From an uncultured Mucilaginibacter sp. (lineage in GTDB: Bacteria; Bacteroidota; Bacteroidia; Sphingobacteriales; Sphingobacteriaceae): a stretch of 32,397 nt of DNA. Of this stretch, positions 1-32,397 are shown one piece after another. Every line of letters begins with the position of its first letter. The stretch's first letter is position 1. A model generated the notes under the pieces. That model saw only the letters and a program-made list of their open reading frames with translations. It did not search any database and was not told the DNA's origin. Where the stretch lies: the NCBI RefSeq assembly GCF_903913935.1, contig NZ_CAIWNH010000402.1, positions 1 to 32,397 on the forward strand. Reading direction: 5' to 3'. A program made the position numbers and the translations under genes.

Positions 1-426
1 ATTCCGCCCCTCCTTTCACTTAATCCTACCATAATCCGGAAATTCTGTTGAGCGACGTCACCTGATAACGGTGAGTTAGACGCTGGCAAATTTGTGTCTT
101 AAATTAAATGATCGGCATACGCAAAAGTACTCCCCAAATTAATGAATTAAAGACAGGGTGGTTAAGAGATGTGCATCCAACGAGAATGAATTATATGGAA
201 TATTCAACCGGCACTTACTCCCCAAAAACCTGATATTGTATATGAAACAAGCCTGCCTTAACTGATTTATATTGAATTTGCGTTTTATTTTGCCAGGTTA
301 ATTAATTTTCTTCATATAAATTTACCTAATGTGCCTGAAATCATTTTTTAACTGATTAAACCTAAATAGCTTTATAATCCCTATTAAGTAATAGCCTAGT
401 TACCAAGTGCTTTAACTTTTGATTGT
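1..426. other. Gene-poor AT-rich stretch upstream of the response regulator
   Basis: No convincing coding region on either strand. A short 10-base direct repeat (actccccaaa) occurs near 129 and 219. The stretch presumably holds the promoter of the response regulator; a near-match to the Bacteroidota -7 box lies just before its start (aacttttg, around 413-420), but it is imperfect. Confidence 0.4.
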
Positions 427-804
427 ATGAAAAAGGTCCTTATAATAGAAGATGATGCTGATACTGCCCAATGCATCAATTATCTTATTAATGACTTAGG
501 TTTTAAATATGAACAGTCTGACTCTATCCTGTCAACGATAGATATCATCAAAAGTAATCCTGACATCATTATATTGGATTATTATTTGCCGAATGGGCAT
601 GGCAGCCAGCTCTGTTCAGAATTAAAATCAAATTTACTTACAAAAGAAATTCCGGTCATTTTAATGTCGACCCACCCTAATCTTGGAAATATTTCAAAAG
701 AGTGTGGTGCGGATGCTTACCTGGAAAAACCTTTTGATTTGAATACTTTGATAAAAATGGTTACTAAATTTACGATTCCTCCATTGTTAATTATCGCTCA
801 CTAA
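427..804 (+). CDS. Stand-alone response regulator (receiver domain only)
   Basis: A 125-residue protein that is entirely one CheY-like receiver domain, a cytoplasmic phospho-acceptor. The acidic pocket E8-D9-D10, the phosphorylation site D51 in IIILDYYLP, the switch S81/T82 and K101 in EKPF are all at family spacing. There is no output domain after residue ~120, so it would act by protein contact or as a relay partner. No histidine kinase is in the window, so its partner is unknown. The protein is the normal length for a single receiver. The ATG follows an AT-rich leader without a clear ribosome binding site, as is common in this phylum. Fold and chemistry are secure; the pathway it serves cannot be read from here. 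Confidence 0.9.
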   Translation: MKKVLIIEDDADTAQCINYLINDLGFKYEQSDSILSTIDIIKSNPDIIILDYYLPNGHGSQLCSELKSNLLTKEIPVILMSTHPNLGNISKECGADAYLEKPFDLNTLIKMVTKFTIPPLLIIAH

Positions 805-932
805 GTCAATTTAATATCGCAAGCATTACCGAAACAGAACCGGGAAATTAACAATTTGGTCTTAGATTTTTTGTTCAATTAATCAAGAAGCTAAATTAAG
901 ATTACGAAATAGTATAAAAGTGATTCACACAA

Positions 933-1097
933 GTGAAAGGTTTACAAACACATAGATTTAACTCTATTGGTAATACCGACAGAGAGCGATTGACCAATTT
1001 AACCAATCGGTTTAGTGAATTGGTAAAGGAATATAAATGCTTGCTTGAGAAATTTGATGCGCTCAAAAAACAGTCGAAAGACATAATGGCAAAATAG
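933..1097 (+). CDS. Possible small helical protein (54 aa)
   Basis: A short frame opens with GTG at 933 (an in-frame TGA lies 12 bases upstream) and ends with TAG at 1095-1097. The product is rich in Glu, Lys, Leu and Arg, with a probable amphipathic helix (RLTNLTNRFSELVKEYKCLL) followed by a lysine-rich end. It matches no family I recognise. The composition is more protein-like than the surrounding sequence, but the start is weak and there is no ribosome binding site, so it could be chance or a relic. Confidence 0.3.
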   Translation: MKGLQTHRFNSIGNTDRERLTNLTNRFSELVKEYKCLLEKFDALKKQSKDIMAK

Positions 1098-1518
1098 GTA
1101 CGTACAGTCTTTTAGGGTTACCCTGGCATTAGTACAACTCAACATACTAATACCAGCCTTTATTAGCCGGAAGCTGCAAATAGCAGGTCGTTTGATGCTG
1201 GCGGACATCAGTATTTAGGTTATAATAGATACGATATATATATTTTTCATTGCCTATTTAGATTAATTCTAATTAAGCGCAAAGATAGAATCGGCAATTG
1301 AAGTAACAAGTATTATTTATAATTAATCTAAATAAAAATAAATAGCAATTAGCCGGCGCCATGGAAATTGCTGTGTATGTCTGCAATGCAACTGTTTGCC
1401 TTGAGTACATTGGATAAATCAACGGTTCATAACGTTCACCATCCAAAAAATACAGTTCTATTGTCCCATTAAAACAAAAATTAATAGCTTAGGCGAAAAA
1501 ATAGATTGGATTTTAAGT
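1098..1518. other. Non-coding stretch before the aspartate kinase
   Basis: About 420 bases without a supportable gene. It contains the long inverted repeat at 1255-1334 and very AT-rich sequence on either side. It may carry the promoter or leader of the aspartate kinase gene, but I see no convincing promoter box or riboswitch fold. Confidence 0.4.
1255..1334. repeat. 14-bp perfect inverted repeat with 52-base loop
   Basis: tatttagattaatt at 1255-1268 is exactly complementary to aattaatctaaata at 1321-1334. Partial complementarity continues outward (attgcc... against ...atagcaat). It lies about 190 bases before the aspartate kinase start. It could be a regulator site, a weak RNA hairpin or a relic repeat. 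The stem is nearly all A/T, so a stable terminator is unlikely. Confidence 0.5.
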
Positions 1519-2895
1519 ATGCTAACTGTTGAAAAAATAGGCGGGACGTCCATGAGCGCCCTGGGTGAGGTAATTAATAATATTGTTTTGTTTGAACGCT
1601 CCGGGGAGCGTTTGTATAACCGTGTGCTGGTGGTTTCGGCTTTTTCGGGAGTTACTAATATATTGCTTGAAGATAAAAAGACCGGTGCGCCCGGCGTTTA
1701 CCACCAACTGGCAAAATACCAGGATTTTCACGGGCCGTTAAAAGAGCTTGTTTTAAAATTGAAGGCCATTAACCAGCGCTACACGGGGCTGGGGCTCGAT
1801 CTGGATGTCGCCGACCGCTTTATTGAAAACCATGTGGCCCGCGCACAGGTGTACCTCGAAAATTTATCGAATATACTGGCTTCGGGTTATGTGAGCCAGG
1901 AGGGGATCCTGCTGGCAGCAAGGGAAATCCTGGCCTCCATAGGCGAAACACATTCGGCATTTAACCTCACGCACATCTTACAGAACAAAGGCATCCGTGC
2001 AAAACTGATCGACCTGAGCGGCTTTGACGACCCCCGGCCGCTGACGATAGACCAGCGGATAAAGGAAGCATTTTCGACCGTAAAACTGGAAGATTGCCTT
2101 TGCATTGCTACCGGTTATGCCAAGGGCACCGAAGGTATCATGCGGGAATTTGACCGTGGTTATTCGGAAGTGACTTTTAGTAAGATCGCGGAGATCCTGA
2201 AACCGAAGGAGGCCATTATCCATAAAGAATATCACCTTTCCACCGCCGACCCTGCGCTTGTAGGAATTGAAAACTGCAAACCGGTAGGCTTTACCAATTA
2301 TGATATAGCCGACCAGCTGGCCGATGTGGGTATGGAGGCCATCCACCCGAAAGCATCAAAACCGCTTGAGATCAATGGGATCCATTTGCGGATTAAAAAT
2401 ACTTTTGAGCCATCTCATCCTGGTACATTGATCACCAGGGAGTATATCTCAAAACAGAAACGGGTTGAGGTAATTACCGGGATGGATAAACTGGTAATGA
2501 TAGATGCGTATGACCCCTTAATGGTTGGTAATGTGGGCAGTGATTTGCAGATCATGAAGCTGTTCCACAAACATGGCGTCAGCTATACTTTTAAAGCCAC
2601 TAGCGCCAACAGTATTTCGATAGTGATATGGGAGAATGATTTTAATGAAGCACTGATAGCAGACCTGGAAGCAGTAGTGGAAAAGGTTACTGTAGAGCAG
2701 GTGGCTATGGTTTGCCTGCTTGGCACAAATATGGATCAGCCCGGTTTATTGGCTAAAAGCGCTGATGCACTCGCCAGCCATGACATCAACATTAAAAGTG
2801 TCGGGATGGCTCTAAGGAAAGTGAACATCCAGTTCCTGATAGCGCGGGAGGATTTTAAAACCGCGATCATAGCTTTAAATAAAGCAGTTGGTTAA
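1519..2895 (+). CDS. Aspartate kinase (ectoine-cluster-like type)
   Basis: A 458-residue monofunctional aspartokinase that phosphorylates L-aspartate to aspartyl-4-phosphate, the first step toward Lys, Thr, Met or ectoine. The N-terminal kinase loop reads KIGGTSM (residues 7-13) where most family members have KFGGTS. The catalytic domain continues to about residue 300. Two ACT-type regulatory units fill about 310-458, including MVCLLGTNMDQPGLLAKSAD. The stretch GYAKGTEGIMREFDRGYSEVTF with the following IIHKEYHLSTADPALVG resembles, from memory, the aspartokinase found in ectoine clusters (Ask_Ect). No ectABC genes are present here. It is not fused to homoserine dehydrogenase. The gene stands alone and is convergent with the arabinose operon. 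Confidence 0.88.
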   Translation: MLTVEKIGGTSMSALGEVINNIVLFERSGERLYNRVLVVSAFSGVTNILLEDKKTGAPGVYHQLAKYQDFHGPLKELVLKLKAINQRYTGLGLDLDVADRFIENHVARAQVYLENLSNILASGYVSQEGILLAAREILASIGETHSAFNLTHILQNKGIRAKLIDLSGFDDPRPLTIDQRIKEAFSTVKLEDCLCIATGYAKGTEGIMREFDRGYSEVTFSKIAEILKPKEAIIHKEYHLSTADPALVGIENCKPVGFTNYDIADQLADVGMEAIHPKASKPLEINGIHLRIKNTFEPSHPGTLITREYISKQKRVEVITGMDKLVMIDAYDPLMVGNVGSDLQIMKLFHKHGVSYTFKATSANSISIVIWENDFNEALIADLEAVVEKVTVEQVAMVCLLGTNMDQPGLLAKSADALASHDINIKSVGMALRKVNIQFLIAREDFKTAIIALNKAVG

Positions 2896-2970
2896 GGCTA
2901 CCGGATGACGGAACTAGCCAGAACCGTTCATGTTTTTTGCTGTTTATTGAATGACAGGCATATAAAAAAG

Positions 2971-3008
2971 AAACAGGCATACAGGTTTTTTACCCGGTAT
3001 GCCTGTTT
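2971..3008. terminator. Rho-independent terminator shared by aspartate kinase and ara operon
   Basis: aaacaggcatac (2971-2982) pairs perfectly with gtatgcctgttt (2997-3008) across a 14-base loop. Read on the minus strand it starts 11 bases after the araA stop and is followed by a T-rich tract (cttttttat), a classic terminator. Read on the plus strand, after the aspartate kinase stop, the T tract is weaker. It lies between convergent genes, so it may serve both. Confidence 0.85.
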
Positions 3009-3019
3009 TGTAAAAATGC

Positions 3020-4510
3020 TTATTTATAGGCTGCCTCGTTCCACCGGATTTCATTTCGGAACTGATCAAGCCTGGTGTCTTTGCCAATCCGTAAAAACTC
3101 CAGCCCTGCCATATCTGCAAAATCCTGTAAATGTTCAGCAGTGAGGTTTTGGCTGTAGGCGGTATGATGGGCGCCCCCGGCATAGATCCATGCGGCACAG
3201 CCTGTTTTCATATCCGGGTACGGCTTCCAGAGTACACGTGCCACTGGCAGTTTAGGCAATTCATGTTGTGGTTCAACAGCGTCAACCTCGTTGATCAGCA
3301 GCCTGAAACGGTTGCCCATATCAATGATGGATGCATTTAATGCAGGCCCTCCGGCCACATTAAACACCAGGCGGGCAGGGTCAGCTTTGCCGCCAATACC
3401 CAGCGGGTGCACTTCAAGCGCTATTTTGCCTTTTGCTAAGGAACTGTCAATTTCGAGCATATGCGAACCCAGTACCAGGTTATTATCCGGGTCGAAATGA
3501 TAAGTATAATCTTCCATAAAGGCATTGCCGCCTTTAAGCCCGCTGCCCATTACTTTAAATGCGCGTACCAGGGCCGCGGTCTTCCAGTCGCCTTCACCTG
3601 CAAACCCATAACCTGCCTCCATTAAGCGCTGGGCCGCAATACCCGGAAGCTGCACCATGCCATGCAAGTCTTCAAACGTATCAGTAAAACCTTTAAAGCC
3701 GCCATTTTCTAAAAACGTACGCAGGCCAATCTCAATTCTGGCAGCCTCGTAAACCGATGAATGCTTTTCTCCGCCTTTAAGCAGTGCAGCATCCATGGTA
3801 TAAGTTGCTTCGTATTCGGCCACCAGCGCATCAATTGCTTCTTCGCTAACGGCGTTGATTACGGCAACAAGGTCGCCTACGCCATAGGTATTAACAGCAT
3901 AGCCAAACTTAAGTTCCGCTTCCACCTTATCACCCTCGGTAACTGCTACAAAGCGCATATTATCGCCAAAGCGGGCAAACTTTGCACCCTGCCAGTCGTG
4001 CCAGCCGGCTGCCGCCCTTGTCCAGGCATCAATTTGTGCCAATACTTCGTTATCCTGCCAGTGGCCAACCACCACTTTCCGGTTTTTGCGCATGCGCGAA
4101 ACAATAAATCCAAACTCACGATCGCCATGGGCGCTTTGGTTTAAATTCATAAAGTCCATATCAATCGAACTCCAGGGGATATCGCGGTTAAATTGGGTAT
4201 GCAGGTGAAGCATCGGTTTTTGCAGGATACTTAAACCGCGGATCCACATTTTTGCAGGAGAGAAAGTATGCATCCAGGTAATAATACCAATACAGTTTTC
4301 GGCCCTGTTAGCCTCCATAAGGGTTTCATAAATTTCTTCCGTGCTCTTTACGATAGGCTTGTAGACAATACGAACGGGTATTTTTCCGGAAGCATCAATA
4401 CCTTTTGCTATTTGCTGCGAATGTTCGGCAACAAGTTTTAGCGTTTCTTCGCCATAAAGATGCTGGCTGCCGGTGATAAACCAGACTTCAAATTTTTTCA
4501 GATCGATCAT
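3020..4510 (-). CDS. araA: L-arabinose isomerase
   Basis: A 496-residue cytoplasmic, metal-dependent isomerase converting L-arabinose to L-ribulose, the first catabolic step. The length matches the E. coli enzyme (500). Active-site landmarks are visible: Glu in AGEGDWKT (about residue 306), Glu in MEDYTYH (about 333), His in GSHMLE (about 350) and His in GGAHHT near the C-terminus. The N-terminus [16 protein letters not shown] is typical. It is the last gene of the minus-strand araR-araB-araD-araA set, 66 bases after araD, and is closed by the hairpin at 2971-3008. Confidence 0.97.
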
Positions 4511-4576
4511 TACTCTTAGTTTATTTATTTATAATTCAGTTTGACGGAGACGGCCGCGGTGATGGCGCTCCCTGTT

Positions 4577-5275
4577 TTATTGGCCGTAATATGAACGCGG
4601 GCCATGTTTTCGTTCAAAATGTTTTTTTATCAATGATGCTTTAAGTCGCTGTACTTCCGGGTTTATTTGTTCGGTTAAGAGGGCCATTTGAGCTACCGAT
4701 TCCAATACAGCGCTGTTATACACCGCTTTATCGGCCGTTTTTCCCCAGGTAAAAGGTGCATGGTTGCCAACCAGGATCATTTCAATTTCCCGGAAATGCA
4801 GGCCGCGCTCATTAAGGCAATTAATGATCTGGTGACCGGTTTCGTGTTCATAATCACCCTGTATCATTTCATCATCCATTGGGGCGGCACATGGGATATC
4901 AACCGTAAGATGATCAGCATGGGTAGTACCATATATCGGGATATCCCGTTGAGACTGCGCCCAGGCAGTGGCATAGGTAGAATGTGTGTGCACAATTCCG
5001 TTTACACTTTCCCAATTTTTATAGAGAACGGCGTGTGTTTTGGTATCAGATGATGGCCTTAAATTGCCTTCGATCACATTGCCTTCAAAATCCACGATCA
5101 CCATTTTTTCAGGTCTAAGGTCCTTGTAGGGGACTCCGCTTGGTTTAATTGCAAAAACGCCCAAACTTCTGTCGGCTGCGCTTACGTTGCCAAAGGTAAA
5201 CAGTACAAGGCCCAGCGCAGGCAATTGCATGTTTGCTTCAAAAGCTTCCTGCTTGATGTGTTGATAAATGCCCAT
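4577..5275 (-). CDS. araD: L-ribulose-5-phosphate 4-epimerase
   Basis: A 232-residue zinc-dependent class II aldolase-type epimerase turning L-ribulose-5-phosphate into D-xylulose-5-phosphate, which feeds the pentose phosphate pathway. The zinc ligands H96 and H98 (in VHTHSTYATAW) and H172 (GNHAPFTWGK) are present, and the C-terminus GPRSYYGQ holds the conserved Tyr. The length equals E. coli AraD (231). The start codon lies 2 bases after the araB stop, so the two are almost certainly translated from one mRNA. Confidence 0.96.
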   Translation of the reverse strand: MGIYQHIKQEAFEANMQLPALGLVLFTFGNVSAADRSLGVFAIKPSGVPYKDLRPEKMVIVDFEGNVIEGNLRPSSDTKTHAVLYKNWESVNGIVHTHSTYATAWAQSQRDIPIYGTTHADHLTVDIPCAAPMDDEMIQGDYEHETGHQIINCLNERGLHFREIEMILVGNHAPFTWGKTADKAVYNSAVLESVAQMALLTEQINPEVQRLKASLIKKHFERKHGPRSYYGQ

Positions 5276-5277
5276 GA

Positions 5278-6993
5278 TTACCCCTGGTATATTTTGTGTT
5301 CATTATTGGATGATTTAACCGCGACCTGCCATTCCACAAATTTACCAAGGTCGTGATATTGCCGGTAGCGTTTGTTATATATTTCTTTTAGCTGGTTATC
5401 CGGATAATACGCTACATCAAACCCGCTGCCCATCGCCGCCATGGCATCTTCAACTGTAGGATAAATATCTGCAACAACTGCCGCAAACATGGCCGCGCCT
5501 AAAGCACAGGTATGCTCAAATTGATGGATCCGGATTGGCATACCCAATACATCGGCCATCATTTGCATTACAAACGGCGACTTTTTCGCTACGCCGCCGA
5601 TACCTATGATTCCTTTAACTGGGATGCCTTCCTGGATAAAACGATCAACAATGCTTTTTGCGCCAAAACAGGTCGCTTCAGCCAGCGCGCGAAAGATCTT
5701 CGGTGCATCGCTGCCCAGGTTTAAACCTGTAACGGCACTTTTAAGCGTTTGATCGGCATCAGGTGTCCGGCGTCCGTTAAGCCAATCTATCGCCAGTTCA
5801 TTATTCGCATCTATCGGGATCAATTGGGCCTGCCTGCTCAATTCAGGAATGATGCGTGCGCTTATTTCGTTTCGTAAAGCTTCTGCGGTTTTAGCATCTA
5901 TTATTGCCGAATCTTTCAGCAAATTATTTAATGGCCATGAAATCACATTTTTAAACCATGCATAGGTGTCGCCAAATGCCGATTGTCCTGCTTCGAGGCC
6001 GGTCATTCCGGGAATAACAGAGCCATTTACCTGGCCGCAGATTCCTTTTACCAGTTTTCCCTGCATTTCTGCAGTGGGGGCCACTAAAATATCGCAGGTG
6101 GAAGTACCCATTACCTTACTGAGGTGATAGGGTTCTATCTGTCCGCCTACGGCGCCCATATGTGCGTCAAACGCGCCGACGCCTACGGCAACCTCAGTGG
6201 AAAGACCAAGCCGGCCGGCCCATTCTTTGGATAAATAGCCTGCTTTCTGGTCGGATGTAAACGTGTCGGTAAACAATCTCGAAGTAAAGCCCGATAATAG
6301 CGGATCAAGAGATGAGAAAAATTCATCGGGGGGTAATCCTCCGAATTCTTCGGCCCAAAGAGCCTTATGCCCGGCCGAACACCGGCCACGTTTTATGTTT
6401 CCCGCTCCGCTACCGCCTGTTAACAGGAAGGGGATCCAGTCGCAATGTTCCACCCAGGAGTAGCATTCCTCGCGTACCTGCTCATCGGACCTTAATATAT
6501 GGAGTAATTTTGCCCAGAACCATTCGGACGAATAAATGCCACCAACATATTTAAGGTAATTGATATCAAATTTGGTTGCATGTTCGTTAATTTGTGCTGC
6601 TTCGTAAACCGAAGTGTGGTCTTTCCAAAGAACGAACATAGCATTGGGATTATTTTCAAATCCCGGTGTTAGCGCCAATGGCACACCATTGCTATCAACA
6701 GCTACCGGTGTTGACCCGGTGGTATCAACAGCTATCCCTTTAACAGCCTTAGCAGCATTACTGCCGCCAGCCTTTGCCAGGCAATCTTTTATGGTTGTTT
6801 CCAAACCCTCTATATAGTCAAGCGGGTGCTGCCTGAATTGGTTATCAGCCGCGTTACAGTACAAACCATCCCGCCACCGGGGATAATTGAACACAGAGGA
6901 AGCTATTTCATTGCCGTTTTTGGCGTTGATCAGTACGGAGCGAACGGAGTCGGTGCCGTAGTCCACTCCAATCACAAATTGGTCCTTATTCAT
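5278..6993 (-). CDS. araB: Ribulokinase (FGGY kinase)
   Basis: A 571-residue ATP-dependent kinase phosphorylating L-ribulose, the second step of arabinose breakdown. It has the FGGY-kinase layout: N-terminal phosphate-binding motif GVDYGTDSVRSVLI (residues ~9-22), the central VMGTSTCDILV segment, and the C-terminal GIGGVAKKSPFVMQMMADVL with TCALGAAMFAA. The length fits E. coli AraB (566). It is the first structural gene after araR, and its upstream gap carries an inverted repeat that could be an operator. No sugar transporter or GalM is linked here, unlike some arabinose loci. Confidence 0.96.
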   Translation of the reverse strand: MNKDQFVIGVDYGTDSVRSVLINAKNGNEIASSVFNYPRWRDGLYCNAADNQFRQHPLDYIEGLETTIKDCLAKAGGSNAAKAVKGIAVDTTGSTPVAVDSNGVPLALTPGFENNPNAMFVLWKDHTSVYEAAQINEHATKFDINYLKYVGGIYSSEWFWAKLLHILRSDEQVREECYSWVEHCDWIPFLLTGGSGAGNIKRGRCSAGHKALWAEEFGGLPPDEFFSSLDPLLSGFTSRLFTDTFTSDQKAGYLSKEWAGRLGLSTEVAVGVGAFDAHMGAVGGQIEPYHLSKVMGTSTCDILVAPTAEMQGKLVKGICGQVNGSVIPGMTGLEAGQSAFGDTYAWFKNVISWPLNNLLKDSAIIDAKTAEALRNEISARIIPELSRQAQLIPIDANNELAIDWLNGRRTPDADQTLKSAVTGLNLGSDAPKIFRALAEATCFGAKSIVDRFIQEGIPVKGIIGIGGVAKKSPFVMQMMADVLGMPIRIHQFEHTCALGAAMFAAVVADIYPTVEDAMAAMGSGFDVAYYPDNQLKEIYNKRYRQYHDLGKFVEWQVAVKSSNNEHKIYQG

Positions 6994-7020
6994 AATCGGT
7001 TATATAATTCGTGTCAAAAC

Positions 7021-7072
7021 AACACTTAATTATTTAAATAAACAAGTAATTGATAAAAACATTTAAAGTGTT
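7021..7072 (-). promoter_or_regulatory. Candidate operator region upstream of araBDA
   Basis: In the 102-base gap between araR and araB, aacactt (7021-7027) is complementary to aagtgtt (7066-7072), with 38 AT-rich bases between. It sits 28-79 bases before the araB start, where a repressor site would be expected. The link to AraR is inference. The arms are short and the spacing wide, so it could also be chance. Confidence 0.35.
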
Positions 7073-7095
7073 CCCAGAGAAACGCAATAAAGCTA

Positions 7096-7803
7096 CTAAA
7101 GATGAAGCGTGTCCGGATTTGGGATGAAATTCAGAAAGGCCTGGAATTTAGCATAATAATGCTGCATGTTTAGTTGGTAATAGTACGCGCCTCGTTTTGA
7201 TCCCGCTTTATCCTTGTCGTTTAGTTTAATTAGTAACCCGGTAGCCAATACCCGCTTGCTAAAGTTCCTCTTATCAATTGTAGTATTAAAAACGCTTTCG
7301 TAAAGTATTTGCAGCTGTGGAAGCGTGAATTTTGGGGGCAGAAGTTCAAATAATATCGGGTGCAAAGCAGCTTTATAACGTATCCGCCTTTTGGCGGCCT
7401 CCACCATTTCCTGGTGATCAAAAACCAGCTTTGGAATGTGCTGAAGCGGAAACCATTCGGCATGGTAATCGTTGCTTAGCTGTGTTTCGTATTGATGGAT
7501 GTCTATCAGCGCAAAATAAGCCACAGACGCTGTTCTTTCAATAGGATCGCGGCCGGTGTCGCCGAAGGTGTGCAACTGTTCCAGATAAACCCCATCTAAA
7601 CCTGTTAGTTGTTTTAATATTCTGCTGGCGGCCTGGTCGATGCTTTCATTTGGTTGTACAAAGCCACCCATCAGGCTCCAGTTACCTTTTTCAGGCTGAA
7701 ACCCTCTTTTTATCAAAAGGATCTTAAGTGTCTCCCCGTCAAAACCAAAAATAATACAATCAACTGCTAATAATAGTCGGATCTGTTTTGAATACTTATG
7801 CAT
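7096..7803 (-). CDS. araR: Nudix-fold transcriptional regulator of arabinose use (AraR/NrtR family)
   Basis: A 235-residue protein with an N-terminal Nudix fold (about 10-145) and a C-terminal winged-helix domain (about 150-225, FTLPQLQILYE...FSKRVLATGLL). The Nudix box starts normally (G47-x5-E53-x7-R61), but the three catalytic glutamates are replaced by I62, Q65 and L66. Hydrolysis is therefore unlikely and the fold probably serves as an effector sensor. A Nudix-type AraR that controls arabinose genes is established in Bacteroides thetaiotaomicron. The gene directly precedes araB in the same direction, with a 102-base gap. L-arabinose as effector is inferred from the known family and context. 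Confidence 0.88.
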   Translation of the reverse strand: MHKYSKQIRLLLAVDCIIFGFDGETLKILLIKRGFQPEKGNWSLMGGFVQPNESIDQAASRILKQLTGLDGVYLEQLHTFGDTGRDPIERTASVAYFALIDIHQYETQLSNDYHAEWFPLQHIPKLVFDHQEMVEAAKRRIRYKAALHPILFELLPPKFTLPQLQILYESVFNTTIDKRNFSKRVLATGLLIKLNDKDKAGSKRGAYYYQLNMQHYYAKFQAFLNFIPNPDTLHL

Positions 7804-7833
7804 TTTTTAAAGACTGGGACAATAAATGGTGAG

Positions 7834-7841
7834 CAAATATA
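7834..7841 (-). promoter_or_regulatory. Bacteroidota -7 promoter box for araR
   Basis: Minus-strand TATATTTG matches the phylum consensus TAnnTTTG exactly, about 30 bases before the araR ATG. No good -33 TTG element is visible at the usual spacing, so support is partial. Confidence 0.45.
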
Positions 7842-7887
7842 AATTTTTTTCGGCGCGGAATAATTTATGAGGCGGTCACTTTTGTTA

Positions 7888-7899
7888 AAGGCATGCCTT
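7888..7899. promoter_or_regulatory. 12-bp perfect palindrome, possible operator
   Basis: aaggcatgcctt reads the same on both strands. It lies about 85 bases upstream of araR and about 230 upstream of the permease gene. Its regulator is unknown; assignment as an operator is speculative. Confidence 0.25.
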
Positions 7900-8127
7900 G
7901 TTTACCTTGCTCTATAAAATACAAATGATTTTAACATCAATAATAGTAAGAATTATTAAGTGTTTATAATACAATAAAACAAATAGCTTTGTTTTGGTGA
8001 TATTTGTTTAAGCGGATCAGGCTTTATAAATATTCATTGAATTTGCGCCGGAGAAAAAATCACAAGATCAAATTACCCAATTCAATCAAGCTCTCACAAA
8101 AATCCCTATCTTTATCCCAAAACAAGT

Positions 8128-9252
8128 TTGACTGATCTTAGCCCCTCGCAACGTACCTGGAAAGTGTTCAAGCGCAATAAAATTGCTGTTGGGGGGATGT
8201 TTTTTATCATCATAATTACCCTTATCGCCATATTGGGCTATTTGATAATGCCCGATTCAACCCCCATGGCCAACAACATGGCGATCCAGTTAAGTATTAA
8301 AAAACCAGGGTCTGAATTTATGATGCTGCGCCTGCGCAAAACTGAACCGGTGGATACGGTGAACATCTTCACTAAAATGCTCTTCGGGCAGCCTTCTTTT
8401 TATAGGGATATTCCAATAACAAACTATCACTATACGAAAGATTCAATTATTGCAGACGAATACATTGGCGCTGAAGATAAGCCTGAACGGAAGGCGTATT
8501 TTGCCCCGGCGGGCGGCACCAACGGTTTAAAAAATCCCACTTTAGGAGGCTGGGGGGCTTATCATCGAACTTTTTGGTTAGGCACTGATGTTTACGGACG
8601 CGATATGCTTAGCCGCCTGATTTTGGGGAGCCGCATCTCGTTAGCTGTTGGCTTAATGTCGGTTATCATCAGCATGTTGCTGGGGGTGACCATCGGGGCG
8701 GTGGCCGGCTATTTTGGAGGATGGATTGACGCTGCACTAAGCTGGCTGATGAATATTTTATGGGCGTTACCCGCATTGCTGCTGGTGATCGCCATTTCAT
8801 TTGCCCTGGGAAAAGGCTTATGGCAAATATTTATAGCGGTAGGGCTGTCCATGTGGGTGGAAGTGGCCCGTTTGGTGCGCGGGCAGGTAATGAGCCTTAA
8901 ACAGGTGGAGTTTGTTGAAGCTGCCCGGTCATTGGGTTTTAATAATACACGCATCATTTCCCGCCATATTTTGCCAAATATCGTTGGGCCTGTTTTGGTA
9001 TTGGCTTCATCAAACTTTGCTTCGGCAATATTACTTGAAGCCGGTTTAAGTTTCCTGGGTTTTGGGGCGCAGCCCCCGATGCCTACATGGGGTAGCATGA
9101 TAAAAGAGCATTACGGCTATATTGTAATGGATTCGGCATACCTGGCGATTATGCCCGGATTGGCGATCATGTTGTTGGTATATGCTTTTAATTTGGTTAC
9201 GGTTGGATTGCGGGATGCATTCGATATAAAATCACAAAGTACCCGCATTTAA
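8128..9252 (+). CDS. ABC transporter permease, DppC/OppC type
   Basis: A 374-residue inner-membrane permease of the dipeptide/oligopeptide/nickel importer family. TM1 lies at about 18-40. A long extracytoplasmic insert (about 45-145) follows, as in other Bacteroidota members. Then come the conserved FWLGTDVYGRDMLSRLI element, four to five more helices, the EAA loop that contacts the ATPase (EFVEAARSLGFNN, about 260-272), and GLSFLGFGAQPP...WGSM. The start is TTG at 8128; the only in-frame ATGs are internal, and homologues begin near this point. No partner permease, ATPase or binding protein is adjacent, so the rest of the transporter is encoded elsewhere. Confidence 0.9.
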   Translation: MTDLSPSQRTWKVFKRNKIAVGGMFFIIIITLIAILGYLIMPDSTPMANNMAIQLSIKKPGSEFMMLRLRKTEPVDTVNIFTKMLFGQPSFYRDIPITNYHYTKDSIIADEYIGAEDKPERKAYFAPAGGTNGLKNPTLGGWGAYHRTFWLGTDVYGRDMLSRLILGSRISLAVGLMSVIISMLLGVTIGAVAGYFGGWIDAALSWLMNILWALPALLLVIAISFALGKGLWQIFIAVGLSMWVEVARLVRGQVMSLKQVEFVEAARSLGFNNTRIISRHILPNIVGPVLVLASSNFASAILLEAGLSFLGFGAQPPMPTWGSMIKEHYGYIVMDSAYLAIMPGLAIMLLVYAFNLVTVGLRDAFDIKSQSTRI

Positions 9253-9296
9253 AAAAAATGTATTATTTTAGGCAGACCTTTTTTAATTAACTGATA

Positions 9297-10532
9297 TTGG
9301 ATATTGACGAAATTTCAGCCGAGGACGAACTCATTCGCTTGTTGCTTAAAAGGCAAACAGAGTTAAACGCGTTACTTGAAGTTACCCAGGCTATTAACAA
9401 AGATACCCGTACACCGGTGCTGATACAGATGCTGCAGGTTATATTAAAAAGTTACCTGCAGGTGGGCAAACTGCGTTTTTTAATTGAGCGGGACGGCAAC
9501 TTTGTTTTGCTTTCAAAATACGGCGGAGACATTGAGCCTGTCGGCTCGCTGCATGTTGCCTGCCAAAAACTAAGCAAAGTAAAATGGCCGGAACCACTTG
9601 CAAACCATGAAGACGGCCTGCTTCGTACCTACGATTATTTTATTCCAATTTATCATAAAAAGAAGGCACTAGCCTATGCGCTGATCGGTGATTTTAACAC
9701 CTCAAGCGAGTTGCTGAACAATGACCTTAACTTTATTCAAACCGTGATCAACGTAATAGTTGTTGCGCTTGAAAACAAAAAGTTGTTTAAGGAAAGGCTT
9801 GAATCCGAACGTTTTCACCGGGAAATGGAATTGGCAGCCGAAGTGCAGAACATGCTGATCCCTCTGAAAACCTATAAAGACAGCAGTGTTGAGGTAAGTG
9901 CAAGATATATCCCCCACCAAAATATCGGGGGTGATTATTTTGATTTTATCCGGCTGAATAAACATGAATTTTTATGGTGTATTGCTGATGTTTCGGGAAA
10001 GGGAATATCTGCCGCCTTGCTGATGGCAAATTTCCAGGCAAGTTTGCGGGCCTGGTCGGCAGTGGAAGACGACCTGACAAACGTTGTTGACCGGCTGAAT
10101 AAGATTGTGATCAATAACACCAAAGGCGAACGTTTTATCACACTGTTCCTGGCCAAATACAACGAAAAAACCCGGAAACTCAATTATATCAATGCCGGGC
10201 ACAACGCTACCATATTATTGTCGCAGGGCGAAGCCATTACCCTGAAACTGGGCACCACGATGATAGGTGTATTTGATGAACTGCCGTTTATTAACCAGGG
10301 CGAAATTGATATTGAACCCGGCACCCTGATTGTAAATTATACTGATGGTTTGCTGGATCATGAATACTCCGCCGACAAAACCTGGGGCGAAGAAAGCCTC
10401 ATTGATTTTGTCAATACCCATGGTAAATCAGACCCCGACACCCTGAACGAAATGCTGATGGACCATATCAAGAAAGTGATCAAAGGCAAGCCTATAGATG
10501 ATGTTACTTTGTTGACGCTGAGGATATTTTAG
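9297..10532 (+). CDS. GAF-like sensor with SpoIIE-type PP2C phosphatase (RsbU-like)
   Basis: A 411-residue cytoplasmic protein with an N-terminal GAF-like sensory region (about 20-165), a short helical linker (AAEVQNMLIP, the usual lead-in) and a C-terminal PP2C-type Ser/Thr phosphatase. Metal-binding motifs are intact: GGDYFDF (about 211), ADVSGKG (about 230), AGHN, YTDGLLDHE (about 348) and DDVTLL near the end. Such proteins dephosphorylate anti-sigma-factor antagonists in partner-switching; no such partner is adjacent here. The start is TTG at 9297, with an in-frame stop 7 bases upstream of it and CTG at 9291 as the only alternative. It lies 44 bases after the permease and may be cotranscribed. 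Confidence 0.88.
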   Translation: MDIDEISAEDELIRLLLKRQTELNALLEVTQAINKDTRTPVLIQMLQVILKSYLQVGKLRFLIERDGNFVLLSKYGGDIEPVGSLHVACQKLSKVKWPEPLANHEDGLLRTYDYFIPIYHKKKALAYALIGDFNTSSELLNNDLNFIQTVINVIVVALENKKLFKERLESERFHREMELAAEVQNMLIPLKTYKDSSVEVSARYIPHQNIGGDYFDFIRLNKHEFLWCIADVSGKGISAALLMANFQASLRAWSAVEDDLTNVVDRLNKIVINNTKGERFITLFLAKYNEKTRKLNYINAGHNATILLSQGEAITLKLGTTMIGVFDELPFINQGEIDIEPGTLIVNYTDGLLDHEYSADKTWGEESLIDFVNTHGKSDPDTLNEMLMDHIKKVIKGKPIDDVTLLTLRIF

Positions 10533-10540
10533 GAGAATGT

Positions 10541-10590
10541 GTTGGAAGGTTATAATGTTGGAAAGTTGTAATTTATAAGGTTGCGATGTT
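10541..10590. repeat. Tandem GTTGGAAGGTTGTAAT-type repeat, left arm
   Basis: Two imperfect copies of a ~15-base unit (gttggaaggttataat, then gttggaaagttgtaat) and a decayed third follow the phosphatase stop. The same unit occurs in inverted orientation at 11145-11175, so the pair flanks the four-helix bundle gene. A smaller complementary piece (ataaccttc) lies at 10647-10655. Confidence 0.75.
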
Positions 10591-10684
10591 AAGATCATAA
10601 AAAAATGAAAAAGGAATAATCGACAAAGAAGTCGAATAGATTACACATAACCTTCAAACCTTTTCATAATTCCAAAAACAAAAA

Positions 10685-11077
10685 ATGAGCAAAATAGATA
10701 GATTTGAGGATTTGGAAATTTGGAAAATCGCAAACGCTATTGCGGTAGATGTTTACCTGTTATGTGATAATGAACCGCTGAAATCTGATTGGGGTATGAA
10801 AGACCAGATCAGGAGGGCCGCGTGCTCAATGTCAGATAATATTGCTGAAGGCTTTGAATACAACAATAATCCGGATTTTATAAGGTTTTTAAATTATGCC
10901 AAAGGATCATCCGGGGAATTTAGGAACAAACTTGTTATTTTAAATAGATCGGGTAAAATGGAAGAAACGCTGTTTACTGATCTTTATTTAAGAAGTATTG
11001 AGTTCTCAAGCAAGACCAAAAGTTTAATAGAATATCTGAGAAAGTTTGAGGCTGACAAAAAAAGGCAAAAAGTTTAA
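10685..11077 (+). CDS. Four-helix bundle protein (23S rRNA intervening-sequence-protein family)
   Basis: A 130-residue protein with the family signature: RFEDLEIWKIA near the N-terminus, then QIRRAACSMSDNIAEGFEY (about 40-58) and FLNYAKGSSGEFR. The family (PF05635/TIGR02436) was named from proteins encoded within 23S rRNA intervening sequences but is widespread as stand-alone genes in Bacteroidota; its biochemical role is unclear. It sits between the phosphatase and rnhB and is flanked by inverted copies of one intergenic repeat. This suggests it arrived or moves as a unit. Codon use is more A/T-rich than that of its neighbours. Confidence 0.9.
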   Translation: MSKIDRFEDLEIWKIANAIAVDVYLLCDNEPLKSDWGMKDQIRRAACSMSDNIAEGFEYNNNPDFIRFLNYAKGSSGEFRNKLVILNRSGKMEETLFTDLYLRSIEFSSKTKSLIEYLRKFEADKKRQKV

Positions 11078-11144
11078 GTGTGGTTTGAAATGTCAAAAAG
11101 AAATTTAAAAAGTGAAAGCCGTATAACGAAAGGTAAAAATCACA

Positions 11145-11175
11145 TTCCAACGTTACAACCTTCCAACATTGCAAC
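11145..11175. repeat. GTTGGAAGGTTGTAAT-type repeat, right arm (inverted)
   Basis: ttccaacgttacaacctt followed by ccaacattgcaac is the reverse complement of the unit at 10541-10590. On the best stretch, 16 of 17 bases match 10555-10571. The repeat ends only 7 bases before the rnhB ATG, and an open frame through it makes rnhB look 35 codons longer than it is. Confidence 0.75.
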
Positions 11176-11182
11176 AAAGAGC

Positions 11183-11785
11183 ATGTTACTAAGCAGATAT
11201 CAGTTTGAATTGTTGGAGGCCGGGTGTGATGAAGCAGGACGAGGCTGTTTGGCTGGTCCCGTATTCGCCGCGGCAGTAATATTACCCGACGATTTTGAGC
11301 ATGAATTACTTAACGACTCCAAACAATTAAACGAGCAGACCAGGTACCAACTGCGTGTCGAAATCGAACAAAAAGCCATTGCCTGGGCCGTTGCCCCGGT
11401 TGATAATGTGGAGATCGATGCCATAAATATCCTTAACGCCTCTTTCCTGGCTATGCACCGGGCAATTGACCAGCTTAAACTTGCACCGCAATTTTTGATA
11501 ATCGACGGGAATAGGTTTAATAAATATAAATCTACGCCCCATCAATGTATCGTTGAAGGAGACGCTAAATACCTGAGTATCGCGGCAGCGTCTATTTTAG
11601 CTAAAACCTACCGTGATGATTATATGAAACAGATTGCTGCACAGTACCCGGAATACGACTGGCATAAAAACAAGGGTTACCCAACGGTAAAACACCGCGA
11701 AACAGTTTTGGCTCTCGGTTGCACACCCTACCACCGGCGTACGTTCAGGGTTAGCGATCCACAGCTCGATCTTTTTAACAAATAG
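11183..11785 (+). CDS. rnhB: Ribonuclease HII
   Basis: A 200-residue enzyme that removes RNA from RNA-DNA hybrids and misincorporated ribonucleotides. The catalytic D16-E17 occur in [13 protein letters not shown]. The third acid lies in FLIIDGNRF and the fourth in [17 protein letters not shown], followed by [14 protein letters not shown], which is typical. An in-frame GTG at 11078 would add 35 residues, but those are translated from the intergenic repeat, so ATG at 11183 is chosen; it gives the usual family length. It lies downstream of the four-helix bundle gene, which may separate it from its original promoter. Confidence 0.95.
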
Positions 11786-11787
11786 TG

Positions 11788-11957
11788 GGGGAAAGAGTCA
11801 AGAATCAAGAACCAAGAGCCAGGAAAGTCTGAGAATCGGAATGAATTTATTAAAAGCAAACCAGCTGAGATAGTTTCTATCGAAACAGTTCTATTATACG
11901 CCAAATTATTTTTAAATCTTGATTCCTGGCTCCTGGTTCTTGACTCTTACATCCCCC
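11788..11957. repeat. Long hairpin of GAGTCAAGAACC-type repeats after rnhB
   Basis: The left arm (11788-11826, gggggaaagagtcaagaa, later gagccaggaa) is largely complementary to the right arm (11921-11957, ttcctggctcctggttct then tgactcttac and ccccc). The left arm has a 7-base tandem duplication (tcaagaa). Between them lie about 90 AT-rich bases. It fills most of the gap between rnhB and the glycosyltransferase and could act as a terminator. The rest of the gap (11958-12067) is featureless. Confidence 0.7.
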
Positions 11958-12067
11958 TCTTACCAACAAGTGTTAAAAGTAAACAGTTTCTTTGCTTTTT
12001 TAATGTAATTAATTTGCACAAAACGGGGCGATAGGTGTTGTTAAAGCGGGTAATTGCCTCAAATTAT

Positions 12068-12075
12068 TATTTTTG
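12068..12075 (+). promoter_or_regulatory. Bacteroidota -7 promoter box before the glycosyltransferase
   Basis: TATTTTTG matches TAnnTTTG and ends 18 bases before the TTG start at 12094, implying a very short leader. A TTG lies upstream at 12038-12040, somewhat too far for an ideal -33 element. Confidence 0.4.
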
Positions 12076-12093
12076 CTCAAAACCTGACAGGCA

Positions 12094-13293
12094 TTGAAGA
12101 TACTTTTTTTAACCCATCGCGTACCTTTTCCGCAAAACGGCGGTTACCCCATTGTGGTTTGCAATACCATCAGGGGCCTGGTTAACCTTGGGCATGAAGT
12201 TTCGCTGGTAGCGCTTAACGCGAAAAAGAACCACCATCAGCATAACGACGATGATAAGGACCTGTTATCCAGAATAAAATACAGGGCTTTTGATATCGAT
12301 ATTAACGTATCAGTATTTGATGTGGCGGTAAATTTGTTCAGCAAAACGTCGTTTAATATCGACAGGTATTATGATGTTGGATTTGAAAGGTTATTAATAG
12401 CCGAGCTTAAAAAAACCAATTACGATATTATACAGTTTGAAGGCTTGCTGGTTTCGCTTTATATGACGGCGGTCCGCAAAAACTCAAAAGCAAAATTAAT
12501 TTACCGTTTGCACAATGTTGAAAGCCAGATCTGGCACCGGCTTGCGCAACAAAAGAGCGATCCCTTTAAAAAATCGTACCTGAAAATGCATGCCAAGCGG
12601 ATAAAAAATTACGAGCTGCAGCAATTAAATAATTTTGACGCTATAGCGGTGTTTACCGCCCAGGATAAAAGTACTTTGCTTGAATATGGTACAAAGATCC
12701 CGATACAAATATTGCATTTGGGGATAAATCTTGATCATTACAAACCTGATTTTAGTAAAACGGAATTTCCGAGCCTGTTCTTTTTAGGATCGCTGGACTG
12801 GCTGCCCAACCGCGAAGGGATAGAGTGGTTCCTGGAAAACTTTAAGCAGGAACTTACCGAAGGCGATTTGCGCGTAAAGTTTTATGTGGCGGGCAACGAT
12901 ATCCCGGAGCGTTTTGATGATTTCGAAGTGATGGGTAAAATATTTATACAGGGCGAGGTAGATGATGCGCTCGAATTTGTAAACAGCAAGTCGATAATGA
13001 TTGTACCCTTACTATCAGGCGGTGGTATGCGGGTAAAAATAGTAGAAGGGATGGCGATGCAAAAATGCATTATCTCCACATCATTGGGGGCCGAGGGGAT
13101 CAACTTCAAGAATGGTGAAGATATATTGATCGCCAACGACCAGGATGAGTTTTATGAAGCTATAAAACGCTGTATCGCTGATGAAGAATACTGCAAAAGT
13201 GTAGGATTGAATGCCCGCAAGCTGATTGAAGCAGAACACGATGTGAACAAGGTTACCCAAAAACTTATTGAGTTTTATCAGAAAATGATTTGA
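12094..13293 (+). CDS. GT4-family glycosyltransferase
   Basis: A 399-residue glycosyltransferase of the GT-B fold. The N-terminal acceptor half begins MKILFLTHRVPFPQNGGYPI with the glycine-rich loop near residue 16, and IYRLHNVESQIW lies at about 135. The C-terminal nucleotide-sugar half includes FFLGSLDWLPNREGIEWF and the donor-binding PLLSGGGMRVKIVEGMAM with its Glu. It probably adds a sugar to a cell-surface glycan or lipid; donor and acceptor cannot be told. It starts with TTG at 12094; the next in-frame ATG would remove the conserved N-terminal strand. It is not within a polysaccharide cluster here. Confidence 0.88.
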   Translation: MKILFLTHRVPFPQNGGYPIVVCNTIRGLVNLGHEVSLVALNAKKNHHQHNDDDKDLLSRIKYRAFDIDINVSVFDVAVNLFSKTSFNIDRYYDVGFERLLIAELKKTNYDIIQFEGLLVSLYMTAVRKNSKAKLIYRLHNVESQIWHRLAQQKSDPFKKSYLKMHAKRIKNYELQQLNNFDAIAVFTAQDKSTLLEYGTKIPIQILHLGINLDHYKPDFSKTEFPSLFFLGSLDWLPNREGIEWFLENFKQELTEGDLRVKFYVAGNDIPERFDDFEVMGKIFIQGEVDDALEFVNSKSIMIVPLLSGGGMRVKIVEGMAMQKCIISTSLGAEGINFKNGEDILIANDQDEFYEAIKRCIADEEYCKSVGLNARKLIEAEHDVNKVTQKLIEFYQKMI

Positions 13294-13374
13294 ACATTTT
13301 GAGGTTTTGAATCGAACTTTCCGGATAAATCAAAAACTCAAAAATTAAAAATCCTTCAAATCGATAAATCGTGC

Positions 13375-13382
13375 TAATTTTG
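13375..13382 (+). promoter_or_regulatory. Bacteroidota -7 promoter box before gcvT
   Basis: TAATTTTG matches TAnnTTTG and ends 17 bases before the gcvT ATG. A matching -33 element is not obvious. Confidence 0.4.
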
Positions 13383-13399
13383 CGGCCTAATATTTTGCA

Positions 13400-14479
13400 A
13401 TGAAGAATACCGCGTTAACTGACATCCACATAAAAGCAGGCGCTAAAATGGTGCCCTTTGCAGGTTATAATATGCCCGTGCAATATGCAGGCATTAACGT
13501 TGAACATGAAACCGTCCGCAAGGGCGTGGGTGTGTTTGATGTGAGCCATATGGGCGAATTTATTTTAAAGGGTGATCATGCGCTTGATCTGATCCAGCAG
13601 GTGACCAGTAACGATGCAGCTAAATTATACGATGGTAAAGTACAATACTCCTGCCTGCCTAATAATGACGGCGGCATAGTTGATGACCTTTTGGTGTATC
13701 GAATCGACCCGAAAACTTATATGCTGGTGGTTAACGCCTCGAACATTGATAAGGATTGGGACTGGATCAGCAGCTTTAATACTTACGGCGTAGATATGAA
13801 AAATATCTCTGACCGCACCTCGCTGCTGGCCATACAGGGCCCTAAAGCTGCCGAAGCTTTGCAAAGCCTTACCAATATTGACCTGGCGTCAATGGAATAT
13901 TATACCTTTAAAAAGGGCACGTTTGCCGGGGTTGATAATGTGCTGGTATCGGCAACAGGTTATACCGGGGCAGGTGGCTTCGAGATTTATTTTGATAACC
14001 AATATGCGGAAGCCATATGGGACGCCATTTTTAAAGCAGGAGAACCATTCGGCATCAAACCTATTGGCCTGGGGGCAAGGGATACACTACGCCTTGAAAT
14101 GGGCTTTTGCCTGTATGGTAATGATATTGACGATACCACTTCGCCATTAGAAGCCGGTTTAGGCTGGATTACCAAATTTACCAAGGAATTTACCAACTCC
14201 GCGGCATTGCAAAAGCAAAAGGAAGAGGGCGTAAAACGAAAACTGGTAGGTTTTGAAATGATAGACCGCGGCATTGCCCGCCATGATTACCCGATTGTTG
14301 ATGCTGAAGGGAACGTTATTGGAAAAGTAACCTCAGGCACCCAATCTCCCAGCCTGCAAAAAGCGATCGGCATGGGTTATGTAAAAACTGAATTTGCGAA
14401 AGAAGGAACAGAGATCTTTATCAGCATCAGAGATAATAAAATAAAAGCCAGGGTGGTAAAACCGCCGTTCAACAAATAG
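13400..14479 (+). CDS. gcvT: Glycine cleavage system aminomethyltransferase (T protein)
   Basis: A 359-residue folate-dependent enzyme that takes the aminomethyl group from the lipoylated H protein, releasing ammonia and forming methylene-tetrahydrofolate. Family marks: [13 protein letters not shown] near the N-terminus, [12 protein letters not shown] (about 43-54), [22 protein letters not shown] and [18 protein letters not shown] (about 225-242), then [10 protein letters not shown] and IGMGYV. The length is normal. H, P and L proteins are not adjacent, so the glycine cleavage genes are dispersed. Its stop codon overlaps the first base of the octamer repeat that separates it from the ComB-like gene. 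Confidence 0.97.
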
Positions 14480-14569
14480 GTCATTAGGTCATTGGGTCAT
14501 TAAGTCATTGAATAGTTTGATAGTTGATCCGGCGACCTAATGACTCAATGACCTAATGACTCAATGACC
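14479..14569. repeat. Octanucleotide repeats forming a hairpin across the gcvT-comB junction
   Basis: The left arm (14479-14509) is four 8-base units: tcattagg, tcattggg, tcattaag, tcattgaa. The right arm (14534-14569) is four and a half units of alternating gacctaat and gactcaat. The arms are complementary over about 30 bp around a 24-base loop. The left arm touches the gcvT stop codon, and the right arm contains the ATG of the next gene (14564-14566). It could terminate transcription or hide the start codon in an RNA stem. Confidence 0.85.
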
Positions 14570-15283
14570 AAGCTAAACGTCTGCCTTTCCCCGGCCCTGA
14601 TCCCCCTGTATAATGTTGAGGATTATATCGTAGTGATCGTCGATATTTTCAGAGCTACCTCATCCATCTGTTATGGTATTGAAAATGGCGCCGAAGCGAT
14701 CATCCCGGTATCCTTGGTGGAAGAATGTGCCGCCTACCGTGAAAAGGGGCTCGACTATTTACTGGCCGCCGAACGTGATGGCAAAGTAGTTGAAGGTTTT
14801 GATTTTGGCAATTCACCATTCTCCTACACAAAAGAAAAAGTGGCCGGCAAAATGGTTGTGTTAACTACTACCAACGGTACGCATGCTTTGCATCTTAGCC
14901 GCGCTGCCAAAAAAATCGTGATCGGCTCATTTTTAAACCTGACATCGCTTTGCGACTGGCTGAAACTGCAAAACGAAAACGTTTTGCTGGTATGCGCCGG
15001 ATGGAAAAATAATTTCAATCTGGAAGATACCCTGTTTGCCGGCGCTGCTGTGGAGCAATTAAAAACAGGCGATTTTAAACCGGATGATGCCGCCATTGCC
15101 GCTAATGACCTTTACCAGTTGGGCAAACATGACCTGAACGAATACCTCAAAAAAACATCGCACAGCGAGCGCCTTAAAAAATTAGGCATTGAAAAAGATA
15201 TTGAATTTTGTTTGCAGGTTGATTTGATCACGGCGATACCGGTTTTGGATGGCGAAAGGTTAATTAAGTTGCAGCGGCAGTAA
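14564..15283 (+). CDS. ComB-like 2-phosphosulfolactate phosphatase family protein
   Basis: A 239-residue protein of the ComB family. In methanogens ComB hydrolyses 2-phosphosulfolactate during coenzyme M synthesis. Family segments visible: VVIVDIFRATSSICYGIENG (about 22-41), LLAAERDGKVVEGFDFGNSPF (about 66-86), VLTTTNGTHAL (about 103-113), VLLVCAGWKN and LEDTLFAGA. Bacteroidota do not make coenzyme M by the methanogen route, so the real substrate here is uncertain; sulfolactate-type metabolism is possible. The ATG lies inside the preceding hairpin repeat and no ribosome binding site is visible. Confidence 0.85.
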   Translation: MTKLNVCLSPALIPLYNVEDYIVVIVDIFRATSSICYGIENGAEAIIPVSLVEECAAYREKGLDYLLAAERDGKVVEGFDFGNSPFSYTKEKVAGKMVVLTTTNGTHALHLSRAAKKIVIGSFLNLTSLCDWLKLQNENVLLVCAGWKNNFNLEDTLFAGAAVEQLKTGDFKPDDAAIAANDLYQLGKHDLNEYLKKTSHSERLKKLGIEKDIEFCLQVDLITAIPVLDGERLIKLQRQ

Positions 15284-15346
15284 TTGGGGACAGTTATAAA
15301 GCCATCGTTAAACTGCCACTTTCAACTGCTACCGCCACTCATTAAA

Positions 15347-16201
15347 TCACTTAGTTACTGCTTCGGCCTTTTTCAGCGGGTGACTTTTCAACCAGCCTTT
15401 TATGACGAAGTATAGGATAACGCCAATTATCCATAATGGCCAAACTGCTAAACAGCCAAAAAAGAATGCGCCCAAATCGGCCCAGCCGCTTGAAATTGCG
15501 TTGGTGAATTTTGAACCGAAAGTCCGGTCATCATTTTTTACGATTTGTTTGGTATAAAAAGTAATATCCAATGAGCTGTATTCCACCTGTTTGGTTAAAT
15601 AATTAAGCTGTGCCTGGGTTGAATCGATGGACGTTTCAATTTCCGAAATTTTATTTTCAATTTGCAGCAGGTCAGACATTTTATTGCCCTTTTTTAACAG
15701 ATCGACATAACGGTCTTCCAGTTTCTTTTTATTGGCGAGGTGGGTGGTGATGTCGATATACTCGCTGGTGACATCCCTTGCGCGGATGTTTTTTGAATCA
15801 ACCCTTGTTGCATTTGAAGAAACATTGGTTAAAAACAGATCGAAATTTTTTTCAGGGATCCGGATCTTCAAAAGGCATTCATTCCGGGTATTAACGCTAT
15901 CATTCGATTCAACTTCTCCGGCGATATATCCGCCCAACTTTTGTACCGAATTATAAATGGACTTGCGCGTCTCGGCAATATTTTTCGTTTCAAAACTGAT
16001 TTCCCCCTCTTTTATGATCTTGCGGCTAACTGTCTCCTCAACTGGTCCCTGTGCGACAGCTTTATCCTTACTAACGTCGTAATCTTTTTCAGCCGGGGCC
16101 CTTAAGGCCATATTCATCACTTTTGCCTTTTCTTTTCCTTCGTTGTTATTGCAACCGGCAACGGCAATCATTAGTGCGGCGGCATAGATCAGCTTTTTCA
16201 T
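15347..16201 (-). CDS. DUF4349 lipoprotein
   Basis: A 284-residue predicted lipoprotein. The N-terminus MKKLIYAAALMIAVAGC carries a lipobox with lipidated Cys17. A beta-rich DUF4349 region follows (ISFETKNIAETRKSI, then GYIAGEVESND, RIPEKNFDLFL), then a coiled coil (about 150-205, LLQIENKISEIETSIDSTQA), and a C-terminal membrane segment around FFFGCLAVWPLWIIGVILYF with a basic tail. Function is unknown; the layout suggests an envelope protein anchored at both ends. ATG at 16201 is chosen because it gives the signal sequence; a longer frame upstream overlaps the mazG-like gene. It starts 4 bases after that gene's stop, so the two are likely cotranscribed. Confidence 0.88.
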   Translation of the reverse strand: MKKLIYAAALMIAVAGCNNNEGKEKAKVMNMALRAPAEKDYDVSKDKAVAQGPVEETVSRKIIKEGEISFETKNIAETRKSIYNSVQKLGGYIAGEVESNDSVNTRNECLLKIRIPEKNFDLFLTNVSSNATRVDSKNIRARDVTSEYIDITTHLANKKKLEDRYVDLLKKGNKMSDLLQIENKISEIETSIDSTQAQLNYLTKQVEYSSLDITFYTKQIVKNDDRTFGSKFTNAISSGWADLGAFFFGCLAVWPLWIIGVILYFVIKGWLKSHPLKKAEAVTK

Positions 16202-16205
16202 ATTT

Positions 16206-16535
16206 TTATGGTTTGAGTTTCTCGTTATTCCGATGCCGGTCAGCGTCACGGATACTTTTTTTCTCCATGTTCTTTTCCAGGGCATCGGTCAGGTCAACAC
16301 CGGTTTGGTTGGCCAGGCAGATGAGTACAAAAAGCACATCGGCCATTTCATCCGCCAGGTTAACTTCAGTATCCGATTTTTTGAATGATTGCTCGCCATA
16401 TTGCCTTGCCATTATGCGGGCCACTTCGCCAACTTCTTCCATTAAAATGGCGGTGTTGGTGAGTTCATTAAAATATCGGATACCCATCGTGTTTATCCAT
16501 TTATCTACAAGATGCTGCGCTTCTTTAATTTCCAT
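16206..16535 (-). CDS. MazG-like nucleotide pyrophosphohydrolase
   Basis: A 109-residue all-alpha NTP pyrophosphohydrolase of the MazG superfamily, single-domain type. The metal-binding motifs are present as E33-E34-x2-E37 (MEEVGE) and E63-x2-D66 (DEMADVLF). Such enzymes hydrolyse NTPs or dNTPs to monophosphates, often removing non-canonical nucleotides; the substrate here is not readable. It lies immediately upstream of the DUF4349 lipoprotein gene in the same direction, with ACGAATT-type repeats beginning about 15 bases upstream of its start. Confidence 0.9.
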   Translation of the reverse strand: MEIKEAQHLVDKWINTMGIRYFNELTNTAILMEEVGEVARIMARQYGEQSFKKSDTEVNLADEMADVLFVLICLANQTGVDLTDALEKNMEKKSIRDADRHRNNEKLKP

Positions 16536-16549
16536 AATTATATTTACAC

Positions 16550-16660
16550 TAATTTTTCGAATTGTTGCGAATTACACGAATTGAATTGATAGACACGAAT
16601 TGAATAAATAAACACTAATTACACGAATTTATTCGAATTGCACGAATTGAGAGGTTTTGG
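16550..16660. repeat. ACGAATT-type repeat cluster 1
   Basis: At least seven degenerate copies of (a/g)cgaatt, several as acacgaatt, fill the gap between the MazG-like and GxxExxY genes, all in one orientation. The stretch acactaattacacgaat (near 16611-16628) recurs at 17090-17107 and, slightly changed, near 17661. Confidence 0.75.
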
Positions 16661-16708
16661 TATTATCGATGGCAGTTTAACTAAAAAACTTGTAAAGTTG
16701 ATGACTAT

Positions 16709-17083
16709 TTAAAATAATACCCTTTGATATTCTAACGAAGGGGTTCCAAAGTTTACGACAATGCCTAATCGAAGCCCTGAGGCTTTAAGATAATTAAGAG
16801 TTCGTTTAAGATATGGTTCACCAATGTAGTTGCCGATTTTTATTTCGAGAATGATATTTTCATAAACAACAAAATCAGCAACGAAGAAGTGTTTAAGTTT
16901 ATGCCCCTTGTAGGTTATAGTGTAAGGCTTTTCTCTTATAAAAGGAATTTCTAATTTAATTAATTCAAGTTCGAGTGCGTCTTTGTAAACAGTCTCTTTA
17001 AATCCATGACCTAATACTTTATGCACTTCAAAACAAGCTCCAATAATTTTGAATGATTCGTCTTTAAATAATATATCAGCCAT
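16709..17083 (-). CDS. GxxExxY family protein (PDDEXK-like)
   Basis: A 124-residue protein with the defining motif G27-F-x-E30-x2-Y33 inside LGHGFKETVYKDAL. A nuclease-like D70 and E80-x-K82 (VADFVVYENIILEIK) recall the PDDEXK fold. The C-terminus LNYLKASGLRLGIVVNFG is typical. Family members are about 120-140 residues, often occur in many copies per genome, and have no firmly established function. It stands alone between mazG-like and dtd genes and has ACGAATT-type repeats on both sides, in step with the idea that gene and repeat travel together. Its sequence is noticeably more A/T-rich than its neighbours. Confidence 0.88.
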   Translation of the reverse strand: MADILFKDESFKIIGACFEVHKVLGHGFKETVYKDALELELIKLEIPFIREKPYTITYKGHKLKHFFVADFVVYENIILEIKIGNYIGEPYLKRTLNYLKASGLRLGIVVNFGTPSLEYQRVLF

Positions 17084-17084
17084 A

Positions 17085-17216
17085 AATAGACACTAATTAC
17101 ACGAATGTATGCGAATTAAACAAATTTAAAGACCATCAATTCGTTCAATTAGATTTAATTCGTGGAATTAGTGTCAACTCAATTCGTGAAATTCGAACTC
17201 ATTCGCGACTTTTCGT
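17085..17216. repeat. ACGAATT-type repeat cluster 2 (inverted arms)
   Basis: The first half reads in the acgaatt direction (atagacactaattacacgaa from about 17086). The second half is in the reverse direction (aattcgtggaattagtgt, then aattcgtgaaattcg, ending ttcgtgtctat), so the whole could fold into a long imperfect hairpin. It runs into the last few codons of dtd. Confidence 0.7.
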
Positions 17217-17651
17217 GTCTATTATTATTGTGACCGGTCCATCATTTACCAAAGCGATCTTCATATCGGCCCCAAAAATCCCTGTTTCAATTTTTTTGCT
17301 TGTTAATTCTTCCAGCACTTTGATCATCTTTTCATAAACCGGGATCGCCTTCTCCGGACGTGCGGCTCTGATAAACGAAGGCCTGTTCCCTTTTTTGGTT
17401 TGGGCGAAGAGGGTGAACTGGGAGATCAGCAGGATACCGCCGTTTATATCGGCCAATGCCTTATTCATCAGCCCGTTCTCATCGCCGAAAACGCGGAGAT
17501 TGGAAATTTTTTGCGCCAGCCATTGGAGGTCGTCTTCGGTATCTGCATCTTCAATACCAAGCAACACCAAAAATCCGGTAGTTATGGCGCCTGTTATTTT
17601 GTTTTCAACCGTGCAACTGGCTTCTGAAACACGCTGTATTACTGCTCGCAT
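17199..17651 (-). CDS. dtd: D-aminoacyl-tRNA deacylase
   Basis: A 150-residue homodimeric proofreading enzyme that frees tRNA from D-amino acids and mischarged glycine. The two cross-subunit motifs are intact: S77-Q-F-T80 (ISQFTLFAQ) and N136-D-G-P-V-T141 (family NxGPxT). The N-terminus MRAVIQRVSEASCTV and the length are standard. The last codons (DTKSRE) look natural for the family but fall in sequence that also matches the flanking repeat (gacacgaaaagtcgcgaa), so the repeat adjoins or overlaps the coding end. Confidence 0.96.
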   Translation of the reverse strand: MRAVIQRVSEASCTVENKITGAITTGFLVLLGIEDADTEDDLQWLAQKISNLRVFGDENGLMNKALADINGGILLISQFTLFAQTKKGNRPSFIRAARPEKAIPVYEKMIKVLEELTSKKIETGIFGADMKIALVNDGPVTIIIDTKSRE

Positions 17652-17654
17652 AGT

Positions 17655-17800
17655 GATTAATACTAATTGTCACGAATGTATTCGAATTACACGAATTAGA
17701 GAAAAGAATATGACTTATTTGGTCTATTTGAATCGGTTCGTAAAAAATAATACCGGTTCGATTCGTCAAATTCGTAATAATTCGTGAAATTCGCGGCCAT
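17655..17800. repeat. ACGAATT-type repeat cluster 3 (inverted arms)
   Basis: The left part (tactaattgtcacgaatgta, then ttcgaattacacgaattag) is followed by a right part in the opposite direction (attcgtcaaattcgtaataa, then ttcgtgaaattcg). It fills the divergent gap between dtd and the PLP enzyme and ends at the latter's start. The in-frame GTG at 17784 belongs to the repeat, which is why ATG at 17802 is preferred for the enzyme. Confidence 0.7.
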
Positions 17801-17801
17801 T

Positions 17802-19037
17802 ATGACTCATAAGAAGGGTTTTACAACTACCATATTACATTCCGACCGTTTAGGCAAACCCGAACACGGCGCGCTGCATAAACCGATCCATACCTCCGTA
17901 ACCTTTGGTTACGACGATGTGCAGGACCTGGTGGATATTTTTCAGAATAAGAAAAAAGGATACGCTTACAGTCGCCAGGGTAGCCCCACAGCTTCCGCGC
18001 TGGAAACAAAAATAACCGCCATGGAAAATGGCATGGCTACCATCACGTTTTCTACAGGGATGGCCGCCATTACATCAACCATTTTGGCGCTGATCAAAAA
18101 AGGGGATCATATTGTGGCCAGTTCGTATTTATTTGGCAATACCCGCAGTGTGTTCCAGTCGTTTATTGATTTAGGGCTCGATTTTACATTTGTTGATGCT
18201 ACCTCTATTGATGAGGTGAAAAAAGCGGTACAACCGAATACCCGCCTGCTTTTTGTTGAAACCATTGCCAACCCGGCAACGCAAATTGCCGATCTCGAAA
18301 AAATAGGCGACCTGTGTGCCGAAAAAGGTATTATTTACATGGTAGATAATACCATGACCTCGCCTTACCTGTTCAATCCAAAGAAAGTTAAAGCAAGTTT
18401 GGTAATGAACTCGCTGACCAAATATATTGGCGGCCATGGCAATGCCCTGGGCGGCAGCGTAACGGATACCGGCCTGTTTAATTGGGAGAACTATCCGAAT
18501 ATATTCCCCGGCTTTAAAACGCAGGTAAAACCCGAAGTGTTTGGTATTACCCAGATCAGGAAAAAAGGATTGAGGGATGCCGGTGGCACCTTATCGCCCG
18601 AAGCGGCACATTCTATCTCAGTTGGCTCCGAGACGCTGGCATTGCGCCTTGAAAGGGCCTGTAATAACGCTTTTGCCCTGGCTACCTTTTTTGAAGGCCA
18701 CCCGATGATCAAAAAAGTATTTTATCCTGGGCTTGAATCGCACCCTCAGCATAAATTGGCAAGCCGCCTGTTTTTAAAATACGGTGGACTCATGAGCATC
18801 GAGCTGGATGAGAGCGTCGACTGTTTCGAGTTTTTAAATAAGCTGAAACTGGTGGTAAAATCGAGCAACCTGGGCGATACCCGTACGTTGGCTATCCCCG
18901 TGGCACATACCATTTTTAACGAACTCGGCCGCGAAAAAAGGGCCGAAATGGGCATATCTGAATCCATGATCAGGTTATCTATCGGTATTGAAGATCTGGA
19001 TGATCTGCTGCATGATTTTAAGGTGGCGCTGGGATAG
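17802..19037 (+). CDS. Cystathionine gamma-synthase family PLP enzyme
   Basis: A 411-residue type I PLP enzyme of the Cys/Met metabolism family. The cofactor lysine is K207 in NSLTKYIGGHGNALGG. YSRQGSPTASALE supplies phosphate-binding contacts from the partner subunit, and FSTGMAAITSTILALIKKGD with VVDNT-type IYMVDNTMTSPYL is typical. Members perform cystathionine gamma-synthesis, O-acylhomoserine sulfhydrylation or gamma-lysis of methionine; sequence alone does not settle which. ATG at 17802 is preferred because the six codons upstream come from the repeat. A diverged copy of its last 21 codons lies 1.2 kb downstream, beyond the first WKNG lipoprotein gene. Confidence 0.9.
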   Translation: MTHKKGFTTTILHSDRLGKPEHGALHKPIHTSVTFGYDDVQDLVDIFQNKKKGYAYSRQGSPTASALETKITAMENGMATITFSTGMAAITSTILALIKKGDHIVASSYLFGNTRSVFQSFIDLGLDFTFVDATSIDEVKKAVQPNTRLLFVETIANPATQIADLEKIGDLCAEKGIIYMVDNTMTSPYLFNPKKVKASLVMNSLTKYIGGHGNALGGSVTDTGLFNWENYPNIFPGFKTQVKPEVFGITQIRKKGLRDAGGTLSPEAAHSISVGSETLALRLERACNNAFALATFFEGHPMIKKVFYPGLESHPQHKLASRLFLKYGGLMSIELDESVDCFEFLNKLKLVVKSSNLGDTRTLAIPVAHTIFNELGREKRAEMGISESMIRLSIGIEDLDDLLHDFKVALG

Positions 19038-19138
19038 GGGCCGCAAGGCAGGAAGAAGTATTTTGAGCGTAAATTTCATAATATTCCTGGTTGAATACCG
19101 AATTTGTTTATATTTACATCATCTTAAATCTTATTTAG

Positions 19139-20221
19139 TTGATGAATATAAAATACGTCCTATGCCTTGCAGCGATAATTATTATTTTAATAACATCTTG
19201 CTCAAAAAGCCCATCGAATAAATCTGACAGCGGTCCAAAAACTACTGATACCACAACTTTACCCAATAATCATGCGCCTGATATATACCTCACAGGTGCG
19301 ATTAATGGACCAACAAATAAACAGACGGCTACTTATTGGAAAAATGGCGCTGCAACGGTATTATCCAGTGCCGAAACCGACGGTTTATCTATTGCAGTAT
19401 CCGGGAAAGATGTATACGTGGCTGGGATCAGGGCTGCTACTAATAGTAATGTCGTTGTAGTACTTTGGAAAAACGGCATATTAACCGATATCAGCGATAG
19501 TTCGCAATTCGCTACTTCCCGAGGAATGGTAATGCTGGGGAATGATGTTTATATAGCAGGTTATAAATTTGTTCCGGGAAGCACAAAGGGAATATTATGG
19601 AAAAATGGGGTGGAACAAGATTTGTCAAGTATCGGCAATGAAAATGTCTACCCACAGGGTATTTCAGTTAATGGCAGTGATATTTATATAACTGGCTATA
19701 CAACTTCTGATTCAGGAACACCGGATGAAAATGCCATATACTGGAAAAACGGTATCGAAACCAAACTTCCTTTGGGTGACTTTACTACTTCAATAGCATC
19801 CAGTATTTGCGCGAGCGGCGCAGACATATATGTCGCCGGGTATGGCGTGGACAAGGTGACTGGTTTTAATGTCGCAGTATACTGGAAGAATGGTGTGGAA
19901 TATAAATTGGGTGATATAAAATCTGATACATTTTCGGCAGCTATCGCAGTGCAGGGGACCAATGTGTACGTCGCCGGCACAGTTAGCGACGCTTCAGGGG
20001 TATCAACAGCCGTTTTGTGGAAAAATGGGGTCCTCAGCAAATTGGGCGACGGGTCATTAAATTCATATTGTACAGCCATGGGATTCGATGGGAACGACCT
20101 GTATATTGCGGGTCATAATCACTATGGCGCAGTGGTATGGAAAAATGGTGTGGCACAGCAAATAACAACAGACAATAGTTCAAACTCCGCGATATCGTCT
20201 TTAGTTTTGGTTCCAAAATAA
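19139..20221 (+). CDS. WKNG-repeat lipoprotein 1, predicted seven-bladed beta-propeller
   Basis: A 360-residue predicted lipoprotein. Signal segment YVLCLAAIIIILITSC has lipidated Cys21, then a Ser/Thr/Lys-rich linker to about residue 48. The rest is seven repeats of about 45 residues built as IAVxGxDVYVAG...AxYWKNGxxxxL; WKNG occurs seven times. The first repeat starts at DIYLTG, without the usual preceding strand, and the C-terminus ends with the strand SSLVLVPK that would complete it, as in a ring-closed propeller. Function is unknown; a surface or periplasmic binding role is plausible. It is paralogous to the genes at 22981 and 24167. It lies between the PLP enzyme gene and a relic copy of that gene's 3' end. 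MMNIK offers two starts one codon apart. Confidence 0.85.
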   Translation: MMNIKYVLCLAAIIIILITSCSKSPSNKSDSGPKTTDTTTLPNNHAPDIYLTGAINGPTNKQTATYWKNGAATVLSSAETDGLSIAVSGKDVYVAGIRAATNSNVVVVLWKNGILTDISDSSQFATSRGMVMLGNDVYIAGYKFVPGSTKGILWKNGVEQDLSSIGNENVYPQGISVNGSDIYITGYTTSDSGTPDENAIYWKNGIETKLPLGDFTTSIASSICASGADIYVAGYGVDKVTGFNVAVYWKNGVEYKLGDIKSDTFSAAIAVQGTNVYVAGTVSDASGVSTAVLWKNGVLSKLGDGSLNSYCTAMGFDGNDLYIAGHNHYGAVVWKNGVAQQITTDNSSNSAISSLVLVPK

Positions 20222-20239
20222 CATTCAGTAATCGCTTAT

Positions 20240-20305
20240 AGTTTATCCATTGGTATTGAAGACCTGGACGATCTGCTGCATGATTTCAAAGTGGAGCTGG
20301 GGTAG
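20240..20305 (+). pseudogene. Relic of the 3' end of a cystathionine gamma-synthase family gene
   Basis: These 66 bases align without gaps to the last 22 codons (stop included) of the gene at 17802-19037, with 9 differences. Seven are synonymous; the other two are Arg to Ser and Ala to Glu. It reads SLSIGIEDLDDLLHDFKVELG and then TAG. Similarity fades a few codons upstream and stops at the TAG. It begins 19 bases after the stop of WKNG gene 1, in the same frame. The mainly silent differences show that it diverged while still part of a functional gene. Confidence 0.85.
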
Positions 20306-20366
20306 ACGATGGCGTTTAGTTTTTGATTGATAATTATGTATTTTTGTAATAGAAAAAGTGAAAAGT

Positions 20367-20595
20367 ATGGTAACTATCAGCTCAACTTTGGAGGACATCA
20401 TGAAACTGGACTATGCATCCAGGGAAATGCTGTTGGAAATATTGCAAAAAAAGACAAATTGAAGCCCGCAGGGATGACATCGCCCGCAGCGCTAAAATAT
20501 CGTTAAGAGAATATCATTCAGGGAAAATTACTCCTATTACTGCCGACGAAGCAATGAAGAAGTTGCAGGCTTTGGCTAAATCCTCAATTGACTAA
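20367..20595 (+). pseudogene. Frameshifted antitoxin-like gene without a toxin
   Basis: Frame 1 from ATG 20367 gives MVTISSTLEDIMKLDYASRE and then MLLEILQ, and stops soon after the A7 run at 20446-20452. Removing one A joins it to the next frame, RQIEARRDDIARSAKISLRE then YHSGKITPITADEAMKKLQ, giving a 75-residue product. This resembles small antitoxins found upstream of RelE/ParE-type toxins in Bacteroidota, from memory. No toxin follows; the next gene is on the other strand. It could be a relic, a sequencing slip at a homopolymer, or a site of slippage. A TATTTTTG box lies at 20339-20346. Confidence 0.65.
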
Positions 20596-20613
20596 GGAAC
20601 CGGCACTTAATTT

Positions 20614-20856
20614 CTATTTATCAGAATAATCTTCATAAGCAATATATATTGTGCATAGTACACTTTCAGTACCCGAGCTAAATGACGGCTTCGGTAGATA
20701 TGTTGTTTGCCCGTTAAGTATTCTATATTCTTTTATAGAATGTGCCTTTAAAAAATCAATCAGTTTCTTATTTAGTATTTCGTTAATTCCATCGTCATCT
20801 TTTATACCAGGATTCCCGGCCGGATAAGTATAAGAAAATCTTGCAAATAATTCCAT
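20614..20856 (-). CDS. Hypothetical small protein (80 aa)
   Basis: An 80-residue acidic-to-neutral protein with mixed alpha/beta character (FARFSYTYPAGNPGI, ILNKKLIDFLKAHSIKEYRI, VLCTIYIAYEDYSDK). It has no signal peptide or membrane segment and resembles no family I know. The composition looks like a real protein, but it stands alone between two relics, without a visible ribosome binding site. It might be a remnant or a small accessory protein. Confidence 0.5.
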   Translation of the reverse strand: MELFARFSYTYPAGNPGIKDDDGINEILNKKLIDFLKAHSIKEYRILNGQTTYLPKPSFSSGTESVLCTIYIAYEDYSDK

Positions 20857-20927
20857 CTGACAATTTACGGTTTTTTTAGAAATATGCTCGAACTTGTATA
20901 AATCATGTCACTAAAAAAATCCGAAAT

Positions 20928-20994
20928 CGAACATCCGACTTCCGAAATCCCGTCACGCTCTCGTATCATTCCCATGATAAATACTCAAATAACT
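20928..20994 (-). pseudogene. Relic of the 3' end of rsgA
   Basis: Read on the minus strand, 20994-20953 encodes SYLSIYHGNDTRA and stop. This is the C-terminus of RsgA (SYLSIYNGNDTRA at 21883-21842), with 4 base differences in 42, three of them silent. The next 25 bases after the stop also match the sequence after the real rsgA stop, with 3 differences. Upstream of the relic the RsgA reading is lost. The two copies are direct repeats bracketing the antitoxin/PIN-toxin pair. Confidence 0.8.
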
Positions 20995-21153
20995 TCTATT
21001 ACGAAAGCCGTTTCCGCTTTTGATTTTTGCAGGTGCCAGGTCTTGTAAATAATCGGATAAGTTCGTGTTCGATCTTAGCTTTTTGTAAAAATCAACTTAA
21101 AGAATATATCGGCATATTTGTATATAAGATTACAATAAAACTAAATTTACAAA
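20995..21153. other. Upstream region of the toxin-antitoxin pair
   Basis: About 160 bases without a gene. A near-match to the -7 box (catatttg, around 21112-21119) lies about 35 bases before the antitoxin ATG and is its likeliest promoter. Confidence 0.3.
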
Positions 21154-21369
21154 ATGGAAGCTGTTGGAAAACTCACTAATGTGCAAATTGAGCTGCTCAA
21201 ATTATTTCAATATAATTTGCCGGAAAAGCAATTAGTTGAAATTAAAAATATGCTTGCAAAATATTTTGCTGATACCGCGACCGCTGAAATGGATAAGTTA
21301 TGGGAGGAAAATAACTGGAATAATGATGTGATGAAAGATTGGGCCAATGAAAATTTAAGAAAGAAATAA
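21154..21369 (+). CDS. Putative antitoxin partner of a PIN-family toxin
   Basis: A 71-residue, mainly helical, charged protein (LTNVQIELLKLFQYNLPEK, then MLAKYFADTATAEMDKLWEE, WANENLRKK). Similar small proteins are commonly encoded directly before PIN-family toxins in Bacteroidota. The gene ends 3 bases before the toxin ATG, so the two are translated from one message. It has no recognised DNA-binding motif. Assignment as the antitoxin rests mainly on this neighbourhood. Confidence 0.7.
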   Translation: MEAVGKLTNVQIELLKLFQYNLPEKQLVEIKNMLAKYFADTATAEMDKLWEENNWNNDVMKDWANENLRKK

Positions 21370-21372
21370 TTT

Positions 21373-21783
21373 ATGATAGCAGTATTGGATACCAATGCTC
21401 TCCCGGTTTCCATCGCACCCAAATCTATTTACAGGCCAATTATTAACGCGCTGATTGAAGGGGATTTTGAATTGGTGCTTAGTAATGACATTTTATCCGA
21501 ATATACCGAAGTTATTGAAAGAAAAGCCAATGCTACTGTGGCTAATAATATTGCGGAAATGCTATTGAGTCTCGATAACCTTAAAAAAGTTGAAGTTTAT
21601 TTTGAGTGGAACTTAATTGGCAAAGATCCGGACGACAACAAGTATGTGGATGCAGCGGTTGTAGGCGGCGCTGATTTTATTGTTACTAATGATCAGCATT
21701 TTAATATTCTTAACGCTGTTCCCTTTCCTAAAGTAAATGTTATTGATATAGACGGTTTCCTTGACATTATATTAAAAAGATAA
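21373..21783 (+). CDS. PIN-domain putative toxin of a toxin-antitoxin pair
   Basis: A 136-residue PIN-domain protein, a metal-dependent RNase fold, of the 'putative toxin-antitoxin system toxin component, PIN family' group. Acidic residues are in place: D6 (VLDTN), E43 (LSEY), D85-x-D87-D88 with D93 (DPDDNKYVDAAV), and D107 (VTNDQHF). Its target would be cellular RNA, but the exact substrate is unknown. It follows its likely antitoxin by 3 bases. The pair is flanked by direct repeats of the rsgA 3' end. All catalytic residues are present, so the toxin looks active. Confidence 0.85.
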   Translation: MIAVLDTNALPVSIAPKSIYRPIINALIEGDFELVLSNDILSEYTEVIERKANATVANNIAEMLLSLDNLKKVEVYFEWNLIGKDPDDNKYVDAAVVGGADFIVTNDQHFNILNAVPFPKVNVIDIDGFLDIILKR

Positions 21784-21841
21784 ACCATTAAATTCCGATC
21801 CCGATAGCTATCAGGACGAAAATCCGACTTCCGAAATCCGC

Positions 21842-22762
21842 TCACGCTCTCGTATCATTCCCATTATAAATACTTAAGTAGCTTTCATACCGTGATAGTT
21901 CTATCTCTCCGTTTTCCAAAGCTTTTAATACGGCGCAGCCGGGCTCATTAATGTGGCGGCAGTTGTGAAACCGGCACTGGTGCATACGGTCGCGCATTTC
22001 GGGGAAGAAGTGGCTCAGCTCCTGTTTTTCTATGTCGATGACACCCAGTTCTCGGATGCCGGGGGTATCAATAATGAATCCACCTTCGGGCAGTTCAAAC
22101 ATTTCGGCAAAGGTGGTGGTATGCATACCCTTGTCGCTCCAGTCGGATACCTGGTTAGTGCGCAGGTCGAGGTCGGGGAGGAGGGCGTTGATCAAACTTG
22201 ATTTACCCACGCCAGAGTGGCCAGAAAATAACGTTACTTTATCTTTCAGCAATGCCTTTACCTGGCTGATATTGGTTCCCTCCAGGGCAGATACTTCATA
22301 GCAGGGATAGCCTATATTTTCGTAAATAGATTTATAGTCTGCTAAAACTTCCAGGCCTTCATCGCTGAAAAGATCGACCTTGTTAAACACCAGCTTCGCC
22401 GGGATGCTGTATGCTTCAGCGGTGACCAGGAAGCGGTCAATAAAACCTAAAGAAGTACGCGGTGAAGCAAGGGTAACCACCAGCAGGGCCTGGTCCAGGT
22501 TGGCGGCAATGATCTGCCCCTGTTTGCTCAGGTTGATGGATTTGCGGATGATATAATTTTTGCGGGGATGCAGGGTTACTATCACGCCGGTTTCCTGATC
22601 GGGCTCCATTTCAAAATCAACCACATCACCCACTGCCAGCGGGTTGGTGGTGGTGATGCCTTTAGTACGGAAGATCCCTTTAATGCGGCAGTCCGTTCTG
22701 TGGCCGTCGTTTGAAAGAACGCTGTACCAGCTTCCGGTTGATTTAATGATAAGTCCCTGCAT
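21842..22762 (-). CDS. rsgA: Ribosome small-subunit-dependent GTPase A
   Basis: A 306-residue circularly permuted GTPase that assists late 30S assembly. N-terminal OB fold (about 1-65), then G4 NKVDL (about 125), the P-loop GHSGVGKSSLINALL (about 180), switch motif DTPG, and a C-terminal zinc knuckle C-x4-C-x-H-x5-C (CRFHNCRHINEPGC, about 261-274). The order G4-G1-G3 is the family hallmark. Its length is normal. A near-match -7 box (TACCTTTA on the minus strand) lies just upstream. A relic copy of its last 13 codons lies 0.9 kb away, beyond the toxin-antitoxin pair. Confidence 0.96.
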   Translation of the reverse strand: MQGLIIKSTGSWYSVLSNDGHRTDCRIKGIFRTKGITTTNPLAVGDVVDFEMEPDQETGVIVTLHPRKNYIIRKSINLSKQGQIIAANLDQALLVVTLASPRTSLGFIDRFLVTAEAYSIPAKLVFNKVDLFSDEGLEVLADYKSIYENIGYPCYEVSALEGTNISQVKALLKDKVTLFSGHSGVGKSSLINALLPDLDLRTNQVSDWSDKGMHTTTFAEMFELPEGGFIIDTPGIRELGVIDIEKQELSHFFPEMRDRMHQCRFHNCRHINEPGCAVLKALENGEIELSRYESYLSIYNGNDTRA

Positions 22763-22858
22763 AATGGCGGTAAAGGTATTAAATTTAGTAAAGTGTACCG
22801 TTATCCGCTAATAGTAAACCCGGAAAAGGCATCCCGGGTATATCAAAATTATTCTGTT

Positions 22859-22866
22859 TACATTTG
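22859..22866 (+). promoter_or_regulatory. Bacteroidota -7 promoter box before WKNG gene 2
   Basis: TACATTTG matches TAnnTTTG, in the divergent gap between rsgA and WKNG gene 2. It implies a leader of roughly 100 bases. No clear -33 element. Confidence 0.35.
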
Positions 22867-22980
22867 TTTAACGTTTGGCTGATTTGCGCCTAAGCGGTTG
22901 ATTTTCAGGTTTTTTTTATCGTGTGTAGCGTTGTGTTAATTGATGGCGTAATGCTTTTAATAAACTTAAATTCACCAGTA

Positions 22981-24065
22981 ATGAAAGCTAAATCCTTAAT
23001 CCTTATCATGGGCTACGTGGTAGTTTGTTTAGCCGCCTGTAAAAAAACGCAGCTTGTTCATCCAACCATAAAAGCAGCAACTATTACTGACACCACTACC
23101 GATGTGTATGTTGCCGGTTACGTGGTGGCCCAAAACGGAAACAGCGTGGCGGCGTATTGGAAAAATGGTGCGCTAACCCGATTAACAACAGATAGCGCAG
23201 ATGTTTCTGTGGCTTATGGTATTGCGGTACAGGGCAATGATGTTTATGTAGCGGGCCTGGCCCCGGGGGATTCTTCAGGTACCCGGGGGTATTATGGAAA
23301 AATGGTGTGCCTCAAATGCTTTATTACGGAAGAGATTATTCGCAGGCCAGTTGTGTTACTGTGCAGGGAAGCGATGTATACGTTGGTGGTTTTGTTGCCG
23401 GCTCAGGTAGTAACCTGGATTCGGCCATATACTGGAAAAATGGGGTGGGGCATTTACTGCCTTCGCCCATGAGCGGCTCATACCTTACTGCCATAACGCT
23501 AAATGGTTCGGATGTTTATATGGCCGGGGAAACCAACGCTGGTGATTATGCCCACATCCGGGGTACCTATTGGAAAAACGGCGGCTCGCCGGTTACCGTT
23601 CAGCCTGCCGATACCTCTTTATCCTCTTTTGCATTTGCCATCGCCTCATCCGGTTCGGAAGTCGACGTGGCAGGAAGCGCCAAAGGGTATATGGCAACGT
23701 ACTGGAAAAACGGCACGCCTACGCAGTTGGGCAATGCCACGATAGACGGGAGTTATAATTATGGCATTGCAACCAGCGGTTTGGATGTATTTGTAGTTGG
23801 CGCTACTACCCATAACAATTTAAATGTGGCCACTTTATGGAAGAATAATTTGCCAACTTACCTCACATCAGTGGCCCCCCTACATAGTATGGCAAAAGCC
23901 ATTGCTTTAAATGGCCCCGATGTGTACATAGCCGGCTCTACATTCGACAATATTTTTAACAACAATACCACTGCTTATTACTGGAAAAACGGTACTGCTG
24001 TTAAACTCAACGCTGCGGGTTCAAAAGGCGGTTGGGCCAACGCTATTGTGGTGGTGCCTAAGTGA
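22981..24065 (+). pseudogene. WKNG-repeat lipoprotein 2, interrupted by a one-base frameshift
   Basis: The N-terminus MKAKSLILIMGYVVVCLAAC has a lipobox with Cys20. The first frame gives one complete repeat and then loses sense after DSSGTRG. The next frame resumes exactly at VLWKNGVPQMLYYG. The switch lies at the G5 tract 23285-23289; one extra G would give TRGVLWKNG and a 361-residue protein with seven repeats, matching its paralogues (360 and 352). One repeat has WKNN instead of WKNG. The second half retains clean repeats to ANAIVVVPK and stop, so the break is recent, switchable or a sequencing slip. ATG 22981 is chosen for the signal sequence; a GTG at 22921 would extend it implausibly. 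Confidence 0.82.
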
Positions 24066-24166
24066 CCGCAATTAGTTCGTTAACCTTCTGTTTTTTAAAT
24101 TGATACACTAAACGTTCGACACCATAAATTAAACAATGTAATTTTTATTTAAATTGCAGACAAATC

Positions 24167-25225
24167 ATGAATTTAAAATTAACGAATCCTTTTACAATAT
24201 CCTTCAGATTTGAATTGTGCGTCTTTTTATCTGTCTTCGTTTTTTTTGCAGGAACTGGCTGTAAAAAAAGCAGTAACCCCGTGCCAAAAAAAGCGGCGGA
24301 TGTTTATGTTTCGGGATATATAACAGCGTTAAATAACAATAACGTTGCTGCTTATTGGAAAAATGGTGTAATTACAGTGATTGGTGATAGCACTGTATTT
24401 TCTATCGCAACCGGAATCGCGCTTAATGGTCAGGATGTTTATGTGTCCGGAGCTGCAATTTCAGCAACCGGTAATTTTATTGCTACGGTCTGGAAGAACG
24501 GTGTTCCCACGAAACTCACAAATGGCGCCGAAAGTGCGGAGGCTACAGCTGTTACGATAAACGGGAGTGATATTTATGTGGCGGGATATGCCACTAACAA
24601 CGTTGGGGTAATTTCAGCAGCTTATTGGAAAAACAACATGCCTGTTTATCTCACCGGCACGGTTGCACAAGCGATTACGATAAATGGCGGGGACGTTTAT
24701 GCTGCTGGAAGCTCGACACATTTAAACGGGGTTACGGGGGGCTATGTGAATTTGACAACCTATTGGAAAAACGGAGTTGCGACAATTTTACCCAATCCGT
24801 TACCGGGGTTTATCAATGGCTTTGCAGATGGTATAGCTGTTTCGGGTAATGACGTATATATGGTTGGTTATGACGACCAGGGTGAATATTGGAAAAATGG
24901 CACGGCAATGCCGCTCACAGGCGGACAGGGGGCTAATCCATGGGCCATCGCTTTAAGTGGCAACGATGTTTACATTGCTGGCCAGGTTAATAATGCAAAT
25001 AATTTTTTTGTTGCAACGCTATGGAAAAATGGGACAGCCGCCCCACTATCAGACGGGACATCAAATGCAGTAGCGTTTTCAATCACAATAAATGGAAGTG
25101 ATGTTTATACAGCTGGCTATACATCCAAGGGGAATAAGCCTATTCCTACTTACTGGCAAAACAGCAGACCGGTATCGTTTAAATATATTGGGTCATTAAC
25201 CGGAATAGCAGTTGTACAACAGTGA
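24167..25225 (+). CDS. WKNG-repeat lipoprotein 3, predicted seven-bladed beta-propeller
   Basis: A 352-residue predicted lipoprotein with hydrophobic segment CVFLSVFVFFAGTGC and lipidated Cys32, then a short linker (KKSSNPVPKKAA). Seven repeats of about 40-48 residues follow (DVYVSGYITA...AAYWKNGV and so on). The seventh is degenerate (YWQNSR) and one has WKNN. The chain starts at a DVYVSG strand and ends with LTGIAVVQQ, the strand needed to close the first blade. It lies 101 bases after gene 2 in the same direction, and 23 bases before a secreted-protein gene with which it is probably cotranscribed. Function is unknown; the repeats carry no recognisable catalytic motif. Confidence 0.85.
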   Translation: MNLKLTNPFTISFRFELCVFLSVFVFFAGTGCKKSSNPVPKKAADVYVSGYITALNNNNVAAYWKNGVITVIGDSTVFSIATGIALNGQDVYVSGAAISATGNFIATVWKNGVPTKLTNGAESAEATAVTINGSDIYVAGYATNNVGVISAAYWKNNMPVYLTGTVAQAITINGGDVYAAGSSTHLNGVTGGYVNLTTYWKNGVATILPNPLPGFINGFADGIAVSGNDVYMVGYDDQGEYWKNGTAMPLTGGQGANPWAIALSGNDVYIAGQVNNANNFFVATLWKNGTAAPLSDGTSNAVAFSITINGSDVYTAGYTSKGNKPIPTYWQNSRPVSFKYIGSLTGIAVVQQ

Positions 25226-25248
25226 TTTTGAAAAATTGTCAAACGTAA

Positions 25249-25974
25249 ATGAAAATTGTTTTTATCTTTTTAACCATTCTGTTTTTTGGTTTTGTGACAA
25301 GCACCTTTGCGCAGCGAAATAATAAAGTAATCCAATTTGACATTTCCCCTGTTTTGAACGCAAACCCTATAACTACATTTGTAGACAACAGCTTAATCGG
25401 CTGGACGATCGGCATTGACGGCGGAGGGCAGGCTGATGGTTATTGCACAAAATCCGCGGCATTGTTTAACAAACAAGACACCGCACATGCGCTCCCCGAT
25501 GACGCGCTGTTCTCTGCAAATCATTTCCATCCCGCAATACAACTCCATTATTCAAGCGAATATAGCACTGACAACCAGGCGTGCAGCATCGCGGGCATTG
25601 GTGCCGCCCAATTTTCGGTTCCAAAGGCAAAATACAAAGCCATTTTCCTGGCGCTGACAAGTGCCGAAGGCGCGTCGTTCCTGAAAATTACGCTGATTTA
25701 TACAGATGGCGGCGTAGTTAAAAATATCCTGTTGCCCGATTATTACCAGGACATACTACCAGGCGATCAAAACGTTTGTTACCTGGCGCATAACCTGGCT
25801 AAATGGGGACCAGACAACCAAATGACCGAGAAAGATCATCATAATATCGACCTGCTTAAATTAATCCCTGATCACAATAGGAAGCTTACCGGGATAAAGA
25901 TCAGCAAAGGAAAAAAAGGTTACCTGGTTTTTTGGGCAGCGTCAGGGGAGAAGGAAGAAATCGATAGACCATAG
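25249..25974 (+). CDS. Secreted protein of unknown function next to the WKNG cluster
   Basis: A 241-residue protein with a clear signal peptide (VFIFLTILFFGFVTSTFAQ, cleavage after about residue 21). The mature part looks all-beta: FDISPVLNANPITTF, GWTIGIDGGGQADGYCT, FSVPKAKYKAIFLALTSA, FLKITLIYTDGG and IKISKGKKGYLVFWAAS. The pattern recalls carbohydrate-binding jelly rolls, but I recognise no family, so this is only a fold guess. It has three cysteines, in two of which a disulfide is possible. The 23-base spacing from WKNG gene 3 suggests one transcript and perhaps a joint envelope role. Confidence 0.7.
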   Translation: MKIVFIFLTILFFGFVTSTFAQRNNKVIQFDISPVLNANPITTFVDNSLIGWTIGIDGGGQADGYCTKSAALFNKQDTAHALPDDALFSANHFHPAIQLHYSSEYSTDNQACSIAGIGAAQFSVPKAKYKAIFLALTSAEGASFLKITLIYTDGGVVKNILLPDYYQDILPGDQNVCYLAHNLAKWGPDNQMTEKDHHNIDLLKLIPDHNRKLTGIKISKGKKGYLVFWAASGEKEEIDRP

Positions 25975-25994
25975 TCCATGGATGTTTTTCAACC

Positions 25995-26039
25995 CAATCA
26001 ACTTAATCCAACTCAATCACCCCAATCAACTCTATCAAC
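25995..26039. repeat. CAATCAACT-type simple repeat
   Basis: Degenerate copies of caatcaact / caatcacc follow one another (caatcaacttaatccaact, caatcacc, ccaatcaactctatcaacc). They lie between the convergent secreted-protein and transglutaminase genes and abut the latter's CAG/CAA-repeat 3' end. Confidence 0.6.
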
Positions 26040-27014
26040 CTACTGCTGCTGTTGTTGCTGCTGTTGCATGATCTCCATATAGCGTTGATAACTGTTTTTA
26101 GGCGTTTCAGAAATGATGCTGGTGATATGGGCTTCGTTGATCTGGATCTCGGAATTACTTAATACATTTTCATCGTCTACTGATACTGCAACCTCCAGCT
26201 TATGGTTTGATGACCCTTTGTATACTCCTTTAACCGGCGAACAATCTGAAAAATTACGGCCAACGGCCAGGCGTACATGCGTTTCATTGGCAATGCAGTT
26301 ATTGGTGGGGTCGATACCCAGCCAGCCATAGTCCGGGATATAGGCTTCGGCCCAGGCGTGGGTAGCACCAATACCCCGTAAACCTGTACTTTTGCTGGTG
26401 CAGATATAGCCACTTACGTAACGGGCAGGGATATGCACCATGCGCAGCATTTCCATCAGGATGTGCGCAAAATCCTGGCATACGCCGGCTTTTAACTTCC
26501 AAATTTCGTCCAGCGTGGTATCAACGGTAGTTACGCCTTTTATATATTCAAAGTTTTGATAAACATACTCGCAAAAGCGTAATACTACCTGGTAGGGTGC
26601 GTATTCGTTTAGTTTCTCGTGGTCAACAATTGCACGCAATTCATCAAGCCCGACAAAATATTCCTGTTTTAAAAAATCAATATACGGTACTACAAATTGC
26701 AACCGTTTCAGGTCTTCCCATTGCTGGTCGGGGAAAATATCGTTAACCGGCAGTTCGCGGTGTTTGGTTGCCACCCATATTTTTGCATTGATGACCAGCG
26801 CCATATGTGGTTCGCTGTAAGTAAAACTGCCCACTTCGTTGCCATAATAATCAATATGCGTATCCACGTGCGGGTTGCCGGTGATGGTAATTTCCTGTTT
26901 GATCACTTCCTGGTATGCGTCCTTAATCGGAAACAGGATGATCTGGTTGGCACTGTCGCGTACAGGGCTTTCGTAAATATAGCGGGTAATATGCTGGATC
27001 TCAAATTCGGGCAT
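26040..27014 (-). CDS. Transglutaminase-like cysteine protease family protein
   Basis: A 324-residue cytoplasmic protein with an N-terminal beta-domain (about 1-85, FEIQHITRYIYESPVRDSAN) and a transglutaminase-like catalytic core. The catalytic Cys is in KAGVCQDFAHILMEMLR (about 180), His in ATHAWAEAYI (about 220) and Asp in GIDPTNN (about 238). Homologues cluster with circularly permuted ATP-grasp and alpha-E proteins, as here, and are thought to hydrolyse or transfer amide bonds in peptides made by that system. The C-terminus ends in eight consecutive glutamines, encoded by a CAG/CAA microsatellite, which is unlikely to be part of the fold. Confidence 0.92.
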   Translation of the reverse strand: MPEFEIQHITRYIYESPVRDSANQIILFPIKDAYQEVIKQEITITGNPHVDTHIDYYGNEVGSFTYSEPHMALVINAKIWVATKHRELPVNDIFPDQQWEDLKRLQFVVPYIDFLKQEYFVGLDELRAIVDHEKLNEYAPYQVVLRFCEYVYQNFEYIKGVTTVDTTLDEIWKLKAGVCQDFAHILMEMLRMVHIPARYVSGYICTSKSTGLRGIGATHAWAEAYIPDYGWLGIDPTNNCIANETHVRLAVGRNFSDCSPVKGVYKGSSNHKLEVAVSVDDENVLSNSEIQINEAHITSIISETPKNSYQRYMEIMQQQQQQQQ

Positions 27015-27024
27015 TTCTGTAGGT

Positions 27025-27048
27025 GTGAATTAGTGAATTAGTGAATTG
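27025..27048. repeat. Tandem GTGAATTA octamer
   Basis: Three consecutive octamers: gtgaatta, gtgaatta, gtgaattg, starting 10 bases upstream of the transglutaminase start codon. A second local duplication (gatttcaccgattg, twice) follows around 27058-27092. Confidence 0.7.
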
Positions 27049-27129
27049 TTTATTACGGATTTCACCGATTGTTTTTTGATTTCACCGATTGGTTCGTCTT
27101 TCTGACTTTTCTGACTTTCCGGATTTTCC

Positions 27130-28065
27130 CTATGAATTTGCAAAGTAATGTTCGTTTAAAGAATTTCCTATTCCATAAAGTTCTTTCCTTATCTGCGTTA
27201 AAAACAGGTGCAGGCCTTCTTCCTCAATGGTGCGTACCGAGCTGTATTTGATGCGGCTTTGCAGGCGGCCTATCTGGAACGACATTTCGCGGTAATCCTC
27301 CAGGTTGCTATCGTCTTTCAGCCTGTCAAAATAACGCTGGATATTGTTTACCGAATAGATCACTGATCGCGGAAAATCATTATTTAAAACCACTTGTTCC
27401 AAAATGTTCGAGGATTCAAAGCCTTCACGGTATGTTTTAAGATATAGTTCATAACCGCCTAAAGATTGCAGCAGGTGTTTCCAGTAACTGGTGTCAGTCA
27501 GCAGGTCGGGATTGTCATCAATAGAGCCAAATTTTGTATCGAGGATGTCCACGGATTGAATCGCCCGTTCCAAATATTTGCCAATATTCATAAAGCTGCG
27601 GCCCTCGCCGCGTTCCATGGTGATCTCAGCGGTGCCATAGTAAAGCATTACCTGTTTGATCAATACATCCAGCGTTCCTATAGGGTCCTCGCGTTGTAAG
27701 GCCCGCTCCAGCCGTGTTTCTTTCACCGTATGGTAATACTCGTTTAAACATTGCCAGAGATCTTTCGGGATATGCTCTTGTACACCCCTTGCATTTTCGC
27801 GGGCAAGAGTGATGATATTTACAATAGAATTAGGATTGTCCTTGCCGATCACCATATATTTCAACACGGCACGGCTGTTGTTTTCCAGTTTTTCAGTCTC
27901 TTCCTCGCCCGATCCTGCGAAGATCCGGATCACCGGCTCCCAGGTAAACTCCTGCATTGCATCCTGCGATGAGGCATAATTAATTTTGAGCATACGCAAC
28001 ATACCGTCGCTACGCTCAATGTAACGGCTTAACCAATAAAAACTTGCAGCTACTCTACTTAACAT
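27130..28065 (-). CDS. Alpha-E domain protein (DUF403)
   Basis: A 311-residue all-helical protein of the alpha-E family. The N-terminus MLSRVAASFYWLSRYIERSD is the family signature, with GEGRSFMNIGKYLERAIQSVDIL (about 155) and FPRSVIYSVNNIQRYF. These proteins always neighbour circularly permuted ATP-grasp enzymes, as here, and comparative genomics predicts an auxiliary role in their peptide-ligase reaction. No catalytic residues are known. It is the middle gene of three on the minus strand, with gaps of 115-117 bases that hold repeats, so the trio may be one operon. Confidence 0.93.
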   Translation of the reverse strand: MLSRVAASFYWLSRYIERSDGMLRMLKINYASSQDAMQEFTWEPVIRIFAGSGEEETEKLENNSRAVLKYMVIGKDNPNSIVNIITLARENARGVQEHIPKDLWQCLNEYYHTVKETRLERALQREDPIGTLDVLIKQVMLYYGTAEITMERGEGRSFMNIGKYLERAIQSVDILDTKFGSIDDNPDLLTDTSYWKHLLQSLGGYELYLKTYREGFESSNILEQVVLNNDFPRSVIYSVNNIQRYFDRLKDDSNLEDYREMSFQIGRLQSRIKYSSVRTIEEEGLHLFLTQIRKELYGIGNSLNEHYFANS

Positions 28066-28076
28066 TATTTTTTTAT

Positions 28077-28106
28077 TTCGGATTTCGGATTTTCGATGTC
28101 GGATTT
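28077..28106. repeat. CGGATTTCGGATTTTCGA-type repeat between ATP-grasp and alpha-E genes
   Basis: ttcggatttcggattttcga followed by tgtcggattt: four near-copies of ttcggat in tandem. Similar units in the opposite direction (cgacttccgaaatcc) occur at 20936-20950 and 21826-21840. The rest of the gap (28107-28182) is pyrimidine-rich without a gene. Confidence 0.6.
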
Positions 28107-28182
28107 GACTCTCATCACTTCACAATTCGATATTCAACATTCATTATTTTAAAAAACCTTTTGGCTTTCACCTTTCACCTTC

Positions 28183-29631
28183 CTAGGCCAGCACCCACGT
28201 ATCCTTACTGCCGCCGCCCTGCGAACTATTTACCACCAGCGAACCTTCTTTCAATGCCACGCGGGTTAAGCCGCCAGGCACGATCTCGATCCCCGAAGGG
28301 CCGTACAAGGCATAGGGCCTAAGGTCGACACGGCGAGGCTTTAGTTCGCCCTGCATATAACATGGCGCGGCTGAAAGGCTGATAGTTGGCTGCGCGATAA
28401 AATTGCGCGGGTCTTTCAAAACTTCCAGTTTATAATCTTCAATCTCCTTTTCGGTGGCAGCATGGCCCATCAGCATCCCATACCCGCCGCTGCCATTGGT
28501 TTTTTTGATCACCATGTTATTGATGTTTTTAAACACCAGCGCCCTTTCGTCCGGGTTGCCCAGCTGGTGGGTGGGTACGTTTTTCAGGATCGGTTCTTCA
28601 TTCAGGTAATAACGGATCATATCCGGCACGTATACATAAACTGCTTTATCATCGGCTACTCCGGTTCCTATCGCGTTAACAATGGCCACATTCCCTTTGC
28701 GGTATGCGCCCATCAGCCCTGCTACACCCAGCATACTGCCGGGGTTAAATACCAGTGGATCAAGATATTCATCATCCACCCGGCGATAGATCACATCAAC
28801 TTGTTGCAGGCCGGTGGTAGTTTTCATATAAACCTTATGGTTGTTCACCACAAGGTCGCGGCCCTCAACCAATTCAACGCCCATCAGGCGGGCAAGGGTG
28901 GTGTGCTCAAAATAGGCTGAATTATATATACCCGGCGTTAACAGTACAATGGTTGGGTTGTTGATCTGCCGCGGCGACAAAGCCAGCAAGTTTTTATATA
29001 AAATGGATGGATACCCGGTTACGCTTCGAACACCGCATTTAGGCAGCAGATCGGGGAAGAGGCGTTTGGTGATCTCCCGGTTCTCCAGCATATAACTTAC
29101 ACCCGAAGGGGTGCGCAGGTTATCCTCCAAAACATAAAACGTACCGTCGTGATCGCGGATCAGGTCGATACCCGAAATGTGAACATAAATATCATAGGGC
29201 ACCTGTAGCTGGTACATTTCGCGCAGGAAATGCGGGCAGGAATAAATAATGTCTATCGGTACAATGCCATCCTTAATAATGAACTGGTTGTTATAAACAT
29301 CCTTTAAAAAAAGGTTGAGCGCGGTAAGGCGTTGTTTAATACCTTTCTCCACAAAGGCCCATTCATCTCCGGTAATGATGCGGGGGATGATATCAAACGG
29401 AAAGATCTTTTCGATCCCCTCACCGCTGTTATAAACGGTAAAGGTAATGCCCTGGCTCATGAACAGCCGCTTGGCTAACTCTTCCTTTTTGTTAAGGTCA
29501 TCTGCCGATTCTCCCGAAATGTACTCAATAACCTTGCGGTAATGATCGCGCACGAGGGCATTTTGGCCATACATTTCGTCCCACACCCCGCTAATGGGGC
29601 TGTATTTGTCAAAATAAGCTGATTCCTGCAT
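28183..29631 (-). CDS. Circularly permuted type 2 ATP-grasp protein
   Basis: A 482-residue enzyme of the circularly permuted ATP-grasp group (DUF404/DUF407), predicted to form amide bonds between amino acids using ATP. Typical stretches are MYGQNALVRDHYRKVIEYI, IDLIRDHDGTFYVLEDNLRTPSGVSYMLENR (about 170-200), VLLTPGIYNSAYFEHTTLAR, IGTGVADDKAVYVYVPDMI and KKTNGSGGYGMLMG, then DLRPYAL and GGLTRVALKEGSLVVNSSQGGGSKDTWVL at the end. It is the first gene of the ATP-grasp/alpha-E/transglutaminase set. The product of such systems is not established. Confidence 0.94.
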   Translation of the reverse strand: MQESAYFDKYSPISGVWDEMYGQNALVRDHYRKVIEYISGESADDLNKKEELAKRLFMSQGITFTVYNSGEGIEKIFPFDIIPRIITGDEWAFVEKGIKQRLTALNLFLKDVYNNQFIIKDGIVPIDIIYSCPHFLREMYQLQVPYDIYVHISGIDLIRDHDGTFYVLEDNLRTPSGVSYMLENREITKRLFPDLLPKCGVRSVTGYPSILYKNLLALSPRQINNPTIVLLTPGIYNSAYFEHTTLARLMGVELVEGRDLVVNNHKVYMKTTTGLQQVDVIYRRVDDEYLDPLVFNPGSMLGVAGLMGAYRKGNVAIVNAIGTGVADDKAVYVYVPDMIRYYLNEEPILKNVPTHQLGNPDERALVFKNINNMVIKKTNGSGGYGMLMGHAATEKEIEDYKLEVLKDPRNFIAQPTISLSAAPCYMQGELKPRRVDLRPYALYGPSGIEIVPGGLTRVALKEGSLVVNSSQGGGSKDTWVLA

Positions 29632-30080
29632 AAATAATTGTATAAAATAAACCAGTTACTTTTAAAAATCGTAATTTATGAAGTGTTTTTGTATAAAAAC
29701 GAATAAATTGCTAAAAAAATTAATAAATTTTTAATTTTAATTGCAAATTAAGATAAATATTATAAATATTTCGATAAAAGATAATGTTTTGGGTAGAGAT
29801 TAACGATCAAGGATTGATGATTGTCAATAAAAAAACTTTAAAATTGGTAAAAAATTTGTGTTTGTCGTTTTTTGGCTCCGATATACAATTGTTTATCAGT
29901 ATGATCGCCATTTTTTGAATTCCTTGCATCCCCATCCCTCAAAAAAGCACGCCTGCTATTTATAATGTTTCCGAAGATCTTTCATAAGTCTGTCATATTT
30001 AAAAGTCAACCGGGTTTACTAAATTAATTGTTATACTTTTACGGCGTCACAACAGTAAAACTATAAAAAGAGAAAGAAAT
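29632..30080. other. AT-rich divergent promoter region
   Basis: 449 bases, strongly A/T-rich, with no gene. The left half should hold the promoter of the minus-strand ATP-grasp operon and the right half that of the reductase gene. A near-match TACTTTTA lies around 30033-30040, and a purine-rich aaagagaaag just before the ATG at 30081 may serve as a weak ribosome binding site. Confidence 0.45.
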
Positions 30081-31169
30081 ATGGAAGCCTACAAATTATT
30101 CACCCCGACAAAAGTGGGGAGTATAGCAGTAAAAAACCGCATAGTAATGTCGCCTATGACCAGGTGCCGCGCAATTGGCAATGTGCCAAATGACCTGATG
30201 GCCGAATACTATGGCCAGCGCGCCGGTGCCGGCCTGATCGTTACCGAAGGTACATCACCTTCGCCTAATGGTTTGGGTTATGCCCGCATCCCCGGTATTT
30301 TTAGTAAAGAACAGGTTGAAGGATGGAAAAAAGTAACCTCGGCTGTGCATGCCAAAGGCGGAAAGATCGTTATCCAGTTTATGCACTCAGGCCGTATCGG
30401 TCACCCGGCAAATTTGCCAGAAGGAGCAGTATTGCTTGGTCCCTCAGCTGTAAAAGCTGCCGGCAAGATGTGGACCGACAGCCTGCAAATGCAGGATATG
30501 GGTACCCCAAAAGCTATGACTGCCGAAGAACTGGTATCAACCAAAGCCGAATTTGTTGCCGCTGCAAAAAACGCTATCGAAGCAGGTTTTGACGGTGTTG
30601 AACTGCATGGCGCAAACGGGTACTTGTTAGAGCAATTCCTGTCGCCGTTTAGCAACGTACGCGAAGATAATTATGGTGGCAGCATCGAAAACCGGGCCCG
30701 TTTTGTGATAGAAGTGGCTACAGAAGTGGCCGCCGCTATCGGTGCAGATAAAACCGGCATCCGTTTATCGCCTTACGGCGTGGCCAGTGATATGCCGCAT
30801 TACCCTGAGATCGACGCGACTTACCAGTACCTGGCAAGGCAGCTAAACAACATTGGCATCGCCTATATCCACGTGGTCGACCACTCCGCAATGGGTGCGC
30901 CTGCGGTGCCTTTGGCTATCAAACAAACTATCCGCCATACTTTTACCAATACTGTTATCCTGGCTGGTGGCTATGATCTTGCACACGCTGAAGCCGACTT
31001 GCAAAGCGGTTTGGGTGATATGATAGGGTTTGGTCGTCCTTTTATCAATAACCCGGATTTGGTTGAACGTTTTGAAGGTGATAAACCATTGTCTGCTGAT
31101 TTAAAAATGGATTTGTTTTATGCTGCGGATGAAAAGGGGTACACTGATTACCCGGTATACAGTGATTAA
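30081..31169 (+). CDS. Old Yellow Enzyme family alkene reductase
   Basis: A 362-residue FMN-dependent, NAD(P)H-using ene-reductase of the NemA/OYE type. It is a TIM barrel starting KVGSIAVKNRIVMSPMTRCRA. The substrate-binding pair and catalytic Tyr lie in ELHGANGYLLEQFLSPFSN (H and N about 176-179, Tyr about 181). The flavin-phosphate region is VILAGGYD and IGFGRPFINNPDLVERF. It probably reduces electrophilic alkenes, quinones or nitro compounds. It is monocistronic, with an upstream purine-rich site and a downstream hairpin terminator. No MarR/TetR regulator is adjacent. Confidence 0.94.
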   Translation: MEAYKLFTPTKVGSIAVKNRIVMSPMTRCRAIGNVPNDLMAEYYGQRAGAGLIVTEGTSPSPNGLGYARIPGIFSKEQVEGWKKVTSAVHAKGGKIVIQFMHSGRIGHPANLPEGAVLLGPSAVKAAGKMWTDSLQMQDMGTPKAMTAEELVSTKAEFVAAAKNAIEAGFDGVELHGANGYLLEQFLSPFSNVREDNYGGSIENRARFVIEVATEVAAAIGADKTGIRLSPYGVASDMPHYPEIDATYQYLARQLNNIGIAYIHVVDHSAMGAPAVPLAIKQTIRHTFTNTVILAGGYDLAHAEADLQSGLGDMIGFGRPFINNPDLVERFEGDKPLSADLKMDLFYAADEKGYTDYPVYSD

Positions 31170-31190
31170 ATAGTTTTTATTGAAATATTG

Positions 31191-31221
31191 AAAGGGTTAG
31201 CTGATAGGCTGGCCCTTTTTT
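31191..31221 (+). terminator. Rho-independent terminator after the ene-reductase
   Basis: aaagggttagc (31191-31201) pairs with gctggcccttt (31208-31218) using two G-U pairs, with a 6-base loop, and runs into a T tract. It lies 22 bases after the stop codon. Confidence 0.85.
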
Positions 31222-31225
31222 GTTA

Positions 31226-31323
31226 CCCGCTTGATTGCCACAGGGTCTGTTCCCTTGGGTATGGCCTTCGCTTCTGAATCTGGCTTTGTTCGTTAACTCA
31301 AACAGGCCGAAGCCACAAGCGGG
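31226..31323. repeat. Inverted repeat in the gap before the VOC gene
   Basis: cccgcttg (31226-31233) is complementary to caagcggg (31316-31323). Inside the arms are further partial matches (ggccttcg against cgaagcc; ctgttccc against gggacag). The element is G/C-richer than the surrounding spacer. It may be a decayed mobile-element end or a structured RNA; no coding capacity. Confidence 0.35.
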
Positions 31324-31470
31324 GGACAGGGCATAAATTTAAGATAAAGCTTGATAGGGTTGGCCTTGCCATACGCTAAAGCTCCAATCCGCAGTTAAAA
31401 GAAGGAATCCGGAGCAGTTTTTGAAAATTTAGTTAAATCGCTAAATTAGTCCTGCAAAACAACCGCTGGT

Positions 31471-31902
31471 ATGGAAGCTTCCCCCAGCATCCGCCTCACC
31501 GTCCCCTTCTTTATGGTAAAAGATATGGACGCATCCCTGCACTTTTATGTAAACCAGCTGGGGTTTACCCTCACTAACCAGTGGACGCCCCGCGGCAAAA
31601 TAGAATGGGGCTGGTTAACGCGGGAAGCGGTGTCGCTGATGTTGCAGGAGCCCCGTGACAAGGAGAAGTTTGATGCTGAAGGGCCAAAGGGGAAAGGTAT
31701 TTCTATCTGCTTCCAATGGGAAGACGCTCTTGCCCTGTACCACGAGTTTGCCGCAAAAGGTGTTAAGATAGAGGAACCGTTTGTTGGCAATAACATGTAG
31801 GTTGTTTGCTTTACTGATCCCGACGGTTACAAACTTGATTTTGAAAGCCCGAGAGATGTGTCTAAAGAAACGACATATTCAGACTGGGTGAAAATACGAT
31901 AG
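31471..31902 (+). pseudogene. VOC-superfamily (glyoxalase-like) gene with internal amber stop
   Basis: The frame from ATG 31471 encodes a VOC-fold domain (RLTVPFFMVKDMDASLHFYV, then WGWLTREAVSLMLQE, ISICFQWEDALALYHEF). It hits TAG at 31798-31800, right after FVGNNM. The same frame continues for 33 more codons as VVCFTDPDGYKLDFESPRD to a TAG at 31900-31902. Relatives usually have Trp at the stop position, so TGG to TAG is the likely change. The truncated product lacks the last strand and the Glu in DFESP, a usual metal ligand. The full frame would be 143 residues. It may be a recent nonsense mutation, a read-through site or a sequencing error. Confidence 0.82.
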
Positions 31903-31936
31903 GGTCAAACCTTATAAGCTGTTTTTTTCTTTCGGT

Positions 31937-31973
31937 ACTTCCCGACTTCACCGACTTTCGGACTTCCCGACTT
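31937..31973. repeat. ACTTCCCGACTT direct repeat
   Basis: acttcccgactt at 31937-31948 recurs exactly at 31962-31973, with ccgactttcgg between. It belongs to the same loose 'cgactt' family seen near rsgA. It lies just before the PfkB-type gene. Confidence 0.6.
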
Positions 31974-32003
31974 ATTCCTATCTTGCCCGATTATAAAAAA
32001 TGT

Positions 32004-32397
32004 ATGTACGATATTTGTTGTGTAGGGCATATTACTTCGGATAAGGTGGTTAACAGCCGGTCGGTGCTGTTTATGCCAGGCGGTACGGCGTATTATTTCT
32101 CGTGTGCGCTAAGTAAGTTTGATGTAAACTACCTATTGGTTACGGCGTTGGCGGCAAAGGAAATGAGGTATGTGGAAGATCTTAGCACCAAAGGTATTGA
32201 GGTAAAAGTTCAGCCCAGCACCAATACCGTATTCTTCGAAAACATCTACGCTGAAAATCAGGATGAGCGCAGCCAGCGGGTAACCCAAAAAGCCGACCCT
32301 TTTACGATAGAGCAGTTGGCGGATGTTGATGCCCAAATATTCCACCTCGGCCCTTTGCTGGCCGACGATATTTCGGTGGAACTGATCAGGGAATTGG
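32004..32397 (+). CDS. PfkB-family carbohydrate kinase, N-terminal part (cut by window end)
   Basis: From ATG 32004 the frame stays open to the window edge (131 codons). It begins MYDICCVGHITSDKVV with the ribokinase-type first strand. The PfkB glycine pair is in FMPGGTAYYFSCALSKF (residues ~24-40), followed by LLVTALAAKE and IFHLGPLLADD. These fit a sugar or nucleoside kinase; the substrate and the C-terminal DxxG catalytic motif lie outside the window. An ATG at 32000 is in another frame that stops quickly. Confidence 0.8.
   Translation, partial: MYDICCVGHITSDKVVNSRSVLFMPGGTAYYFSCALSKFDVNYLLVTALAAKEMRYVEDLSTKGIEVKVQPSTNTVFFENIYAENQDERSQRVTQKADPFTIEQLADVDAQIFHLGPLLADDISVELIREL

Follow-up and report, generated by a model that had tools for sequence, protein, structure and literature searches.

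A cluster of WKNG-repeat lipoprotein genes in Mucilaginibacter encodes predicted seven-bladed beta-propellers, candidates for surface recognition

The WKNG genes and their repeat unit

We analysed a window of 32,397 nucleotides from an uncultured Mucilaginibacter sp. It carries three lipoprotein genes of the WKNG type (A, B and C), all of them found where the initial annotation had placed them, and a fourth copy lies elsewhere in the same genome. The features discussed below are as follows.

18972..19037, + strand: 3' end of a Cys/Met-metabolism gene (gene about 17802-19037, PF01053), the upstream member of the pair of 66-nt direct repeats around gene A
19142..20221, + strand: gene A, lipoprotein with Cys-Ser-Lys after the lipobox, predicted seven-bladed WKNG propeller of 359 aa and 7 units (AlphaFold2 model)
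20240..20305, + strand: second copy of the Cys/Met gene tail, just past the gene A stop
21842..22762, - strand: rsgA, a housekeeping gene, between A and B
22981..24065, + strand: gene B, lipoprotein with Cys-Lys-Lys whose reading frame breaks within unit 2 (about 23268-23307)
24167..25225, + strand: gene C, lipoprotein with Cys-Lys-Lys, predicted seven-bladed WKNG propeller of 352 aa (AlphaFold2 model)
Contig C250, L009:4321-6120, - strand: fourth copy of this genome, 599 aa, with three IPT/TIG domains before the propeller

The repeat unit of A, B and C spans ~44 residues with the pattern DVYVAG...YWKNG...L...IAVSG. Seven units per protein had been claimed, and we count seven in A, seven in C (the third ending in WKNN and the last in WQNS) and two plus five across the two frames of B. 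The length of 360 residues given for A was counted from a TTG at 19139, and the ATG at 19142 yields 359. For B, 361 residues had been given after frame repair; seven units in total make "seven after repair" a fair description, but the gene is broken as sequenced. Its first frame, from 22981 to about 23300, translates into the lipoprotein signal, unit 1 and the start of unit 2, whereas five units were scored in the second (ORF 23307-24065, row 23316-24062), and the internal stop was also met in the search of the organism's own genome. The break is either real or an error of the 603-contig assembly. The own-genome search with gene C retrieved A at 4e-28 and B at 5e-21, and A and C are 33% identical; by these comparisons the similarity of the three genes is far above chance.

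We assessed the wider family in two sets. The first comprises 143 rows (ORFs of 240-640 aa from the collected loci, E up to 1e-20, with the gene B piece counted twice), 127 of which have seven units. The second comprises 70 proteins, made up of A and C together with 68 of the 90 ORFs of the family found in 79 loci, after leaving out duplicates, short members and long-stalk members. Blade conservation, blade similarity and Asp/Lys pairing counts all refer to this 70-protein set.

By computation, the D of DVYV, the W and the K-N-G hairpin form a nearly unchanging repeated skeleton, while the B-C loops vary in both length and sequence. Across 12 related pairs, 0.9% of amino acids changed in the K-N-G turn versus 29% in the B-C loops, although a motif pattern applied to one partner located the units (5 to 7 of 7), and this biases the comparison toward turn conservation. 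Loops outpace cores in most proteins, and D-strand residues (35% change) even exceed the B-C loops in these pairs, so variable loops alone are no proof of binding. The dN/dS values of the same pairs (0.07-0.34) indicate purifying selection. No arms-race signal was detected by region in the 12 pairs (pN/pS 0.01-0.35).

Lysine occurs in 396 of 411 units that carry the Asp versus 54 of 78 units that do not (Fisher p 1e-11, kinship uncorrected). We had considered that the seven K-N-G lysines form a lipid-facing ring and dropped this idea: Lys tracks Asp within each unit, and a structural Asp-Lys pair is therefore the simpler reading.

Predicted fold and structural relatives

The initial annotation proposed a seven-bladed beta-propeller. 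The AlphaFold2 models of A (pLDDT 91.6, pTM 0.85) and C (pLDDT 92.6, pTM 0.86) bear this out at the level of prediction: each has 28 strands in a closed ring of seven four-stranded blades, the last strand completing the first blade. Both proteins are thus predicted to adopt the seven-bladed fold. According to the models, a sequence unit is offset from a blade and corresponds to strands B, C and D plus strand A of the next blade. Unit 1 starts at residue 46 in A and 43 in C, and the upstream part consists of the signal peptide and a short linker. The propeller faces referred to below were assigned from strand order, without coordinates.

Family database searches gave the window proteins no functional name. 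No window protein reaches a Pfam or NCBIfam cut-off, and A, C and the 25249 protein have nothing above cut-off in PADLOC. The closest approach is the SBBP beta-propeller repeat (PF06739), which scores 11.7 bits against a cut-off of 20.5 in the N-terminal piece of gene B and is not matched by A or C. Rax2 (PF12768) gave no match at E 1 for A, C or either piece of gene B; the HAF repeat protein family (TIGR02913) gave none at E 1 for the window proteins and matched 3 of the 70 proteins of the second set (best E 0.0019). That set matches a scatter of 70 Pfam and 47 NCBIfam families, 25 of each being listed. Among the matches listed, RIP has the largest share of any family (14 of 70, best 9e-5), followed by TruB-C_2 in 8 (best 8.5e-10) and Kelch_6 in 6 (best 2e-6); TruB-C_2 also exceeds its own cut-off in one protein outside the set (L044). 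None of the families listed is common to more than 14 of the 70 members. We took the enzyme family names for matches to repeats and rejected them as indications of function. The Kelch matches may reflect distant kinship. Sequence searches of the PDB with gene C, a 345-position profile or a 66-unit profile returned nothing credible.

The family profile also reaches two other Bacteroidota proteins (L160 and L161), with units like AIAISGSDVYVGG...IARWDG..W..LG and PF12768 above cut-off. Rax2-type (PF12768) and delta-60/DUF5122 (PF17164) repeats occur in long secreted proteins; L160 and L161 differ from the window proteins in having many more units and, where those read W-K-N-G, W-D-G or W-N-G; they also carry a type IX secretion tail.

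In a structure comparison of the A and C models (VIA-align), the entries listed at Z 20 to 29 are propeller proteins as judged by their titles. The best match of both is the seven-bladed C-terminal propeller of CylK (PDB 7FH6, 7RON), at Z 29.4 (2.7 A, 285 aligned, 17% identity) and Z 29.0 (3.1 A, 289 aligned, 18%), ahead of the next-best other entry by 4.4 and 4.9 Z units; virginiamycin B lyase (Vgb) scores Z 24. CylK was not among the matches listed in the PDB sequence searches with the family and unit profiles. These rankings raise the possibility that the window proteins are enzymes, as are other propellers such as those of virginiamycin B lyase, lactonases or the alkylating enzyme CylK, which we consider improbable. 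A common fold says nothing of function. CylK requires its N-terminal domain, which supplies Arg105 (PMC8916777). This calcium-binding domain is used in catalysis, whereas A and C have only the signal peptide and short linker in its place. In addition, no position among 45 positions x 7 blades was at least 50% conserved in one blade and <35% overall across the 70 proteins, which makes a shared catalytic site unlikely, although a site confined to a sub-family would escape this test.

Two further structural matches suggest how such a propeller might bind. BtuG (PDB 8BLW, 8PTF), the surface vitamin B12-binding lipoprotein of Bacteroides, is, like the window proteins, a seven-bladed propeller lipoprotein of Bacteroidota and matches the gene C model at Z 21.5 (3.3 A, 264 aligned). 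By analogy, we propose that the window proteins could work in a way like BtuG. Their gene context differs: BtuG adjoins btuB, with 106 homologues in 106 of 109 btuB operons (PMC6143338), and the window genes do not; beside them lie the Cys/Met gene, rsgA, a PIN_3 pair and a protein that has no Pfam match at E 1. The Photorhabdus PLL/PHL lectins resemble the gene A model in fold only (Z 20.6-22.1, 264-267 aligned, 7-9% identity). These lectins have several like sites around the ring, a layout that offers a model for several like sites on one propeller. CylK carries calcium sites at its blade junctions.

Anchoring, neighbourhood and distribution

A membrane anchor had been predicted, and the motif bears out a lipid anchor: lipobox-Cys-x-Lys is present in all four copies of this genome. 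By pattern rule, 125 of the 143 family rows have a lipobox cysteine, 90 of these 125 with Lys at +3. This share, 72%, equals that given for Lys at +3 in surface lipoproteins of Capnocytophaga (PMC5080379). The Capnocytophaga export signal consists of this Lys followed by acidic residues; Bacteroides and Flavobacterium export signals lack the Lys. Within the genome analysed here, Lys at +3 occurs in 13 of 13 SusD lipoproteins versus 2 of 9 RND adaptor lipoproteins. Because the four copies share Cys-x-Lys with all of the former and few of the latter, their display on the cell surface is likely, as far as the motif indicates. Ig-like domains precede the propeller in four scanned proteins (TIG in L009, PKD in L044, Big_2 in L085 and fn3 in L158) and would hold it away from the membrane.

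The anchor evidence can also be read the other way. The proteins might be structural lipoproteins of the envelope that face the periplasm, with the propeller at the inner leaflet as a scaffold for protein-protein contacts, like BamB, and not as a surface receptor. Acidic residues at +4/+5 are present in 62 of the 125 lipobox-bearing rows, but all four own copies lack this part of the full published export signal. Moreover, 7 of the 8 Chitinophaga rows in our tree have a signal peptide without a lipobox (pattern rule), so the family does not depend on an anchor. We nonetheless regard this reading as unlikely, given the SusD and RND adaptor comparison and because a scaffold of this kind would be expected in nearly every genome of the genus. 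The family was found in 54 of 120 genomes of the genus and in 74 of 392 genomes of the phylum, 22 of them strongly, although presence may be undercounted because 5 candidates were scored per genome in the phylum survey and up to 17 in the genus survey.

Clustered multicopy loci, which had been set as a check, were found: the family is multigene but small, and several genomes carry tandem copies. On the lineage-specific expansion proposed by the initial annotation, and on a recent tripling in place, the tree points neither way: A, B and C fall into different sub-groups, but the AU test does not reject a tree constrained to unite them (p 0.246). The family is scattered, unnamed and recurring through Bacteroidota. 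A spirochaete protein (L104) has the WKNG propeller fused twice in tandem to TIR domains. We considered a mobile element and rejected it, since phage and plasmid collections searched with gene C gave no match. One weak viral contig was noted separately (L113).

No transporter gene lies beside the window genes, and a SusC/SusD pair adjoins a family gene in 1 of 79 loci (motif and BLAST look). The neighbourhoods point to neither glycans, cells nor phage as the partner. No Rfam family was detected in 17000-27000 and no tRNA in the window; promoter-like sites number 20 versus 19.5 in shuffles, and terminator-like sites 10 versus 7.4.

We also weighed whether the propeller binds an outside signal and informs an adjacent histidine kinase. 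Of the 79 loci, 18 have a labelled kinase or regulator nearby, in direct divergent orientation at L048, L061 and L084; the kinase and LuxR-type numbers are raw counts. LytTR-type regulators, identified by reading C-terminal ends, number 5 in 40 loci (0.50 Mb), where a density of 954 per 236 Mb in the same genomes predicts 2.0 (hand-calculated Poisson p about 0.05), and one further in L088, outside the 40 loci, would strengthen this; the excess is small and the 40 loci were author-selected from the 79. No kinase or regulator is labelled in any of the 19 Mucilaginibacter-titled loci or beside the window genes. As only a weak excess is left, we rejected a two-component partner, which we consider highly improbable.

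The 66-nt copies that bracket gene A are 86% identical. In the two nearest relatives found, rsgA and the Cys/Met gene face each other tail to tail across about 85-100 nt. Earlier locus surveys (the rsgA cluster and 79 neighbourhoods) labelled the window genes in 19139-25225 as family, rsgA included, and the bracket count was corrected. Tight bracketing repeats occur at 8 of 87 family genes versus 2 of 368 others, which suggests fast gene turnover; a wider look (2.5 kb on each side) separates the groups less well (12 of 86 versus 14 of 264). The rsgA cluster accounts for 13 of 80 sources, the window included, a high share that reflects the way the loci had been found. Because only 3 of the 30 rsgA loci examined in the genus, counting that of this genome, have a family gene within 1.5 kb, we rejected rsgA as a fixed place of the family.

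Such repeats, the patchy presence in the genus and the broken gene B would suit repeat proteins that are selfish or nearly neutral, having arisen by amplification of one blade and spread by recombination with little function. So would the blades: they are slightly more alike within one protein (0.437) than between proteins (0.407), and like-numbered blades stand at 0.417, leaving almost no blade-by-position signal. The low dN/dS values argue against little function, as does the retention of the lipobox and of seven-unit closure in most rows, and we consider this reading improbable, on a par with the enzyme.

A proposed role in surface recognition

Our preferred reading, to which we give an even chance, is that A, B and C are surface recognition propellers of the outer membrane with a fixed skeleton and variable loops. 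By computation, the lipobox cysteine leads through a short linker into one closed seven-bladed propeller. The invariant A-B and C-D turns would lie on the side of the N-terminal tether, the membrane-near face, and the B-C and D-A loops would form the outward face that binds a ligand, either at one central site or at seven like sites between blades. Such a propeller would bind and not catalyse. Family genes would be gained, duplicated and lost quickly, leaving each strain with its own small set, and strain-specific sets would suit recognition of a changing partner such as a polymer, a neighbour cell or a phage.

A broader and quite unlikely extension casts the WKNG propeller as a portable recognition head used in bacterial conflict. 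It would be shown on the surface in Bacteroidota (lipid-anchored, in some cases on an Ig-like stalk) and fused to TIR in the spirochaete protein (an anti-phage-type TIR). Its single-gene units would come and go at the ends of housekeeping genes, displaced tails marking the events, with a different set in each strain.

The family can be found with one motif and a 45-position profile, while its window members lie below every Pfam and NCBIfam cut-off. Its seven-bladed rings, whose blades range from very similar to diverged, form a natural series that bears on how propellers gain new binding faces. The bracketing gene tails offer a handle on the entry of single genes into Bacteroidota chromosomes, and the family itself is a candidate for surface recognition.

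Repeat unit, predicted fold and distribution

The lipoproteins encoded by the window's genes A (19142-20221), B (22981-24065) and C (24167-25225) are built of units of about 44 residues. Across the A2 set (70 members: A, C and 68 of the 90 family ORFs from 79 loci), unit length averaged 44.1 (s.d. 3.1). The consensus of 489 units reads D (84%) V (74%) Y (93%) V (57%) A (56%) G (96%) in its first part, A (82%) x Y (84%) W (97%) K (92%) N (96%) G (87%) in the middle, and L (85%) ... I (74%) x V (66%) x G (73%) in its last part. Seven units occur in 127 of the 143 family ORFs of 240-640 aa with E-values up to 1e-20; the remaining rows, among which a piece of gene B is counted twice, have 4 to 8 units, and one has 13. 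A frame change within unit 2 interrupts gene B.

The initial annotation proposed a membrane-anchored seven-bladed propeller. AlphaFold2 models, computed from alignments of the window proteins and proteins from related loci, were closed seven-bladed rings of 28 strands for both C (pLDDT 92.6, pTM 0.86) and A (pLDDT 91.6, pTM 0.85), which supports the propeller part of the proposal at the level of prediction. Because the modelled chain begins at strand B of blade one and finishes with an A strand, it is the C-terminal strand that makes blade one whole, as is customary in propellers. The top structural match of both models was CylK (Z 29.4, 2.7 Å, 285 aligned residues; Z 29.0, 3.1 Å, 289 aligned). 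Next came designed seven-bladed proteins, virginiamycin B lyase, lactonases and BtuG, and for A also the Photorhabdus lectins. Such fold likeness carries no information on function.

The own-genome assembly (5.26 Mb in 603 contigs, of which the window is contig C402) contains a fourth family gene (L009:4321-6120, contig C250), with three IPT/TIG domains ahead of the propeller. A relative with 70% identity to it occurs in a second genome of the genus (L016). In the window, 23 nt downstream of gene C, positions 25249-25974 encode a 241-aa protein with a signal-peptide-like start, for which Pfam and NCBIfam gave no match at E 1; it may share a transcript with gene C.

Scanning one genome per species with a profile returned 342 stretches with the unit pattern, of which 282 were related. 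The top 80 were retained, giving 79 loci, the majority Bacteroidota by title (Mucilaginibacter, Pedobacter, Chitinophaga, Dyadobacter, Niastella, Flavobacterium, Mesonia, Tannerella and others); the titles Spirochaetia, Bacillota, Proteobacteria and Holophagaceae occurred at one locus each, and three of those four loci come from metagenome bins. In a phylum sample, 74 of 392 genomes matched at E 0.001, and 22 of the 74, including the own genome, reached E 1e-30 or below with their best match. Two of ten weaker phylum matches inspected (L160:453-3350 and L161:994-3741) were long Rax2-like proteins that score to Rax2 (PF12768), with many VYVGG...W-D/N-G units and a type IX secretion tail; their units are distant relatives of the WKNG unit. 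Within the genus, 54 of 120 genomes matched (42 of the 96 good ones). The 24 genomes reached via named loci had one to seven matching stretches each, where a stretch may be less than a whole gene. Searches of open-licence full text by unit motifs, genus plus propeller, or Rax2 plus propeller found no description of the family.

Blade conservation and place in the cell

In 12 related pairs, dN/dS ranged from 0.07 to 0.34. Only 0.9% of residues changed in the K-N-G turn, compared with 15-16% in strands B and C, 24% in strand A, 35% in strand D, 25% in D-A loops and 29% in B-C loops. Asp and Lys co-occur within a unit, which suggests a structural Asp-Lys pair in every blade, with a role like that of the Asp-Trp core that recurs in WD40 blades. 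No position was conserved in a single blade only among the 70 A2 members. Together with the Asp-Lys pairing, this points to a scaffold in which the core recurs and the loops are free, rather than to an enzyme. Mean blade identity across different proteins was 0.417 for like-numbered and 0.407 for unlike-numbered blades, and 0.437 inside one protein. By these identities the blades keep little memory of their position, compatible with amplification having started from single blades again and again, a process described for propellers generally (PMC9218822), although the positional signal could instead have been lost over time.

All four own-genome copies have a +3 Lys behind their lipobox cysteine (Cys-Ser-Lys in A; Cys-Lys-Lys in B, C and the contig-C250 copy). 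As a yardstick from the same genome, we assumed SusD_RagB proteins (L115-L130) to be surface-exposed and RND adaptors to face the periplasm: +3 Lys was present in 13 of 13 SusD_RagB proteins versus 2 of 9 RND adaptors with a lipobox by our rule, four more SusD_RagB proteins and six more adaptors falling outside the count for want of one. The +3 Lys of the SusD lipoproteins may itself be a surface-export mark of the lineage. According to PMC5080379, 72% of Capnocytophaga surface lipoproteins have Lys at +3 and no residue is highly conserved in the periplasm-facing ones; the signals of Bacteroides fragilis and Flavobacterium johnsoniae have acidic residues without Lys. Going by these N-terminal residues, the own-genome family lipoproteins are likely displayed on the surface.

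Bracketing gene tails

Gene A lies between a Cys/Met gene (about 17802-19037, + strand) and rsgA (21842-22762, - strand). The two relatives closest in rsgA (L197, L198) have these genes tail to tail, with gaps of about 100 and 85 nt. Four further genus genomes showing both genes have spacings of about 0.3, 0.8, 1.0 and 1.35 kb, and a family gene is absent in all six. In the window the two are separated by 2.8 kb, containing in order gene A, a Cys/Met tail copy, an 80-aa ORF, an rsgA tail copy, and a small ORF followed by a PIN_3 gene:

18972-19037 and 20240-20305: direct repeat pair of the Cys/Met gene 3' end (last 66 nt, 86% identical), bracketing gene A
20928-20995 and 21817-21884: direct repeat pair of the rsgA 3' end (68 nt, 90%), bracketing the PIN_3 pair
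21154-21369: small ORF between the rsgA tail copies, no Pfam match
21373-21783: PIN_3 protein gene between the rsgA tail copies (PF13470, 7.7e-19)

Each insert thus sits between two tails of the gene that flanks it. The small ORF and PIN_3 gene likely form a toxin-antitoxin pair.

Tight brackets (direct repeats 35 nt or longer, within 400 nt on both sides of a gene) surround 8 of 87 family genes versus 2 of 368 similarly sized other genes (Fisher p 4e-5). Among the eight, L059 and L065 are a single orthologous pair, the repeats of L080 adjoin and separate two tandem family genes, and two brackets reach no more than 76-77% identity. Of the two control genes, one (L057) adjoins a family gene. 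With 2.5-kb flanks, repeats surround 12 of 86 family genes versus 14 of 264 others. The brackets fit insertion with a displaced tail and also duplication followed by loss.

Neighbours and TIR fusions

We found no constant partner gene across the loci. LytTR regulators near some loci show at most a weak excess. L083 is the one locus in which a SusC/SusD pair adjoins the family gene. L052 and L067 have SusD-like genes 2-3 kb off, and a SusC-type relative sits at the edge of L089. Both family ORFs of a spirochaete locus carry TIR domains (PF13676, 4.5e-14 and 3.3e-18; also ThsB_TIR), and neither has a visible signal peptide:

L104:1063-2475 and 2634-3857: tandem TIR-WKNG fusion genes, Spirochaetia bacterium MS502-93

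Near-identical units occur among the WKNG units of these fusions.

The finding of WKNG-repeat lipoproteins is sound, and the propeller fold stands as a prediction. The window proteins belong to an uncharacterised family with a known fold and a likely place in the cell, and their putative role in recognition is probable. Beyond the initial annotation, the chief interest lies in the gene tails that bracket inserts and in the fusions to TIR domains.
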